A stretch of DNA of 64,000 bases from Denitrovibrio acetiphilus DSM 12809 (GTDB lineage: Bacteria > Chrysiogenota > Deferribacteres > Deferribacterales > Geovibrionaceae). The notes below the pieces were generated by a model that worked only from the letters and a program-made list of their open reading frames with translations, made no database searches and had not been told where the DNA came from. The position numbers and the translations under genes were made by a program. Location of the stretch: the NCBI RefSeq assembly GCF_000025725.1, contig NC_013943.1, positions 806,001 through 870,000 of the forward strand. The letters run 5' to 3'. This document shows positions 1 to 64,000 of the stretch, piece by piece (positions within the stretch are counted from its first letter, which is position 1; each line of letters starts with the position of its first letter).

Positions 1-294
1 AAGTATGTTGCAGAGTTCAGGGCGAACGTCACCAATATGCTCCCGTCTGCTAAAAGTGCTTCTCTTAAGGTTATCCACAGACCTATGTCTGAGCTTAAAG
101 ATGTTGTCCGTTGTGATGACTGCCATACTAAAGACAGAGCTACAGCTTATCTGCCTTATAAAGAGATCGGATACCCTGACAGACGTGTTGACCAGCTTAT
201 AGGAAACGAAGTCGTTGGTATGATTGAAAAGTATAAGAAGTTCTATCTGCCGGATTTTCTGATCCCTAAAGAGGAAACTGAGAGTGAAAATTAA
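1..294 (+). CDS. C-terminal end of a multihaem cytochrome c (partial)
   Basis: The frame is open from the first base, so the 5' part lies outside the window. The visible 97 residues hold one c-type haem site (CDDCH, preceded by VVR) and a charged tail without membrane segments. One site in so short a piece, directly upstream of a large cytochrome operon, suggests the tail of another periplasmic or exported multihaem cytochrome; the total haem number cannot be read here. The stop overlaps the next gene by 11 nt, so the two are probably translationally coupled and this is not the first gene of the operon. Confidence 0.75.
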   Translation, partial: KYVAEFRANVTNMLPSAKSASLKVIHRPMSELKDVVRCDDCHTKDRATAYLPYKEIGYPDRRVDQLIGNEVVGMIEKYKKFYLPDFLIPKEETESEN

Positions 295-1165
295 AATATA
301 TTTAGCTGTTTTTCTGTTCTGCGTCAGTTTAAGTGCTTCCGCAGAAAGGGTTACAGCGTCTTTACTATATAAAATACAGATGGGAGACCACTCTGCACCA
401 ACGGATGTTGTTTTAGAAAGCGACGGTTCGGTTGGTGTTTATGATGCTTATGCCGGGAGCTATACCGTTTATGTGGATGGTGCTGCCGGTAATACTGTGA
501 GCAGAGACTTTCTTAAAGGCGGAAACTGCCTTGTCAGAAACGGCAACTATTTTCTGTTCTGCAACAGTGAGCACGAGAGCCTTGATATGCTTTCGGCAGG
601 GTTTGGAGTGTATCAGTCTTTCCGTCTGCCTGCAGAGCTGAAAGGGAGATATGACCCCACAGATGCTCTTGTTGCTGATGGTCACATATTCAGCGTAGAT
701 AATGATAACCATAGGATTATTAAAACTGATATCACAACAAATAGGTTTGAAAAATCCGTTGGAGTGTACGGAGGCAGAAAGCTGGAGTTCTGGTATCCCT
801 TTGCTCTTGCGGTTGACTCCAAAGGTGTTTTGTATGTTTCAGAAGTGCTCAACACCAGAGTGCAGAAGATCACAAAAGAGCTGAAGTTTTATGAAATATT
901 CGGTAAGTGGGGGATAAAACCAGGGGAATTTTACAGACCGACGGGTATTGCGGTTCATAAAGGGGGCACATTATTAATCGCTGACGGTTATACAGGTGTG
1001 GTTCAATATCTGGACAGAGATGGTCGTTTCGAAGGTGTTCTGAAAGATGAAGCCGGCAAAAGGCTTGAGTTTGGCTCTGTAACCCATATAAGGATCAACG
1101 GAGATAAACTTGCGGTTGTCGATGCATTTAACAGATCAGTTTTTATATACGAATTAGGGGATTAA
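284..1165 (+). CDS. Secreted NHL-repeat beta-propeller protein
   Basis: The 293-residue protein starts at GTG, 9 nt after a GAGG Shine-Dalgarno element, with an N-terminal signal peptide ending near SASA. From about residue 120 on it carries NHL-type blades; the clearest are around FALAVDSKGVLYVSEVLNTR and RPTGIAVHKGGTLLIADGY. NHL propellers are protein- or ligand-binding scaffolds without intrinsic catalysis. Genes of this type are common next to multihaem cytochromes. It overlaps the upstream cytochrome and sits 2 nt before the 28-haem gene, so an assembly or docking role in the same exported complex is the likely inference. The exact blade number is uncertain. Confidence 0.8.
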   Translation: MKIKIYLAVFLFCVSLSASAERVTASLLYKIQMGDHSAPTDVVLESDGSVGVYDAYAGSYTVYVDGAAGNTVSRDFLKGGNCLVRNGNYFLFCNSEHESLDMLSAGFGVYQSFRLPAELKGRYDPTDALVADGHIFSVDNDNHRIIKTDITTNRFEKSVGVYGGRKLEFWYPFALAVDSKGVLYVSEVLNTRVQKITKELKFYEIFGKWGIKPGEFYRPTGIAVHKGGTLLIADGYTGVVQYLDRDGRFEGVLKDEAGKRLEFGSVTHIRINGDKLAVVDAFNRSVFIYELGD

Positions 1166-1167
1166 CA

Positions 1168-4100
1168 TTGAGAAAGCTTTTATTCATTATCCCTGTGCTG
1201 GCGCTCTGCTTGTGGAGTGCTTACGCAGAAGATGTAACAAAACTTAACCCTGATTCATCAAAGCAGTGTGCGCTCTGCCACTATGAATGGATGCCCCAGT
1301 TCCTGTTTGAGCTGAAGGGCACAGAGCTTGTTGATTACCAGAAAGAGAAAGTCGTTGCCGAGGATAAGATGTGTTTCAGCTGTCACAACGGAACAGTGGA
1401 TGACAGCAGGATAAGGGTTTGGTCAGGGGATATGCACAATATGTCTGATAAGATTCCCGAACACATGAATATCCCTGTTGATCTCCCGCTGGAGGGCAAA
1501 TCTCTGGGGTGTCGAACCTGCCATACTGCACATGCCACAGGAAATCCGACGCAGGAAGGTGTCGCCGGAAGTATTTTTCTGCGTAGAGAGAATGGTGAGT
1601 CGCAGCTTTGTGAAGCGTGCCATACAGAAATAGGCGGCGGCATCCATAAGTCCCACCCTCTTAAAGAGTTAAAAGAGAATAGAGCAGTCATTGAAAAAGA
1701 CCTGAAAGCCTCCTATGGGAAACTTGGCAGTGAAGGTCGTGTGATTTGCGAAAGCTGCCATACCCCGCATTCGCCAAAAGATAAAAATCTCTTAGTTTAT
1801 AAAATAGATAACTCCAGAATATGCTCTGTCTGCCATGAGGATAAACTGAATATCGGCGGGCATACATATGTTAAGGGGATGATGAATCACCCAGTAAATG
1901 TTGTGCAGGAAGACGCCTCTGCTGTGCAGAAAACAAAAGACTCCGGAGGGAAATACACCGAAGGAGATAAAATTATCTGCATGACCTGCCATACTCCGCA
2001 CAAAGGGGCTGATGACTCTCTGCTTATTGTTGATAATGGAGACAGTGCATTTTGTATTAGCTGTCATAATGATAAAACAACCGTTCGGAACACTAAGCAT
2101 GACATGCTGACCATCAAGGGATTCAGAACCAAAGAGGGCAAAACAGCAATACAGAGGGGCACGTGTGAAAGCTGCCACGACCCACACGGATGGTCGATGA
2201 ACCTTTCGCCGAAGGACGGGGATCAGATATCCCAAAGCTGTCTGTCATGCCACAAAGACAAAGGCATAGCAAAAGAGAAGGTCATTAATAATAATCTTCA
2301 CAATCACCCTATAGGCAAGTCCATCAAGGATGATATGAAGAAGAAAGCGAATCTGCCGTTTATAGGAAAGATTACAGAGTTCTTTACAGAATTCCGCAGA
2401 GGCAGAAGCTCAGAAAAACTTGTGACCTGCGCTACATGCCACGATGTGCATTCAAAAGATAAGAATTTTCTCCGCATTGAAGCTGAGACCGGTGAGCTTT
2501 GCCTCACATGTCATAATGAAAAAGAGATGGTGGAGAAGACTCTTCACGGTAAACAGAAACTTGATAAAAGCTGTCTGTCCTGTCACAAAGTTCATAATAG
2601 CGAAACTAAACGTCTGCTTGTGAAACCTGACAATGATGGATGTCTTGATTGCCATAAGAAGGGGGGAAGTGCTGAGAAAATGATCCCGGGAGATCACTCC
2701 CACCCTGTTAATATGGTGGTTGACAGAAAGCTGGATGAGCATTTCAAGGTGACAGAAAACGGTATGTTCACCTGTGTGAGCTGTCACGATCCTCACTCTG
2801 AGAGTAAAGTTGCGAAAATTGATAAAGACTTTCTGAGGGGTGGTTTTGAAGATTTTGATACTTTCTGTATCGCCTGTCATGAGGGTCAGAAAGAGGTAGC
2901 AGGAAGCGATCATGATATGCGGAAAAAGGACTCTGAGGAGTTGTGCTCACAATGCCACGCAGTTCATAACGCAAAGAGCGGAAAGAGCATTATGACCCTT
3001 GAATATGATTATTCCACAGAGGATGACAGTTGTAAGGTTTGTCATAATGACAAAGGCTCTGCCGACAAGAAAGTTGTTATGGAAGGGCATAAGCTGGGGA
3101 AAATAAATGCCCATGAGAAATACGGCAAATTCCTTGCAGAAGAAGACGGGGAATATTTCCTCTATTGCTCAGGATGCCATACCGTGCACAACAACGGACC
3201 TGTGAAAGGCGAAGAAGGAACGATACAGAACAGTTTCCTTAATAAAAAACTTTCAGAAAACGGCAACTTCTGTGCCGGGTGTCACGAGGACAAGAAATCC
3301 TTCGGGCAGTCTAAGCATAATGTCGAAAAGTTTGAAAGAAACAACAAAATGACTGCTGCGAAAAAGGCAGAAGGGGACACTTGCGGTGCATGCCACATTG
3401 TTCACAATAGCGGTGATTACCTGTTTGATAAAGAGTTCGGAAATGACTTTGAAAAGATGTGTCAGAGCTGTCACAGCAGATCCGGCATAGCTGAAGAGAC
3501 TAAGATTGAAACCAGCCACAAGATGAACGTGAAGTTTGAAAAAGACATGGACGTATTTCTTCAGAACGGCAACGTTGTCTGTGCGACATGCCATGAGCCC
3601 CACGCACTTGATAAAGGTATGCTCAGGGATATGGGGGAAAAAAATATCTGTTCTGCATGTCACGAAGAGCAAAAAATGGTAGAGCTTTCGGAACACAACC
3701 TTGCTCTGCTTGATTACGTTGACGGCGAGATACGTGCAACCGCTGGCGAGAACCCGTGCTATGTTTGCCATAAACCGCATAATTTCCATAAGAATAATAA
3801 GCTTATGTGGGCTTTTAAGAACAAAGATAAAGATGGGTTTGCCTTTGGGATGTGTACTGACTGTCATAAAAAAGACGGTATAGGTTACAAAAAAGTACCG
3901 GAAGTTTTAAGTCATGAGAAAATATTTAAAATATTCCCGTATAAGGAAAAATTTAAAGAATTTCTGTTTAATGAATATGGAAAAGTTTCAGCTGATGGTG
4001 CGGTGACCTGTGAAACATGTCATAATCCTCATGTATGGGAAAAAGACATGTTGACTGTCGAAGCCAATGTTGATGGAGATGTTCATAACAGTTTTCTTAA

Positions 4101-4284
4101 GCAAAACGTTAAGAACGATTTTTGCAAAGTTTGTCATGGTGAAAAGGATGCTGAGGAACTTTACAATAAATATCATGACAAAGAGTATCGCAATTCCAGA
4201 AACAAGGACCAACTGGAGGCTGAGGTTCTTAAAAATATACTGATGATCCAGTTTTACCTTGAAAATTATCAGGAGAAGAAATGA
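1168..4284 (+). CDS. Giant periplasmic cytochrome c with 28 CXXCH sites
   Basis: TTG start, 7 nt after AGGGG. The 1038-residue product has a signal peptide (cleavage near AYAED) and 28 CXXCH motifs by direct count, from CALCH near residue 34 to CKVCH near residue 990. Many sites follow the doubled-CXXCH pattern, in which CxxCHxPH or CxxCHxVH is followed about 30-40 residues later by a second CxxCH; the extra His is a plausible distal ligand. There is no lipobox and no C-terminal membrane anchor, so a soluble periplasmic or exported electron wire is most likely. At about 37 residues per haem it is packed at the usual density for the family. It overlaps the next gene by ATGA. Confidence 0.93.
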   Translation: MRKLLFIIPVLALCLWSAYAEDVTKLNPDSSKQCALCHYEWMPQFLFELKGTELVDYQKEKVVAEDKMCFSCHNGTVDDSRIRVWSGDMHNMSDKIPEHMNIPVDLPLEGKSLGCRTCHTAHATGNPTQEGVAGSIFLRRENGESQLCEACHTEIGGGIHKSHPLKELKENRAVIEKDLKASYGKLGSEGRVICESCHTPHSPKDKNLLVYKIDNSRICSVCHEDKLNIGGHTYVKGMMNHPVNVVQEDASAVQKTKDSGGKYTEGDKIICMTCHTPHKGADDSLLIVDNGDSAFCISCHNDKTTVRNTKHDMLTIKGFRTKEGKTAIQRGTCESCHDPHGWSMNLSPKDGDQISQSCLSCHKDKGIAKEKVINNNLHNHPIGKSIKDDMKKKANLPFIGKITEFFTEFRRGRSSEKLVTCATCHDVHSKDKNFLRIEAETGELCLTCHNEKEMVEKTLHGKQKLDKSCLSCHKVHNSETKRLLVKPDNDGCLDCHKKGGSAEKMIPGDHSHPVNMVVDRKLDEHFKVTENGMFTCVSCHDPHSESKVAKIDKDFLRGGFEDFDTFCIACHEGQKEVAGSDHDMRKKDSEELCSQCHAVHNAKSGKSIMTLEYDYSTEDDSCKVCHNDKGSADKKVVMEGHKLGKINAHEKYGKFLAEEDGEYFLYCSGCHTVHNNGPVKGEEGTIQNSFLNKKLSENGNFCAGCHEDKKSFGQSKHNVEKFERNNKMTAAKKAEGDTCGACHIVHNSGDYLFDKEFGNDFEKMCQSCHSRSGIAEETKIETSHKMNVKFEKDMDVFLQNGNVVCATCHEPHALDKGMLRDMGEKNICSACHEEQKMVELSEHNLALLDYVDGEIRATAGENPCYVCHKPHNFHKNNKLMWAFKNKDKDGFAFGMCTDCHKKDGIGYKKVPEVLSHEKIFKIFPYKEKFKEFLFNEYGKVSADGAVTCETCHNPHVWEKDMLTVEANVDGDVHNSFLKQNVKNDFCKVCHGEKDAEELYNKYHDKEYRNSRNKDQLEAEVLKNILMIQFYLENYQEKK

Positions 4285-5153
4285 GAATATTACGTGGGTG
4301 TTTGCTTGTTGCGGGGCTTATTGCAATTTCCGCATTGGGGTATGCTGAGATTAAGCCTGTTTTTGATGATGCTGTGAAGCCTGCCGAGAAGAGTGCAGTG
4401 TTGTATTTTGATATCGATGGCAGGTATGACCTTAATATCATGACAGAATTTCTGAAATACTGCACGGAACAGACCGATGTGACCTGCATCTGTGCAGAGG
4501 CATCCGGAGCAGGCGTTCAGAAGATAAAAGGTGCATTTGAAGGGAATAAAAACGAGAGATACATATACCGGTCTGATGCGAGAGAAGATACTCCGGAAAT
4601 AGTGTTCTCCAGATCCGGAGAAGCGCTGGGTGTTCTCAAAAAGGAATCTGACTTTGCGGCATTGATACCCATATATCTTGATTATACTGCCGGAAGAATT
4701 GATGCGGAAGATTTCGCCGAAACTATGGAAGCAATCGAAAGTGCAGAGATGTACAAGAAGATTGTCCCTCGAATGAATTTTGTTCTTTTGCTGGCAAAGA
4801 AAGGCGAGCGTGATGCCGCCCTTGCAGAGCTGGACAAAATAGAGACAGAGAAGCTTGATGACAAAGGCAGATTACTTCTGGGAGAAACGTTCCTCAGGCT
4901 TAAAGCACCGAAAAGAGCACACCGTATTCTGAAAACATGCGGTGATGTTCAATGCCGGTTTTATGCAGGAGTGTCTGAGTATATGGCGGGTGACCCTGAT
5001 TCTGCGTTAGAAACGCTGGAAAACCTGAAAGGCGTTTATCCAGATGAAAACCGACTGAAGCATTACATTAAATCCATTTATGAATCAAAAGGGGATAAAG
5101 AACGTGCAGATGCGATACAGCTGCCTGATAACTATAATATTGACGCTCACTAG
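4281..5153 (+). CDS. Periplasmic TPR protein with thioredoxin-like N-terminal half
   Basis: The 290-residue product overlaps the 28-haem cytochrome gene by 4 nt and has AGGAG before its ATG. A signal peptide ends near ALGYA. The first half (SAVLYFDIDGRYDL, then EIVFSRSGEALGVL) has the strand pattern of a thioredoxin-like fold but no CXXC active site. The second half, from about residue 150, is helical with TPR-like repeats (AALAELDKIETEKL, ALETLENLKGVYP). TPR proteins are scaffolds, so a role in assembling or holding the neighbouring cytochromes is inferred. No catalytic residue is recognisable and the thioredoxin assignment is tentative. Confidence 0.7.
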   Translation: MRILRGCLLVAGLIAISALGYAEIKPVFDDAVKPAEKSAVLYFDIDGRYDLNIMTEFLKYCTEQTDVTCICAEASGAGVQKIKGAFEGNKNERYIYRSDAREDTPEIVFSRSGEALGVLKKESDFAALIPIYLDYTAGRIDAEDFAETMEAIESAEMYKKIVPRMNFVLLLAKKGERDAALAELDKIETEKLDDKGRLLLGETFLRLKAPKRAHRILKTCGDVQCRFYAGVSEYMAGDPDSALETLENLKGVYPDENRLKHYIKSIYESKGDKERADAIQLPDNYNIDAH

Positions 5154-6078
5154 CTTGTTTGTTTTTCAGCCTTGTGCTTGGGCTGAGATGCAGATTATCT
5201 TTCCTATGGGAAGTGAAGTGAAGTCTGTCAGTAACATACATGTGATAGGGATGAGCAGCACAGGTGAAGATGTGCAGGTGAGCATCAATGGTAAAAACTT
5301 TGATAAAAAGCTCATAAAGATGGAGAAAGGGAAGTCAGCCTATATGCTGATGACAATACTTCAGCTTCAGCTCGGCGAAAACGATATCAAAGTGATACAG
5401 AACGGGGATGTGAAGAGTTTTAAAGTTACCAAAGTTGATTCACCAGTTTCTATTGCAGACTGGACTGAGAGCCTTGGAAATTTTCATTCCAGCGGTAAGA
5501 CTGAGGTATGCAGGAACTGCCATAGATTTGAGAATATCAGTGATTGCGTAAACTGCCACAGAGATAAATTTATCGGGAACTGGGTGCATAAGCCCGTGAA
5601 AGAGGGGAAGTGTTTTGAATGTCACGAACAGGAACGTAATTTTATCCCGAAAGAGCCTTTTGCGGAAACCTGCCTTAAGTGTCATACAAAACTGAATGAC
5701 GCTATGGAAACCGCCGAATATGTTCATGGTCCGGTGGCGGCAGGCTTCTGTACAATATGTCACTCACCTCATAAGTCTACAGACAAAACACACCTGAGGA
5801 AGAGTGTGAACAGCATCTGTACTGACTGCCATGTTTCAGACGAGCAAGGGTTCAGCTTTCACTCAGCAAGCAGTATACAATTTCATCCTGTTGAGGGTGT
5901 TTTTATAGAGAAGCTGAATAAGAATATTGAGTGCAGCGACTGTCATAACCCCCATTACAGCGGGCAGGGTATGCTGCTGACCTCTCCGGATAGTGAATCT
6001 CTGTGTGTTAAGTGCCATGACGGACAGGACACCAGAGAGCTTTTGAAAGTGCTTTCTGAAAAGTATAGTTCCAATTGA
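5104..6078 (+). CDS. Ig-like octahaem cytochrome c
   Basis: GTG at 5104 is chosen because AAGGGGA lies 8 nt upstream; the in-frame ATGs at 5080 and 5110 lack well-spaced sites. The gene begins inside the TPR gene, so translation is coupled. The 324-residue product has a signal peptide ending near CAWA, an Ig-like beta domain at about residues 25-110, and eight CXXCH motifs (CRNCH, CVNCH, CFECH, CLKCH, CTICH, CTDCH, CSDCH, CVKCH). There is no lipobox, so it is probably periplasmic. The beta domain may dock onto the porin or a lipoprotein partner. The last bases overlap the 6075-6078 region just before the next start. Confidence 0.88.
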   Translation: MQMRYSCLITIILTLTSLFVFQPCAWAEMQIIFPMGSEVKSVSNIHVIGMSSTGEDVQVSINGKNFDKKLIKMEKGKSAYMLMTILQLQLGENDIKVIQNGDVKSFKVTKVDSPVSIADWTESLGNFHSSGKTEVCRNCHRFENISDCVNCHRDKFIGNWVHKPVKEGKCFECHEQERNFIPKEPFAETCLKCHTKLNDAMETAEYVHGPVAAGFCTICHSPHKSTDKTHLRKSVNSICTDCHVSDEQGFSFHSASSIQFHPVEGVFIEKLNKNIECSDCHNPHYSGQGMLLTSPDSESLCVKCHDGQDTRELLKVLSEKYSSN

Positions 6079-6095
6079 TTAACAGAGGATTGTTT

Positions 6096-8267
6096 ATGAG
6101 ATTGTTTAAGTTCCTTATTTTAGCGGTATTTTTATTCTCACTGACAGCCTGCCTTGGCAGCGGGAGCGAGAAGAGCTCTGTAGACGATGATACAAGAGTA
6201 ATGACGGAGCTGACAGCCGGTGATGACGGGGCTGTGTCATATTCCGGCAGTGGAGATTTTTTCGGCTTTGGAATAGTGGCTTCGGATGCTGGGCTTGCCG
6301 GCAGAAAAATATATATCGAAAGAGCAGAATCTCAATATTCGGTAAACGGCTATAAGGCTGTTTCTGATCTTTTCTCCATACGTTTTTATAAAGACAGAGC
6401 CGCAGACGAAGAAAGCTTTGACGCAGAGATAACAATTCCTTTCAGCGCATCTGCTGTCGCGGCAGAGGGTGCGTCTCCTGGGGATGTTAATATATGCATG
6501 CTTCTGGATGATATGGTTATTCCGGCATCGGCAGTTTCAGACGGGACATCCGTTACGGCTTCTGCAAAGATTCCTTACGACCTTTTTGCATGCCTGAAAG
6601 ATGATGTCGCTATCTCAGAAAATTCAACAATTATTCTGAAGGGTTATAGCCATAAAGATGCAGATAATGATAATGAATATCTTACAGATAAAAACGGCAC
6701 TCTTCTGCCGGATGTCATACGCGGGATAAACCATGTGCAGGCAGGAGAAAATGTTCGCTTAGGTTATAATAAAGAAGCATTCGGCGAGAATATATCTGAT
6801 GCAGAATGGGTGCTTTCTGACAAACCTTCAGGCTCCGCAGCCTCGCTGAGTGCAGACGGTACTGACAGACTTATTCAGCCTGACATGAACGGGATTTACA
6901 CAGTTACACTTAACCTGACAGGTATTAACGGCAAGAGCACAGCGGAAAGTATAAAGCTCGTTGCCATGAACTATTCTTATCGTGCCTCCACAGGCACTGC
7001 ACAGTGCTTGGACTACTGCCATACAGGAACTTTCTCCCTTGCGCAGCTCGATCAGTACGGCAGAGCTAAATTGCGCGACATAGTTTCGGTGTGGGGGGCA
7101 TCTTCTCATGCGTCAGCGTTCAGCGTGGTTGCAGGAGAGACGGATACGTCCTGTCTCCAGTGCCATACAACCGGATTTTTCTATGCAGACAGAGATAAAA
7201 ACGGAACAGACGATCATCCGGCAGTGAGCGGGTTTGATGATACAATAACCAATTGGACAGACCCCGCGGACACTGGTGATACGCATCTTAGGGGTGTGAC
7301 GTGCGAGGCTTGCCACGGACCGGGAGCGGACGCTTCTCTGACATTTGCAGAATCACACTATTCAGATGTTTCCTTAAATTCCGGAGTGTGTCTGACATGT
7401 CATGAACACGAGAACATATCCGGACACTTTTTTGAATATTCAGATACTCATGATAAAGCCCATACACTTTCGAACGGCACTGTTGCCAAGAATGCTGAAT
7501 GTTTCAGATGTCATACAGGCGAAGGGATGATGTCCCGCATTTTTGGTGCAGACCTCACACCTGCGGATGTTGATACTGTTACAGGTATCGGCTGTGCTGT
7601 CTGCCATGATCCGCACGGCGAAAGCGGATTCAGCTCTCTGCTCCGCCTTTCAGGCAGTTTTCAGTTTGAAACAGCAGATGGAACATATACCGCTGACGCA
7701 GGCAAGGCAAAGCTTTGTTACTCATGCCATAATTCCGACACTGTTCTTCCGGCTGTGGGAACCATACCGCACAACTCAACTGCTGAGATGTATGAGGGGA
7801 TAGGCGGATATGACTACGGTAATGACCTCTCTGACAAAAAGTCATGGCATGCTCTTCGGGGTCTGGAATGCGTTGACTGCCATATGCAGACAGAAGACGG
7901 ACTGACCCACAATATGCTTATGACCCATGATACTGATGCAAGACTTACGACATGTTATACATCAACCTGTCATACAGGAACGAGCCCTGAGTTTAAAAAC
8001 GGGTATTTTGAAGTGGAATCGTCCATGCAGAATATCCGTGGACAGATGGATGAGCTTGCAGACTTAATAAACGAAAAAAGCGGTCTGCCGGAAGGGTCTG
8101 CGATAAGGGCTTCTTACACAGCAGATACGGCAGAGCTCACCAACGCTCTGAACAGAGCCGCATATAACTATAACTTTATCCTCGGTGACAAGGGCTACGG
8201 CTTTCATAACCAGAGCTATACCAGATCACTTCTGGGCTTGTCTCTGGCAGACTTAGGCAGTTACTGA
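6096..8267 (+). CDS. Lipoprotein multihaem cytochrome c (7 CXXCH + CX3CH + CX4CH)
   Basis: ATG at 6096 follows AGAGGAT by 5 nt; a TTG 7 codons earlier is in frame but gives a poorer signal peptide. The 723-residue product has a lipobox (LTAC) without Asp at +2, so outer-membrane retention is expected. About residues 25-290 are beta-rich and haem-free. The C-terminal half has CLQCH, CEACH, CLTCH, CFRCH, CAVCH, CYSCH and CVDCH plus two odd sites: CLDYCH (three residues between the Cys) first and CYTSTCH (four) last. The tail HNQSYTRSLL resembles the C-terminal segment of other exported multihaem cytochromes. It sits just upstream of the porin gene, as expected for a surface partner of the conduit. 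Confidence 0.88.
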   Translation: MRLFKFLILAVFLFSLTACLGSGSEKSSVDDDTRVMTELTAGDDGAVSYSGSGDFFGFGIVASDAGLAGRKIYIERAESQYSVNGYKAVSDLFSIRFYKDRAADEESFDAEITIPFSASAVAAEGASPGDVNICMLLDDMVIPASAVSDGTSVTASAKIPYDLFACLKDDVAISENSTIILKGYSHKDADNDNEYLTDKNGTLLPDVIRGINHVQAGENVRLGYNKEAFGENISDAEWVLSDKPSGSAASLSADGTDRLIQPDMNGIYTVTLNLTGINGKSTAESIKLVAMNYSYRASTGTAQCLDYCHTGTFSLAQLDQYGRAKLRDIVSVWGASSHASAFSVVAGETDTSCLQCHTTGFFYADRDKNGTDDHPAVSGFDDTITNWTDPADTGDTHLRGVTCEACHGPGADASLTFAESHYSDVSLNSGVCLTCHEHENISGHFFEYSDTHDKAHTLSNGTVAKNAECFRCHTGEGMMSRIFGADLTPADVDTVTGIGCAVCHDPHGESGFSSLLRLSGSFQFETADGTYTADAGKAKLCYSCHNSDTVLPAVGTIPHNSTAEMYEGIGGYDYGNDLSDKKSWHALRGLECVDCHMQTEDGLTHNMLMTHDTDARLTTCYTSTCHTGTSPEFKNGYFEVESSMQNIRGQMDELADLINEKSGLPEGSAIRASYTADTAELTNALNRAAYNYNFILGDKGYGFHNQSYTRSLLGLSLADLGSY

Positions 8268-8286
8268 GAAATAGGAGTATACACGA

Positions 8287-9525
8287 GTGAAAGTATTTAG
8301 ATTAGTTTTTGTTGTGATGCTTTTGTACATCTCCTCTGCGTCTGCTTTCAGTCTCGATGGGAGCTTATCGACCCTGTACGAAGTGTCGAAAGACAAAGGG
8401 GAAGACTCTGAAGGGCTGTGGGAGAATTATCTCAGCATAGATAATGCAAAGATATTAGACCCTTATGTCGGTGTGAATTTTTACGGACGGTACGCTTACG
8501 ATACCGAGGCTGATGATGATTATACCGACATATATTCTGCTTATCTTGACTACAGCAGCTTTCAGGATACTTTTCAGGCAAAGGTAGGGCGTTTTCTGTA
8601 TGTGGGTAATAGATTTCTCACACTGAATGGTGCACAGGTTACTGTTCGTACGGACTATCTTTTCGGTGCGACAGTTTTTGCAGGCAAGCCTGAGTTCTTT
8701 GATGCGGACGGCAAACATGTTAATGAAAAATACCGCTACACAGGTGACAGGTTCTATGGCGGACGGATTTTTCTGAACGGTGTTAAGAATACCAGCGGTT
8801 TCATTTCTTATACGAGAGAAACAGATGGCGGCGATACACTTCAGGAACTTTTGGGAGTGGGCGCAGGTCATAGGCTCGACATCTCGGAAGACTTTTTTAT
8901 AAAAGCGGACGGCAGGGTAGAGTATGACACAGAAGAAAATGTTATTTACAAAAGTATTGCCCGTGTCTCTGTGGATTATAAAAAACTGAGACTGCTGGGG
9001 GATATCACAACATATGATGTTGAGGATGGGACTTCCTATGAAGATGAACTTATCATAAGCAATTTCTCAACAGGGAAGCAGGAAAGGTATGCCTTTACTG
9101 TCCAGTATGCACTGACACCCAATATCACCCCTTACCAAAGTACAGTTTTTTCAAGGATAGAACTTCCCGCCGGGCTGGTTGAAAACGGAGAGATTTATAA
9201 GCTTGGTGTTGATCTTAATTATTTTAAAGAGGTTGGCGTAAATGCAAATCTCGAGGGCTATTATTATAATAGTTTGATATCAAACGCAAAAGGCGGCAGT
9301 TTTATTATTGACTGGAGTCTTAATAAAAAGACACGCCTGAGCTTTGAAGCTGAGGTGCTGCGCCTTGAAAACTCAAAAGGTGAGGACAATGTCTATTCCC
9401 TGTATGTCGAGGCTGTGTATGATGTTTTGAAAGATATAACAGTCACTGCCTATGCTGAAAATAATCAGGAGACGAGATATCTTCCTGAAAACAGGTACGG
9501 ACTTAAAGCTACATATAGTTTTTAG
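8287..9525 (+). CDS. Outer-membrane beta-barrel (porin of a cytochrome conduit)
   Basis: GTG start, 9 nt after AGGAG. The 412-residue product has a signal peptide ending at SASA, then alternating amphipathic strands with many Tyr/Phe residues, and it ends in Phe (GLKATYSF), the usual signature recognised by the BAM complex. No cysteine haem sites are present. By context, flanked by cytochrome lipoproteins, it probably forms the sheath of a porin-cytochrome conduit analogous in role to MtrB or the Geobacter Ext/Omb porins. Sequence relatedness to those families cannot be judged by eye. It may instead be a simple substrate porin. Confidence 0.8.
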   Translation: MKVFRLVFVVMLLYISSASAFSLDGSLSTLYEVSKDKGEDSEGLWENYLSIDNAKILDPYVGVNFYGRYAYDTEADDDYTDIYSAYLDYSSFQDTFQAKVGRFLYVGNRFLTLNGAQVTVRTDYLFGATVFAGKPEFFDADGKHVNEKYRYTGDRFYGGRIFLNGVKNTSGFISYTRETDGGDTLQELLGVGAGHRLDISEDFFIKADGRVEYDTEENVIYKSIARVSVDYKKLRLLGDITTYDVEDGTSYEDELIISNFSTGKQERYAFTVQYALTPNITPYQSTVFSRIELPAGLVENGEIYKLGVDLNYFKEVGVNANLEGYYYNSLISNAKGGSFIIDWSLNKKTRLSFEAEVLRLENSKGEDNVYSLYVEAVYDVLKDITVTAYAENNQETRYLPENRYGLKATYSF

Positions 9526-9550
9526 ATTACAGAATAACACGAGGATATGA

Positions 9551-10153
9551 ATGATTAAAAAGTTTTCATGGCTTTTATTAATAATGATAACGTTTGCGGC
9601 GGTTTTCGGCTGTGCCAAGTTTTACTATCAGTCTCCGCTGGTGAAGTTTAACCACGAAGAACATGTAGATATTCTCTTTCAGCAGAAGAGAGACTGCTTT
9701 TACTGTCATAAACTGCCGAATATCGAAACCTTTATTCAGCAGGACGGTGAGCTTAAGATCACCCCTGAGCTTAAAGTTGATGGTCAGTGCCATACATGTC
9801 ATAAAAACAGAAATACTAAGGTTGCGTCCGCTCCGCACAACTGTAATATCTGTCACGAGAATATGAAAGTTATGCGTCCTGATGACCATGTGAACAACTG
9901 GATGACTCTGCACGCTGCGGAAGCGTCACTTAACATGAAAGAGTGCGAGAGCTGCCACAAAGACTGGTATTGCGAAAGCTGCCATACTAAGCAGAATTCG
10001 GCTGAAAAGATAAGACACTCCAGGTCTTTTAAACTCAAGCATTCGATGGAAGCCATGATTGACCCAGGTTCGTGTGACACTTGTCATCGGGTGGATTTCT
10101 GTATGACGTGCCACAGAGACGGGTTTAATTTCTTATCTGGAAGGAAAAAATAG
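9551..10153 (+). CDS. Heptahaem cytochrome c lipoprotein
   Basis: The 200-residue product starts after CGAGGAT and has a lipobox (VFGC, with Ala at +2). Seven CXXCH motifs (CFYCH, CHTCH, CNICH, CESCH, CESCH, CDTCH, CMTCH) fill the rest, giving about one haem per 26 residues. Several extra His (NHEEH, KLKH) are candidate distal ligands. This pattern resembles the class III / NapC-NrfH-like small cytochromes that sit in or on a membrane. Its size and position next to the barrel suggest it could be the haem plug threaded into the porin. It is followed immediately by the next lipoprotein gene, with no gap. Confidence 0.88.
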   Translation: MIKKFSWLLLIMITFAAVFGCAKFYYQSPLVKFNHEEHVDILFQQKRDCFYCHKLPNIETFIQQDGELKITPELKVDGQCHTCHKNRNTKVASAPHNCNICHENMKVMRPDDHVNNWMTLHAAEASLNMKECESCHKDWYCESCHTKQNSAEKIRHSRSFKLKHSMEAMIDPGSCDTCHRVDFCMTCHRDGFNFLSGRKK

Positions 10154-11203
10154 ATGAAGAATAAAAAGTTATTAATTAAACCGTTATTTTATATATTAAC
10201 TTTAATATTGGTGTCAGGTGTTATTGCATGCGGAGGGTCAAATACAGGCGATGGAGCCTCACCCGTGGATGCATCAAAAGGGAATGCTCCTCAGCTGATT
10301 AAACCGTCAGATCATGGTGGAGGATTTGGGTGGGAGAATGAGAAATGCTATCTTTGCCACACTGTCGCTGAGCTTGAAGATGCGCATGATTTCAGCCCAA
10401 ATCTCATTGATAGTTTTGGGAAGCTTGATTCCGCTGATACAGGCGCCTGTCTTTACTGTCACGGAACAAACGGGCTCTCCGGAATTACAGCAGAATCTTA
10501 TCAGTGTACGAAATGCCATGCTGACAGCAATATTGTGCGTTCGGCAGATATGTTCAAAGGGCATAATACGCACGACATGAACGGTGACGGGGAAATGACT
10601 AATGCCGACTGTGTTGTCTGTCACTCGTTTTCTGACATGAACGGAGAGATAGATGTAAGCGTAGACTTTACTAAAGGGAGCACAGCATATACTGACGTTT
10701 CTTCCTTTTGTCTGAACTGTCATGACGGAAACGGTGCCTTTGGCATCATGCCTCCGGCTCTGAAGTTTGATGCGGATACGACAAATCTTTACAGCACTTA
10801 TATGGGTGTTGGAGAGACTGAGAGTGTTCAGAGGCAGACTGCGGATATTCATGGCGTAAAGAATGGAAATGGGCAGAGTTTTGCAGATTTCAGAGGGCTT
10901 TATGCGTCCAATACAACAGTGTCATGCCTTAGCTGTCATAAGGTGCATACCTCTGATAATAAGTATCTTATAACTGATTCCGGTGAAAGTGCAGACCTTG
11001 CCGATGCCGCTGCTTTGGGTGCTTCAGTATCTGTAAAGGATGATGATTTTTCTGAGTTATGTGCCCTTTGCCACGTTACAGTTGGCGGTTCGCCGACAGA
11101 CAATGGTCTCACAGGAGTTGTTCACTCCAGTACATATTCATCCAAATGTACCGACTGTCACTATCACGGTGCGGGGTACGGTGCAACAGAAGATTTGTTC
11201 TGA
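10154..11203 (+). CDS. Octahaem cytochrome c lipoprotein
   Basis: The 349-residue product has AAGGAA upstream of ATG and a lipobox (VIAC followed by GGSN), typical of surface or outer-membrane lipoproteins with a Gly/Ser-rich linker. Eight CXXCH motifs: CYLCH, CLYCH, CTKCH, CVVCH, CLNCH, CLSCH, CALCH and CTDCH. Near residue 145 there is an acidic stretch NGDGEMTNADC of the EF-hand or dockerin-like DxDxxxxxxD type, a possible calcium site; this is an inference. It is the last gene of the cytochrome operon, 24 nt before a strong terminator. The likely role is terminal electron delivery at the cell surface. Confidence 0.87.
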   Translation: MKNKKLLIKPLFYILTLILVSGVIACGGSNTGDGASPVDASKGNAPQLIKPSDHGGGFGWENEKCYLCHTVAELEDAHDFSPNLIDSFGKLDSADTGACLYCHGTNGLSGITAESYQCTKCHADSNIVRSADMFKGHNTHDMNGDGEMTNADCVVCHSFSDMNGEIDVSVDFTKGSTAYTDVSSFCLNCHDGNGAFGIMPPALKFDADTTNLYSTYMGVGETESVQRQTADIHGVKNGNGQSFADFRGLYASNTTVSCLSCHKVHTSDNKYLITDSGESADLADAAALGASVSVKDDDFSELCALCHVTVGGSPTDNGLTGVVHSSTYSSKCTDCHYHGAGYGATEDLF

Positions 11204-11225
11204 CAGACTGATAAATCTAAAGTTA

Positions 11226-11264
11226 AAAAATCCCCGGCTCCTTTAAAGTGTCGGGGATTTTCTG
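11226..11264. terminator. Bidirectional intrinsic terminator
   Basis: AAATCCCCG (11228-11236) pairs with CGGGGATTT (11252-11260). The stem is flanked by A residues on the left and TTTTCTG on the right, so it works for both strands and separates the two convergent cytochrome transcripts. Confidence 0.85.
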
Positions 11265-11277
11265 TATACAGTGTCGG

Positions 11278-11724
11278 TTAGTTTGTTTTTCTAAGTGTTT
11301 TCAGAGTTTCAGACATCTTTTCCAGATATTGCCCTTCATATCCAAAGGCGTCAACAATGCGGTCTTTGCTGTCCAGAATGATTGTCAGCGGGAGCGCGAC
11401 TATCAGCCAGTCGTTAATATATCCGGTCTTGTCTGTCAATGTTCTCACAGCTTTATCGTTGCTGGTTTTCCCGGCAGTGTCTAAAGCTAAGCATATAACC
11501 TTCTTTTCGGAGCAAAGTTTACTGAAGGATACATATTGTTTTTTACTCAGGCGTTTTTCGCTGTTCCATATGAATAATAGCTTTGTGCCCGTTTTGGTGG
11601 TATCGCTTTTTGTATAGTTTAGTTTTGACAGGTTAACGACATCCCCCTTGTTCATGTTTCTTATGGGGAAAGCATTCAGGGTTACTGCTGCTGCCAAAGC
11701 CAGTGCGGTTATAAAAACTTTCAT
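11278..11724 (-). CDS. Periplasmic thioredoxin-fold protein lacking CXXC
   Basis: The 148-residue product has a signal peptide (cleaved near LNA) and a TlpA/AhpC-like fold: a central strand KLLFIWNSEK, and the cis-proline loop ALPLTIILDSKDRIV followed by a terminal helix. The position where TlpA proteins carry CXXC reads NSEKRLSK, so disulfide chemistry by the usual mechanism is not possible. It starts 9 nt after the stop of the upstream 11-haem cytochrome and is clearly co-transcribed with it. A role as a chaperone or holdase in cytochrome maturation is an inference from context. Confidence 0.7.
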   Translation of the reverse strand: MKVFITALALAAAVTLNAFPIRNMNKGDVVNLSKLNYTKSDTTKTGTKLLFIWNSEKRLSKKQYVSFSKLCSEKKVICLALDTAGKTSNDKAVRTLTDKTGYINDWLIVALPLTIILDSKDRIVDAFGYEGQYLEKMSETLKTLRKTN

Positions 11725-11733
11725 TGGCAGCCC

Positions 11734-12735
11734 TTACTTGTTCTCTGCCGGAGTTTCTCTGTCGTAGGCTTTCTTTTTATGACAGCCGACAACACATGAC
11801 CCGCCGTTTTCGCTCTGCGTAAATTTTATCGGCAGTTCCCAGCCGCTTGAGCCGAAAGGTACTTTAGCTCGTATATGAAGCGGTTGAGATGAGGCGTGTA
11901 CTTCGTGACACGCTTTGCAGCTCCTCCCCTTCTTTTCCATAGTGACATGAACCCAGTGGAGGTTCTGGTCGCCGTTGCGGAAGCCTGTGTCGCCCTCTTT
12001 AGACAGTTTGCTGTCGTCGTGACACTCGAAACAGAGCTTATACAGCCCTTGTTTATAATCGTTATAAAAGCTTTCAGGGAAATAGTCGTAGAGTATATAT
12101 GGATTTTCTGAACCGTGTACATTATGGCATGCGGGGCAGCCGTCGGCTTCAACAGGAGCATGGACATATTCCATTTTGGTAACTCTTTCGCCGATGTCGC
12201 TGTGGCAGTCAAAACAGAGCTCAGATATATCCTTTTCCAGAAACATTTCATGGTCAGAGTTATGAGGGTTATGGCAGGTAGTGCAGTCCTCTAGGACGGG
12301 CTGATGTTTGTGGGCTATGGTCATGGACTCATTTTTTTCTGTGTGGCATCTGAGGCATAGCTGCTGTGTGTTTTCTTTAAGCTGGTATTTGTTGTCTGAG
12401 GAGTGAGGGTCATGGCAAGCTGTGCAGTCGCCAGCAGCAACAGGACCGTGTACGTATTTTTTTACAGTTTTGTTGTCTTCGTGGCACATAAAGCAGAGGA
12501 CTTCACCATCGGAGACAGGGGCTTCAAAGCTTTTGTGTGTTTCCGGATCTTCCTCGTGTGCTGCTATAAGTGAGTCATCCGCCATATGGCAGTCAAGGCA
12601 GGATCCTTCCCCCGCTGGTGAGTGGACATTTTTGCCGGAAATTATATCAGAATGGCAATCGGAATAGCTGCACGTTTCTGCAAGAGCAGTTAGTGCTGAG
12701 AATGTCAGCACTGCAATAAATAGATACTTGAACAT
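11734..12735 (-). CDS. Periplasmic multihaem cytochrome c (9 CXXCH + CX4CH + CX3CH)
   Basis: The 333-residue product has a signal peptide ending LALA and eleven potential haem sites. Nine are canonical (CLDCH, CFMCH, CTACH, CLRCH, CTTCH, CFDCH, CPACH, CFECH, CKACH). The first site is CSYSDCH (CX4CH) and the last CVVGCH (CX3CH). The doubled pattern with CHDPHSSDN and CHNPHNSDH matches the family of DmsE-like decahaem cytochromes and the neighbouring 28-haem protein. No lipobox is present, so it is a soluble periplasmic carrier. It is transcribed towards the main cytochrome operon together with the thioredoxin-fold gene. A promoter must lie in 12736-12830; I see no clear consensus. Confidence 0.9.
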   Translation of the reverse strand: MFKYLFIAVLTFSALTALAETCSYSDCHSDIISGKNVHSPAGEGSCLDCHMADDSLIAAHEEDPETHKSFEAPVSDGEVLCFMCHEDNKTVKKYVHGPVAAGDCTACHDPHSSDNKYQLKENTQQLCLRCHTEKNESMTIAHKHQPVLEDCTTCHNPHNSDHEMFLEKDISELCFDCHSDIGERVTKMEYVHAPVEADGCPACHNVHGSENPYILYDYFPESFYNDYKQGLYKLCFECHDDSKLSKEGDTGFRNGDQNLHWVHVTMEKKGRSCKACHEVHASSQPLHIRAKVPFGSSGWELPIKFTQSENGGSCVVGCHKKKAYDRETPAENK

Positions 12736-12830
12736 AGGATATCTCCTGAATAAATAGTAACTATATGATAAACGAGATTTCTTTCTGAAACAACTGAATA
12801 GTAAGGGGATGAGGATTTGGCGAAATATGA

Positions 12831-13230
12831 AGGCGTCATTGCGAACGTAAGTGAAGCAATCTCTGAGGTTCAGTGGTGTTTCATGGGTTAAGATTGCTTC
12901 GTTATTTCATTCCTCGCAATGACCGGGAGGCGTCATTGCGAACGTAAGTGAGCAATCTCTGAGGTTCTGCGGCGTTGTATGGGTTAAGATTGCTTCGTTA
13001 TTTCATTCCTCGCAATGACCGGGAGGCGTCATTGCGAACATAAGTGAAACAATCTCGGAGGTTCTGTGGCGTTTCACGGGTTAAGATTGCTTCGTTACTT
13101 CATTCCTCGCAATGACAGGGAGGCGTCATTGCGAACATAAGTGAAGCAATCTCTGATGTTTTGTGGCGTTGTACGTGTTAAGATTGCTTCGTCATTTCAT
13201 TCCTCGCAATGACCGTGAGGCGTCATTGTA
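12831..13230. repeat. Four tandem 97-bp palindromic repeats plus a remnant
   Basis: Copies begin at 12831, 12928, 13024 and 13121 (97, 96, 97, 97 bp) and a 13-bp stub follows at 13218. Each begins AGGCGTCATTGCGAAC and ends TCGCAATGACCG. The outer arms GTCATTGCGA/TCGCAATGAC and inner arms AAGCAATCT/AGATTGCTT are inverted, so every unit can fold into a long hairpin. The motif resembles the widespread GTCATTGCGAGG...GCAATCT class of bacterial repetitive extragenic elements. It fills most of the 515 bp between the cytochrome and lysA-like genes. Confidence 0.93.
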
Positions 13231-13250
13231 CCCCTTGGAAATACCAGTAT

Positions 13251-14489
13251 TCAGAACTTCAGAGTAGCAAAAAGATCCTCATAGGTTTCAGCACGTCTTA
13301 TCATCTCTGCTGTTCCGTCAGCTTTAAGCAGGAGTTCGGCAGAGCGAAGTTTACCGTTATAGTTGAAGCCCATAGAGTGACCGTGTGCCCCTGTGTCATG
13401 TATAGCTAAAACATCGTCAATTTCTATCTTAGGCAGCTTTCTGTCTACTGCGAACTTGTCGCAGTTTTCACAAAGTGAGCCGACAACGTCATATGTAAAA
13501 ACGGGTTCTGCATTTTCTTTCCCAAGCACTGTTACGTGGTGGTAAGAGCCGTACATTCCCGGGCGCATAAGGTTTGCCATGCTTGCGTCCACGCCGATGT
13601 ATTCTTTATAGATGCTTTTAGTGTGTATAGCTTTTGTGACAAGGTAGCCGTAAGGTCCCGTTATCATGCGTCCGCACTCGAAATAAATCTCTGGCTGGAA
13701 ACCTTTTGATGAGAGTATTTCGTCATATTTAGCCTTAATCTTAGATCCTAGTTCTTCGAGATTAACTTCATCCTGCTCTGGTTTGTATGGGATGCCTATC
13801 CCGCCGCCAAGATTTATGAAGTCGAGGTTTATGCCTACTTCGGTTGCGATTTCTGCTGCCATTTCAAAGAGTATGACGGCTGTTTCAACGAAGTAGTCAA
13901 CGTTAAGTTCGTTAGATGCTACCATTGTGTGCATACCGAATTTTTTAACGCCTTTTGATTTCATAATCTTATAGGCTTCTATCATCTGAGTTTTTGTCAG
14001 CCCGTATTTTGCGTCTTCAGGTTTGCCTATGATGTCGTTTCCGCCCTTCAGGGGGCCTGGGTTGTACCTGAAACATATTGTTTCCGGCAGACCGGCGCAT
14101 TTTTCAAGAAAGTCTATATGGGTAATATCATCAAGATTGATGACAGCTTTCTGTTCCATTGCCTTTTGGTATTCTTCTTCAGGGGTTTCGTTTGATGTGA
14201 ACATGATGTCATCGCCTGTGATGCCGACCATGTCGCATATGAGAAGTTCCGCCATAGAGCTGCAATCGGCACCGAATCCTTCATTTTTGAGGAGTTTGAC
14301 GATGGCAGGGTTTGGGAGAGCCTTAACAGCAAAGTAGTTTTTGAAGTTAGGTGCCCACTCAAAAGCCTTTTTGAATCTTTTGGCATTCTCGACGATGGCT
14401 TTTTCATCATAAATGTGAAAAGGTGTCGGGAATTTTTTGATGATTTCTTCTATCTGTTCTTTAGAAAATGGTACCTTTTTTTCAGTCAT
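13251..14489 (-). CDS. lysA: Diaminopimelate decarboxylase-like PLP enzyme
   Basis: The chosen start follows AGGAAG; an in-frame ATG 21 codons further upstream has no site. The 412-residue product is a fold type III (alanine racemase-like) decarboxylase. The PLP lysine lies in YFAVKALPNP, the phosphate-binding loop in NLGGGIGIPY, and the active-site Cys in GSLCENCDKF, followed by HDTGAHGHSMGFNYNGK. Together these fit decarboxylation of meso-diaminopimelate to lysine in the cytoplasm. The segment GMHTMVASNELN replaces the usual HxGS motif, so this is a divergent LysA subgroup and a related substrate is possible. Lysine supply for the nearby kamA operon is a tempting link. Confidence 0.85.
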   Translation of the reverse strand: MTEKKVPFSKEQIEEIIKKFPTPFHIYDEKAIVENAKRFKKAFEWAPNFKNYFAVKALPNPAIVKLLKNEGFGADCSSMAELLICDMVGITGDDIMFTSNETPEEEYQKAMEQKAVINLDDITHIDFLEKCAGLPETICFRYNPGPLKGGNDIIGKPEDAKYGLTKTQMIEAYKIMKSKGVKKFGMHTMVASNELNVDYFVETAVILFEMAAEIATEVGINLDFINLGGGIGIPYKPEQDEVNLEELGSKIKAKYDEILSSKGFQPEIYFECGRMITGPYGYLVTKAIHTKSIYKEYIGVDASMANLMRPGMYGSYHHVTVLGKENAEPVFTYDVVGSLCENCDKFAVDRKLPKIEIDDVLAIHDTGAHGHSMGFNYNGKLRSAELLLKADGTAEMIRRAETYEDLFATLKF

Positions 14490-14667
14490 AAAAATCTTCC
14501 TGCTTGTTTGATTAAAGTCGATATAACTAACATAGAAACCGGACAGTTTCAATACTATAATGAATCGTGCATTATTAGTAGGTGTTTTGAATGAATATTT
14601 AGTATAAAATGTTTAATTCAATTAATTGGTGTTCTATTACTCATTTTATTAGAGGTTATTTATAAAC

Positions 14668-16563
14668 ATGGATGCAGTCTACTCAAATATCATGTGGGTA
14701 CTGGTGTGCAGTTTTCTTGTTGCTCTTATGCAGGCGGGCTTTGCTTGTCTTGAGACAGGTTTCGTACGTTCGAAAAACAACGTAAATGTTGCTGTTAAGA
14801 ACCTTGTGGACTTCTGCATAAGCGCATCACTTTTCACTCTCATCGGCTACGGGCTTATGTTCGGGGATTCGTTTTTCGGTATTGTTGGTGAATTCAGTTA
14901 TATCAGCATATCCAAAACATCAATCGAAGAGATAACATTTTACGTCTTTCAGCTTATGTTTGCGGGCACAGCAGCAACTATTATTTCCGGTGCTGTGGCA
15001 GAGCGAATGAAGTTTTCAGGCTATATTATTGTGACAATTTTCATGTCAGTGCTTATATACCCGATATGTGGGCACTGGGCTTGGGCTATTGACAGCAGCG
15101 GAAGCTTAACCGGCTGGCTGGGGAAATTCGGCTTCATGGATTTCGCCGGATCAACAGTGGTTCACAGCGTCGCCGGATGGTGTGCACTGGCAGCGGTTAT
15201 AATCATAGGGCCGAGGCTGGGGCGTTTTGGCAGAAATGGCAGAGCTATTGACGGTCAGAACCTGCCTATTGCCGTGTTGGGAGTTTTTCTGCTTTGGGTT
15301 GGGTTTTTCGGGTTTAATGGTGGGAGCACACTTGCCATCAATGACAATGTACCCATTATCATAGCGAACACCACTCTCGCAGGAGCTGCCGGAGGTATCT
15401 CTGCGATGTTTTTCAGCTGGTACAAATACGGCATGCCCAAAGTTGAGCATATCATAAACGGTGTTGTTGCGGGGCTTGTAGCAATATGCGCCGGTTGTAA
15501 TCTGTTTAACGAGCTTGCGGGGTTTGCTGTGGGCTTTGTTGCCGGTATCCTTTGTGTGATGGCAATGCTTTATCTTGAAAAGAGACTTATTGACGATGTA
15601 ATAGGAGCTGTTCCGGCTCATCTTGTAGCCGGGGTATGGGGAACGCTTTCTATTGCGCTTTTTGCTCCTGTTACGTCTTTTTCTGTCGCTTCCGGTCGGT
15701 TCGAGCAGTTCGGTATACAGCTTGTTGGGGTGGCAGCCATAGGTTTTTATTCGTTTAATGTAATGTACTTTGTCATCATGGGGCTGAAGAAGTGGGTCAA
15801 ATTCCGTGTTACAGAAGACGATGAGCGTATAGGTCTGAACATCTCTGAACACGGTTCATCAACAAGCTTGCTGGATCTTATAAGCCAGATGGATATGCAG
15901 GCACGCAGCGGTGATTTTTCAAAATACGTTGATATAGAGCCGGAGACAGAGGCGGGGCACATTGCTACATTTTATAACTCAGTCCTGGAAAAATTTCATA
16001 TTGAGTCTATGCGAAGGCAGACGGCGATGGATGAGCTGTATAAACTTGCCAACTATGATTCACTCACCAGCCTTATTAATCGAAGATACTTCTACGATAT
16101 TACAGAAAAAGCAATATACAGAACAAAACGAAACCGGAAGAAACTGGCTCTGCTGTTTCTGGATCTTGACGGGTTCAAACGTGTGAACGATACACTTGGG
16201 CATGAAGCGGGGGATGAGCTCCTTGTGCAGGTTGCGGAAAGAGGACTTGAAACTATAAGAGAGTCTGACGTTTTCGGACGGGTCGGCGGGGATGAATTCT
16301 GTATTGTTGTTGAGAATGTTGAGTCTGAAAGAGATATGGCAAACTTAGCGAGAAAGATAATAAAGAAAATCTCAGCGACATATTCTCTGAAAGCGGCTAA
16401 AGCTAATATCGGAGTTTCAATAGGCATTGCTGTATATGACGGATTTACCGGACAGGATATGACACCGGATGAGCTGGTGAAGAGAGCAGATAAAGCTATG
16501 TACACCATAAAAACCGGAGCGAAAGGGAGTTTCTCTTTCTATAGTGAAGAGAGCGGAACTTAG
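14668..16563 (+). CDS. Ammonium transporter fused to a diguanylate cyclase
   Basis: Residues 1 to about 400 are an Amt/Rh channel with about 11 membrane helices. The conserved pore features are visible: FAGTAATIISGAVAER, the first twin His in STVVHSVAG, WVGFFGFNGGST, and the second His in VPAHLVAGVWG. Residues about 415-455 form a helical linker, and residues about 460-630 are a GGDEF domain with intact GGDEF (540-544) and the inhibitory-site RxxD (RESD, 531-534) five residues before it. The protein should couple ammonium binding or passage to c-di-GMP synthesis. It is one frame with no frameshift. It is divergent from the lysA-like gene, with AGAGG upstream of the ATG. Confidence 0.92.
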   Translation: MDAVYSNIMWVLVCSFLVALMQAGFACLETGFVRSKNNVNVAVKNLVDFCISASLFTLIGYGLMFGDSFFGIVGEFSYISISKTSIEEITFYVFQLMFAGTAATIISGAVAERMKFSGYIIVTIFMSVLIYPICGHWAWAIDSSGSLTGWLGKFGFMDFAGSTVVHSVAGWCALAAVIIIGPRLGRFGRNGRAIDGQNLPIAVLGVFLLWVGFFGFNGGSTLAINDNVPIIIANTTLAGAAGGISAMFFSWYKYGMPKVEHIINGVVAGLVAICAGCNLFNELAGFAVGFVAGILCVMAMLYLEKRLIDDVIGAVPAHLVAGVWGTLSIALFAPVTSFSVASGRFEQFGIQLVGVAAIGFYSFNVMYFVIMGLKKWVKFRVTEDDERIGLNISEHGSSTSLLDLISQMDMQARSGDFSKYVDIEPETEAGHIATFYNSVLEKFHIESMRRQTAMDELYKLANYDSLTSLINRRYFYDITEKAIYRTKRNRKKLALLFLDLDGFKRVNDTLGHEAGDELLVQVAERGLETIRESDVFGRVGGDEFCIVVENVESERDMANLARKIIKKISATYSLKAAKANIGVSIGIAVYDGFTGQDMTPDELVKRADKAMYTIKTGAKGSFSFYSEESGT

Positions 16564-16683
16564 ATGTTTATATGAAAGGATACTTCCTGTATGGTCGGAA
16601 GTGTGGCTTCGTGTTTTGTTTTCAGTGAAATATATAAGGTTTAAAAGTTCTTTTACAATATGTATTTATCTAGATTGAGTAAG

Positions 16684-16700
16684 TTGGCACAGCAGTTGTT
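16684..16700 (+). promoter_or_regulatory. Sigma-54-like promoter for the small secreted protein
   Basis: TTGGCACAGCAGTTGTT has a perfect -24 box (TTGGCAC) and correct GG-N10-G spacing; the -12 dinucleotide is GT instead of GC. It lies 36 bp before the ATG at 16736. Confidence 0.55.
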
Positions 16701-16735
16701 AAGTATATCCCAATAACTTATTGGAGGACATATTT

Positions 16736-17023
16736 ATGTCTATTTTTTCAAAACAGATACTGGTAACCATATTTGCTCTGTGTATGCTGACTTTTGCTTC
16801 CGTATCAGTAAGCCACGCATCAGAATCAGAAACTATCACAGGTGTTGTCATCGTTGTTGACGGACTCGTTATTCTGGATACTGAGATAGGAGAAATTCTA
16901 GTTAATAAAGGATCTTTTGCTGACAAACTTGCAAAGAAAGCCGGTGAGGATGTTACTGTAAGAGGTGTTATAACAGAAGAAGAAAACGGCGGGCTTAAAA
17001 TAACTGTAACTAATATAGAATAA
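16736..17023 (+). CDS. Small secreted protein, possible OB-fold
   Basis: ATG at 16736 follows TTGGAGG; a TTG five codons upstream is unlikely. The 95-residue product has a signal peptide ending SHASES and a mature part of about 65 residues with the pattern TGVVIVVDGLVILDTEIGE then DVTVRGVITEEENGG, i.e. about five strands with a short helix (FADKLAKKAG). This resembles small bacterial OB-fold periplasmic proteins, but I do not recognise the family. It has its own sigma-54-like promoter and its own terminator. It lies just before the sigma-54 activator gene, which may control it. Confidence 0.7.
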   Translation: MSIFSKQILVTIFALCMLTFASVSVSHASESETITGVVIVVDGLVILDTEIGEILVNKGSFADKLAKKAGEDVTVRGVITEEENGGLKITVTNIE

Positions 17024-17056
17024 CTGCAACCAGGTCTGGCTTAAGCTACAATAATC

Positions 17057-17080
17057 AAGCCGGCGTCGTCCGGCTTTTCA
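17057..17080 (+). terminator. Intrinsic terminator
   Basis: AAGCCGG (17057-17063) and CCGGCTT (17070-17076) form a 7-bp stem with a 6-nt loop, followed by TT. It separates the small secreted gene from the regulator gene. Confidence 0.75.
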
Positions 17081-17158
17081 ATTTTCTTTCCGCTTATTTC
17101 ACTTGTATTTGTACATTTTAAGAGGTATTCATACTTAATCTGTGTTCCGAGGTAATTC

Positions 17159-18553
17159 TTGAAGTATATAGTTGCAGCTACAACAAGCTCAGACGCTGTC
17201 AGTGCAGTAAAAAATTCATTTGATAAAAACTTTAATGTATTGTCCGTAAAGACATTGAGTGAATGTTTGTGCATGTTTACAGATAAGCGTCCGGAATTTA
17301 CTATGGTTGATATTTCACTTCTGAAAGACCCCGAAACAGGCGGCTATAAGAAAACTTTGAGGAAATTCTGGGACATATTCCCCGCTGCACATATAATAGT
17401 TCTCGCTGCTCAGAACGAAATCAGAGAAGCTGTCAGTGCTGTTAAGTGTGGTGCAACGAACTATATCACATATCCTGTAGACCCTGTTGAGCTTAAATAC
17501 ATCATTGAAAATACTTCTGAAACACAAATGATGGAGCATGAGCTTGGTTTCCTGCGTGAAAAGTTCTGGCGTGACGATGCGGAACGCATGGTGCGTACTA
17601 ACAGCAAGGCTATGCGTGATGTGTATGCTAAGGTTATGCGTGTAGCTGAAACTGATGCGACAATACTTATCACAGGCGAGACGGGCACAGGGAAGAGTCT
17701 GCTGGCAAAGATAATTCATTCTCACAGTAAAAGAAATGGCAATCAGTTTATAAGTGTGCACTGCGGTGCTATTCCTGATACGTTAATAGAGAGCGAACTT
17801 TTCGGACATGAGAAAGGTGCTTTTACCGGTGCTGTTAAGCGCAAACTGGGTCGGTTTGAAATAGCTTCCGGCGGAACGATATTTCTGGATGAAATAGGAA
17901 CTATCACTTCCCAAACACAGATAAAGCTTTTGCAGATACTTCAGGACGGAACGTTTAACCGTGTTGGAGGCGAAACAGTCATAAAGACTGATGCAAGAGT
18001 GATATCAGCCACAAACGAAGATTTAAAAGAACTCTGTAAATCCGGTGATTTCCGCAGTGACCTTTACTATCGTCTGAATGTCTTTCCTGTGGAAATTCCT
18101 GCTCTGCGGGAAAGAAAAGAGGATATACCGCTTCTTGTTGATACTTTTTTATCAACGCTTTCAGAGCGTTATGTCAGGGAGATTGATGGTCTTCACCCCC
18201 TTGTTGAGGAAGCGTTCATGGAATATGACTGGCCTGGAAATATCAGAGAGCTGGAAAATATCGTTGAACGTGCCTTTATCATCGAGCCTTCTGATGTGCT
18301 GACTCCTGCGAGCTTTCCTCAGGAACTTTTTGGCTACTGCAAAGTTGACCATGACGATATGATAGATATCTCCCGACCACTTGCTGATGTTCGTAAACAC
18401 AGCATAGAGAGGGTAGAGACAAAATATCTTCAGCAGCTTCTGGAAAAAACAGGTGGCAGTATAAAAGATACAGCGGCGGCGGCGGGGATGACAGTCCGGA
18501 ACCTGCATAATCTTATGACAAAATATGGTCTGCATAAAGAGACTTATAAATAA
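17159..18553 (+). CDS. Sigma-54-dependent activator with degenerate receiver domain
   Basis: TTG start with GAGGT upstream; 464 residues. Residues 1-120 have a receiver-like fold with Asp51 (MVDISLL), but the N-terminal acidic pair is missing (IVAATTS) and the conserved Lys-Pro is replaced (TYPVDP). The AAA+ domain follows: GETGTGKS Walker A, GAFTGA loop contacting sigma-54, and LDEIG Walker B. A Fis-type HTH lies at the C-terminus ([22 protein letters not shown]). It is an NtrC-family enhancer-binding protein, probably not controlled by ordinary phosphorylation. Sigma-54-like promoters on both sides of the gene (16684 and 18651) make the small secreted gene and the kamA operon its probable targets. 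Confidence 0.9.
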
Positions 18554-18577
18554 GAAATCACATTTCCACATATATTT

Positions 18578-18607
18578 AAACCGGAATTAATAGTTCCGGT
18601 TTTTTTA
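18578..18607 (+). terminator. Intrinsic terminator of the activator gene
   Basis: AAACCGGAA (18578-18586) pairs with TTCCGGTTT (18594-18602) across a 7-nt loop and is followed by TTTT. Confidence 0.88.
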
Positions 18608-18650
18608 TGCCCTTATTTAGTAAAATCCTTATTATACAATATTTTATGTG

Positions 18651-18667
18651 TTGGCACGTTTCTTGGT
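18651..18667 (+). promoter_or_regulatory. Sigma-54-like promoter of the kamA operon
   Basis: TTGGCACGTTTCTTGGT matches the consensus TGGCACG-N4-TTGCW except for GG instead of GC at -12. The GG-N10 spacing is exact. It lies downstream of the activator terminator and 35 bp before the leader ORF. Confidence 0.65.
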
Positions 18668-18701
18668 ATATAACATAAAAATGAAAACGTGAGGTTGTGA
18701 T

Positions 18702-18734
18702 ATGAACCGTATTTTCCTTAAGGCAGGTCTCTAG
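18702..18734 (+). CDS. Short leader ORF coupled to kamA
   Basis: ATG with GAGG 7 nt upstream encodes MNRIFLKAGL and stops at TAG, whose last base is the first base of the kamA GTG start. It may be a coupling leader that lets ribosomes re-initiate at the GTG. It contains one Lys and no run of regulatory codons, so classical attenuation is not indicated. It could also be fortuitous. Confidence 0.4.
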   Translation: MNRIFLKAGL

Positions 18735-19915
18735 TGAGCACAATAGCAGAAGTCCCCATAAGCTCCGGACAGATTAATGGAGCTACAGGAAGAACTGTTG
18801 TTAATGCAGATGATTTTCGTAAACGCTACTTCAAAGGCACTACTAAGAAGCAGTGGAACGACTGGCGCTGGCAGCTTGCTAATATTTTACGCAGCAGAGA
18901 AGATGTCGAGAAAATTGTTAAACTTTCCGAGAGCGAGGCTTGTGCTTTTGAGACATGCAGCGGGCTCCCGTTTGCTGTTACGCCTTACTATGCATCTCTC
19001 CTTACCGGTACATCTTCCTGTGATGCCGTGCGGAGAACTGTCATACCCACTCATATGGAGATGATAAAAGGCCGCGGTGAAGCGGATGACCCCCTTGGTG
19101 AAGACAGCTGTTCACCCGTGGATGGGCTCGTGCACAGATATCCGGACAGGGTACTGTTTCTGGTGACTGAACACTGCTCAACTTATTGCAGGTATTGTAC
19201 CAGATCAAGGAAGATGGGTGAAATTCACAGCGGAAACATTAAAGAACGCTGGCAGAAGGCAATAGACTATATAAAAGCAACCCCGCAGGTGCGTGATGTG
19301 CTCATCTCCGGAGGAGACCCGCTTGTCCTGCCGGATGCGTCGATAAAATGGCTGCTTGAGAGCCTGAGTGCTATTGAGCATGTTGAGATGATACGGATAG
19401 GAACTAAGGCTCCTGTTGTTCTTCCTCAGAGGATAACTAAAAGCCTTATAAAGATACTGAAAAGCGTTAGACCGCTGTTTATGAGCATACATTTCACTCA
19501 TCCGGACGAGCTCACAGCAGAGACTGTTCAGGCGTGTAATATGCTTGCAGATGCCGGTATTCCGCTTGGAAGCCAGACAGTGCTTCTGAAAGGGGTCAAC
19601 GACTCTGTAGATACACTGAAAGGGCTTTACCACGGGCTTCTTAAGGTTAGGGTGAGACCGTACTATCTTTATCAGTGTGACCCAATAAGCGGGTCGGGGC
19701 ATTTTCGCACGAAAGTGGAAACAGGCTTAAACATGATAAAGGGACTTCGTGGGCATACCACAGGGTACGCTATCCCTAACTATGTTATAGATGCCCCCGG
19801 CGGGGGTGGGAAAATACCTCTGATACCAGACTATTTTCAAGGTAAATCAGAGGGGCAGATAATGCTTAAGAACTATCAGGGGAACACCTATCTTTACCCT
19901 GACGAGGTGCTCTGA
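18734..19915 (+). CDS. kamA: Lysine 2,3-aminomutase family radical SAM enzyme
   Basis: GTG start; 393 residues, slightly shorter than clostridial KamA. The [4Fe-4S]/SAM motif CxxxCxxC is C148-C152-C155, with WNDWRWQ near residue 41 as in KamA proteins. The PLP lysine is K360 in PGGGGK. Asp290 (KGVND) and Asp316 (YQCDPISG) sit where clostridial KamA binds the side-chain amine of lysine, supporting L-lysine to L-beta-lysine conversion. EpmB, which serves EF-P, is a related alternative, but no epmA or efp is near. It is the first large gene of an operon with two ATP-grasp ligases and a GNAT acetyltransferase. Confidence 0.9.
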   Translation: MSTIAEVPISSGQINGATGRTVVNADDFRKRYFKGTTKKQWNDWRWQLANILRSREDVEKIVKLSESEACAFETCSGLPFAVTPYYASLLTGTSSCDAVRRTVIPTHMEMIKGRGEADDPLGEDSCSPVDGLVHRYPDRVLFLVTEHCSTYCRYCTRSRKMGEIHSGNIKERWQKAIDYIKATPQVRDVLISGGDPLVLPDASIKWLLESLSAIEHVEMIRIGTKAPVVLPQRITKSLIKILKSVRPLFMSIHFTHPDELTAETVQACNMLADAGIPLGSQTVLLKGVNDSVDTLKGLYHGLLKVRVRPYYLYQCDPISGSGHFRTKVETGLNMIKGLRGHTTGYAIPNYVIDAPGGGGKIPLIPDYFQGKSEGQIMLKNYQGNTYLYPDEVL

Positions 19916-19916
19916 A

Positions 19917-20927
19917 ATGGAGATGCCTATGAATATTGGTCTCGTTTATGACCTCCGCAGCGACTACCTTAAAATGGGATTCAGTGAGGAGGATACAGCA
20001 GAGTTTGACAGTGAGGAAACGATATCAGCTATAGAGACAGCTCTCTGCGAATGCGGGCACAGTGTTGAGCGTATAGGGAACTATTTTGCTCTTCATAAGA
20101 AGCTCGCAGCGCAGAAGAGCTGGGATCTTGTGTTTAACATTGCAGAGGGGCTTTACGGCATGGGGCGGGAGTCTCTCGTACCATGTGTTCTGGATGCTTA
20201 CGGTATCAACTATACCTTTTCGGATCCGCTTGCGATCAGCCTTACCCTGCATAAGGGGATGGCAAAGCATATCCTGAAAGGGTGCGGGGTTGCCACTGCT
20301 GACTTCGCTGTGGTTAATAATCTAGGCGATATCGATAGTATAAACCTTGGTTTTCCGTTGTTTGCAAAGCCCGCAGCGGAAGGCACAGGCAAAGGGATTA
20401 GCGACAGGTCGATAGTCTGGAACAGCGCAGACCTGAAAAGAGTTTGTACTGAGCTTCTTGTAAGATACAGTCAGCCTGTGCTTGTTGAAAAACTGCTCGA
20501 AGGACGTGAGTTTACAGTGGGGATAATAGGATCCGGCAGTGAAGCTGTGAGCGTTGGTGTTATGGAAATATTGCCGAGAAACAAAGAAGGAATATTCGTT
20601 TATTCCTATGAGAACAAAGAGAATTGTGAATCTCTTCTGGACTATAGTCTTGTTTACGGTGATACAGCAGACAGGTGTGCAGATGTTGCCCTTAGAGCAT
20701 ACAGAGCACTGGGGTGCAGAGACGCAGGGCGTGTTGACGTCAGGCTTGACGGTGACGGAATAGCAAATGTTATAGAGCTTAACCCTCTGCCGGGGCTGCA
20801 TCCGACACATTCAGATTTGCCTATGATATGGACTAAGGCCGGCATGTCCTACAGACAGCTAATATGCAGCATTGCAGCAAAGGCGAAGGCCAGAGTTGAG
20901 CATATACAGGAGAGTAAAGCGATATGA
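19917..20927 (+). CDS. ATP-grasp ligase of the D-Ala-D-Ala ligase family (first copy)
   Basis: The 336-residue product begins 1 nt after kamA; an ATG four codons in (19929), with GGAG 6 nt upstream, is an equally good start. The N-terminal half is Ddl-like (NIGLVYDLRS, DLVFNIAEG). The ATP-grasp fold follows with LFAKPAAEGTGKGIS (ATP-binding loop), VLVEKLLEGREFTVGI, RVDVRLDG and the Mg-binding NVIELNPLPGLHPTHSDLP. The family joins a carboxylate to an amine through an acylphosphate. A normal Ddl role is less likely because two divergent copies sit in a kamA operon. Beta-lysine or lysine is a plausible substrate. Confidence 0.88.
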   Translation: MEMPMNIGLVYDLRSDYLKMGFSEEDTAEFDSEETISAIETALCECGHSVERIGNYFALHKKLAAQKSWDLVFNIAEGLYGMGRESLVPCVLDAYGINYTFSDPLAISLTLHKGMAKHILKGCGVATADFAVVNNLGDIDSINLGFPLFAKPAAEGTGKGISDRSIVWNSADLKRVCTELLVRYSQPVLVEKLLEGREFTVGIIGSGSEAVSVGVMEILPRNKEGIFVYSYENKENCESLLDYSLVYGDTADRCADVALRAYRALGCRDAGRVDVRLDGDGIANVIELNPLPGLHPTHSDLPMIWTKAGMSYRQLICSIAAKAKARVEHIQESKAI

Positions 20928-21913
20928 AAATAGAGAATATGAAAGTACATATAGCTCATACAGATGTTGATATGAACAGTAGTTCAGCCGACAAGGAGGT
21001 GCTTGATCAGGCTGAAGAAATTAAAAGTGCTCTGATATCGCTTGGTGCAAAGCCATACGTTACAGGTTATAAAAATGCCCTTAAAAAATTATCTGCACAT
21101 AAAGACAGACCCGATGCGGTTTTTAACCTTGTTGAATCTGTAAATGGTACAGACAGGGATATGTACAGGGCTGCTATGTTCTTTCATAACAGCTATTACC
21201 CCTATACTGGTTCACCTTATAAAAGTCTTCAGGTTTTGAGCGATAAAGTTGTAATGAAAAGAGTTATGGCAGATTGTGATATCCTGACGCCTATGTGGCA
21301 TAAGTATAATGAACCTGATACTTTTTTCCATAAAGGAGAGTATATAGTAAAGCCGCTTTATGAACATGGATCGTTCAAAATAAGCGGTGAAAGCATTGTG
21401 TCGATGATTGATGTTGACGATGCAGACAGCAAGGTAGCTGGTATGCATCCTGACAATCCGGAAATATTTTTTGCTGAAAGATACATAGACGGTAGAGAAT
21501 TTAACATTTCAGTCATTGAAGTTAAAGGTGAACCCGTTCTGCTCCCCCTTGCAGAAATAGTTTTTGAGGGCTATGATGGCAAAAGAAAGATAGTCTGCGA
21601 AAAAGCAAAATGGGATGAAAATTCGGAAGAAGCATCCGGCACTGTACGTACATTTGGCACTGTAAGCAAAGGGAGCAGACTGGAAGAGAAGATCGAGAAG
21701 ATAACACTGAAATGCTGGGATAAATTTAATTTATCTGGTTATGCCAGAGTAGACATAAGGGTTGATGCGCTTGGAGAGCCTTATGTGCTTGAAGTAAATG
21801 CCAACCCTACCTTAGCAAAAGATGCAGGTTTTTTTGCTGCCTGTACTGAAGCAGGGTACAGCCATAACCAAATGATAGAATTGATTATCCTTGCGGCAAT
21901 GAGGCGAAAATAA
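20924..21913 (+). CDS. ATP-grasp ligase (second copy)
   Basis: It overlaps the first ligase gene by ATGA. The 329-residue product has the same architecture (DAVFNLVESVNGTDRD, YIVKPLYEHGSFKIS, FFAERYIDGREFNISVI, RVDIRVDALGEP, VLEVNANPTLAKDAGF). The final ATP-grasp motif reads EVNANPT, where the first copy has ELNPLPG, and the loop before Mg binding differs, so the two copies are probably specialised for different substrates and not redundant. It begins with a short MKIENMKVHIAHTD stretch in place of the usual Ddl N-terminus. Confidence 0.87.
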   Translation: MKIENMKVHIAHTDVDMNSSSADKEVLDQAEEIKSALISLGAKPYVTGYKNALKKLSAHKDRPDAVFNLVESVNGTDRDMYRAAMFFHNSYYPYTGSPYKSLQVLSDKVVMKRVMADCDILTPMWHKYNEPDTFFHKGEYIVKPLYEHGSFKISGESIVSMIDVDDADSKVAGMHPDNPEIFFAERYIDGREFNISVIEVKGEPVLLPLAEIVFEGYDGKRKIVCEKAKWDENSEEASGTVRTFGTVSKGSRLEEKIEKITLKCWDKFNLSGYARVDIRVDALGEPYVLEVNANPTLAKDAGFFAACTEAGYSHNQMIELIILAAMRRK

Positions 21914-22407
21914 TGACTGAGAACAATGTCCCGGTTTTTAAACACGGGATAACTGAAGAGGATCTTGTTGATGTCTACGAAATAGCTGGCAGTAGCGGTT
22001 TCTTCAGCAAAGACGAGACGATGCTAGTGGATGAGGTTGCCAGAGAGGCAATCCAGAAAGGTGAACTAATGAGCGGGTATTCATTTATCTTTTGCACTAT
22101 CGACGGGCGAAAGGCTGGATTCGCTTGTTACGGTCTCATACCCTGTACTGACGAAAGATACAGGATATACTGGCTGGCAGTAGATAACAGATTGAGGAGA
22201 GGCGGCGTCGGAACTTCTCTTATTAAAGAAGTTGAAAAAACGATAGTTTCAAAAGGTGGTAAGAGAGTTTATCTGGAAACCTCTATGCGCCCTCAATATC
22301 AGCCCACTAACGATTTCTACAGGAAGTGTGGATATATAGCCGAAGCAAAGCTGGAAAACTTTTACTTTGACGGCGACGGTATGGTTGTTTACGTTAAAAT
22401 ACTTTAA
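21913..22407 (+). CDS. GNAT-family N-acetyltransferase
   Basis: The start overlaps the stop of the second ligase by one base (TAATG). The 164-residue product has the GNAT core: strand YRIYWLAVDN, then the acetyl-CoA pyrophosphate loop RLRRGGVGTSLIKEVEKT (R/Q-x-x-G-x-G/A type), and the C-terminal YLETSMRPQYQPTNDFYRKCGY. It is too short to be a standard AblB beta-lysine acetyltransferase (about 270 residues). As the last gene it may acetylate the amine of the ligated beta-lysine product. Confidence 0.88.
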   Translation: MTENNVPVFKHGITEEDLVDVYEIAGSSGFFSKDETMLVDEVAREAIQKGELMSGYSFIFCTIDGRKAGFACYGLIPCTDERYRIYWLAVDNRLRRGGVGTSLIKEVEKTIVSKGGKRVYLETSMRPQYQPTNDFYRKCGYIAEAKLENFYFDGDGMVVYVKIL

Positions 22408-22412
22408 AATGT

Positions 22413-22436
22413 GGGCCGCTGAAAAGCGGTCCGTTT
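22413..22436. terminator. Terminator between the kamA operon and the ABC operon
   Basis: GGGCCGCT-GAAA-AGCGGTCC is an 8-bp stem (one G-U pair) with a GAAA loop, followed by GTTTAC. The convergent ABC operon ends at its right side. Confidence 0.75.
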
Positions 22437-23547
22437 ACTCCAGAGTTTTCTTAAAACGTATAGATGCAAGAACTATGAAAAAAACGGCATGACCCGCCTG
22501 CCACAAAAGAGGCTGGTAAAGCTCATAAACTCCCGCTCCTTTAGATACAACTCCTATAATTGATTCGAATCCCCATCTCATAGGATCCAGCACAGTCAGG
22601 TATTGTATTATTATCGGCATGTTGTCAATGGGGAACAGAAAACCGCTGAGCAGTGCACACGGCATCATAATAAAAAATGCTGTCAGCAGTGCTTGTTGCT
22701 GAGTATAGGCTGAGGCACTTATAAGTAATGCAAGTCCCAGATATGCAAGTATGTTCAACCCTACAATCAACCCTAGCAGTATAAGGCTGCCTTTTATTAC
22801 AACATCAAAAACCATAAATGCAATTACAAACATTAGAGCAGTTGTTGCGTAGCCAGTAATAAAAAAAGGAACAGTTTTACCTATTATAAATTCAAGTCTA
22901 CCTATTGGTGTAACCATAACCTGCTCGATGGTGCCAATTTCTTTTTCCCTTACTATTGCTATGCTTGTAAGGAGTATGCTGGTAATCATTATCATCATGA
23001 CGATTAAACCGGGAACATAGTAAAGACTGCTGTCCAGATTCTGGTTGAATAGGTTTCTGTTATTAAATACCACAGGCATATTGTCAGACCCGGTGAGACG
23101 GTATAGGCGTTCAATGTTATATTCATTCAGGAGCGTGTTCATATAACTGAATATTATGCCGGCGTCGTTACTCATGGTTCCGTCAGCTATAATTTGGATA
23201 TCTGCTTTCTGATTGCTTAATAGCTTCTTTTCAGTGTCTGTCTGAAATATTACAGCTCCCCTGATCTCTCCTTTGTCAAGCATGTCGTGTATGTCTTTGA
23301 AGCTATTGGTATATCGTGTTATCTTGAAGTAGTCTGATGAGCCCAGCTTGCTTACGAGCTCAGTTGTTGTTTTGCTTTTATCCATGTCTAGTACACCAAT
23401 ATCAATATTCTTGACATCGAGAGTAAGAGCGAACGACATGACGAACATCTGTACCATTGGCACACCGAGAACAACCATACGCATTTTAGGGTCGCGAAGC
23501 ATTTGTTTAAGTTCTTTAATGAGCATTGCCCGTAATTTTAAAAGCAT
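22435..23547 (-). CDS. ybhR: ABC-2 type permease (YbhR-like)
   Basis: The 370-residue product has one N-terminal membrane helix, a large extracytoplasmic domain (about residues 45-170) and five C-terminal helices, starting with VPGLIVMMIMITSILLTSIAIVREKEIGTIEQVMVTP. This is the ABC2 fold with its conserved E-G-T-x-E/Q-x-x-x-x-T/S-P motif. It is last in the minus-strand order TetR-HlyD-ATPase-permease-permease and 1 nt after the sister permease. That gene order is the same as E. coli cecR-ybhGFSR, so drug or ion export is likely. Confidence 0.85.
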   Translation of the reverse strand: MLLKLRAMLIKELKQMLRDPKMRMVVLGVPMVQMFVMSFALTLDVKNIDIGVLDMDKSKTTTELVSKLGSSDYFKITRYTNSFKDIHDMLDKGEIRGAVIFQTDTEKKLLSNQKADIQIIADGTMSNDAGIIFSYMNTLLNEYNIERLYRLTGSDNMPVVFNNRNLFNQNLDSSLYYVPGLIVMMIMITSILLTSIAIVREKEIGTIEQVMVTPIGRLEFIIGKTVPFFITGYATTALMFVIAFMVFDVVIKGSLILLGLIVGLNILAYLGLALLISASAYTQQQALLTAFFIMMPCALLSGFLFPIDNMPIIIQYLTVLDPMRWGFESIIGVVSKGAGVYELYQPLLWQAGHAVFFIVLASIRFKKTLE

Positions 23548-23548
23548 A

Positions 23549-24676
23549 TCAATCGAGCCTCAGTTTTAATTTTCTGACTGACAAGAAGACCATCAGCGCA
23601 GCGTATATTGTTAGGAAAGTGAAGTTTAAAAGCATCATTTCCAGCCCCACACCTTTCAGGTAAATGCTCTTTAGCATGGAGATAAAATATCTTGCCGGGA
23701 AAAAATGTGTGAGTATCTGAACAGGTAAAGGCATATTGGCTATTGTGAATATAAATCCGCTGAGAACAAGTGTCGGCAGAAAACCTGAAAGTAAAGCAAT
23801 CTGATTTGCCAGTACCTGACTTTTTAGTGTGATGCTGAGCAGTAAGCCGTAAAAGAGCACCCCAATGAGGAAGACGGAAGCTACAAGGATAACAAGTGCC
23901 GGCTGTCCTCTGAGTGGGACGTCGAAAATGACCATTCCTAAAACAGTCGCTATTATGACATCTGCAAGTCCTACTGCGTAAAGCGGAATTGCTTTCCCCA
24001 GTGTTATTTCAAGTCTTGTGACGGGGGTGCTGATAAGTTGTTCTATGGTTCCCATCTCCCACTCTTTGGCAACTGTAACACTCGCCAGCATAGATGCGAT
24101 GACAACCATTACAATAGCTGTTATCCCTGGTACAAGGTTATATGTGCTGTCCAGCCCTTGATTGTACCAAGATCTGGGAGATGCTGTAATGCTGCCTGAT
24201 AAACTGGCTGAGTCGGCGATTATTTGTGTATTGTAGATACTTGCTAATGCTTGTGAATAATTCAGTATCAGACGTCCGGTATTTGCATCTGCTCCGTCTA
24301 TAACTATGTTTATGTGAACAGGTGCGCTGGTATAAATGCTTTTACCGAAATGCTGGTCGATAATAACCCCTGCTTTGATAATTTTCTTTTTAAGGTCGTT
24401 TTCAAGATCGTTAGTGTTCTGATAATAGGATTTGATTTCAAAATACTGCGAACCATCAAAAAGTGATAATAGGTCACTGCTTTCTTTTGACATAGATATG
24501 TCATAGACACCAATGGGGACATTTTTGAGATCCATATTCAGTGCGTAACCGAAAAGGATAAGCAGCAGAACAGGAATAGCTATGGCAAGACCAAGACTTC
24601 TCCAGTCTCTTAATATATGAATGAACTCTTTAACAACAATTGCGTTTAATCTACGGAAGCTCAATGAGCTATTCAT
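23549..24676 (-). CDS. ybhS: ABC-2 type permease (YbhS-like)
   Basis: The 375-residue product is a paralogue of the neighbouring permease with the same layout: helix near residues 20-42, periplasmic domain, then VPGITAIVMVVIASMLASVTVAKEWEMGTIEQLISTP and four further helices. The pair should form a heterodimeric transmembrane unit. Its start overlaps the ATPase stop by 8 nt. Confidence 0.86.
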   Translation of the reverse strand: MNSSLSFRRLNAIVVKEFIHILRDWRSLGLAIAIPVLLLILFGYALNMDLKNVPIGVYDISMSKESSDLLSLFDGSQYFEIKSYYQNTNDLENDLKKKIIKAGVIIDQHFGKSIYTSAPVHINIVIDGADANTGRLILNYSQALASIYNTQIIADSASLSGSITASPRSWYNQGLDSTYNLVPGITAIVMVVIASMLASVTVAKEWEMGTIEQLISTPVTRLEITLGKAIPLYAVGLADVIIATVLGMVIFDVPLRGQPALVILVASVFLIGVLFYGLLLSITLKSQVLANQIALLSGFLPTLVLSGFIFTIANMPLPVQILTHFFPARYFISMLKSIYLKGVGLEMMLLNFTFLTIYAALMVFLSVRKLKLRLD

Positions 24677-26570
24677 CTGTGCCCTCCGCAGAATCTATTA
24701 ACGAGACAAACACATCTTCCATTGAAGGGGGGATCTTGTTTGATTCGAAAGGGAGGTTATTGTTGTGGAAATAGTTTTTTATATTGCTGCCGGCAATTTC
24801 AGGTGAGCTTGTCCTTACGTGAAGTCTGGCACCAAAGAGAGCAGTGTTGTTTACACCGGGTAGTTTAGAAATTTCTTTGATGTATAACTGTGGTTTTTCA
24901 ACTTTGACATTAATAATACTGTCTTGCATATATTCAGTTTTGAGTTTCTCCGGTGTACCTTCGGCGATCATGTTACCTCTGAAAATCAGAGCCAGTCTGT
25001 CACAGTATTCAGCTTCTTCCATGTAGTGAGTGCTGACGAAAACTGTAACACCGCTGGAGGCGAGGCTGCCTATGATATCCCAGAAAAGCCTTCTGCTGGC
25101 AGGGTCTGCTCCGCTTGTCGGTTCGTCCAGAAAAACTATTGATGGTGAGTGAAGTATAGCACATGCAAGCGCAAGTCTCTGACGCCAACCGCCGGTAAGG
25201 TTTGCAGTTAATTCGCGTTTTCTTTCTGTTAGTCCGGAGAGCTCCAGAGCCCATTCCCGCCTTTTGGTAAGCTGTTTACCGGAAAGCCCGTATATGCCGC
25301 CGTAAAAATCTATATTTTCATAAATTTTAAGGTCTTCGTATAATGAGAATTTCTGGCTCATGTATCCGATGTTTGTTTTGATTTTTTCTGTTTCCGTATT
25401 TATGTTGCATCCTGCAACCGAGCCTTCTCCCTCTGTGGGGATGAGCAGTCCGCAAAGCATTTTGATAGTAGTGCTTTTACCAGCACCGTTAGGACCAAGG
25501 AAACCGTATATTTCGCCGTACTTAACATCTATGCTTACTGAGTTTACTGCCGTAAAACTGCCGAATCTTTTTGTTATTGAGTTAGTGCTTACAGAGCTTC
25601 CTGTTTTTTTCTTTATCCCTTCACTGGCGAGGGTTAGGAGGTGTGCTGTATTGTCTTCATACTTCTGAACCGACATGAAAATATCTTCCAGGTTCGGGCG
25701 TTCATTTGTGATGCTTTTTATGAAATCACACTTATTTTTAAGTAGGCTGGCTGTTTTTTCTCTATCTAAAGCATTTACACGTATGCTGTCGCCAAAGATA
25801 TGCACATCATTTTCAGGAAGTATTGTACGTATTTCTGCTATATCAGTTTTAGGGGTGTGAGTTTTTATGGATAAGATGTTTATATTGCTATCTTTTATAA
25901 CATCCTGCGGAGAGCCTTCAGCATATATCGCACCATTATTCATAAGCGCAACTTCAGAGCATCTTTCTGCTTCGTCAAGATATGCGGTTGATACTATTAT
26001 AGTAACACCGTCGGCAGAGAGGTCATATAATATGCGCCAGAAGTCTCTTCTGCTGACAGGGTCAACACCATTTGTAGGTTCATCCAGAAGGAGTACTTTA
26101 GGTTTATGAACAAGTGCACATATAAGCTGTAATTTCTGTTTCATCCCGCCGGAAAGTTTGCCTGCTCTGCGGTCTTTGAACGGGCGCATATAACTGAAGT
26201 CAAGAAGATTGTCTATGTGCTTGTCCAGTCCGCTGTGTTTGACTCCGTAAAGATCTGCGTATAATTTTATATTTTCATATACTGTAAGATCCTGATATAA
26301 ACCGAATTTCTGACTCATGTATGCGAGTTTGTTTTTAATCTCAGTCTGTTCCCTGATAGTCGAGTGCCCGCATATAAAGCCTTCGCCGCTGTCTGGTGTC
26401 ATGATGCCCGCAAGCATTCGTAGAAGCGTGGTTTTACCTGCTCCGTCCGGACCTATGAGACCGAAAATTTCGCCTTCAGGGACATTTATGCTGACATTGT
26501 TGACAGCTTTCAGTCCCGCAAAGTTCTTAGTAAGTGATTGTGCTTTCACCGCGTGGGCGTTTATGTTCAT
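24669..26570 (-). CDS. ybhF: Fused double ABC ATPase (YbhF-like)
   Basis: The 633-residue product has two nucleotide-binding domains in one chain. Domain 1 (about 10-235): Walker A GPDGAGKT, signature LSGGM, Walker B LLLDEPTNGVDP. Domain 2 (about 325-555): Walker A GPNGAGKS, signature LTGGW, Walker B VFLDEPTSGADP. The second signature deviates from LSGGQ at two positions, so the two ATP sites may be unequal. It drives the two ABC-2 permeases and overlaps the HlyD gene by 4 nt. E. coli YbhF is slightly shorter (578 residues). Confidence 0.92.
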   Translation of the reverse strand: MNINAHAVKAQSLTKNFAGLKAVNNVSINVPEGEIFGLIGPDGAGKTTLLRMLAGIMTPDSGEGFICGHSTIREQTEIKNKLAYMSQKFGLYQDLTVYENIKLYADLYGVKHSGLDKHIDNLLDFSYMRPFKDRRAGKLSGGMKQKLQLICALVHKPKVLLLDEPTNGVDPVSRRDFWRILYDLSADGVTIIVSTAYLDEAERCSEVALMNNGAIYAEGSPQDVIKDSNINILSIKTHTPKTDIAEIRTILPENDVHIFGDSIRVNALDREKTASLLKNKCDFIKSITNERPNLEDIFMSVQKYEDNTAHLLTLASEGIKKKTGSSVSTNSITKRFGSFTAVNSVSIDVKYGEIYGFLGPNGAGKSTTIKMLCGLLIPTEGEGSVAGCNINTETEKIKTNIGYMSQKFSLYEDLKIYENIDFYGGIYGLSGKQLTKRREWALELSGLTERKRELTANLTGGWRQRLALACAILHSPSIVFLDEPTSGADPASRRLFWDIIGSLASSGVTVFVSTHYMEEAEYCDRLALIFRGNMIAEGTPEKLKTEYMQDSIINVKVEKPQLYIKEISKLPGVNNTALFGARLHVRTSSPEIAGSNIKNYFHNNNLPFESNKIPPSMEDVFVSLIDSAEGTDE

Positions 26571-27598
26571 TTTGCTGCCAATATAATTTTGCCTTCTACA
26601 GGCATTCCCTGTTTAAGTTCGCGGGCAGAGTTGTCAACTGTAACTTTAATTCTGTACATAAAATTAATACGTTCATCATATGTCTGTACTGTTTTAGGAG
26701 TAAACTCAGCTTCGGACGAGATATATGTTATTTCACCTGTGTACGTTTTATTAGGGTGTGAGTCTGAGACTATTTCAACTTTTTGACCGAGTTTTATTTT
26801 TCCAAGATATGGTTCACTGACGTAGCCTCTGATCCACATGTCTGAAAGGTCGGATACTGTGAGGATTACTGAACCTGTTTGTATAAATTCTCCCTCTTCT
26901 GCGACTTTGGTAAGCACTGTGCCTGATATAGGCGACTTGAGTGTGGTGTATTCAAGCTTTTGTTTAGCTTGCATGAGAGCCTGTTCAGATATTGAGACAA
27001 CTGCTTTAGCTTTAGTGATAGCTTCATTTCTTGCCCCTTCTATAGCAAGGCTGAGGCTTTCTTCGGTTTGTCTTTCAGCAGCCTTAGCTTCTTCATAAGT
27101 ATGCTTCGCTTTTTCGTATGCTGTTTTGTAAAGTTCGTATGTTCTTTTGCTGACACCGTTTTCGGCAAATAAGGCTCTGAAACGTTCTTCATCTGACTGT
27201 GCCTGCGAGAGTTCTGCTGATGCGCTTTTTACTGCTGCCTGTGCTTTGTCAAGTGCAGCTTTTGCATTTCGTATTTCCTGTTTTCTGCTTCCGGCAAGCA
27301 CTTCCGAAAGCTCGGCGTTTCTGTAGGCAAGCTCTGCTTCCGCAGCTGTTACTGCCAGTCTTTCGTCTACGTCATCCAGCGTAGATACAACAGCATCCAG
27401 AGGTATATCATCGCCTTCGTCATAATATATTTTATCAATGCGTCCTGAGGTTTTGAATGATAGGCGCACGCTTGTTGTTTCTGCTGTTCCGGAGAACAGG
27501 TAGGTGTCTTCGGGTTGTCTGAGCTGAGTTGTGGCAGCTTTATAAAAGACTACTCCGAGAACTGCCAGCACAACCATTGTAAGCAGGACTTTTTTCAT
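26567..27598 (-). CDS. ybhG: HlyD-family membrane-fusion protein (YbhG-like)
   Basis: The 343-residue product has an N-terminal membrane anchor (VLLTMVVLAVLGVVFYKA). Biotinyl-lipoyl half motifs flank a long alpha-hairpin (about residues 80-200, rich in Ala, Lys and Glu), and the second half (TTLKSPISGTVLTKVAEEGEFIQTG) is characteristic. It links inner-membrane ABC export to the outer membrane. Its start overlaps the TetR stop by ATGA, so the regulator and pump are one operon. Confidence 0.88.
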   Translation of the reverse strand: MKKVLLTMVVLAVLGVVFYKAATTQLRQPEDTYLFSGTAETTSVRLSFKTSGRIDKIYYDEGDDIPLDAVVSTLDDVDERLAVTAAEAELAYRNAELSEVLAGSRKQEIRNAKAALDKAQAAVKSASAELSQAQSDEERFRALFAENGVSKRTYELYKTAYEKAKHTYEEAKAAERQTEESLSLAIEGARNEAITKAKAVVSISEQALMQAKQKLEYTTLKSPISGTVLTKVAEEGEFIQTGSVILTVSDLSDMWIRGYVSEPYLGKIKLGQKVEIVSDSHPNKTYTGEITYISSEAEFTPKTVQTYDERINFMYRIKVTVDNSARELKQGMPVEGKIILAAK

Positions 27599-28230
27599 TT
27601 TGTTCCCCTTTTGTATCCTTTTATGCCGTTCATGCTAAATATGAAAATATGTTTTGCATGCTGTTCTATTTCACTGTTTTCATGTTTAATTTCAAATCCG
27701 CTTCTCTTAAGGAAGTTTTTTGCAATAAGAGGGTGAGTTATCTGACCGACTATGCTGGATGCAAACCTCACCAGCTCTTTTTGAGGGATGTCCCCCATTA
27801 TATCTTTTAATGTACTGATGAATAACTCAATAATGGCTGCAAGGTGTTCGTTGTAAATGTCTTCCATTGCTTCAGAAGGGTCAATCAGCTCTTTAGCCAG
27901 AAGTGTAACCGCAGAAGGGTTTTTCCCAACTCCTTTTTCTCCGAGAAGTCTGTGTGAAAGGAGTCTTATCATATTTCTGAGTTTATCTTCCGGTTCCATA
28001 TCTTCATTAACATACATTGTTACAGGGTTCTGGTTAAAAGCTTCTCCTATTGTTTTCTGTATTATTTCTTTATAAAGATTCTTCTTGTTTCTGAAGTGAT
28101 AATTTACTAGAGCAAGGCTTACGTCTGCCTCTTTGCAGATGTCTCTGATAGTTGTTCCTTTGAAGCCGTTCTGACCGAAAAGATTCAGAGCTGCTAAATA
28201 TATCCTTTCTTTTGGATCTTGTTCCTGCAC
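27595..28230 (-). CDS. cecR: TetR-family regulator (CecR-like)
   Basis: The 211-residue product has an N-terminal HTH: ALNLFGQNGFKGTTIRDICKEADVSLALVNYHFRNK. The C-terminal ligand domain resembles the CecR/DUF1956 group. It is the first gene of the five-gene export operon, in the same order as E. coli cecR-ybhGFSR, so it probably represses its own operon until an inducing compound binds. A candidate operator lies 12 nt upstream. Confidence 0.87.
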   Translation of the reverse strand: MQEQDPKERIYLAALNLFGQNGFKGTTIRDICKEADVSLALVNYHFRNKKNLYKEIIQKTIGEAFNQNPVTMYVNEDMEPEDKLRNMIRLLSHRLLGEKGVGKNPSAVTLLAKELIDPSEAMEDIYNEHLAAIIELFISTLKDIMGDIPQKELVRFASSIVGQITHPLIAKNFLKRSGFEIKHENSEIEQHAKHIFIFSMNGIKGYKRGTK

Positions 28231-28241
28231 GGTTAACTCCT

Positions 28242-28263
28242 AAACGTTTGTTCTAAACAAGTG
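28242..28263. promoter_or_regulatory. Candidate TetR operator
   Basis: The imperfect inverted repeat around AACGTTTGTTCTAAACAAGTG (half sites CGTTTGTT and AACAAGTG, 6 of 8 matching) lies directly in front of the TetR start. Position and symmetry suggest the autoregulatory site. Confidence 0.4.
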
Positions 28264-28326
28264 TATAGTTATTTTCGTTATAAAAGCAATAGTTATTTAA
28301 ATAAATTTTGAAAATGTTTCTTAGTC

Positions 28327-29238
28327 TCAGGCGAAAGATACTCTGTTCTTACCGCTCTGCTTAGATTTATACATTGCGCTGTCTGCACGTTTGATGACAG
28401 ACTCAGGGGTGTCATTTCCTTTACATACTGTGCACCCTACGGAGACTGTTATGGAAATTTCTTTGTTATCCCCGGCATGTATCCAGCTTTTTTCTATGAA
28501 AATCCTTAGCCTTTCAGCAACTGCTCTTGTTGAGGCTGGTGTAAGGTTAGGGGCTATAATGACGAATTCTTCGCCCCCCCATCGGCACGCGACGTCCATG
28601 GAGCGCAGTGTGCCTGTTAGTGATTTCCCTACCATTTTCAATACTTTATCGCCTGTGTCGTGCCCGTATGTGTCATTGACTGTTTTGAAATCGTCAATGT
28701 CTAAGAAAAACACGCTGAACGGAATTCCGACATCAAGCCATTCATTTATCCGGCGGGTGAGGGTTATCTCTGCATATTTTCTGTTTCCGATAGATGTGAG
28801 GGTGTCTGTATAGACTTCTTCTTTAAGCTTTTCCAGTTCACAGATAAGTTCGCCATGAGTATTTTTGGACAAGTCGCTGAACATTTCAACAGCGCCTATT
28901 ATTTCTCCTTCATCGTTGACTATAGGTGCAACACGCGTATATACATGGACTCTATGTCCGTTCTTGTGGTGGAGGTAGATAGTTTTCTCTTTTGTCTCTG
29001 CCTTATCAACGGCATCCTGAAGGGGGCAGTTTCCTGTGCATAGTTCATTCCCTTCTTCGTCTATGTGTCGAAGGAGGTTGGTTGCACAGCTCTTTCCCAT
29101 AACTTCTTTTTTAGTGTAGCCGGTGATATTTTCTGCGGCTTTGTTCCAGTAAGTTATGTTCCTGTCCTTGTCAACGTAGTAGATCCCTTCGGACAGATGT
29201 TCCAGAATATTTTGATAGACGTTTTCGGATACTATCAT
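28327..29238 (-). CDS. PAS-GGDEF diguanylate cyclase
   Basis: The 303-residue product has a PAS domain (residues 5-125; ILEHLSEGIYYVDKDRNITYWNKAAENITGYT) with several Cys (CATNLLRH, CTGNCPLQ) that could bind metal or sense redox state. A GGDEF domain follows, with GGEEF (RWGGEEF) and an inhibitory RxxD (RSMD) five residues before it. Both imply an active cyclase with product feedback. No membrane segments, so it is cytoplasmic. It is a monocistronic gene next to the IS4-like insertion. Confidence 0.9.
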   Translation of the reverse strand: MIVSENVYQNILEHLSEGIYYVDKDRNITYWNKAAENITGYTKKEVMGKSCATNLLRHIDEEGNELCTGNCPLQDAVDKAETKEKTIYLHHKNGHRVHVYTRVAPIVNDEGEIIGAVEMFSDLSKNTHGELICELEKLKEEVYTDTLTSIGNRKYAEITLTRRINEWLDVGIPFSVFFLDIDDFKTVNDTYGHDTGDKVLKMVGKSLTGTLRSMDVACRWGGEEFVIIAPNLTPASTRAVAERLRIFIEKSWIHAGDNKEISITVSVGCTVCKGNDTPESVIKRADSAMYKSKQSGKNRVSFA

Positions 29239-29267
29239 CTTATATCACCTGCATTTATTTATTATAA

Positions 29268-29370
29268 CTCAAGTTTCGCATCTTGATATAGTGCGATAAC
29301 TTGTTGTTATAGCTAGGATAACAATAGAAAAAGTCTCACATAGATGGTATATTGATTTTCCAATAACAAT
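29268..29370 (+). repeat. Left terminal inverted repeat (103 bp)
   Basis: Perfect inverted match to 30794-30896. The identity continues outwards through the palindromic TTATAA flank. Confidence 0.9.
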
Positions 29371-29393
29371 TACATCAAGGAGACTTTTTCTAT
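29324..29393 (+). promoter_or_regulatory. Hairpin masking the transposase ribosome-binding site
   Basis: ATAGAAAAAGTCTC (29324-29337) is the exact complement of GAGACTTTTTCTAT (29380-29393), which covers part of the SD (AAGGAG, 29377-29382) and the first two bases of the ATG. Only transcripts starting outside the element would contain both arms, so read-through mRNA should be poorly translated. Confidence 0.7.
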
Positions 29394-30792
29394 GCTTGAG
29401 AATAAATCATGGCAGTCTGAAATACAAGCGGCATTGTGGAAAGAATTTGAGATATTCCGAGTAATGAAGGCTTTGCAACTGCGTACAATTGCCTATAGGT
29501 GCGGTATTTCAAAGAATCAGGGCGTCGAGCCGTTTTCGATTCTTGTGGCTTTAGTTTTTCTGACTTTTCTCGGTAAGAGCGTTCACCATTTTGTTTCCCA
29601 TTGCCGGAACAGTCTATTTGATTTAGGCGGTAAAGATGTTTTTTATCGTTTAAGTACACGTACAAGTATCAATTGGCGGCGTTTTATGATGGATATATCG
29701 CTTAATGTGATCAGATATTTCAAATCATTCAGCAGCTGGCAGCAGCGTGTTCTTGTAATTGATGACACAGTAATTCAGAAAGCCGGCAAAAAGATAGAAG
29801 AAGTATCATGGGTGTTTGACCATAGCAAAGGTAAAAGCGTGAAAGGCTTCAGTGCTGTTGTGCTTGGCTGGAGTGATCGTGCGTCATTTGTCCCTGTAGA
29901 TTTTGCTTTGCAGCGAAGCAGCAGAAAAGTATTCAAACAATCGACAGAAATTGAAATGGATAAGCGGATGCTGGCGTGGCATCGTCGACAGGAAGCAGTA
30001 AAAGACAAACCAACACTGGTAAAGGAAATGCTTAAACGGGCGAAACAGAAGGGTCTGGATGCTGGGGCTGTTCTGTTTGACAGCTGGTACTGTATGCCGA
30101 GGCTGGTGTCGTCAATTTATAATGAGATAGGCTATGACGTGATTGCCATGCTTAAAACTACACCGACATTGACTGTTGCTGTAAATGGCAAGGTATACTC
30201 AACCAAACGCTTATGGGAATGTGTTGTTCCAGATTTGATTAAGGCAACAGTAACAATTGGCAAAGATCGGGTGTCTGTATCTTCCATCAATGCTTTTTTC
30301 GGTTCAACTCTGGTTAAGCTGGTCTTCTGTCAGCCATCTGAGAAAAGTAAATCAAAGAAGCCTATTATTCTACTGTCTACGGATACATCTTTGACATCGG
30401 CAAAAATAATTGAAACCTATGGTCAGCGTTGGGCAGTAGAAGTGTTGTTTAAAGATGCCAAGAGCAAGCTTTTCTTTGGGAAAAATCAATCCAGAACCTT
30501 TGAGGCTACTATTTGCTTCCTAACACTATCGCTCGTTAGGTTTATCATCCTGAGCTATATGGAACGGATAAATGGTGATTTCCGTCACAAAGGCAGTCTG
30601 TATGAGGGTCTGCGTTATGAGGTCGAAGAACTGAATATTCTGGCGTTTATGGAAAAATTCATAAACCGATTATTATCAATAATTGATGGAGCAAAGGAAA
30701 CATTTACAGTTTTTATGAATAAATTGGCTGGAATACAGGAAATGGTAAGGCTTTCAATACAGAATCTGATGTTTCAAAGGTGCGAAACTTGA
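29392..30792 (+). CDS. IS4-family DDE transposase
   Basis: The 466-residue product has the DDE residues visible in VIDDT (first Asp), LFDSWY (second Asp) and QRWAVEVLFKDAK (Glu in the YREK-like region). A Leu/Val-rich segment (ILVALVFLTFLG) lies in the N-terminal part. It is full length with no frameshift, so the element may be active. Its stop codon lies inside the inner copy of the terminal repeat, as is usual for compact IS elements. Confidence 0.9.
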   Translation: MLENKSWQSEIQAALWKEFEIFRVMKALQLRTIAYRCGISKNQGVEPFSILVALVFLTFLGKSVHHFVSHCRNSLFDLGGKDVFYRLSTRTSINWRRFMMDISLNVIRYFKSFSSWQQRVLVIDDTVIQKAGKKIEEVSWVFDHSKGKSVKGFSAVVLGWSDRASFVPVDFALQRSSRKVFKQSTEIEMDKRMLAWHRRQEAVKDKPTLVKEMLKRAKQKGLDAGAVLFDSWYCMPRLVSSIYNEIGYDVIAMLKTTPTLTVAVNGKVYSTKRLWECVVPDLIKATVTIGKDRVSVSSINAFFGSTLVKLVFCQPSEKSKSKKPIILLSTDTSLTSAKIIETYGQRWAVEVLFKDAKSKLFFGKNQSRTFEATICFLTLSLVRFIILSYMERINGDFRHKGSLYEGLRYEVEELNILAFMEKFINRLLSIIDGAKETFTVFMNKLAGIQEMVRLSIQNLMFQRCET

Positions 30793-30793
30793 G

Positions 30794-30896
30794 ATTGTTA
30801 TTGGAAAATCAATATACCATCTATGTGAGACTTTTTCTATTGTTATCCTAGCTATAACAACAAGTTATCGCACTATATCAAGATGCGAAACTTGAG
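30794..30896 (-). repeat. Right terminal inverted repeat (103 bp)
   Basis: Perfect inverted match to the left repeat. It is preceded at 30781-30793 by an extra copy of the terminal motif TGCGAAACTTGAG. Confidence 0.9.
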
Positions 30897-31073
30897 TTAT
30901 AATATAACATATTGTCAAAACATTTTAAAGTGTATAAGATTGGTCTCTTTTGTGTGCAAGGATATGTTGCTCTGGAAACGCTTGGTACGTAGCGTTTTAT
31001 TGGCGTTTGCTATAGTTATTATTATCATGCAAATAAATAAAAATAGATAAAAAGGTTTTTTGAGGATTATACA

Positions 31074-31089
31074 CCTTTTAAATAAAAGG
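31074..31089. promoter_or_regulatory. Palindrome upstream of the EamA transporter
   Basis: CCTTTTA-AA-TAAAAGG is a perfect 7-bp inverted repeat with a 2-nt spacer, 36 bp before the gene start. It is a possible operator; the binding protein is unknown. Confidence 0.35.
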
Positions 31090-31124
31090 GTTAAAGTGTA
31101 TATTTTCATGGAAAGGAGAAGCAT

Positions 31125-32012
31125 ATGCCTGAAAAATCAGCTAAAGGTGTTGTGTTACATTTGCTTATCGGTGCTTTTCTTATCAGTTTTTCCCCTGTGT
31201 TTGTTAAGTTGTCAACAACAGCTGGCACAACATCCGGTTTTTACAGAATGTTTTTCGGACTTTTGGGGCTGTCTGCACTCTTCTTTTTCGGTGGGAAGCT
31301 CCAGCGCACCAGTTTGAAAGGGTTTATGGTTATTACCATCTGCGGTCTTTTTTTCTATTTGGATATCTATTTCTGGCATATCAGCATTTTATATGTTGGT
31401 GCAGGTCTTTCCACTTTACTGGCTAATTTTCAGGTTTTTTTTATGGCCGGTCTGGATATTCTTGTCTTTAAGCAGAAGCTTTCTAAAAGGCTGGGAGTTG
31501 CGATTTTGATGGCAGTCATCGGGCTGTATCTCCTTGTGGGAACGGGCTGGGGCGATAAAGATGATGCCTTCCGTATGGGTGTTTTTTTCGGGCTGCTCAC
31601 TGCCATGGCATATTCCGGCTATCTGTTTACTTTACGCCTTGCGGGCAGCCTTACTGAGCCTGTTGATAAACGAATGAGTATGTTGATAGTTTGCCTTGTG
31701 GGAACTGTTGCCCTTGGGGTCACTGCCCTTATTTCTGGTGAAAGCCTTGCAATACCTGATGTTGAGACAGGAGTATACCTTGTGTCATACGGAGTGCTTA
31801 GTCAGGCTGTCGGATGGGTGATGATTGCTGCTGCTCTGCCGAGGACAAGGCTGACTATTGGCGGACTTGTACTGCTTCTCCAGCCGACACTGGCATATGT
31901 CTGGGATGTTGCCTTTTTTGATAAAGTTATTGCCAATACAGATTTATTGGGGGCAGGGCTTGCCATCTTTGCTATTTATCTGGGGACAATACGTCCTGCT
32001 GGAAGACGCTGA
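31125..32012 (+). CDS. EamA/DMT-family transporter
   Basis: The 295-residue product has ten predicted membrane helices in two EamA repeats, each with the usual glycine-rich pairing. It starts 6 nt after AAAGGAGA. The segment LLANFQVFFMAGLDILVFKQKLSKRLGVAILMAVIGLYLLVG is typical of the family. DMT transporters export amino acids or metabolites; no substrate can be assigned. It lies between the two insertion sequences. Confidence 0.85.
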   Translation: MPEKSAKGVVLHLLIGAFLISFSPVFVKLSTTAGTTSGFYRMFFGLLGLSALFFFGGKLQRTSLKGFMVITICGLFFYLDIYFWHISILYVGAGLSTLLANFQVFFMAGLDILVFKQKLSKRLGVAILMAVIGLYLLVGTGWGDKDDAFRMGVFFGLLTAMAYSGYLFTLRLAGSLTEPVDKRMSMLIVCLVGTVALGVTALISGESLAIPDVETGVYLVSYGVLSQAVGWVMIAAALPRTRLTIGGLVLLLQPTLAYVWDVAFFDKVIANTDLLGAGLAIFAIYLGTIRPAGRR

Positions 32013-32069
32013 GTTAATGTTTTAACATTTTGATTGCCCGTGTTTTCTTTCTAAATTATAATTTAATTA

Positions 32070-32896
32070 GGGGCTGTTCACATTTATTTTAACCATATGA
32101 TTACAGCCACCAATGTTACCATTGCCTCATAGTTTCTTGCAAGTTTTTCATATCTTGTGGCAATTCGCCGGAATTCTTTCATTCGCTGAAAGAGCCTTTC
32201 AACCAGATTGCGCTCTTTATACAAATGCTTGTCATATTTCCGTTGTTCTAATCTATTACATTTAGGCGGGATAACTGCAACAGCACCAGCCTGTATTATT
32301 GAAGACACAAAAGCATTGGAATCGTACCCTCTGTCAGCAATCACATAAGCAGGTGAAAATCCTGCGATGAGATTATCTGCCTGAGCGTATTCCGACTCCT
32401 GTCCTCCCGTAAGGATAAACCTTACAGGGTTGCCATGTGAATCCACAGATGCATGAATCTTAGTACTCAGACCGCCTCTGGAACGCCCTTGGCATTCTTG
32501 GTTTTGGCAGTTTTTTTTGATGCACCATGTTGATGAACCCTTACAATACTGCCGTCTACCATAAGGTACTCAAGGTCTGCATCTCCAGACAGCTCTGCAA
32601 ATACTTTCTGCCAAACATCCTTTTTAGCCCATCTGTCATAACGTACGTATACACTATGCCATTTGCCAAAGCAGGGGTGCATGTCACGCCAAGGACTACC
32701 TGTTCTGGCTATCCATAAGACTGCTTCTACAAAAAGACGGTTATCTTTAGCTGTTACTCCGCTGTCGCTCTTTTTTCCGGGGAGCATATCTTTGATGCGT
32801 TCCCATTGTTCATCTGATAATTGAGCTCTATACATAAAATACTCCAATTATTTCATTGGAATATATATCGGCATTAATTTAAATGTGAACAGCCCC
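32070..32896 (-). mobile_element. IS5-family (IS427 group) insertion sequence, 827 bp
   Basis: Terminal inverted repeats begin GGGGCTGTTCACATTTA on both sides and the element is flanked by a TA duplication (32068-32069 and 32897-32898). Length and layout fit the IS427 group. It ends 33 bp before the next gene, so it probably separates that gene from its original promoter. Confidence 0.92.
32084..32847 (-). CDS. IS427-group transposase, two frames joined by a programmed -1 frameshift
   Basis: Frame A (32467-32847) carries the N-terminal part with the first Asp (YLMVDGSIVRVHQHG) and ends soon after an A8 tract (T8 at 32511-32518 on the plus strand). Slippage by -1 there continues into frame B, which reads QGRSRGGLSTKIHASVDSHG and supplies the second Asp (VIADRGYDS) and the Glu (ERNLVERLF). 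The join restores the normal family sequence exactly, so this is programmed frameshifting and not decay. All three catalytic residues are intact. Confidence 0.88.
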
Positions 32897-32929
32897 TAGT
32901 TATAAACAAATTATCATCTGGTTATTATT

Positions 32930-34774
32930 ATGCTTAAATCTCCTTCGACACGTATCCTGATTGTTGTGATGTTCTTTTGGGCAACGGCTTGGGCTGAAGT
33001 CTCCTGCGCCTATCCAGTGAAGGTTTCTGATTCAAAAGTAAGTGTCAATATAGGTCTGTCTGTGGAGTATTACGAAGATAAAACTGCAACACTGACCCTT
33101 AAAGATGCCATCAGGCTTAATAATGAAAATCAGTTTCGTTCGTCTGTTAAGCTGCCTTTGAATTTTGGATATTCCAAAAGCACGTACTGGCTGTCTTTTT
33201 CTGTTATGGGGGATACTGCATCAATGTCAGGCTGGGTTTTGGATATTCCTTATGCTCCTCTTGATTATATCACGGTATATATCCCTAATGGAAAGGGGAG
33301 TTATGCGGAATTTCGCGGAGGGGACAAAGTCAGATTTAAAGACAGGCAGGTTGAGTACAAAAACGCAGTATTTATGCTCGGGCGTGATCTGCTCCCTTAT
33401 CAGGAATATTATATTAAAGTGTCGTCAGGTGGATCTCTAAATCTTCCGATTTTCCTTTGGACAGGAGCCGGTTTTACCCAGCATGTAAACATGGTGCAGA
33501 CAGGGATGGGGATATACTTTGGTGTCATGTTTGCTCTTCTGCTTTATAACGCTTACTTATATTTTTCGATACGGGACAAAGACTTCTTGTTTTGTATCTT
33601 GATTATACTTGTTTATTCAGTTGAACAGGCAAGCTACAGCGGTATGGCTGCGCAGTTTCTCTGGTCCGATTTGCCTTGGTGGTCAAATAACAGCCTTGTC
33701 TTTTTCTCTATTCTTTTGTTTTTATCTATTACTGTTTTTACAAAATCTTTTCTGAAGCTGAAAGAGTATTCCAAAACTTTAAACATCATAATGAAGTTAT
33801 ATATCAGCTATTATGTTGCGCTGTTTCCGGCTTTTTTTATTATGGGCTACAGGATTACAAGCATTGCAGCTGCAACAGTGGGTATATCACTTATTATTAT
33901 GGTCTTTCTTACTTCCCTCATTGTATATTCTAAAGGCTATAAGCCTGCCAGGTTTCTTCTGCTTGCATGGACTCTCTTTCTGTTAGGGCTTGGACTTATG
34001 CTTCTGAAGCTTCTGGGGATTCTTCCACCTGTTTTTATTACAGAGTATTCTGTGCAGATAGGTTTTACAGCTAATGCTGTACTTTTGTCATTTGCTCTTG
34101 CGGACAGAGTTAATATGTTGCGCAGAGATAAAGAAGAAGCACAAAAAGCAACTCTCAGTCAGCTTGAAATATCTGAACGGATAAAATCTGAATTTCTTGC
34201 TGAAACAGAGAAGCTTGTGGATGAACGCACAAAAGAGCTGGAAGAAGCTAATCAGAGGCTGGTTGAGCTTGCCTCTATTGATGTACTCACAGGGCTTTAT
34301 AACAGAAGGATTTTTAATGAAACTCTGCAAAAAGAATTCAGTAGGGCAAAAAGAACAGGTTCCCTTATCTCAATTATATTGATCGATATTGATTACTTTA
34401 AGAACTATAATGATTATTATGGACATCTCGAAGGTGATGCTTGCCTTGCTGAACTTGCTGACATCTTTACTAATTCCGTTAACAGGTCAACAGATACTAT
34501 AGCAAGATACGGTGGTGAGGAATTTGCTATTATTCTTTGTGATACCCGTCTTGACGGAGCATTAAAAGTTGCTGAAAGCATACGCTTTACTGTGGAGGAG
34601 TCCTGTATCCCTCACAAAATGTCACCGATAGGATATGTAACCGTTAGTTGCGGTATCGCAAGTATCACGCCTTTAATGCAGGATAAGCCTGAAGACCTTC
34701 TCAGCAAGGCAGATCAGGCTCTTTATAAAGCTAAGAGTTCCGGCAGAAACCAAGTTGTCACCAGCAGTTATTGA
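32930..34774 (+). CDS. 7TMR-DISM-type sensor diguanylate cyclase
   Basis: The 614-residue product has a signal peptide, an extracytoplasmic 7TMR-DISMED2-like beta domain (about residues 40-180, with STYWLSFSV), seven membrane helices (about 185-400), a coiled coil (about 400-440), and a GGDEF domain with GGEEF and an RxxD inhibitory site (RSTD, five residues earlier). The architecture is that of a carbohydrate- or cell-envelope-sensing cyclase. No strong SD precedes the ATG. The IS5 element inserted 33 bp upstream may have changed its expression. Confidence 0.9.
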   Translation: MLKSPSTRILIVVMFFWATAWAEVSCAYPVKVSDSKVSVNIGLSVEYYEDKTATLTLKDAIRLNNENQFRSSVKLPLNFGYSKSTYWLSFSVMGDTASMSGWVLDIPYAPLDYITVYIPNGKGSYAEFRGGDKVRFKDRQVEYKNAVFMLGRDLLPYQEYYIKVSSGGSLNLPIFLWTGAGFTQHVNMVQTGMGIYFGVMFALLLYNAYLYFSIRDKDFLFCILIILVYSVEQASYSGMAAQFLWSDLPWWSNNSLVFFSILLFLSITVFTKSFLKLKEYSKTLNIIMKLYISYYVALFPAFFIMGYRITSIAAATVGISLIIMVFLTSLIVYSKGYKPARFLLLAWTLFLLGLGLMLLKLLGILPPVFITEYSVQIGFTANAVLLSFALADRVNMLRRDKEEAQKATLSQLEISERIKSEFLAETEKLVDERTKELEEANQRLVELASIDVLTGLYNRRIFNETLQKEFSRAKRTGSLISIILIDIDYFKNYNDYYGHLEGDACLAELADIFTNSVNRSTDTIARYGGEEFAIILCDTRLDGALKVAESIRFTVEESCIPHKMSPIGYVTVSCGIASITPLMQDKPEDLLSKADQALYKAKSSGRNQVVTSSY

Positions 34775-35541
34775 GCTCTGAAAAACATTTCGTATAACGT
34801 AAGAAATATCTCCACAACAATAAGGATTACAATATACCACTCAACACGTAGAGAGTGGGATTTGTTGATAAGCTCAAGCTGTGTTTCCGCAGTTACAGAT
34901 ATGAGCTCAAGTTTTTTTTGCAGTGCAGAGTTTCTTTCTGATATTTCAAATTCATCTTTCAGTTTCAAATAGAATTTCTCCAGTTCTGGGTGGTCCCATA
35001 GCACCTCTGGTTTCTCACTTACTTCCACACGCCCCACAAGCATCTGCTGAATGAGCAGGGTGGCTCCTATCCGGTGGATTATCTCTTTTGAGCGTATTTT
35101 TTCGTTGTATCCTTTCATCAATCTGCGGGCAAGAGGTTCAATCTCTGTAAATACGCCGGACATTGCTGTTTCGTACCTTTCCAGCATCACGCTTTTCGCC
35201 ATGATGTCAGACATTACAAGCACTCTTTCCCATGTGAGATCTTTGAGTGTGATGTGGTCGCCCGTTATATTGTCTTCGGCTGCATGAAGCTGTATTTGTA
35301 TTGTTTCATCAATTTTAGGTGAAACGGGTGTTTCCATATGTGGCGCTATAACATCCATAGCTCCCTGAAACTCTGTTTCGTTCAGTCCGATTGTAACCAC
35401 TACTCCAAAGCGAAACGCAACGACCCATTGGTTTTTTCCTACAAGAAAGCTTGAAGGCAGATAGGACATTCTCTGACCAAGATCAATCCTTTTTGTCAGA
35501 ATTTTTTCACTGACATATGTTGCTGTCATGGACAAGTTCAT
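34768..35541 (-). CDS. RMD1/YagE (DUF155) family protein
   Basis: The 257-residue product has the family layout: an N-terminal alpha/beta half, a conserved central helix (AKSVMLERYETAMSGVFTEIEPLA), a Glu/Leu-rich region, and one C-terminal membrane helix (WYIVILIVVEIFLTLYEMFF). Fungal RMD1 proteins act in mitochondrial or meiotic processes; the bacterial role is not established. It overlaps the end of the convergent cyclase gene by 7 nt. Confidence 0.75.
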   Translation of the reverse strand: MNLSMTATYVSEKILTKRIDLGQRMSYLPSSFLVGKNQWVVAFRFGVVVTIGLNETEFQGAMDVIAPHMETPVSPKIDETIQIQLHAAEDNITGDHITLKDLTWERVLVMSDIMAKSVMLERYETAMSGVFTEIEPLARRLMKGYNEKIRSKEIIHRIGATLLIQQMLVGRVEVSEKPEVLWDHPELEKFYLKLKDEFEISERNSALQKKLELISVTAETQLELINKSHSLRVEWYIVILIVVEIFLTLYEMFFRAQ

Positions 35542-35691
35542 ATTTAAACCTCTTTAAGATATGTAAGGATATCCCTTTTTTCAGAGAAATCAATTTAAGC
35601 TTAAGACCGGATTTTGCCCAATCAGCAGCATAGAAAGCACAAAGGCAGCTGATGTTGAGGAATTAGTTTTTTTGTATAACCTGATAGGCGC

Positions 35692-36450
35692 TTATTCGGA
35701 ATACCGTTTCAGCATATTCCCGCCGATAAGAAAGGCTATGATAGTCAGTGCACAAAGTACAAAAAACGATGTTAACGCATTACCCGAAAGGGACTCTGCG
35801 CGCATCAGGATATTTGTATGGCTCAGAGGCATGATGTAAACAACCCATTGCACAGCCTTTGGCAGATAATCCACAGGGTAAAATGTGCCGGAAAAGAAAG
35901 CCATAGGCATGATGATGAAGTTTACTATCAGAGCGTTTGACTCCAGATCTTTTATTAAGAGTCCGGTTATGACACCCACTCCGGCGAAAAAACTCATGTT
36001 AAGAACGAGTGCTATAAAAGACATCCATGTAAAAGGGAATGCTCCGAACATTAGAAACCCTGCCCCCATTATAAATATCACAGCAACGAAACCACGCACA
36101 ATTCCTGAAAGCACAAGCCCGCCCATCACAGATAAACTGCTGACAGGTGATGTTATGATAGTCTGAAAACTTCCAGAGTGAAGCCTGCCGATACTTACAG
36201 AGGTCATAACAAGGTTGTATGAGTTATTCATGGAGCTCATGCATATTATCCCCTGAAGAAGAAATGTGGTATATTCCATACCGCCGACATCAATCCTGGA
36301 GCCGAGCCCCAGACCGAATGCTGCCAGATATACCACGGGGGAAAAGAGACTGTAGAAAACATATCCGAAGCGAAAGAGTTTGCTCTTCAGCAGCAGCAGT
36401 TCTCTGTAGAAAACCGCATAAGTACCAGATAAAACAGTTGTCACGGGCAA
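35692..36450 (-). CDS. ABC-2 type exporter permease
   Basis: The 252-residue product has six membrane helices and the ABC-2 pattern. The periplasmic region between helices is short, as in DrrB-type two-gene exporters, and there is no large external domain. It overlaps its ATPase by 10 nt, and that gene overlaps the haem-importer ATPase by 4 nt, so it is the end of the haem operon. A haem or tetrapyrrole export (detoxification) role is an inference. Confidence 0.85.
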   Translation of the reverse strand: MPVTTVLSGTYAVFYRELLLLKSKLFRFGYVFYSLFSPVVYLAAFGLGLGSRIDVGGMEYTTFLLQGIICMSSMNNSYNLVMTSVSIGRLHSGSFQTIITSPVSSLSVMGGLVLSGIVRGFVAVIFIMGAGFLMFGAFPFTWMSFIALVLNMSFFAGVGVITGLLIKDLESNALIVNFIIMPMAFFSGTFYPVDYLPKAVQWVVYIMPLSHTNILMRAESLSGNALTSFFVLCALTIIAFLIGGNMLKRYSE

Positions 36451-37277
36451 TCCTCCTTCATGTCCAGAAGAACATCCTCAAGCCTTGGTTTGTGGATGCT
36501 GTAATCATTTATGTTGTGCTTTTTAACATATTGAATCAGCTCTGCATCAGACGGGAACATTTTAGTCACTTGCGCCCTGCCTAAAGCCATGTCAACAGCA
36601 AGGGAGCCAGCCTGTTCAACCAGTTTCGCCGGGCTGCCGGTTTTAACCAGTTTGCCTTTCTGCATGAGCGCAACACGTCCGCATAATTGCTCAGCTTCGT
36701 CAGTATAGTGGGTTGTGAGCAGGACTGACTTACCTGATTCTTTAATATGTCTGATCATCTGCCAGATATCTTTTCTGATAGACGGATCGAGCCCGATCGT
36801 CGGTTCATCCATGAATATAAGCTTAGGGTCACCCAGCATAACTCTTGTGAGCATTACACGTCTCTTCTGCCCGCCGGAGAGGTCAGAAACGCGTTCTTTT
36901 GCTTTTTCAGCAATCCCGAACTGGCTCAGTACGTCTGCCACTCGTTTTTTTGCGTTTTCTACTTTATGCAGTTTGGCATAAATATATAAATTGTCCTGAA
37001 CACACAGCTCATTGTCAAGATTGATCTCCTGCGGGACAATAGCTATCTGCTCTCTGGCAAAGAAGTTGTTTGTAAAGATATTTACACCCAGCATTTTTGC
37101 CGACCCGCTATCCGGTTTGGTTAATGTTGACAACATCTTAATAACTGTTGTTTTACCTGCTCCGTTTTCACCCAGCAGACCGAAAATCTCTCCTGTGTGA
37201 ATATGAAAGCTGACACCGTCCACAGCCTTTATCTTTTTATAAGTTTTTTTAAGGTGGTCAGCACGCAGCAGTATCAT
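36441..37277 (-). CDS. ABC exporter ATPase (DrrA-like)
   Basis: The 278-residue product has Walker A GENGAGKT, signature LSGGQ, Walker B LIFMDEPTIGLDP and the switch His in LLTTHYTDEAE. It powers the neighbouring permease. It is translationally coupled to hutD (ATGA overlap), linking an exporter to the importer operon. Confidence 0.9.
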   Translation of the reverse strand: MILLRADHLKKTYKKIKAVDGVSFHIHTGEIFGLLGENGAGKTTVIKMLSTLTKPDSGSAKMLGVNIFTNNFFAREQIAIVPQEINLDNELCVQDNLYIYAKLHKVENAKKRVADVLSQFGIAEKAKERVSDLSGGQKRRVMLTRVMLGDPKLIFMDEPTIGLDPSIRKDIWQMIRHIKESGKSVLLTTHYTDEAEQLCGRVALMQKGKLVKTGSPAKLVEQAGSLAVDMALGRAQVTKMFPSDAELIQYVKKHNINDYSIHKPRLEDVLLDMKEDCP

Positions 37278-38050
37278 GCCACACCCATAGGGACAGCAAC
37301 ACGGTTATTGTTGACGTCTAGTACTGTTGAGCGGACATTGAAGATGCCCGAAATATTTTCTTCGGTCATTACTTCCTGCGGTGTGCCGTCTTTACACACA
37401 GTTCCATCTTTAAGTGCGATTATCCTGTGGCTGAAGCGGGAAGCGAGATTAAGATCGTGCAGAACCATAATTACTGTCAGACCGCATTCTCTGTTTAGCT
37501 TTTCGAGGAGCTCCAGCACCTCAAACTGGTGATGTACGTCCAGATAGGTTGTCGGTTCATCCAGAAGCAGTGTTTTAGGCTGCTGTGCAAGAGCCATAGC
37601 TATCCATGCCCTCTGGCGTTCGCCACCGGAAAGCTGCCCGAGTCTTTTAAACCGCTTATCTTTGAGCCCTGTTGATTCAATAGCCCAGTCGACGGTGTCT
37701 CTGTCTGTTTTATCAAACTTACTCATCAGCTTTTTATGAGGGTTTCTGCCATAGGAAACCAGACAGTGAACAGGTGTGTCCATCGGTGCTGTCGGTGCCT
37801 GAGGAAGTATCCCCATGTTGCAAGCTATCTCCTGTGCGGAGTAGCTGTCTATCGTTTTATCATTTATATAAACTTTTCCGCTGAAAGGTTTTATCAATCT
37901 ACCCATAGTCTTTAAAAGGGTTGATTTGCCCGAACCGTTCGGACCGATGACAGAAGTTATATTTGATTGACCGAAGCTGATTGAAATATTTTTAATTATC
38001 GGTTTTTTATTATATCCGGATATCAGGTTTTCACATGAAAAGTATTTCAT
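37274..38050 (-). CDS. hutD: Haem importer ATPase
   Basis: The 258-residue product belongs to the FepC/BtuD/HmuV type: Walker A GPNGSGKST, signature QLSGGERQRAWIAMALAQQ, Walker B LLLDEPTTYLD and switch His in MVLHDLNLAS. It energises the HutC permease. It could serve siderophores, but the operon with HutW and HutX makes haem most likely. Confidence 0.85.
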   Translation of the reverse strand: MKYFSCENLISGYNKKPIIKNISISFGQSNITSVIGPNGSGKSTLLKTMGRLIKPFSGKVYINDKTIDSYSAQEIACNMGILPQAPTAPMDTPVHCLVSYGRNPHKKLMSKFDKTDRDTVDWAIESTGLKDKRFKRLGQLSGGERQRAWIAMALAQQPKTLLLDEPTTYLDVHHQFEVLELLEKLNRECGLTVIMVLHDLNLASRFSHRIIALKDGTVCKDGTPQEVMTEENISGIFNVRSTVLDVNNNRVAVPMGVA

Positions 38051-39048
38051 TTCCGCACCCTCCTATTCAGCAGATACAGAAAGAAAGGAGCTCCGGCGAA
38101 TGCCATTATTACACCCACAGGCAGCTCATAGGGGCTGAAAAGAGTTCTCGCCACGGTATCTGCGATTATAACTGTCAAAGCTCCGAATACAGCGCTGAGC
38201 GGTATGAGTATCCTGTTGTCAGAGCCGACCATAAGCCTTGTTATGTGGGGGATTATGAGCCCGACAAAGCCGAGCATCCCCGCAACACTCACAGCAGAGG
38301 CTGCAAGCATTGTGGCTAGTATGACCATAAAGAGCTTCGACTTCTCCACGCTCATCCCCAGCCCTTTTGCCACATCGTCACCCAGAGCCAGTATATTCAG
38401 GTATTTTCCGCATACGAATGCTCCCAGTACGCCTATCACAGAGTAGGGGAGTATCATTTGGACATGGTTCCAGCTTCTGCCATTTAAGGCGCCAGCCATC
38501 CAGCTCAGAGTCCCCTGAACCTTGTCGCTCTGGAGCACCATAAGCGCTGTCATAAAAGCGCCAAGAAAGGCTGAAATGGCAACTCCGGCGAGAATAAGCC
38601 TCAGCGGGTGTGCTCCGTTTTCATAGGCAAGCATATATATTAATGCAGCTGTGCCCATAGCCCCCAGAAAAGCCGCAAAGGGAACGAGGTGACTTACCGC
38701 CGGATAAAGTATCATAACAAACATCGCAGAAAGTCCTGCGCCGGAGGAAATGCCTATTATACCCGGATCTGCCAGCGGGTTTTTGAGTATCGACTGGAGT
38801 ATTGCACCGGAAAGCGCAAGGTTTATGCCCACTAGTCCGCCGACTATTATTCTGGGGATACGGATGTTCATTACAACATGATAGAGTCCGCCTGTTTCAA
38901 CTCCTGAAAACACCCTTACAAAGTCGTCAAATGCAATATTAACTGTTCCTGACATGACACTGTAGGTAAACCCGGCAACAAGGAGAGTTAGCCCTGCCGC
39001 TGTGGTGATGGTTCTCTTGGTATTTTCTGTCATGCTTATTGTGCTCAC
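38047..39048 (-). CDS. hutC: FecCD-family haem importer permease
   Basis: The 333-residue product has about nine to ten helices and the FecCD signatures: LSGAILQSILKNPLADPGIIGISSGA near the N-terminus and AGMLGFVGLIIPHITRLMVGSDNR near residue 255. It overlaps hutB and hutD by 4 nt each. Confidence 0.88.
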   Translation of the reverse strand: MSTISMTENTKRTITTAAGLTLLVAGFTYSVMSGTVNIAFDDFVRVFSGVETGGLYHVVMNIRIPRIIVGGLVGINLALSGAILQSILKNPLADPGIIGISSGAGLSAMFVMILYPAVSHLVPFAAFLGAMGTAALIYMLAYENGAHPLRLILAGVAISAFLGAFMTALMVLQSDKVQGTLSWMAGALNGRSWNHVQMILPYSVIGVLGAFVCGKYLNILALGDDVAKGLGMSVEKSKLFMVILATMLAASAVSVAGMLGFVGLIIPHITRLMVGSDNRILIPLSAVFGALTVIIADTVARTLFSPYELPVGVIMAFAGAPFFLYLLNRRVRK

Positions 39049-39968
39049 TTTATTATATCTCCGTACATAAGCTCGGAAAGTTCTGCAACGGCTTCCCCAG
39101 TGCGTACAGTTGGGTTAACTCCGTATGTTGCAAAAGGGAGCTTAATTGTGTGCCCCTGCTGCACCGCACGCAGAGACTGCCATGCGGGGTGCTGGAGAAG
39201 GCTTTTGTCTTCTGAAGGTGTCATCAGGTCTTCATGGGTGATGATGAATATTATGTCAGGATCCTGTATCAGCGTATACTCAAGGCTTACAGGTACGAAT
39301 CCCTTAAACATCCCCCCTTTTGATTTCTCTTTTGAATCTTTTGCGATGTTGATGCCGCCTGCCAGCTCAAGCATCTGCCCGACAAAACTGTCCGGCATTG
39401 CCATGCTGAAGCTTTCAGTGGAGCCGAAGAGCACGAGAGCTTTCTTTTTATTAAGCCCTGCTGTTGCCTTTTCTACTGCTTCAAGCTTTGTATTTATCTT
39501 TTCCCATGACAATTTTGCTGCATCAGAATTTCCTGCTATTTTGCCGAATATTTCCATATGGTGTTTTATGTCGCTGACATTCTGGATAGTGAAGATTGCC
39601 ATTTTGACTCCGGCGGATTCAAGGCTGCCGCGTATCCCTACGTGATAAGGGAAATTCAGACCTATAACGAGATCCGGCTGCATGGTGACTATCTTTTCTA
39701 TATCCGGAGAGTCTACTCTGCCCATACTCGGAAGATGTTTCACTTTTTCTTTAATATAGCCGGGCATAGTGCTGCTTTCAGCGTATGCTGCGGGAGTTCC
39801 GCCGGCTGCTATGAAAAGCTCAAGGTTAGAGCTATTCAGCACGATTACTTTTTCTGGTGTTTTTTCCAGTGTAATGGTTTTGCCTGTGTCATCTGTGAAG
39901 CTTATCTGCGCAGAAACCTGCACAGCCAGAAGCATCATCAGGGAAGCAAGGAGTGTTATGATCCGCAT
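39045..39968 (-). CDS. hutB: Periplasmic haem-binding protein
   Basis: The 307-residue product has a signal peptide ending VSAQ and the cobalamin/iron class III binding fold. Two lobes are visible (KVIVLNSSNLELFIAAGG; DPDIIFIITHEDLM) joined by a long helix (HHMEIFGKIAGNSDAAK). It delivers haem to HutC. The stop overlaps hutC by 4 nt and the start overlaps hutX by 13 nt. Confidence 0.85.
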   Translation of the reverse strand: MRIITLLASLMMLLAVQVSAQISFTDDTGKTITLEKTPEKVIVLNSSNLELFIAAGGTPAAYAESSTMPGYIKEKVKHLPSMGRVDSPDIEKIVTMQPDLVIGLNFPYHVGIRGSLESAGVKMAIFTIQNVSDIKHHMEIFGKIAGNSDAAKLSWEKINTKLEAVEKATAGLNKKKALVLFGSTESFSMAMPDSFVGQMLELAGGINIAKDSKEKSKGGMFKGFVPVSLEYTLIQDPDIIFIITHEDLMTPSEDKSLLQHPAWQSLRAVQQGHTIKLPFATYGVNPTVRTGEAVAELSELMYGDIIK

Positions 39969-40453
39969 TCTGCATACCTCTTTTTCAGTTCCATAAATTT
40001 TTCGCGCTGCTCGGGCTTGATCTCGCCTTTTTCGTCTCTGCCAAGATAAAATTTGATACCCGCATCCCCCTGCTGGTCGTATATCTGAATGGAGTGACTC
40101 TCTTTACCCATGAATGGTCTGCTCACGAAGTATATCCCGTCAAATTTATCAGCTATGAGATGTCCACCCACTGGATTTCCTTTTTCATGCAGGTTGAAAA
40201 AGCCATGGGAATGTTTCCCCTTTGGCAATGTCCCTTTTACTTCAAAGATAACGCTGCCGTTAGTCACTATCATCATGATGTCCCCCCAGCCGGAGACAGT
40301 CTCCACAATGTCATCAAAAGCGTCTACAGGAGCGTATGATGCTTCTTCCGGTATGGCTTTTAGTATATCTCTTTCAGGTACATTCAGTTTTTTTGCCGCA
40401 GAGTAGGTTGCAGCTCCTTTATTTTCTTTTAGATAATTTATTATATTTTCCAT
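39956..40453 (-). CDS. hutX: Cytosolic haem carrier HutX
   Basis: The 165-residue product matches the HutX/ChuX haem-chaperone family: a small helical N-terminus (DYL-type repeat ATYSAAKKLNVPERDILKAIP) and a split-barrel-like core with GSVIFEVKGTLPKGKHSHGFFNLH. It shuttles imported haem to HutW or other enzymes. Confidence 0.85.
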   Translation of the reverse strand: MENIINYLKENKGAATYSAAKKLNVPERDILKAIPEEASYAPVDAFDDIVETVSGWGDIMMIVTNGSVIFEVKGTLPKGKHSHGFFNLHEKGNPVGGHLIADKFDGIYFVSRPFMGKESHSIQIYDQQGDAGIKFYLGRDEKGEIKPEQREKFMELKKRYAECGS

Positions 40454-40471
40454 TGTTCACCTGTTCATTTT

Positions 40472-41866
40472 TTAGTTTTGTGCCGATATTCTGGCAGTTT
40501 GCGGTATATATTCCTTGTCTGTCGCCAGTGAAATGACGTCGATCATAGCCTGTGCCATGTTTACATACCAGAACTGCCCCTCAGGTGTCAGCTTCATGAG
40601 ATTTTCTCTGACAGTGACCAGTCCTCTCTCCTGCCAGGAGTTTACTAAAGGCTCGAGGAGGGATCGCATGTCTGTTCCGGCGGCTCTGTTTAAGGTGTCG
40701 AACCTAAGGTGACCACAATCGGTCTGGCTGACTATCATGTTGAAGAGTCTGCTGTTTTCTGTTGTGCGTGTCATACCCATGAGCGGTTTGATGCCGTTCA
40801 TCACCATGTTTATGTATGGAGTCAGTGACGGGTGGGTGAAATATCCGCAAGAGGCTGTTCTCCCGCCTGCACCCGCGCCGTACGCATGCATAACACACCC
40901 CTCTTTGGACATGCGGTTATACAAGCTTCTGTCTCTTGTGCCTCTTGTCCAGTGAGACATCGAAGCCTGGGTATAGGCAAGGTTCTGCATCATCTTATAT
41001 GCCTTTATATGGTATATCGCCTGTTCCTTTGTGGAGGGGACTGTCGGCAGGCTGCCGCTCTTGACCTTTTTATCCAGTCTGCTGTCGTCAAAGACATTAA
41101 GCTGATAAAGAGCCATGCCGTCCACGCCGAGCTCGTCTGCTATAAGGATATCTTCCATAAAGTCTTTTTCGGACTGATACGGCAGACCATACATGAGGTC
41201 GATAGATACTGCTGCGTGATTATATTTCTTCATCTCTTCAATCTTTCTGGCGACTACATCGCCATCGTCCACACGCCCTATAACTTTTCTGGCGGCACTG
41301 TTAAATGACTGAACACCAAGAGAAAATCTGTTTACTCCGGCATTCAGACATGTTTCTATCTTATCTTTGGTAAATTCGAAAGTCCTTGTTTCAAAAGTGA
41401 ATTCACAGTCATTCGCAATCGGTATATACTGATTAATTGCATCAAGAATACGCTCAATCTGGCTGTTATGCAGAGCACCCGGAGTTCCACCGCCGATGTA
41501 TACTGCATTTACGTTGCCTTTGCCGAAGAGTGGGAGTTCTGCGCTGAGTTTTAACTCTTTTACAAGGGTTTCTGTGAAGCTTTCCATCATGTCGTCTTTT
41601 GCCAGATTTTTAAAGAACCCACAGTAAGCACAGCGGGTTTGGCAGAAGGGGATGTTGATGTAGACCGCTTTTGGTACAAAAGAGGGTGAAGAGGTTTCAA
41701 ATTTCCATACAGATTGGGTTTCTTCGGGGCGGATAGGCGCACCTTTGCCTCCGGCATGTACCACACGCTTACGGTCGTATCCTCTGGTCAGTCCATCCTC
41801 ATTTTCATTTCCGAAGATCAGCTGTCTGGTCTCCGAATCAATTTCCATATGCCAGTTCAGGTTCAT
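40472..41866 (-). CDS. hutW: Anaerobic haem-degrading radical SAM enzyme
   Basis: The start at 41866 is fixed by an ATGA overlap with the flavodoxin gene and GAGGG upstream; a start 17 codons earlier would run into that gene. The 464-residue product has the radical SAM motif CQTRCAYC, the HemN-like core (VYIGGGTPGALH, RFSLGVQSFN, DLMYGLPYQ) and a HutW/ChuW-type C-terminus. ChuW opens the haem ring without oxygen, using SAM, and releases iron and a tetrapyrrole (anaerobilin). The enzyme fits an anaerobe. Confidence 0.88.
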   Translation of the reverse strand: MNLNWHMEIDSETRQLIFGNENEDGLTRGYDRKRVVHAGGKGAPIRPEETQSVWKFETSSPSFVPKAVYINIPFCQTRCAYCGFFKNLAKDDMMESFTETLVKELKLSAELPLFGKGNVNAVYIGGGTPGALHNSQIERILDAINQYIPIANDCEFTFETRTFEFTKDKIETCLNAGVNRFSLGVQSFNSAARKVIGRVDDGDVVARKIEEMKKYNHAAVSIDLMYGLPYQSEKDFMEDILIADELGVDGMALYQLNVFDDSRLDKKVKSGSLPTVPSTKEQAIYHIKAYKMMQNLAYTQASMSHWTRGTRDRSLYNRMSKEGCVMHAYGAGAGGRTASCGYFTHPSLTPYINMVMNGIKPLMGMTRTTENSRLFNMIVSQTDCGHLRFDTLNRAAGTDMRSLLEPLVNSWQERGLVTVRENLMKLTPEGQFWYVNMAQAMIDVISLATDKEYIPQTARISAQN

Positions 41867-42417
41867 TTTATCCCTCTGTTTATCTTTGCAATGAGTTTTT
41901 CGGCAAAGTCCCAGCATTCTGTTTTATTCATTGTTGTGCGCGGACTTTTCCGCTTTTTTAATTCTTCGGGTGAAAGGTTAAGTATGGTATAAAACTTATT
42001 TAGTCCTTCTTTATCTTCGTCCGTCATCCTGCTGTGAACCATTTCTCCGTGGAGCATTGTTCCGCCGATGCATTTACTGCCGAGCTCGCATGCGTATTTT
42101 GTCAGCATGGTTATTCCGCCTACTGCTTTCCCGTTCATAAGAACAGGCTCTGTTTGCATAGCTACTCCGAAAATTGCGGAATGTGTTGCAGACAAAGAGG
42201 AAACGTTCTCTGTGATGAAGCTTTCCATCTCCGGCAGAAACTTATGGCTGTAAATGCCGGAACCGAGGAGCACAAGGTCGTGCCCCCCGGTTAGCTCGGC
42301 ATTATTTACATTTACAGCGTCGGCAGAAAAACCTTCTGCTGAGAATCTTTGGGCTATCCATTCAGATATTTCTCCGGTAGAGCCGTATCTGCTGGCGTAA
42401 ATAATTGCTATTTTCAT
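41863..42417 (-). CDS. Flavodoxin-fold protein of the haem operon
   Basis: The 184-residue product starts with the FMN-binding loop YASRYGSTGEI and has the flavodoxin fold GHDLVLLGSGIYSHKF. It resembles menaquinone-dependent protoporphyrinogen dehydrogenase (HemG)-type flavodoxins. Directly before hutW it is probably the electron donor for radical SAM cleavage or for reduction of the opened tetrapyrrole. It begins right after the receptor stop codon. Confidence 0.82.
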   Translation of the reverse strand: MKIAIIYASRYGSTGEISEWIAQRFSAEGFSADAVNVNNAELTGGHDLVLLGSGIYSHKFLPEMESFITENVSSLSATHSAIFGVAMQTEPVLMNGKAVGGITMLTKYACELGSKCIGGTMLHGEMVHSRMTDEDKEGLNKFYTILNLSPEELKKRKSPRTTMNKTECWDFAEKLIAKINRGIK

Positions 42418-44448
42418 TTAGAATTCCAGGCTTGCTTTCAGAGTATAGTGTCTGCCCGTCTCCTCGAGAGTGGACATAGCAAGCTGATATTCTTTGTTGT
42501 TGATGTTGAGTGCTTCCGCAGTGACCATAAATCTTCTGCCGCTTTCAAAGGCATATGTGTAGTCAAGCTGGAGGTTATAAGTTGTGTAACCACCTGTCTT
42601 TGTTACGTCGCCGGTACTGCTCTCCTCTTCTGCTCTGCCTGCATATCTGGCGTATATGTCAACACCGAATGCTGACTGTCCGAAAGCTCTGTCATAGGTT
42701 ACACCTGCACGCCCGAATGTTTCAGGCATACCGTTTTTAGTTGTGGAGAATCCATCGGTTTCATATTTTTTATGAAGATATGTACCTGTCAGGTATGGTC
42801 TGAAATCGGCTATCCTGTATCCTGTTGTAAGTTCTGCGCCTTTGGTTGTTGCCTCATCAACGTTGGTGAAAACCCTTGCATCAGAGCCGTTTCTTGTTGT
42901 CAGGATAGTTGTTATATAATCCTTTGCTTTGTTGTAGAAGAGAGCTAAATCTGCATCAAACTTCTTGTTGTCAAACCTTACGCCGACTTCAAAGTTGTTG
43001 GACACTTCAGAGTCAAGGTCTGGATTAGAATATGTAGGCGTGGTTGAGCCATGTGTCGTCCCCATGTAAAGCTGCTGCAAGTTTGGCGTTCTGTAACCTC
43101 TGGAGTAAAGAGCTCTGAAAGCAGTATTTTTCACACCTGTATACACAAGGGCTAAGCTGCCCACTGTACTGCTGTCGTTAGAGTCATTTTTTTCGTAACT
43201 TGGGTTGTCAGTATCGGTCAGTTCTGAGTCTATGGATGTATATCTGAGACCGCCGCTGAGGATGAAATTTTCCCCGAGCATTTGTTCATCATGGATAAAA
43301 AATGCTTTACTGAGCTGCTCTGCTTCACTGTGATAGCTTGAGTACACCGGAGCGCCGAAAGTTTTCTTACTCTCGTCCACATCAAGCTCATCTTTCATGA
43401 TCTCAACACCTGCAATCAGCATGTTTGTATCTGTTATATCAAAATCCACCTGTAAGTTGACACCAGTTGTTATGAGATCATTTTCAGTGTTTGAGAGTGA
43501 TTCCATTGTTGTCGTCACAGGTCCCATAGCCATGGTCATATACATATTATTGTCGAATTCTTTCAACGTTTTCTGCTGGTATGCGTCCAGCCTGATTTTG
43601 GAAATTGCTCCTATCGGCTTTTTGTACTCAGCATAAACTGATGTCTTACGTCTGTTCCAGACAGGCAATTCCATATCCATTGCAAAGGTAGGGGCATCTT
43701 CAAGACCTGTGCTGACTTCGTTGTTTGAGCGGTAGCTTGTATGTTCAATACCTATATCAAAAGCATCGTTCTGATAGCCCACAAGAAAACGCATGTTTGT
43801 ATTTGAGAACTCTGTATTCTCTATTTCGTCACCGTCGGTGTCTTCCCTGTTATTTGCCTTTGTTTTAGTCCCTTCGCCGCGGTAGTAAAATCCGTTTGTG
43901 GAGCCGTACAGCGTTACATAACTGCTTATCCCGTCAACGCCTGAGTTGTAGGTTGATGAGATCATCCCCTGGATGGGCTTGTCTGCATATCTTTTGCTGA
44001 TGATGTTGATAGCGCCGCCGATAGCCTCGGAACCATAAAGAACAGATGCCGGTCCTTTGATAACTTCGATTCTCTCGATGCTGTTTATATCGATGAGTAG
44101 AGGCGCGCCGTCCATAGATTTCTGTTCGGAAATCTTGATACCGTCCACCATGACAAGTGCACGTGAGCCCGATTCTCCCCTGAGGCTGAGCCTGTAGATA
44201 CCTGCTGAGCCGGTTGATGTGAGCTGCACTCCTGGGAGGTCTTTTAAAAGGTCTGCAACAGATGTTACTGTGGATTTCTTTATCTCTTCCTGACCTACGA
44301 CAGAGAGGCTCATAGGAACCTCTTTGGCAACCTTTTTCGTTCTCGTTGCCGTTACTTCAACTTCTTCTGTTTGCACATTTATATCCGAAGCCCATACATT
44401 GAATGTACACAGACAAACGGACATAAGAGCAAGAATACTCTTTCTCAT
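42418..44448 (-). CDS. TonB-dependent haem receptor
   Basis: ATG at 44448 follows AGGAGAG; the 22 extra codons of the longer reading have no site. The 676-residue product has a signal peptide (cleavage near VWA), a TonB box-like VEVTATR, a plug domain (LLKDLPGVQL, GSRALVMVDGIK, GSEAIGGAINIIS) and a 22-strand barrel ending in Phe. A haem-receptor signature is visible as FRALYSRGYRTPNL ... NPDLDSE, close to the FRAP/NPNL pair. With the hut genes it fits haem or haemoprotein uptake. Confidence 0.88.
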   Translation of the reverse strand: MRKSILALMSVCLCTFNVWASDINVQTEEVEVTATRTKKVAKEVPMSLSVVGQEEIKKSTVTSVADLLKDLPGVQLTSTGSAGIYRLSLRGESGSRALVMVDGIKISEQKSMDGAPLLIDINSIERIEVIKGPASVLYGSEAIGGAINIISKRYADKPIQGMISSTYNSGVDGISSYVTLYGSTNGFYYRGEGTKTKANNREDTDGDEIENTEFSNTNMRFLVGYQNDAFDIGIEHTSYRSNNEVSTGLEDAPTFAMDMELPVWNRRKTSVYAEYKKPIGAISKIRLDAYQQKTLKEFDNNMYMTMAMGPVTTTMESLSNTENDLITTGVNLQVDFDITDTNMLIAGVEIMKDELDVDESKKTFGAPVYSSYHSEAEQLSKAFFIHDEQMLGENFILSGGLRYTSIDSELTDTDNPSYEKNDSNDSSTVGSLALVYTGVKNTAFRALYSRGYRTPNLQQLYMGTTHGSTTPTYSNPDLDSEVSNNFEVGVRFDNKKFDADLALFYNKAKDYITTILTTRNGSDARVFTNVDEATTKGAELTTGYRIADFRPYLTGTYLHKKYETDGFSTTKNGMPETFGRAGVTYDRAFGQSAFGVDIYARYAGRAEEESSTGDVTKTGGYTTYNLQLDYTYAFESGRRFMVTAEALNINNKEYQLAMSTLEETGRHYTLKASLEF

Positions 44449-44525
44449 ATATCTCTCCTGTATAAATGTTTGGAATTCGGGATTCTCTTTACATTTAGCG
44501 GTGCTTGATAGCACTCAAAAAGCCA

Positions 44526-44684
44526 TTATCGGCTATTTTTGATCAGTTTTGTTTCCTCAAACATCTGAATGTAACCGCATTTAGGGCATTTGATTTCAAC
44601 GTTTTTCACAACCCCTTTCATGAGAAGTCTTTTACACCTTTTACATCTTATTTCAATGCATGTGCAGTCAGTGTTACAGTTCAT
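44526..44684 (-). CDS. Com-like small zinc-ribbon protein
   Basis: A 52-residue frame with GAGGA before its ATG lies between tonB and the receptor. It starts MNCNTDCTCIEIRCKRCKRL and ends with CPKCGYIQMFEE. The two CxxC pairs (CKRC, CPKC) form a zinc ribbon like the phage Mu Com translational activator. Com-family proteins bind RNA near ribosome sites, so it may control translation of the receptor downstream of it. Confidence 0.75.
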   Translation of the reverse strand: MNCNTDCTCIEIRCKRCKRLLMKGVVKNVEIKCPKCGYIQMFEETKLIKNSR

Positions 44685-44698
44685 TACGTCCTCTTTTC

Positions 44699-45394
44699 TC
44701 AATTTAACTTATATCGTATTGGTATCATAATATTCAGTTCATCTTCTGAGTCGTTTGGTAACGGCAACACAGATTTAACAAGCTTCAGAGCCTCTTTGTC
44801 CAGTATGCCGGATCCGCTTGATCTGGCTATCTGAACAGCAGCGGCTTCCCCCCCGGGGCTAAGCTTCAGAGCAACTACCGCGATCCCTTCATGCCCTTTG
44901 CGTTTTGCCATATAAGGGTATGACTTGTTTGCCTCAACTTCTGCTATAAGTGCGTTTGCGTATGCGTCTGCGTTAAAGCGGGGTTTTGCTGGTTCCGGCG
45001 GTTTTTCTTCAGTTTGTATTACATTTTCTTTAACCACAGGCACTGCTGCTGTAATCTGCTTTGCCGGATGTTCCGGAGCTTGCTCTTTTATCACGGGTTT
45101 CACGGCAGCTTTTTTCTTTTTCGCAGGTTCAGGTTTCTTTTTTATCGCTTTTTTTTCTGGTTTTTTTATTATTTCAGGCTTTGGCTCCTGTTTTTTTTGT
45201 AAGGTTTCCGGGGTTGGTACCTCAGGAGCCTCAGCCTGTTCTGTAGTCATTTTTATGAGGCTTACCGAAAGTCTTTTCGGTTTGTCCGGTTCTGCCGGAG
45301 TTTTTGTTTTAAGCTTATAAACAGCCAGAGGTATGTGTACTGCAAACGCAAAAACCACAGCTATTGCATATACTTTAAATTTTTCATTTATCAT
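44699..45394 (-). CDS. tonB: TonB energy transducer
   Basis: The 231-residue product has one N-terminal helix (AIAVVFAFAVHIPLAVY), a Pro/Lys-rich periplasm-spanning linker (about residues 50-140) and a TonB C-terminal domain with SYPYMAKRKGHEG and ARSSGSGILDKEAL. It transmits proton-motive energy from ExbB/ExbD to the receptor. It overlaps exbD by 11 nt. Confidence 0.9.
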   Translation of the reverse strand: MINEKFKVYAIAVVFAFAVHIPLAVYKLKTKTPAEPDKPKRLSVSLIKMTTEQAEAPEVPTPETLQKKQEPKPEIIKKPEKKAIKKKPEPAKKKKAAVKPVIKEQAPEHPAKQITAAVPVVKENVIQTEEKPPEPAKPRFNADAYANALIAEVEANKSYPYMAKRKGHEGIAVVALKLSPGGEAAAVQIARSSGSGILDKEALKLVKSVLPLPNDSEDELNIMIPIRYKLN

Positions 45395-45785
45395 TTTCAG
45401 TCAGAAACGAAACAGACTCTGCACCGGAATCCCTCGCTATGTCCATAAGAGCTATTATCTGTTGAAAATCAACATTCTTGTCGGACGCTATAGAGACTTC
45501 GTGCATATTTTTATTTTCAAGTTCACATTTTAAGAGATATTTAAGTTCTGGAGCTTCAATGAGTCTGTCGTTAAAATATAGTTTACCGTCGTTTTTGACA
45601 GCAATGACAATCGGCTTGTCTTCCTGAGTATGTGCTGTGCTGCTTGAGGGGAGGTCAGTTTCAATGGCGGTTGACTGGAAAACTGATGTAAGCAGAAAAA
45701 AGATAAGAAGAAGGAAAACCATATCTATCATAGGGGTCATGTCAGGTGAACGATCGCCTTTTTTGAAAACATCAAATTCTATCAT
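45384..45785 (-). CDS. exbD: ExbD proton-channel subunit
   Basis: The 133-residue product has a single helix with the key Asp (PMIDMVFLLLIFFLL) and the periplasmic C-terminal domain (VSIASDKNVDFQQIIALMDIARDSG). It pairs with ExbB. Overlaps on both sides show translational coupling. Confidence 0.9.
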   Translation of the reverse strand: MIEFDVFKKGDRSPDMTPMIDMVFLLLIFFLLTSVFQSTAIETDLPSSSTAHTQEDKPIVIAVKNDGKLYFNDRLIEAPELKYLLKCELENKNMHEVSIASDKNVDFQQIIALMDIARDSGAESVSFLTENDK

Positions 45786-46395
45786 TGCACTCTCCGAACA
45801 ATCTTACGATTTCCTCCCCCTTGATTTTCAGATCTATTGATTTGATAACAAATTGTTTTTCAAAAAAATGATAGAAAATCAAAGCGGGAATTCCCACAAA
45901 AAGCCCTGCTACTGTAGTAAGCAGAGATTCCCATATCCCAGAGGCGAGGAGGGCAGGGTTCACCGCACCGCCTGTTGACGAAGCTACCGCCTGAAAGGCA
46001 GCAACCATTCCTACCACAGTACCGGAAAGCCCAAGCATAGGAGCTATACGACCAATGAGTTCCATAATGTGCAGATTCTTGTTGAAACGCTGAAGCTCCT
46101 GAACTCCTTTGTTGGATACAATGTGTTCGAGGTCGTGTCTGGAACAGCGCAGGTTATTAAGCACTTCGAGAAAAACACGTTCCAAAGCGCCTTTGGAACC
46201 GTTCAGAACATTTTTTGCATCGCCGAATCTGCCGTTTTCCACCAGTTGTTTTGCCTGACGGTACTTCTCTGCATCTGATCTGTTTGATATGTAAAACCAC
46301 AATCTTTCGAAAAAGATTGTAATAAGCAACAATGAACAAAAGAACAGCGGATACATAAGAAATCCGCCTTTTTCGATTAAGAGTGTTATAAGCAT
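45772..46395 (-). CDS. exbB: ExbB proton-channel subunit
   Basis: The ATG at 46395 follows AGGAAAAC; the upstream in-frame ATGs lie in the Fur/promoter region. The 207-residue product is a MotA/TolQ/ExbB protein with three helices and the conserved LGLSGTVVGMVAAFQAVAS and ASGIWESLLTTVAGLFVGIPALI segments. It is the first gene of the haem operon, immediately after a Fur box. Confidence 0.9.
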   Translation of the reverse strand: MLITLLIEKGGFLMYPLFFCSLLLITIFFERLWFYISNRSDAEKYRQAKQLVENGRFGDAKNVLNGSKGALERVFLEVLNNLRCSRHDLEHIVSNKGVQELQRFNKNLHIMELIGRIAPMLGLSGTVVGMVAAFQAVASSTGGAVNPALLASGIWESLLTTVAGLFVGIPALIFYHFFEKQFVIKSIDLKIKGEEIVRLFGECNDRI

Positions 46396-46431
46396 TGTTT
46401 TCCTGTTTTTTAAAGTGTCTGGAATTGATAA

Positions 46432-46465
46432 GATATTGATTATCATTATCAACTCATGTTGTCAA
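46432..46465 (-). promoter_or_regulatory. Fur-controlled promoter of the haem operon
   Basis: The minus strand reads TTGACA (46460-46465), a 15-nt spacer, then GATAAT (46439-46444). It is overlapped by GATAATGATAATCAATATC (46432-46450), 18 of 19 matches to the Fur consensus. Iron-loaded Fur would cover the -10 box. Confidence 0.85.
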
Positions 46466-46684
46466 CATTTTTTGCTCTGCCTTTTTTGGTTTAAAGATGT
46501 AGTTATTGATAAAAGAATTGCTTAAGAATACTTTATGTGATTATTGTTTCGCCAGTTTGTTTAGATGTGTTATATTTGTCTTGGGAAAAATAACCGGCTC
46601 TGTAGTAGTTAAAGTATTGAAACAAATTTGAAATATGATAATATAGAAATAATTAATGGTTCCCCGCAGAATCATTAAGTAGGC

Positions 46685-46707
46685 AGCACAAGCACGCCAC
46701 TTGTGCT
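46685..46707. repeat. Unassigned hairpin upstream of the membrane-protein terminator
   Basis: AGCACAAG (46685-46692) pairs with CTTGTGCT (46700-46707) over a 7-nt loop; no T-run follows on either strand. The neighbouring AGGCAGCACA recurs as AGGCAGCACA at 46730. Apart from this and the Fur promoter I see no gene in 46466-46725. Confidence 0.5.
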
Positions 46708-46725
46708 TCGTACAATACTCCCTAG

Positions 46726-46754
46726 AAAAAGGCAGCACATTAGGCTGCCTTTTC
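46726..46754 (-). terminator. Intrinsic terminator of the membrane-protein gene
   Basis: On the minus strand AAAGGCAGC and GCTGCCTTT form a 9-bp stem with a 7-nt loop, followed by TT. It sits directly after the stop codon. Confidence 0.8.
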
Positions 46755-47933
46755 TTACGCTTTGAGCATCTTTCTGTTTATCCTGAGCATTGTCCATGCT
46801 GTTTTGAGCTGTATGACAGTGAAAGGGAGCATAACCATGAAGTACGCTGTGCTGAAGCGTTCCACAAGTCCGTTTTTAATCAGTCCGTAGAATATGAAAA
46901 ACATACCGAATACAAATACTGCAACTCCGGGACATATAAGTGAATAAATGCTGGCACTTTTTTCAGTACCGTAGAGATAGTCTTTGAAATATCCTATACG
47001 TTTCATCACAACATAGCCTATAACACCGAATGCAGCCTGAAGAGAAACTATGACAGATGTAAATACAAACAACACGGAGGGGTTTCCTTCTGAGTCGAAG
47101 TTGTGAGAAAGCCCGAAGAACATACGTATCATGGTGATGCCGACAATAGTGAGTATAGGTATCGCTATCCAAAGTGTTGCGCTCCCCTCCTTGCTTATCC
47201 CGTAGCGGAAAATTGATTTCAATCCTAATGTGATCTTTACGAATGTCAGTGACATGGCGAGAACCAGAAAAAATATTGATAAAAATAATGATATTGCTGA
47301 TACAGCTTTAATGTGAGTCATTGCAGCAGGAGCAGCGAAACCGACAGCTACCATAGAGAACGCAAAAATCCCGAGCATCTGTGAAAGGTTATTGTTTTTG
47401 GCGTAGTCAAATTCGCCCTTTATCATAAAGTCCGTGAAGTAGCTCACAAATATCTTCATAGCATATATACCGATAGCGGCAAATGCAAGTATAGCGCCGG
47501 GGAACATATATTCCACTATGCTCCATAGATTTGGCACTACAGCGGCGAAAAAAGCGAATGAGCAGTTGACTGTCATGGCGAGTGTCAGCGGAATTGCCAT
47601 GAATGCTACTGCCTGATGTGAATTTTTCATTTCATGGTATTTTGTTGTTTTTCTGAATTTACGGTATTCGATAATGTTCCATATGAGCAGCCTTATGTGC
47701 ATGTAGAAGAAGAACAGCATCGCAGCATATGTCAGAGCTATCATCGCTGATATTGCTGGATTTTCTCCTGTCAGCACTGGGTATATAATGTCAAAAGTTG
47801 CTACCGGTAAACCGGGGTGATCCAGCATGAACATGAAATATATAAAAAACGAGACCGTCAGCCCGCCGGCACCCAGAGATGCGAGAAAGTAAACAGGGGT
47901 GTAATTCTCCTTAAGGTCTTTGATCATTGCCAT
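46755..47933 (-). CDS. Polytopic membrane protein of unknown function
   Basis: The ATG at 47933 is preceded by GGAGG with a 5-nt spacer, so the ATG four codons upstream is not used. The 392-residue product has about ten membrane helices and short polar loops. Visible features are VNCSFAFFAAVVPNLW (a Cys in a helix) and an EFDYAKNNNLSQML loop. The overall helix pattern is transporter-like, but I do not recognise the family. It follows the PAS kinase gene by about 80 nt and may be in the same transcript. Confidence 0.7.
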   Translation of the reverse strand: MAMIKDLKENYTPVYFLASLGAGGLTVSFFIYFMFMLDHPGLPVATFDIIYPVLTGENPAISAMIALTYAAMLFFFYMHIRLLIWNIIEYRKFRKTTKYHEMKNSHQAVAFMAIPLTLAMTVNCSFAFFAAVVPNLWSIVEYMFPGAILAFAAIGIYAMKIFVSYFTDFMIKGEFDYAKNNNLSQMLGIFAFSMVAVGFAAPAAMTHIKAVSAISLFLSIFFLVLAMSLTFVKITLGLKSIFRYGISKEGSATLWIAIPILTIVGITMIRMFFGLSHNFDSEGNPSVLFVFTSVIVSLQAAFGVIGYVVMKRIGYFKDYLYGTEKSASIYSLICPGVAVFVFGMFFIFYGLIKNGLVERFSTAYFMVMLPFTVIQLKTAWTMLRINRKMLKA

Positions 47934-48013
47934 TGGTTCCTCCATGAAGATGATGTTAAAGAGATACTACATCCTGAAGGTGTAGGCAAGTAATATTTGA
48001 ATATTAGAATATA

Positions 48014-49486
48014 TTAGAATTGAATACTGTATGAGAGTCCGTGTTTTTCTTTCCGGAGAGTCATTGTTCCTCCGTGTTTTTCGATTATGACGTTGGCGAT
48101 TACTATCCCCCAATAGTCAAAGCTCTGAGAAAGCACCTGATGGTTCCACGGCTGGAGCATGGTATCAAGTATTGCTGCCGGGACTTCAACGCCCTGAACC
48201 TCGACTATCACAGTGAAGTGACTGCCGTTCTTTTCAGTTATAAAATTAAAATCTATGGGCACATATTCGTCAAAATATCTTATGGAATCTTTGATGATGT
48301 AGCAGAGAGCCATCTTGAGGAACATTTCGCTCCCCTCAACCTCAAAACTCCCTTTAAACTTAGGGGTTACTGTAAGGTTGTACTGGTCAAGAAAGTTGTA
48401 CAGAAATGCGGAGAAGTTTTTCGAAAATGTTTTGTCTGCAATCTCTTTTGACAGGGAGTGCGTAAAACGTACGATATCAAAACGCTCTTCCGACTGCATT
48501 GAAATTGCATTGGTGTAGTCGTTATATCCCGTAACTATCTCTTCGATAAGTTTACATTTTTGCTCAACAATGTTCCATTTGTGCCCCATTGCGTCATTGA
48601 TACAGGCTTCCTGTTTTATCTTACGCAGGAATCCGGCGGCAACAGTTAGTGCGTTCAGTATGTTATGCGAAAGGTGTCTGGAAAATCCGGCAACGATAGC
48701 TTTTTCTTCCAGTTTTTTCATATGCTGTTCTATAAGCAGTTTCTTACTTATATCTTCAAAAATTATCTCAAAGTGTGTTTCACCATTGCTTACGACAGTC
48801 ATGTAGGCGTTGACTGTGATATAGGCTCCGTTGGATATTTTAAGCTGCATCTCAAGGTTTGACGTCTTCTCTTTGGAGACAATTTTTATGGTTTTAAGAT
48901 ACTCCTCTCTGTGTTCAGGGTGCACCAGTTCCAGAAAATTCATATGATTCCACTTTTCGTGCGAGAAACCCGTAGTGTCTTCAAACTTTTTATTTGCATA
49001 GGTTATGACATTGTTTAAATCGATTTCAACAATGCTCTCGCCAGCGGAATTGATTATATTTTCAAGCTTGTTTTTAAGAAATTCAATCTGATTATTTTTA
49101 TTATCAATGAGGTTGTAAAGCTCGACCAGTCCTTTATTTGCTTCGCTGAGAAGTGCATTTTGCTCCTGAAGCATGGATATTTTATCTATACGTGGTGAAA
49201 TAGAATATGTTTTAATAGAGAGCTTTATGGCTTCGAGCATGCTTTCAGGGGGCAGGTCAGGAGAGATGCTGACGTTATTTTCAGGTATAGTTGATGTTAT
49301 GATTATATTTAGTCTTGCTTCTTTGAGCACATCCGAACTGTCAGTAATTATTACATCAGCGTCGTTGATGTTTTTTGTAAAGCTGAAACATTTCTCAAGG
49401 AGTTTATCAAGCTCCGGATGAGAAAGCAGCTTTTTATACAGTATCGGTTTCAATTTCTTTAGACAACTCCCCTCTGATATTATCAA
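48014..49486 (-). CDS. PAS histidine kinase with degenerate ATP-binding motifs
   Basis: The 490-residue product has an N-terminal region of unknown type, a coiled coil (about 105-145), a PAS domain (about 140-265), and an H-box (FSRHLSHNILNALTV). In the GHKL part the N box reads YIIKDSIRYF without the essential Asn, and the DxGxG and GTGLGL boxes are replaced (VEVQGVEVP, FDYWGIVIA). Enzymatic kinase activity is doubtful; a scaffold, phosphatase or sensor role is possible. The frame overlaps glnD by 53 nt; a TTG at 49453 is an alternative start. Confidence 0.75.
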   Translation of the reverse strand: MIISEGSCLKKLKPILYKKLLSHPELDKLLEKCFSFTKNINDADVIITDSSDVLKEARLNIIITSTIPENNVSISPDLPPESMLEAIKLSIKTYSISPRIDKISMLQEQNALLSEANKGLVELYNLIDNKNNQIEFLKNKLENIINSAGESIVEIDLNNVITYANKKFEDTTGFSHEKWNHMNFLELVHPEHREEYLKTIKIVSKEKTSNLEMQLKISNGAYITVNAYMTVVSNGETHFEIIFEDISKKLLIEQHMKKLEEKAIVAGFSRHLSHNILNALTVAAGFLRKIKQEACINDAMGHKWNIVEQKCKLIEEIVTGYNDYTNAISMQSEERFDIVRFTHSLSKEIADKTFSKNFSAFLYNFLDQYNLTVTPKFKGSFEVEGSEMFLKMALCYIIKDSIRYFDEYVPIDFNFITEKNGSHFTVIVEVQGVEVPAAILDTMLQPWNHQVLSQSFDYWGIVIANVIIEKHGGTMTLRKEKHGLSYSIQF

Positions 49487-52025
49487 GCACCCTCTGGTCT
49501 GTTATCTTCTTACCGTGTTTATCTACAAGATAAAAAGAGTCCACGACTCTGTCAACATCGGTTGATATCTTTGCTCTTTCAACATTTAGCTCCTGCTTGT
49601 TAAACGAACGCAGTATATCGTACAATAATCCAATTCTGTCTTTGGCATATATATCTACTATAGTGTAGTTCGTTGAAACGTCGTTGTCGAACACGATTTT
49701 ATCTTTTTTTATGAATACCTGGGCAGGACCTTTGATGCTGCTCTCAGACTGAGTGATCTGACGCTTGATGTCCCGGCCGTCCTTGATAGTATTTATTATA
49801 CGTTTTTTAAGTGATTCCTGTTTGTCTTCGGGCATCTTTCTGCCTGAGAAGGGGTTTGCTATCATGATATTATCTATGGTGACATCGTTTTCCATAGTAT
49901 ATATTTTTGCCCATTTGATGTTGTATGAAAATGATGATAAAGCTCCGCAGATGTCACTTAGCAGTGCTGGTCTGTCTTTCGCACAGACAATCAGCTCTAT
50001 TGTGTCAAGTTCCTCTCTGGCATCGATCTCAACGACGATATCATCATCGCTATGAACATTTTCAGCAAGCTGGAGGTATCTTATTATCTCGAAAGCTTTT
50101 GTAGAGTAGACATATTCATCATCAAGCTTCTCGGATGCTGCCAGTATCTCCGGAATGTTTTTACATCTTTCTGCGACTTTCTGCCTTCTTCTGGCAACGA
50201 CAGCTTCAAATTCTTCGACCAGATTCTCTTTGTTTATAGCTGATTCTGATTTGGCATAGAGTTCTTTCAGCAGGTTATTTTTCCACTCGTTAAAAGTTGC
50301 TCCGCCTACAGCATTCATGTCAGCGTATGTTAACAGAAACAGAAGCCTGAGCTCTTCGTCAGAGTTGAGAAACGATGTGAAGTGTTCGATAACGTCTATG
50401 TCGTGTAGGTCTCGTCTCTGAGCTATGTGGCTCATAAGCAGGTGGTGTTCCACGAGGCTGCATATGGTGTCTGTGTCGTCCATCCCCATGCCGAGCCTTT
50501 TACATATGGTGCGTGACATTTTAGCTCCGAGCAGGCTGTGGTTCTTCCCCTGTCCCTTGCCTATGTCATGCAGAAGAATAGCGATAGCCAGAAGATCCTT
50601 GCGCTGAAGGTTCAGCAGAGCCTCCTGATAAGAGTTCAGAGAGGGGGGGATGCTCGCTGCTATTTTATCTATGTAGCTCAGGGCAAGTATTGTGTGCTCG
50701 TCAACTGTATAATGGTGATAATAATCAAACTGCGGTCGGCATTCCAGCCCTTCAAATTCAGGTATCATAGCCTGAAGAACCCGGCATTTGTACATATCGG
50801 ACACTATCCTGAATGAATTCGGGAACAGGCTTATTGCCTTTAAGAAATTCTTGCCGTACTCTTTTATAAAAGCAGTATCAATGAGATGTATATTATCTCT
50901 TATCAGTTCGCAGGTAGAGTCAGAGATTTTAAGCCCTCTGCTGGTGGCGAAAGTGAATATGGAGATGAGCTTTCTGGGGCTTTCTTTAAATATGTCTTTT
51001 GACAACACTGTAAGGGTGTTGGCATATTGAGCATAGCCGTCTGAAAGTTTGTTTATGTAAACTTTTTTGGTAAGTTTTTTTGTTGGGAGCTTCAGCATTG
51101 TTCTGTTGATAACTTTGTTGGTTATCTCTGCTGTTAGTTTTGCCTTTATGTAGTAATCACGCATGAAAAGTTCAACTGACTGCACGCTGTCCGTTCCGGC
51201 GTAGCCGAGTTTGCTGGCTATCTCCATCTGGGATTCCAGAGTCATTACGTCATATTTTCTGTTGTGAAAATAGTGGAGTTCGTTTCTGACATTAAACAGG
51301 AAGCTGCAGTTTTCCATAAGCCGGTCATACTCTTCCTGAGTTAGTATGTTGTGCTTAACCGTTTCCGACAGGCTGCTTGTTTTGTATAATATCTTACATA
51401 TCCAGTAGATAGTATTGATATCTCTGATGCCTCCGGTTCCTTCCTTTATGTTTGGCTGAAGCCGGAATATTGAATCACGGAATTTACTGTTTCTGTTTCT
51501 GACACCGTCAATCTTCATCATCAGAAACTCAGCCTTACCCTTTTCCATGACTTTGTCATTAATGGTTTTAAGAAAACTCTCATAGTCTTTTTTACAGCCG
51601 AAAAGCAGCCTGTGGTCGATGAAAGAGGTTCTTACGACTTCATCTTCCATAGCGGCTTTGGCAACATCCTTGAGCCCTTTGATCTGTATCCCCGGGTTAG
51701 TGCCTATGTCCCACATAAAGGTTGTAAAAGCGTTCATGAACTCTTCGTGCTGATGGGTGGCTTTGCCTCTATGCAGTATAAGTATATCAATGTCGGAGTG
51801 AGGCGCCATCTGCTCTCTTGCGTATCCGCCGAGTGCAAGCACGGCTATGCCGTCTGTTTCCCCGACCTGCTGCTGCGCCATCTGGCATACTTTAATAACA
51901 GTTTCGTCAGTCAGTTCAGTAAGCCTGCGTGCAAGCTGCCACGAAGAGCTATAGGAGTGTCTGTTCTTTTTAATTTCCGCCCAGGTATCGTTGTAGTAGT
52001 TTTTAATTTTTTCGATAGTTTGCAT
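49434..52025 (-). CDS. glnD: PII uridylyltransferase / uridylyl-removing enzyme
   Basis: The 863-residue product has the normal family length. In order: nucleotidyltransferase (GGYAREQMAPHSDIDILI), an HD domain (LLHDIGKGQGKNHSLLGAKM) and two ACT domains at the C-terminus (CAKDRPALLSDICGAL; YAKDRIGLLYDILRSF). It senses glutamine and modifies PII to control nitrogen assimilation. The fliL-like gene ends 10 nt upstream. It fits the ammonium-transporter fusion elsewhere in this window. Confidence 0.95.
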   Translation of the reverse strand: MQTIEKIKNYYNDTWAEIKKNRHSYSSSWQLARRLTELTDETVIKVCQMAQQQVGETDGIAVLALGGYAREQMAPHSDIDILILHRGKATHQHEEFMNAFTTFMWDIGTNPGIQIKGLKDVAKAAMEDEVVRTSFIDHRLLFGCKKDYESFLKTINDKVMEKGKAEFLMMKIDGVRNRNSKFRDSIFRLQPNIKEGTGGIRDINTIYWICKILYKTSSLSETVKHNILTQEEYDRLMENCSFLFNVRNELHYFHNRKYDVMTLESQMEIASKLGYAGTDSVQSVELFMRDYYIKAKLTAEITNKVINRTMLKLPTKKLTKKVYINKLSDGYAQYANTLTVLSKDIFKESPRKLISIFTFATSRGLKISDSTCELIRDNIHLIDTAFIKEYGKNFLKAISLFPNSFRIVSDMYKCRVLQAMIPEFEGLECRPQFDYYHHYTVDEHTILALSYIDKIAASIPPSLNSYQEALLNLQRKDLLAIAILLHDIGKGQGKNHSLLGAKMSRTICKRLGMGMDDTDTICSLVEHHLLMSHIAQRRDLHDIDVIEHFTSFLNSDEELRLLFLLTYADMNAVGGATFNEWKNNLLKELYAKSESAINKENLVEEFEAVVARRRQKVAERCKNIPEILAASEKLDDEYVYSTKAFEIIRYLQLAENVHSDDDIVVEIDAREELDTIELIVCAKDRPALLSDICGALSSFSYNIKWAKIYTMENDVTIDNIMIANPFSGRKMPEDKQESLKKRIINTIKDGRDIKRQITQSESSIKGPAQVFIKKDKIVFDNDVSTNYTIVDIYAKDRIGLLYDILRSFNKQELNVERAKISTDVDRVVDSFYLVDKHGKKITDQRVLDNIRGELSKEIETDTV

Positions 52026-52035
52026 AGTTTGTTAA

Positions 52036-52521
52036 TCAATCGTAGAGGAAATTAGTGAAATAGATATCCTTAACTTTGATATTGGGGTAGTGCCCTGTGA
52101 TTTCGGATTGGATAATTTTTTTCACTCTGTTTCGTTCCGCCTCCGTGTTCATCTCAGATGTTTCGAAGTTGGACATGACCCCGTTAATAAGGGTTATAAC
52201 CTGCTTTCTGGTATCTATCATCTTGTCTGCACTTGGCTGATCTTCCGCCTGAACGGTCAGGTCATACCTGTAATAGTGCCTTTCCATGCCACCGGCGCTG
52301 GTTATGAGGTCTCTGAACTCTACATTATAGATACCGCTGCCGTATCTTTTGACTACATCATAGTCTTCGAAGGCGTTAGTCTGTTTAGCTTTCCCTGAAA
52401 CGAGAAATTTCAGACTGCCGCCGTAAACGTATATAAGATATGCAATAACCGCGAGTATAATAATTGAAGCAACAAAGATGATAGTCCTTTTCAATAAGTT
52501 AAAAAGTTTATCAGTATTCAT
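52036..52521 (-). CDS. fliL: FliL-like flagellar protein
   Basis: The 161-residue product has one N-terminal helix (TIIFVASIIILAVIAYLIYVY) and a periplasmic FliL-type domain ending KVKDIYFTNFLYD, a typical family end. No SD is visible at ATG 52521 or the upstream GTG at 52545. FliL supports stator function. It is unusual to find it in front of glnD; it may be a paralogue away from the main flagellar cluster. Confidence 0.7.
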   Translation of the reverse strand: MNTDKLFNLLKRTIIFVASIIILAVIAYLIYVYGGSLKFLVSGKAKQTNAFEDYDVVKRYGSGIYNVEFRDLITSAGGMERHYYRYDLTVQAEDQPSADKMIDTRKQVITLINGVMSNFETSEMNTEAERNRVKKIIQSEITGHYPNIKVKDIYFTNFLYD

Positions 52522-52589
52522 AATTGTTATAATATAACACTTCACTTTTTAAGTAAATCAGATATATTCCAGTAACATGAGAAACAAAA

Positions 52590-52624
52590 AAAGCACTTCC
52601 CGTTTAAAGAAAGTGCTCTTTTCT
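52590..52624. terminator. Hairpin between fliL and mtaB
   Basis: AGCACTT (52592-52598) pairs with AAGTGCT (52611-52617), 12-nt loop. On the minus strand a run of T follows, so it would stop antisense transcription from mtaB into fliL-glnD. On the plus strand only CTTTTCT follows, so an attenuator for mtaB is possible but weak. Confidence 0.6.
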
Positions 52625-52656
52625 AGTAAAACCTACTGAGGACATATACATTAAAA

Positions 52657-53976
52657 ATGCGTACATTCATATATACATTCGGCTGTAAGGTTAATCAAGT
52701 TGAAAGTGAGAAAATTGTCAATGAATTCAAAGATTATAATTTAACAAGTGTAGACACTGCAAATGAAGCAGACCTTTTGATATTTAATACGTGCGCTGTT
52801 ACAGAAAGAGCAGAGAACAAATTTCACAGCATGGTGCGTAAAGCCAGAGGGGCAAACCCCGATGTTATCATTGCTGTCACAGGTTGCGCAGCAGAGAAGG
52901 ACAAGGATAAGCTGAAGGCGCTGGGGGCCGATATTGTCGTGACAAACTCCGGCAAGATGGACATTCTGGAGCATATTGTTAAGAAAACTGATCATCTGGA
53001 CAGCATATTTGAAAGCAAAGGTTTTCTTGAAGCGGATAATATCTCTATGGCGACCAGAACCCGTGCTTTTGTAAAAATTCAGGACGGCTGCGACAGTAAC
53101 TGTGCATATTGCATAATACCTTCTCTGAGGGGCCTTCCTGTCAGCAGGGCGTCAGAAGCTGTTATTGCAGAGGTAAAAACGCTGGTGAAAGCAGGATATA
53201 AAGAGATAGTCCCCGTGGGAATACATGTGGGGAAGTACGGACAGGATCTGAAAGAAGAGATAGACCTCCCCCATCTTATTGAGAAGATAATAGCTATTGA
53301 AGGTGATTTTCGTGTGCGTCTTACGTCAATAGAGCTGAACGAACTCACAGACAGAATGATTCAGATGCTGGCGGAGAATACAGAAAAGATATGCCGTCAT
53401 TATCACATACCACTTCAGAGCGGATCTAGCCACACTCTTTCCATGATGAACAGAAAGTATACCGCAGAGGAATATATAACGAAGCTGAACAGACTGAAAG
53501 AACTTGTGCCTGGCTGCCTGCTCGGGGCAGATGTGATCGTTGGATTCCCTGGTGAAACAGACGATCATTTTGCTGAAACTCTGGATACTTTGAAAAAGTC
53601 AGGTCTGGAACATTTGCATGTATTTTCATATTCTGACAGGTCTGGAACAAAAGCATCTGAGATGAGCGATAAGGTCAGCGGTAAAGTAAAGTCTGAACGT
53701 GCTAAAAAACTTCGTGCTTTTGCAGAGAATGTTAAATTTCATGCAGCAGAGCAATGTGTGGATAAAATTTATAAAGTTCTAACACAAAAGGATAATACAG
53801 GCATAACCGACAATTATTTCACAGTTAGGTTTAAAGAAGATGTTGAACCCGGAAGCTTTTTGGATGTATTAATAACCAATGCTTATAAAGACGGAAGTCT
53901 TAAGGGGGATATTTTAGATGCCGGAAAAGATATTAGTGATAGGCGGAGTGGCAGCGGGAGCGACCGGAGCTGCTAA
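52657..53976 (+). CDS. mtaB: tRNA t6A37 methylthiotransferase MtaB
   Basis: The 439-residue product is an MiaB-like methylthiotransferase. Three N-terminal Cys hold the second cluster (FGCKVNQVES, FNTCAVTERA, VTGCAAE); the radical SAM motif is CDSNCAYC. PLQSGS and a C-terminal TRAM-like region follow. It thiomethylates t6A37 in tRNAs decoding ANN codons. Its last 59 nt overlap the next gene. Confidence 0.9.
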   Translation: MRTFIYTFGCKVNQVESEKIVNEFKDYNLTSVDTANEADLLIFNTCAVTERAENKFHSMVRKARGANPDVIIAVTGCAAEKDKDKLKALGADIVVTNSGKMDILEHIVKKTDHLDSIFESKGFLEADNISMATRTRAFVKIQDGCDSNCAYCIIPSLRGLPVSRASEAVIAEVKTLVKAGYKEIVPVGIHVGKYGQDLKEEIDLPHLIEKIIAIEGDFRVRLTSIELNELTDRMIQMLAENTEKICRHYHIPLQSGSSHTLSMMNRKYTAEEYITKLNRLKELVPGCLLGADVIVGFPGETDDHFAETLDTLKKSGLEHLHVFSYSDRSGTKASEMSDKVSGKVKSERAKKLRAFAENVKFHAAEQCVDKIYKVLTQKDNTGITDNYFTVRFKEDVEPGSFLDVLITNAYKDGSLKGDILDAGKDISDRRSGSGSDRSC

Positions 53977-55570
53977 AGCCAGAAGAACAAGCGAAGATGT
54001 CGATATTACCGTTGTGGAAAAAGGGAAATACATCTCATTTGCCAACTGCGGTTTACCATACTATACAGGGGGCGTTATCAAGGAACGCTCCAGCGTACTT
54101 CTACATACAAGACAGTCATTCGGTAAACGGTTTAATACAGATGTGCTGACCAGAACAGAGGCTGTTGATATCGATCCGAAGAGTAAGACAGTCCTTCTTA
54201 AAACATCGAAAGGGGAAATTGAACGACCATACGACAAGCTTCTGCTTGCTGTGGGCGCAAAAACTTTTATCCCGCCTATAGACGGTGTGGAAGATGTCCC
54301 TTACTTCACTATGCGAACAGTTGAAGATGCTGACGGTGTTAAGGATTTCATCCAGAAACATAATCCCGAATCTGCACTTGTGATAGGAGCAGGTTTTATA
54401 GGTATCGAAGTTGCAGAGGCTATGCTCCATTGCGGCATTAAGCCCACTGTGGTCGAGGCGCTGGATGAGGTAATGCCGAACTTTCCTCATGTTGTTGCTA
54501 TGAATCTTCGTGAGAAGATGCTAGAGGACGGCTGTGAGGTTATCGTTAAAACATTCGTAACCAAACTTGAAAAAAATGAAGATATAATTAAGGCGCACCT
54601 GTCTGACGGACGGGTGCTTGAAACTGACATGGTTATCATGTGCACAGGTGTTAAGCCTGCTGTTGACCTTGCCCTCAATGCTGGTGTGGAGCTGGGGGAA
54701 AGAGGCGGTGTGGCTGTTAATGAGCGTATGGAGACAAATGTTACAGATATATACGCTGCCGGAGATCTTGTGGAGAAGGTGAATCTCATTACAGGCAAGA
54801 AAGTTCTGCTCCCTCTGGCAGGTCCTGCAAACAGGGAAGGGCGGACAGCCGGAACAAACATGGCCGGCGGAGACATGACCTTCAAAGGGGTTCTGGGCTC
54901 TGCCGTTGTGGGGTTTGAGGGGTTTGTAATGGCGCAAACAGGTCTCACATATGAACAGGCTCTTCAGGCAGGATTTGACGCTGACTATGTTTATACCGAA
55001 GATGTTAACCGTGCTTCGTATTTTCCTGTTCACGGGCATATTTTTATGATGACTGTCTTCGATAAAAAGACAGGGAAGCTGCTTGGTGTCTCTGCCTGCG
55101 GTCCGGACACAACAGAGAAGAAGATCGACCATGCCGCTGTTGCTCTTTATGCGGGGCTTACAGTTTATGATCTGGAGCATCTGGAGCTGTGCTACGCTCC
55201 TCCTTTTGCATCGGCAAAAGATAACCTTAACATTGCAGGGTTCGTTGCTTCGAACGAGCTGAGAGGTTCCGGTTATCTTGTCAAACCTGAATGGATTCTG
55301 GAGCAGGTGCGTAAGAATACAGGGCTGCAGATTCTGGATGTCCGCACTGCCGAGGAAGTGGACGAATACAAAATCGAAGGCGCGAAGCATATTTTTGTTA
55401 ACGATCTGAGAGAAAAGATGGATATGATAGACAAAAGCCGTCCGGTTTATGTATATTGTGCTGTGGGTTTCAGAGGTTATCTGGCTGTAAGGAACTTGCG
55501 GAATCGTGGGTATGAAGCTTATAATATCACTGGCGGGATCGAAGCCTATAAGAGATTGGTCAGGCTCTGA
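53918..55570 (+). CDS. CoA-disulfide reductase with C-terminal rhodanese domain
   Basis: The 550-residue product has FAD-binding GGVAAGATGAAK, the single redox Cys in SFANCGLPYY (about residue 43), an NAD(P)H-binding GAGFIGIEVAEA, and YAAGDLVE. A rhodanese domain follows at about 460-550 with the Cys loop in YCAVGFRGYLA. This is the CoADR-Rhd / NADH-dependent polysulfide or persulfide reductase family: it reduces CoA-persulfides or polysulfides with NAD(P)H. It could serve sulfur metabolism or sulfide detoxification. The start lies inside mtaB. Confidence 0.9.
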   Translation: MPEKILVIGGVAAGATGAAKARRTSEDVDITVVEKGKYISFANCGLPYYTGGVIKERSSVLLHTRQSFGKRFNTDVLTRTEAVDIDPKSKTVLLKTSKGEIERPYDKLLLAVGAKTFIPPIDGVEDVPYFTMRTVEDADGVKDFIQKHNPESALVIGAGFIGIEVAEAMLHCGIKPTVVEALDEVMPNFPHVVAMNLREKMLEDGCEVIVKTFVTKLEKNEDIIKAHLSDGRVLETDMVIMCTGVKPAVDLALNAGVELGERGGVAVNERMETNVTDIYAAGDLVEKVNLITGKKVLLPLAGPANREGRTAGTNMAGGDMTFKGVLGSAVVGFEGFVMAQTGLTYEQALQAGFDADYVYTEDVNRASYFPVHGHIFMMTVFDKKTGKLLGVSACGPDTTEKKIDHAAVALYAGLTVYDLEHLELCYAPPFASAKDNLNIAGFVASNELRGSGYLVKPEWILEQVRKNTGLQILDVRTAEEVDEYKIEGAKHIFVNDLREKMDMIDKSRPVYVYCAVGFRGYLAVRNLRNRGYEAYNITGGIEAYKRLVRL

Positions 55571-55583
55571 TAAATAACTATCT

Positions 55584-55639
55584 CTGCCTGACGTGTGATG
55601 ATGATAAACATGAATTATAGTGGCTCAGGCAGGTTTTTT
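55584..55639 (+). terminator. Intrinsic terminator after the CoADR-Rhd gene
   Basis: CTGCCTGA (55584-55591) pairs with TCAGGCAG (55625-55632) across a 33-nt loop and is followed by GTTTTTT. Confidence 0.7.
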
Positions 55640-55688
55640 GGTATATTCTGTCTGCCAGTATCTTAAACATATATGAGGTAAATATTTG

Positions 55689-56567
55689 ATGGAAACAGTA
55701 GTGAAAACAGAGTTCGAAGACATGAAGCTCATTGCGAGAGGCAAAGTACGTGACATTTATGATTTTGACGATAAGATGCTGATCGTTACCACAGATCGTC
55801 TTTCTGCTTTTGATGTTATCCTCCCCAACGGTGTTCCCGGTAAAGGAAAAATCCTCACAGAGATAGCTCTGTTCTGGTTCGAGCAGACAAAAGGGATCGT
55901 GCGCAACCATATCATAACAGCAGATATCGACGAGATGCCTGCGGTGTGTAAAAAGTACAGAAGCGTTCTCGAAGGGCGTTCCATGCTGGTACATAAGTGT
56001 AAGCCTTTTCCTGTTGAGTGTGTGGCAAGGGGCTATATCACAGGCTCCGGCTGGAAAGACTATCAGAAAACAGGCGCTGTGTGCGGCATAAAACTTCCTG
56101 CGGGGCTTGTTGACTCTGAGCGTATGCCTGAAACACTTTTCACACCGGCGACAAAGGCCGAGGTCGGCGACCACGACGAGAATATCTCTTTCGATAAAAT
56201 GGCGGAAATGATCGGCATGGCAAAGGCTCAGAAGCTGAAAAACCTCACTATAAAAATATACGAAACAGCTAGGGATATCGCAGATAAGAAGGGTATCATC
56301 ATTGCGGATACAAAGTTTGAATTTGGCGAACTTGACGGCGAGATAATACTAATTGACGAAGTTCTTACACCGGATTCATCAAGATTCTGGTTCAAAGATA
56401 AGTATGAGCCCGGCAAACCGCAGCAGAGCATGGATAAACAGGTGGTGAGGAACTATCTGGAGACACTGGATTGGGACAAGACTGCCCCGGGACCTGTTCT
56501 GCCGGATGAGATTGTGAAGAACACAGCAGCGATCTATCGTCAGATAACAGACATCCTTAAAGGTTAA
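55689..56567 (+). CDS. purC: SAICAR synthase
   Basis: ATG at 55689 follows GAGG at suitable spacing. The 292-residue product has the PurC signatures [20 protein letters not shown] (N-terminal), [26 protein letters not shown] and [12 protein letters not shown]. It joins aspartate to CAIR in step 8 of purine synthesis. It is monocistronic. Confidence 0.95.
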
Positions 56568-56579
56568 TAACTTATAAAT

Positions 56580-56610
56580 GGCGCAGATAATCTCTGCGCC
56601 TTAACTTTCT
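56580..56610. terminator. Bidirectional terminator between purC and the HxlR gene
   Basis: GGCGCAGA and TCTGCGCC form a perfect 8-bp stem with a TAATC loop; weak T-runs on both sides serve the convergent genes. Confidence 0.78.
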
Positions 56611-56613
56611 GCA

Positions 56614-57072
56614 TTAAATGCTGGTAGTGACTTTTTCCTGTTCCGTTTCATTAGGAGATGTTTTCTGTGCATTATCCTTTAGCTTTTCAGCTACAACTTC
56701 TCTGTATTCCGGTTCTATGTCCGCACTGAGGTCATAGCTGACTTCTCCGAACCGTTTTGCATACTCATATCCCCATACAATCATCATGTTTAATACCGGC
56801 TCAAAGCTCCTGCCGAAAGGTGTCAGGCTGTATTCAACTTTTGGAGGAACAATAGGGTAGACCTCTCTGTGTACCAGTCCGTCTGCCTCCAGTTCTCTGA
56901 GCTGCTGCGTTAGCATTTTCTGTGTTACGTTCGTAATTTTTTTCTGAAGTTCCCCGAAGCGCCTTGTCTTTTTTAGCAGATGCCACATGATAAGAAGTTT
57001 CCATTTGCCTGCAATAAGATTCATAGATACTTCGATCGGACACGAGTGCTCTTTTCCCTTAACGTTTATCAT
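56614..57072 (-). CDS. HxlR-family transcriptional regulator
   Basis: ATG at 57072 follows AAAGGAAAC; a start 9 codons earlier is unlikely. The 152-residue product has the HxlR winged helix (CPIEVSMNLIAGKWKLLIMWHLLKKTRRFGELQ) with the usual N-terminal Cys (HSCPIEV), and a C-terminal tail rich in Glu/Lys. HxlR proteins often sense quinones or electrophiles and repress a divergent oxidoreductase, which is present here. Confidence 0.87.
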   Translation of the reverse strand: MINVKGKEHSCPIEVSMNLIAGKWKLLIMWHLLKKTRRFGELQKKITNVTQKMLTQQLRELEADGLVHREVYPIVPPKVEYSLTPFGRSFEPVLNMMIVWGYEYAKRFGEVSYDLSADIEPEYREVVAEKLKDNAQKTSPNETEQEKVTTSI

Positions 57073-57084
57073 AGTTTCCTTTTG

Positions 57085-57111
57085 GTATGTATAATACAAA
57101 ATAGTGCATAC
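57085..57111. promoter_or_regulatory. Candidate HxlR operator
   Basis: Inverted GTATG ... CATAC arms, 17 nt apart, lie in the middle of the divergent promoter region, ending 50 bp before the reductase start. Position is the main evidence. Confidence 0.4.
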
Positions 57112-57161
57112 TTGTCTTTTAGTTTCCTGTTACACTATATTAAGAAATGAAGGAGGCGGCA

Positions 57162-58148
57162 ATGAAAACATTCAAAGCGATAGTTACGGAAGAGAAGGGG
57201 GGTGAATATATATCCTCTGTAAAAGAAAGAAATATAGATGACCTGCCTGAAGGGGAGGTTCTTATAAATGTTAAATATTCATCTCTGAACTTTAAAGATG
57301 CACTTTCAAGCTCAGGCAACAAAGGGGTCACCAGAAACTACCCTCACACCCCTGGTGTGGATGCCGCAGGAGTTGTTGAACACAGCTCAGACCCGAAATT
57401 TGTTCAAGGGGAAGAGGTCATAGTGACAGGCTATGATCTGGGGATGAACACCAGCGGAGGGTTTGCAGAATATATCCGTGTTCCGTCCGGCTGGGTGGTC
57501 GAAAAACCTGCTGGTATTTCTCTTAAAGAGGCAATGATATACGGCACTGCGGGCTTTACGTCTGCTTTGTCTGTCGATAAATTGTTAAAGCATGGAGTAA
57601 CTCCTGATAAGGGGAAAGTTCTTGTAACTGGAGCTACGGGCGGTGTTGGTTCCGTTGCGGTTGCCATGCTTGCAAAACTTGGCTTCAGCGTAACAGGTGT
57701 CACCGGAAAAGCTGACAAGGCTGATTTTCTGAAGTCACTTGGAGCGGACGAGGTTATAAGCAGGGAAGATGCACAGGATACCAGCAAAAGACCTATGCTG
57801 AAAGGTGTTTACGCTGGTGTCGTGGATACAGTAGGCGGAGATATCCTTGCCACCGCTCTGAAGAGTACAATGTATGGCGGAGCAGTCACCACTTGTGGTC
57901 TCACTCAGTCTCCTGAGTTAAACACCACAGTTTTTCCGTTTATTCTGCGGGGGATCTCTTTACTCGGTGTCGATTCTGTTGAACTTCCCATTAACGTCAA
58001 AGCATCTGCATGGCGAAGAGTTGCGACAGACCTTAATGTGTCGGAGATAGGTAAACTTGCCCATGAGATAACTCTCAATGAGTTACCTGCTTATTTCGAG
58101 AAAATTCTTGCTGGAAAAGTTTCAGGCAGAATTGTTGTCAAAATCTGA
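57162..58148 (+). CDS. YhdH/AcuI-type zinc-free oxidoreductase
   Basis: ATG at 57162 follows GGAGG; an ATG five codons upstream is not needed. The 328-residue product is a medium-chain dehydrogenase: HTPGVDAAGVV, YGTAGFTSALS, the NADPH-binding VTGATGGVGSVAVAML, and no zinc ligands. YhdH/AcuI enzymes reduce acrylyl-CoA or quinone-like electrophiles with NADPH. The divergent HxlR gene suggests induction by an electrophile. Confidence 0.87.
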   Translation: MKTFKAIVTEEKGGEYISSVKERNIDDLPEGEVLINVKYSSLNFKDALSSSGNKGVTRNYPHTPGVDAAGVVEHSSDPKFVQGEEVIVTGYDLGMNTSGGFAEYIRVPSGWVVEKPAGISLKEAMIYGTAGFTSALSVDKLLKHGVTPDKGKVLVTGATGGVGSVAVAMLAKLGFSVTGVTGKADKADFLKSLGADEVISREDAQDTSKRPMLKGVYAGVVDTVGGDILATALKSTMYGGAVTTCGLTQSPELNTTVFPFILRGISLLGVDSVELPINVKASAWRRVATDLNVSEIGKLAHEITLNELPAYFEKILAGKVSGRIVVKI

Positions 58149-58171
58149 TAGCGGTCTGTAATCTTTCTGGG

Positions 58172-58350
58172 CAGTATAGAATATGTTATAAAACATTGGT
58201 CAGAGCCTCACTGCTGCGTGGGGCTTCCGGCGGTGGGGAGAGAATCAGCCTATGTACAGAAACCCCATGGGGAAAGACCCGTTGCTTTTGTGTGAACATA
58301 CTTTGCGGTTATGTTGGTGATAATACCAGTTTTGTTCTATTTTTAAGCTC
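58172..58350 (+). ncRNA. Possible structured RNA (6S-like size), tentative
   Basis: This GC-rich stretch in an otherwise AT-rich 364-bp gap has no credible gene. Local pairings: GCCTCAC/GTGGGGC (58205-58224), CGGCGG/CCGTTG enclosing GTGGGG/CCCCAT, and AACATA/TATGTT (58295-58315). The ends can also pair (ATAGAA with TTCTAT; AAAAC with GTTTT). Length about 175-180 nt and a closing stem would suit 6S RNA, but no conserved 6S sequence is recognised and c-di-GMP riboswitch motifs are absent. The rest of the gap (58351-58512) is AT-rich promoter-like DNA. Confidence 0.3.
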
Positions 58351-58512
58351 GACTAAAGGCATCTTTTTTCTCTTTTTTAATATTTATTGAGAATTATTGT
58401 GAAATTATCTAAAAAATAAGATGAAAAAATAAAGGATATATTTACACTGTATTTTATTTTATGTAATATACCGACTGATTGTTTTATTTTTTGCAGAGAT
58501 CAAGGGGTAAAA

Positions 58513-60156
58513 ATGCAGATGAATACGTGTAAAGGTTTTTTGCCTAAGATGGTGCTTATCTTTTTGTTTCAAGGTGCCATTGCTCTGGTAATCTTCCTAA
58601 CTAACTATCTTTATTTAAAAAAAGCTTCAACCATGCCGGCAGCAGAAGTTCAGACTTATCTTTATGATTCACTGTCTAAGTCTGTTTTCAACTCTCTGTC
58701 ACTTTTATCGGTAGGGCTGATTATTGCTGTTCTGGCAGCATATTTTATCAACAGAAATTTTCTGAATGGCATTTCCAACATAGAACAGACGCTTTCAGAG
58801 ATTGATAAAGGGCAGATGGATGTGCGTGTTGACGAAAACTCGGTTGGCGGACTTTGTGAGATGGGGAAACTTATCAACCATATGGCGGCAAAATTTGATT
58901 CCACCATATCGAGCTTTCACTTTGCCTCGAATAACATCGGGAGTGCTTCGAAAAATCTGATTGATATATACGGTTCTGTCAATGAAATGGTTAACAATGT
59001 AAATGACAGTGTGGTGAGTGTGAGCTCAGCAGCAGAGGAGCTGAATGCGACAGGGCACAATGTGCTTGATATGTGCCGTGAATCTTCAATCAGCATAGAT
59101 AAATGCAACGATCAGGTTGTATGCGGGAAAAGTGTAATAAGCGAGAGCAGGAAAAGCATGGAAGAGATATCAACCGGTATTAACTCCATTGTGGATGTTG
59201 TGCACGGTTTTCAAGTGCAATCCCACGAGATAGGTCAGATAGTTGTTGCTATTAATGAGATAGCAGAACAGACAAACCTCTTAGCACTGAATGCCGCAAT
59301 TGAGGCGGCAAGAGCAGGAGATCATGGGCGCGGCTTCGCCGTTGTGGCGGACGAAGTGCGTAAGCTTGCCGGAAAGACATCAGACTCTACAAAACAGATT
59401 GAAGACGTCATTAAAGATTTGCAGGCAAGGATAAACGAAGTAAACCATTCCGTGAAGTCCTCTGTTGACCTTGTAAATAAAGGTATTGAGCTTTCGGATA
59501 ACTCGGTTGAGGCAATTGAGGAGATCAATCAGAATATTATGTATGTCGCAGAACAGATCAGAGGTATTGTTCACTCGAAAGAGGAAGAGGCGCATGCTCT
59601 GGGAGATGTCACAAGGAGCACTACGGACATAAGTGGTCAGACAGCGGATATAGTTAAAGTTGTTCATGAGTCTTTTCTTGCAGGAGAAAATCTGACTGGG
59701 CTTGCAGGCAGTATTTCATCAAAGACACGGGGTTTTAAGTCTAAGAAGATGGATAAATTCATGCCGTGGACGAAAGAGATGGAGCTTGGCGTAAAAATAT
59801 TTGACGATCAGCATAAGAAGCTGGTTCAGATGATTAATGATCTTTATGACACAATGCAGCAGAATAAAGGTGCTGATGCTCTGCTTAAAATATTAAACGA
59901 TCTTGTAGAATATACTGTTTATCACTTTGATAATGAAGAGGAGATGTTTGCGAAATATAACTACAGCAGACAGAAAGAGCATATAAAAATACATACGGAT
60001 CTTAAGAACACCGCAGTTGAACTGAGAGAGAAAATTCTTGCTGGAGAAGCTGTTGTCGGGTTTAACGTTATACGTTTTCTTGAAGACTGGCTGATGAACC
60101 ATATCCTCGGTGAAGATAAAAAATATGCAGAACTGTTTAAGTCAAAAGGTCTGTAG
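58513..60156 (+). CDS. Methyl-accepting chemotaxis protein with C-terminal hemerythrin domain
   Basis: The 547-residue product has two membrane helices (about 10-30 and 60-78) around a short periplasmic loop, then a HAMP domain and a signalling domain with the highly conserved hairpin [21 protein letters not shown] bacteriohemerythrin domain follows (about 420-545) with all di-iron ligands present: His in DDQH, HFDNEE, HIKIH and NHILGED. Oxygen or redox sensing inside the cell is the expected input, suiting an anaerobe that avoids oxygen. It overlaps the end of the convergent kinase gene by 20 nt. Confidence 0.92.
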
Positions 60157-61096
60157 GCATCATAGGAATATAGATCATAAATGAAGTACCTGTTCCCGGG
60201 GTGGACGAAACTTCGATCCGCCCTTTATGCTTTTCAGTGATTTCTTTTGCGATAACCAGCCCAAGCCCGGTTCCTCTGTTTTTTGTAGAGAAGAACGGGG
60301 TAAATAGCCTGTTGAGTATCTCTTCTGTTATCCCAGGACCATTGTCGATTATGGAAATTTTCAGCATCGGCAGTGCCCAGTTTTCCTTTTTATTAATGTA
60401 TTTTATAGTCGGGTCTATGGACAAATACAGAGATATCTGACCTGTTTTCTGAGCTTCACATGCGTTTTTTATAAGGTTATTGACTGCCATGAAAAGCTTC
60501 TTTCTGTCTGCGATAATGTTTTCCAGAGAGGGTTCTATCTGGACTGACAGCTTGATGTCCGGAAAGAGGACATAGAGCGAGTCCTTAAGCTCTTCCAGAA
60601 AGGCAAGAATGTTGAACTCCGAGTATTCAATCTCCATCTCCGAAAGCATCCTGATATTCTGCATAATGTGCTTTATGCGTTCAGTTTCGTTGAGGATAAT
60701 TCCTGCGCATTTGCGGATATATTCGTCACTGCTTTTGGCTAGGATGAGCTGTGATGTGCCGTCTATTACTGTGAGCGGGTTTTTCATCTCATGTTGAAAT
60801 GAACTGATATCGAAAAGTTCTTCAAGGTTTGGTCTGAATTCGTCTACATTGATAATGAGCACACGTCTGACAGGCGGACCTGGTTCTATGGTTTTTATAC
60901 CGAAAAGCCTGTGCTGAAGTTTGATTGTATTTTGTCCGGCGTTAATATGTTCAAGGATAAATCTCTTAAAATTTTTTATGCCTGCTTCGATGCCTGTCTG
61001 CAAAAACTTTTCACCGGCATTATTCATGTCTGTGATCTTGCCTCCGGATATCTCGAAATACGCAGAACGCAGATTGCTGAAATTGCAGTCAGGCAT
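60137..61096 (-). CDS. NtrB-like cytoplasmic histidine kinase
   Basis: The 319-residue product has a PAS-like N-terminal region (about 1-95), the H-box [13 protein letters not shown], the N box [29 protein letters not shown] and no membrane segments. All kinase motifs are intact, unlike the kinase next to glnD. No response regulator lies next to it; the sigma-54 activator of this window has a degenerate receiver and is an unlikely partner. It follows PBP1A by 3 nt. Confidence 0.88.
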
Positions 61097-61099
61097 AAA

Positions 61100-63349
61100 T
61101 TACTCCGTCATTGTCATAGGCTTTTCAAATGGTTCAAAAGTGTAATCACCACTGAAACTGTTTGTTATTTCGTGTGTTTCTGCATCCACACGGAAGTATG
61201 CCACATCTCTGGAGACAGGGAACAGCATTTTTCCGAAGTTGTCCTGAATTGACTGAGTGAACTTTACCCATGCAGGAAGAGCAGTGTTCGACCCTGTCCG
61301 CCATCTGCCAATAGGTTTAAAGTCGTCAAATCCCACCCATACTCCGCTTACGAGGTCAGGCATATAACCTACAAACCATGTGTCTTTGTTGTCATTTGTT
61401 GTACCGGTTTTACCTGCTATCAGTTTGGGTATAACCTTTGCTCTTTTAGCAGTTCCGTTCACTACAACATTTCTCATCATATCAACCATTATGTGTGCTG
61501 TTCCTTCCTTGAGAACAGGGATGGGGTCGGAAGGTTTATACTCTTTTATGATCTCCCCTCTGGCATTTTCGATTTTTGTGATGAAAAAAGGATCGTGTCT
61601 GACTCCCAGATTTGGAAATGTTGAAAAGGCGTAAACCATCTCCATAAGGGAAACAGCGCCGGAGCCTATGCTTACAGAGAGGTCTCTGTTTATCTGCTCC
61701 TCTATGCCAAATTTGTGTGCCTGCTCTATGATTTTGTCGATTCCCACTTTTTCTGCAACTTTGATAGTGACAAGGTTACGCGATTTTGTGAGAGCTTCTT
61801 TAAGGGTCGTGTGTCCGAAGAATTTACCTGAGTAGTTTGCCGGCTTCCAGAATTCGCCTTCGCCGTCAAGCTCTTTGATAACCGGTGCGTCAAGAACCTG
61901 TGACATGATGTTCATTCCGTTTTCAAGGGCTGCGGCATAAACAATAGGTTTGAACAGACTGCCCACCTGACGCTTTGCCTGAAACGACCTGTTAAACATG
62001 GATTTGCGATAGTCAAAACCACCCACCATTGCGTATATTTCCCCCGTGGCGGGATTTGCAGAGAGCAGAGCTGACTCAAGGTCAGGTTCCTGCGTCAGTC
62101 TGTAATGTTTATTTTCTTCATCCAGAAGTGTTACATATACTATATCGTTTTTATTGAGTATTCTTCTGAAATCGGTATTGCGGTAATAGCTTGATTTGTA
62201 AGGTCTTGCCCACCTGTTTTCTTTGATGTAAAGCCGTCCTTCACCGTTAAGGGTGGTCAGCCAGACATCATCCTCTTCTACCTTTGTGACCAGTGCTCTT
62301 TCGAAATTCAGCTCTTTCAGATAATTTTTCTGCATCTCCAGCACTTCTTCGAGATGATCGACTTCAGGGTTATACGTTGCTATTTCGCCTCTGAAACCAA
62401 GAGCTTCTGACATTTCTATGAGGTTGGCTTTTATGGAGTCTTCAGCTTTTTTCTGCATGTCTAAATCCAGGGTGGTATAAACCAGCAGACCCGCTGTGTC
62501 AACATCTTCAACCCCTTCATGCTCTTTAAGGTGGCGGATTACATAGTCAACGAAATATCCGGCAGCCATATTCTTCGGCGGGATCTTATCGATGATAATA
62601 TCTTCTTCAAGTGATGTGGTTTTATATTCGTCTTCAGTTATAAAGCCTGTTTCGTACATACGGAAGAGGACGTGGTTTCGTCTCTTTTGTGCTTTATCAG
62701 GGTTCAGGTGGGGTGCATATATCCCCGGCGCTTTCGGAACGCCAGCTATCATGGCTTCTTCCGCCAGTGTAAGCTCGCCTACGTGTTTGCCGTAATAGTT
62801 AACAGCAGCGGCTTCCACCCCGTACGCCCCCCGTCCGAAATAGACCTGATTAAGATACATCTCAAGTATTTTCTTTTTTGACAGGGCTTTATCAATACGA
62901 TATGCAAGTATCGCCTCTTTCACTTTTCTTTTAAGTTTTTTTTCAGGGGTGAGGTAGATGATCTTCACGAGCTGCTGAGTGAGGGTGCTCCCCCCTTCAA
63001 CGACACGTCCAGCCTTAACGTTGGTTATAAAGGCACGGAGAATCCCCATAAGGTCAACCCCCCCGTGTTCATAAAAACGGGCATCTTCGACAGCCACAAC
63101 TGCATTCTGAAGCATCTCCGGGATGTCTTCTATCGGCAGTGGATAGCGTCTTTCAGAGCCAAGCTCTGCTATGGTTTTTCCGTTTCTGTCATATATAATA
63201 GTTGGTCTTTTATACTCATAGTCTTTCAGGTCTTTTATGGAAGGAAGCTCACGGCTTAGTTTATAAATGTAGCCGAAAACACCGCCGGAGATAGCTATAG
63301 TCATTATCACACAGAAGATTATAAAATATTTAAGAACTTTTTTGATCAT
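61100..63349 (-). CDS. mrcA: Class A penicillin-binding protein 1A
   Basis: The 749-residue product has one N-terminal membrane anchor, a GT51 glycosyltransferase (EDARFYEHGGVDLMG, GGSTLTQQLVK, YLNQVYFGRGAYGVE) and a transpeptidase with SxxK (GSLFKP), SRN (TKSRNLV) and KTGT (AGKTGTTND). It synthesises and cross-links peptidoglycan in the periplasm. The length is close to other PBP1A proteins. Confidence 0.93.
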   Translation of the reverse strand: MIKKVLKYFIIFCVIMTIAISGGVFGYIYKLSRELPSIKDLKDYEYKRPTIIYDRNGKTIAELGSERRYPLPIEDIPEMLQNAVVAVEDARFYEHGGVDLMGILRAFITNVKAGRVVEGGSTLTQQLVKIIYLTPEKKLKRKVKEAILAYRIDKALSKKKILEMYLNQVYFGRGAYGVEAAAVNYYGKHVGELTLAEEAMIAGVPKAPGIYAPHLNPDKAQKRRNHVLFRMYETGFITEDEYKTTSLEEDIIIDKIPPKNMAAGYFVDYVIRHLKEHEGVEDVDTAGLLVYTTLDLDMQKKAEDSIKANLIEMSEALGFRGEIATYNPEVDHLEEVLEMQKNYLKELNFERALVTKVEEDDVWLTTLNGEGRLYIKENRWARPYKSSYYRNTDFRRILNKNDIVYVTLLDEENKHYRLTQEPDLESALLSANPATGEIYAMVGGFDYRKSMFNRSFQAKRQVGSLFKPIVYAAALENGMNIMSQVLDAPVIKELDGEGEFWKPANYSGKFFGHTTLKEALTKSRNLVTIKVAEKVGIDKIIEQAHKFGIEEQINRDLSVSIGSGAVSLMEMVYAFSTFPNLGVRHDPFFITKIENARGEIIKEYKPSDPIPVLKEGTAHIMVDMMRNVVVNGTAKRAKVIPKLIAGKTGTTNDNKDTWFVGYMPDLVSGVWVGFDDFKPIGRWRTGSNTALPAWVKFTQSIQDNFGKMLFPVSRDVAYFRVDAETHEITNSFSGDYTFEPFEKPMTMTE

Positions 63350-63389
63350 TACTTTACCTTTATGAAGACCGCCCGTCTGAGCGGATTAT

Positions 63390-64000
63390 TTATTTTTTGC
63401 CGGAAGTATATTCAAAGAGCATGTCGCGTACCCGTGCCGCTTTTTCAAACTCAAGGTTCTGGGCATGTTCCTGCATAAGTTTTTTCAGGGCTTCGATGTC
63501 CGCTTCACGGCGTCCCGATAATGTTATACCTATATCATCATTAATATCAACTGTTACGTAGTCTTTTTCGTAAATTGATTCGAGTATGTTGCTTATCTCA
63601 TTTTTAATTGTTTGCGGAGTTATGCCGTGCTCTTTGTTATATAGGAGCTGTTTTTCCCGCCTGCGTTTTGTTTCGTCCAGTGCTGACTGCATGGAGCGGG
63701 TTATCTTTTCAGCGTAGAATATCGCACGTCCGTTAACATTCCTTGCTGCACGTCCGATGGTCTGTATGAGCGATTTTTCAGAGCGCAGAAATCCCTCTTT
63801 GTCAGCATCAAGGACAGCGACAAGGCTTACCTCCGGAATATCCAGCCCCTCACGCAGAAGGTTTATCCCCACCAGAACATCAAATTCTCCCAGCCGAAGC
63901 TGTTTGAGGATGCGGATGCGCTCAAGGGTATCTATCTCTGAATGAAGGTATTTTATTCTCACGCCCATGTCGTCGTAATATTTGGTAAGCTCCTCTGACA
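63390..64000 (-). CDS. uvrB: UvrB, C-terminal part (partial)
   Basis: The frame continues beyond the window; the visible 202 residues include the SF2 helicase motifs V and VI ([30 protein letters not shown]) and the UvrC-binding UVR domain ([20 protein letters not shown]). An internal ATG at 63968 is not a start, as [10 protein letters not shown] continues upstream in frame. The protein loads UvrC in nucleotide excision repair. The gene is followed by PBP1A at 40 nt. Confidence 0.93.

Follow-up and report, generated by a model that had tools for sequence, protein, structure and literature searches.

What is made by an operon that combines a lysine 2,3-aminomutase-type enzyme with two different ATP-grasp ligases and an acetyltransferase? 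We have analyzed such a locus in Denitrovibrio acetiphilus DSM 12809, whose genome is a single contig of 3,222,077 bases. The window is the whole stretch of DNA analyzed, 64 kb at positions 806001-870000 of that contig; features are given in window coordinates.

Organization of the operon

The operon extends from 18734 to 22407, with all four genes on the + strand. The first encodes KamA (18734-19915; GTG start, 393 aa), a radical-SAM, PLP-dependent protein of the lysine 2,3-aminomutase (LAM) type that falls in an unnamed subfamily. It is followed by two ATP-grasp ligases of the Ddl fold that are not Ddl, LigA (19917-20927; 336 aa) and a second, divergent one, LigB (20924-21913; 329 aa), and by a GNAT N-acetyltransferase (21913-22407; 164 aa) that is a relative of PDB entry 2R7H and not an AblB. 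All ORFs are intact and the gaps between them are +1 (KamA-LigA), -4 (LigA-LigB) and -1 (LigB-GNAT). An earlier note on this DNA had described four coupled genes with gaps of 1, -4 and -1, which the ORF coordinates match exactly; the range that it gave, 18651-22436, holds the operon, but the genes are shorter; the range also includes promoter sequence on one side and, on the other, the space before a convergent gene. This convergent gene, beyond the end of the GNAT gene, encodes an ABC transporter. The observation made in that note is confirmed, and its interpretation as a beta-lysine amide or peptide pathway is partly supported; it did not include the sigma-54 activator, the acetylpolyamine-amidohydrolase accessory or the clusters in which an arginine decarboxylase replaces KamA. 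No Rfam elements were found within the 64-kb window. PADLOC gave no anti-phage defence match and LigA was without a match in PLSDB, so that a defence reading and a plasmid-borne one were both set aside.

The aminomutase

The alignment of KamA with lysine 2,3-aminomutase 2A5H runs from end to end and takes in 361 residues (E = 2e-125). The CxxxCxxC cysteines and the equivalents of R134, D293, D330 and K337 are all found in the window KamA, and none of them varies among the 75 type-I operon KamAs compared, so that the intact CxxxCxxC, PLP lysine and substrate Asp claimed earlier are borne out at the positions known from 2A5H-type LAM. In LAM the cysteines hold the 4Fe-4S cluster, R134 binds the carboxylate, D293 and D330 the distal amine, and K337 the PLP. 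KamA lacks the C-terminal Zn domain: its match to LAM_C ends at position 56 of 127, having begun at 1, and Ser occupies the position equivalent to C268, the Zn ligand of clostridial LAM. KamA scores below the cut-offs of the models for AblA (TIGR03820, 458.3 bits against 525.4), EpmB (TIGR03821, 242.5 against 369.3), glutamate 2,3-aminomutase (414.6 against 650) and arginine 2,3-aminomutase (368.2 against 600). By these scores it is outside every named NCBIfam equivalog, being neither AblA, EpmB, nor a glutamate or arginine aminomutase. KamA lineages nearer to authentic LAM fill the same slot in other clusters; the KamA tree, a quick tree with long branches, is taken as supporting evidence only. 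Homology and the conserved residues indicate that KamA would make beta-lysine from L-lysine. The D293 and D330 equivalents would equally suit another basic amino acid.

Two ligases of the Ddl fold

The two differing Ddl-type ligases reported earlier keep the Ddl fold and are distinct in sequence. AlphaFold models of LigA and LigB (mean pLDDT 93.5 and 95.1, respectively) have only Ddl-type ligases as their top PDB structural matches, with TM scores of 0.74-0.77. Against the Ddl subfamily model, with its cut-off of 243 bits, LigA scores 154.6 and LigB 78.5, while the host's own Ddl, encoded elsewhere in the genome, passes with 351. This HMM comparison, which the earlier note had called for, places neither ligase in the D-Ala-D-Ala family and rules out a true Ddl identity for either.

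Both ligases retain the ATP and Mg residues and also the active-site Arg and Lys of Ddl. The Mg-binding Asp-Glu-Asn set is D274/E287/N289 in LigA and D277/E290/N292 in LigB and is invariant in the compared sequences. At the position of the Ddl active-site His63 both have Glu (E77 in LigA, E71 in LigB), and the Tyr216 position is altered. LigA retains the Lys and, mostly, the Ser that in Ddl hold the acceptor carboxylate. These residues are consistent with the Ddl mechanism, formation of an acyl phosphate and then of an amide, acting on other substrates.

The acetyltransferase and the separate ablAB genes

The closest known route that begins with a lysine aminomutase is that of AblA and AblB, and the earlier note had stated that AblB was absent. 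This holds for the four-gene operon, whose GNAT has no match to the AblB model TIGR03827 and no BLAST similarity to the host AblB. It does not hold for the genome, in which a canonical ablA-ablB pair lies ~80 kb from the operon, at about 906.7-908.8 kb of the host contig (AblA 743 bits against a cut-off of 525; AblB 296 against 205). The operon GNAT was also said to be some 100 residues shorter than AblB, which agrees with lengths of 164 aa for the GNAT and 270 aa for the host AblB. Its best solved relative, 2R7H (105 bits), is labelled 'putative D-alanine N-acetyltransferase'. Since the same genome carries a separate canonical ablAB, the operon is not a defective N-epsilon-acetyl-beta-lysine pathway. 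A broken or alternative ablAB is ruled out by the complete host pair together with the finding of AblB over its cut-off in just 1 of 50 other operon-bearing genomes.

Conservation and distribution

When contigs from one genome per species were scanned with an alignment of LigA, at least 509 relatives were confirmed, and the best 80 of these were surveyed with family HMMs built in this analysis. The neighbourhood search had been set beforehand as a refutation test of the earlier proposal. All four families occur together in 47 of the 53 loci among these best 80 (of at least 509) that have enough flank on both sides, and these span at least ten phyla. Of 70 loci from the same best 80 of at least 509 whose upstream sequence is long enough, 67 have KamA, two of them (L027 and L038) only as an N-terminal segment. 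Thus the set proposed earlier, with a KamA, two distinct non-Ddl ligases and a GNAT other than AblB, is conserved as a unit, and the earlier proposal withstands both of its refutation conditions that can be checked by computation, on the neighbourhood and on Ddl identity. Domain-to-domain distances in the conserved clusters are typically 25-47 bases, and LigB or GNAT is missing in a few of them (L035, L036, L068, L046, L070). The flanks of the surveyed loci hold no conserved gene for a transporter, a receptor, an NRPS or resistance, nor anything else conserved beyond the operon and an occasional activator.

The best 80 of the at least 509 relatives come from Desulfobacterota and their relatives, Bacteroidota, Spirochaetota, Planctomycetota, Acidobacteriota, Ignavibacteriota, Fibrobacterota, Nitrospirota, Krumholzibacteria, Neomarinimicrobiota and Pseudomonadota. 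Most carriers are uncultured, and among them are many sulfate reducers as well as Bacteroidales from anoxic habitats; many of the records, judged from their titles and not tallied, are MAGs from freshwater lakes, fens, wetlands, groundwater and bioreactors. A LigA relative at E < 1e-40 is present in 69 of 198 Desulfobacterota genomes. Within the phylum of the host, adjacent LigA and LigB genes are found in 4 of 51 genomes, all from one other family of the same order; these have KamA and/or GNAT where the contig reaches and share 30-50% identity with the window proteins (LigA 46-48%, LigB about 30%). The distribution is patchy, since only these four of the phylum's genomes carry LigA-LigB and the closest relatives of the host are without the operon.

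An additional protein, with a GNAT-like N-terminus and a C-terminal PF00850 domain (249-258 bits), occurs in 23 of the best 80 of at least 509 loci and in 17 of the 53 testable ones. The best solved relatives of its PF00850 domain are acetylpolyamine amidohydrolases (235 bits). Its gene stands between those for LigB and GNAT, downstream of GNAT or upstream of LigA, and in some loci the protein is fused with the GNAT. BLAST did not support the descent of the GNAT domain at the N-terminus of this deacetylase fusion from an AblB-like protein, and the host genome has no histone-deacetylase-family protein. LigB is itself fused to GNAT in L054, L058, L064 and L088. Both kinds of fusion are independent evidence that the steps belong together.

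Exchange of KamA for arginine decarboxylase

Second-tier LigA loci in Desulfobacterota were examined for their first enzyme. Other KamA subfamilies are present in L104-L107, L118, L119 and L121, and seven loci (L108, L110, L111, L112, L120, L122 and L123) have LigA-LigB without KamA. In all seven a pyruvoyl-dependent arginine decarboxylase (PvlArgDC) lies directly upstream on the same strand; none of the 93 other scanned loci has this decarboxylase. Agmatinase accompanies it in five of the seven and a deoxyhypusine-synthase-family protein likewise in five; these families were confirmed by curated cut-offs. The existence of such clusters means that the module is not strictly tied to beta-lysine, and suggests that ligases and GNAT act on whatever basic amine the first enzyme supplies, either beta-lysine or an arginine-derived amine.

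The LigA pocket varies with the first enzyme. Type-I KamA clusters have Glu or Ala next after K234, L104-L107 have Arg there, and the arginine-decarboxylase set has Trp, as do L119 and L121; positions 300-301 are Asp-Leu or Cys-Phe, varying with the partner enzyme. In L119 and L121 the second ligase type is paired with KamA, so the pocket residues track the lineage of the ligase in addition to the partner.

Predicted regulation

Upstream of kamA lies a gene for a sigma-54-dependent activator (EBP; 17159-18553, + strand), with a Sigma54_activat match of 228 bits and a Response_reg match below the gathering score. Its receiver is atypical: the aspartate is retained and 'NYITYP' stands in place of the usual '..KP' (Lys-Pro to Tyr-Pro). 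Next to the operon, five other loci (L036, L037, L040, L078, L094) carry an activator of this type that has the TYP signature and a similar HTH. These five share 60-66% identity with the window EBP in the AAA domain, 31-46% in the N-terminus and 38-49% in the HTH; unrelated EBPs nearby lack these features. The window EBP is thus likely to be a dedicated regulator of the operon.

A predicted intrinsic terminator (18578-18602, +), which has an 11-pair stem and then a T-run and is a consensus match only, separates the EBP gene from the operon. It is followed by a sigma-54 -24/-12-like promoter, TGGCACGTTTCTTGGT (18652-18667, +). This is the only match in the window to TGGCACN5TTGSW, where 0.23 are expected and at least one match arises in 21 of 100 shuffles. 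The predicted promoter is likely, not certain, because at -12, where GC is normally strict, the box has one deviation, to GG. Strong sigma-54 boxes precede KamA in 13% of 67 loci, compared with 0.45% of mononucleotide shuffles; L078 has the activator and no good box. A putative leader ORF of 10 codons (MNRIFLKAGL; 18702-18734, +), read from the sequence, ends in a TAG that overlaps the kamA GTG start by one base and may be translationally coupled to kamA.

Proposed pathway and alternative roles

Our best explanation, which we favour with some reserve, is that the enzymes of the operon make, without an NRPS, a small N-acetylated pseudopeptide that is built on beta-lysine and stays inside the cell. 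KamA would convert L-lysine into beta-lysine. LigA and LigB would each activate a carboxylate with ATP as an acyl phosphate and form one amide bond, presumably joining beta-lysine to one or two further building blocks. The GNAT may then acetylate a remaining amine, and in about a third of complete clusters the accessory GNAT-like/acetylpolyamine-amidohydrolase protein could add or remove an acyl group. In the host the operon is probably switched on by the adjacent activator from the sigma-54 promoter. An intracellular product fits the finding that neither a transporter nor any other flanking family is conserved. One of the ligases could also act on something unrelated to beta-lysine. With arginine decarboxylase in the place of KamA, the same ligases and GNAT would amount to a module of general use for turning basic amines into amide conjugates.

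The alternatives concern the role of the product and the explanation above its chemistry, so that the likelihoods given to them overlap. The one that survives best, tentative as it is, takes the product as a polyamine-like conjugate, comparable in logic to glutathionylspermidine. Here beta-lysine would replace the diamine, the ligases would make peptide-amine conjugates serving stress protection or signalling, and reversible acetylation would set their charge. It draws on the exchange of KamA for PvlArgDC, which mostly comes together with agmatinase and a protein like deoxyhypusine synthase, on the accessory of acetylpolyamine amidohydrolase type, and on E-64 biosynthesis, where ATP-grasp enzymes occur beside polyamine coupling, although there a separate synthetase attaches the amine (PMC12568646). 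The Lys and mostly kept Ser of LigA, however, suggest an amino acid and not a plain amine as acceptor, and the ligases are closest in sequence and fold to Ddl, not to glutathionylspermidine synthetase.

Rather less probable is a compatible solute, a zwitterionic N-acetyl-beta-lysyl peptide made against salt stress in the manner of NAGGN or N-epsilon-acetyl-beta-lysine. The earlier note had offered this role as an example, and it stands as possible though weakly supported. Acetylated beta-lysine is among the known osmolytes, the clusters have no conserved exporter, and GNAT plus ATP-grasp resembles the logic of N-acetylglutaminylglutamine synthetase. Yet the host already has the canonical ablAB, many MAG titles name freshwater lakes, fens, wetlands, groundwater or bioreactors, osmotic control does not typically run through a sigma-54 activator whose receiver is degenerate, and the NAGGN synthetase model is absent from the listed matches of the four proteins.

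A secreted siderophore, metallophore or antibiotic is improbable, even though beta-lysine is present in the secreted peptides streptothricin and viomycin; genes for transporters, receptors, NRPS or resistance do not recur in the flanks, and the product would be very small. The metallophore put forward earlier is disfavoured on the same ground, the absence of a conserved transporter or other flanking family. Beta-lysylation of EF-P by KamA with incidental neighbours, brought to mind by EpmB being among the KamA homologues, has next to no likelihood and is rejected on a KamA score far under the EpmB cut-off (242 against 369) and on the lack of an EpmA over the cut-off in the host genome (the best match is a 489-residue frame of LysRS size), while the neighbours of KamA are conserved across many phyla.

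Significance and comparison with known systems

If the beta-lysine pseudopeptide pathway is real, it adds a new use of beta-lysine to the N-epsilon-acetyl-beta-lysine osmolyte, EF-P modification and antibiotics, together with two new amide-forming ATP-grasp enzymes. The exchange of KamA for arginine decarboxylase offers a concrete route to ligase specificity. Hundreds of species carry the cluster; neither the literature searched (subscription papers were mostly beyond reach) nor the family models compared gave a description of it. A wider claim, to which we give slightly less than an even chance, is that a conserved Ddl-like ligase pair and a GNAT, with an interchangeable basic block from KamA or PvlArgDC, form a widespread undescribed family of NRPS-free pathways to a new class of intracellular metabolites in hundreds of mostly uncultured anaerobe species.

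Four known systems resemble parts of the proposed pathway. With AblA/AblB the operon has in common a KamA-family aminomutase with lysine-binding residues and a GNAT acetyltransferase, but its KamA scores too low for the AblA model and lacks the C-terminal part that binds Zn, its GNAT is unrelated to AblB by BLAST, and two ligases are added. Ddl shares its fold and ATP/Mg residues with LigA and LigB, which nevertheless score under all Ddl cut-offs and differ at the His63 (Glu) and Tyr216 positions. In the NAGGN pathway ATP-grasp amide formation and GNAT acetylation yield a small intracellular dipeptide, an outline like that proposed here. The operon differs in having KamA where NAGGN has an asparagine-synthetase-like enzyme, and the NAGGN synthetase model TIGR03103 is unmatched by its four proteins (for LigA, among the best 25 matches listed). 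Finally, E-64 biosynthesis proceeds by NRPS-free, stepwise amide formation with an ATP-grasp enzyme and gives an amine-capped product (PMC12568646). The system is fungal, its ATP-grasp enzyme Cp1B has no detectable identity to other characterised ATP-grasp enzymes, and its second bond is made by an ANL-family synthetase (PMC12568646); what it shares with the pathway proposed for the operon is the NRPS-free building of amides with an ATP-grasp enzyme.

Related clusters and domain fusions

Seven loci from the second-tier Desulfobacterota set (L108, L110, L111, L112, L120, L122 and L123) encode the two Ddl-fold ATP-grasp ligases, LigA and LigB, and have no KamA, the lysine 2,3-aminomutase-type protein. 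A pyruvoyl-dependent arginine decarboxylase lies immediately upstream of LigA-LigB in all seven; agmatinase and a deoxyhypusine-synthase-like protein are the usual partners, and most also include a GNAT. These clusters are a sister system linked to polyamines. One of them has a third ATP-grasp gene between the arginine decarboxylase and LigA, encoding a RimK-like protein with a weak Pfam match (L108:3634-4560).

Among the 80 best LigA loci (L016-L095), 23 carry within the operon an acetylpolyamine-amidohydrolase domain fused to a GNAT-like domain (for example, L061:8013-9761). Such a GNAT-deacetylase gene follows a KamA-like N-terminal segment in L027 (3788-5942) and L038 (3785-5939), where the segment stands alone at about 120 residues and the radical SAM part is missing; complete KamA may be encoded elsewhere or may have been lost.

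Genes near the operon and elsewhere in the genome

Upstream of kamA in the window is a sigma-54 activator (17159-18553) from a subfamily with an atypical receiver, in which Tyr-Pro replaces Lys-Pro; this subfamily is found beside the operon in 5 further loci. Before kamA, a ten-codon ORF (18702-18734), preceded by a good ribosome-binding site, has a stop overlapping the kamA GTG start, an arrangement suggestive of a possible leader peptide or coupling. Another gene of the window (14668-16563) encodes a fusion protein that combines an ammonium transporter with a diguanylate cyclase (GGDEF) domain.

The N-epsilon-acetyl-beta-lysine pathway genes are also present in this genome, as a canonical ablA-ablB operon on the minus strand of NC_013943.1 (about 906,702-908,823; L096:6703-8824), with AblA and AblB each scoring above the NCBIfam cut-off.
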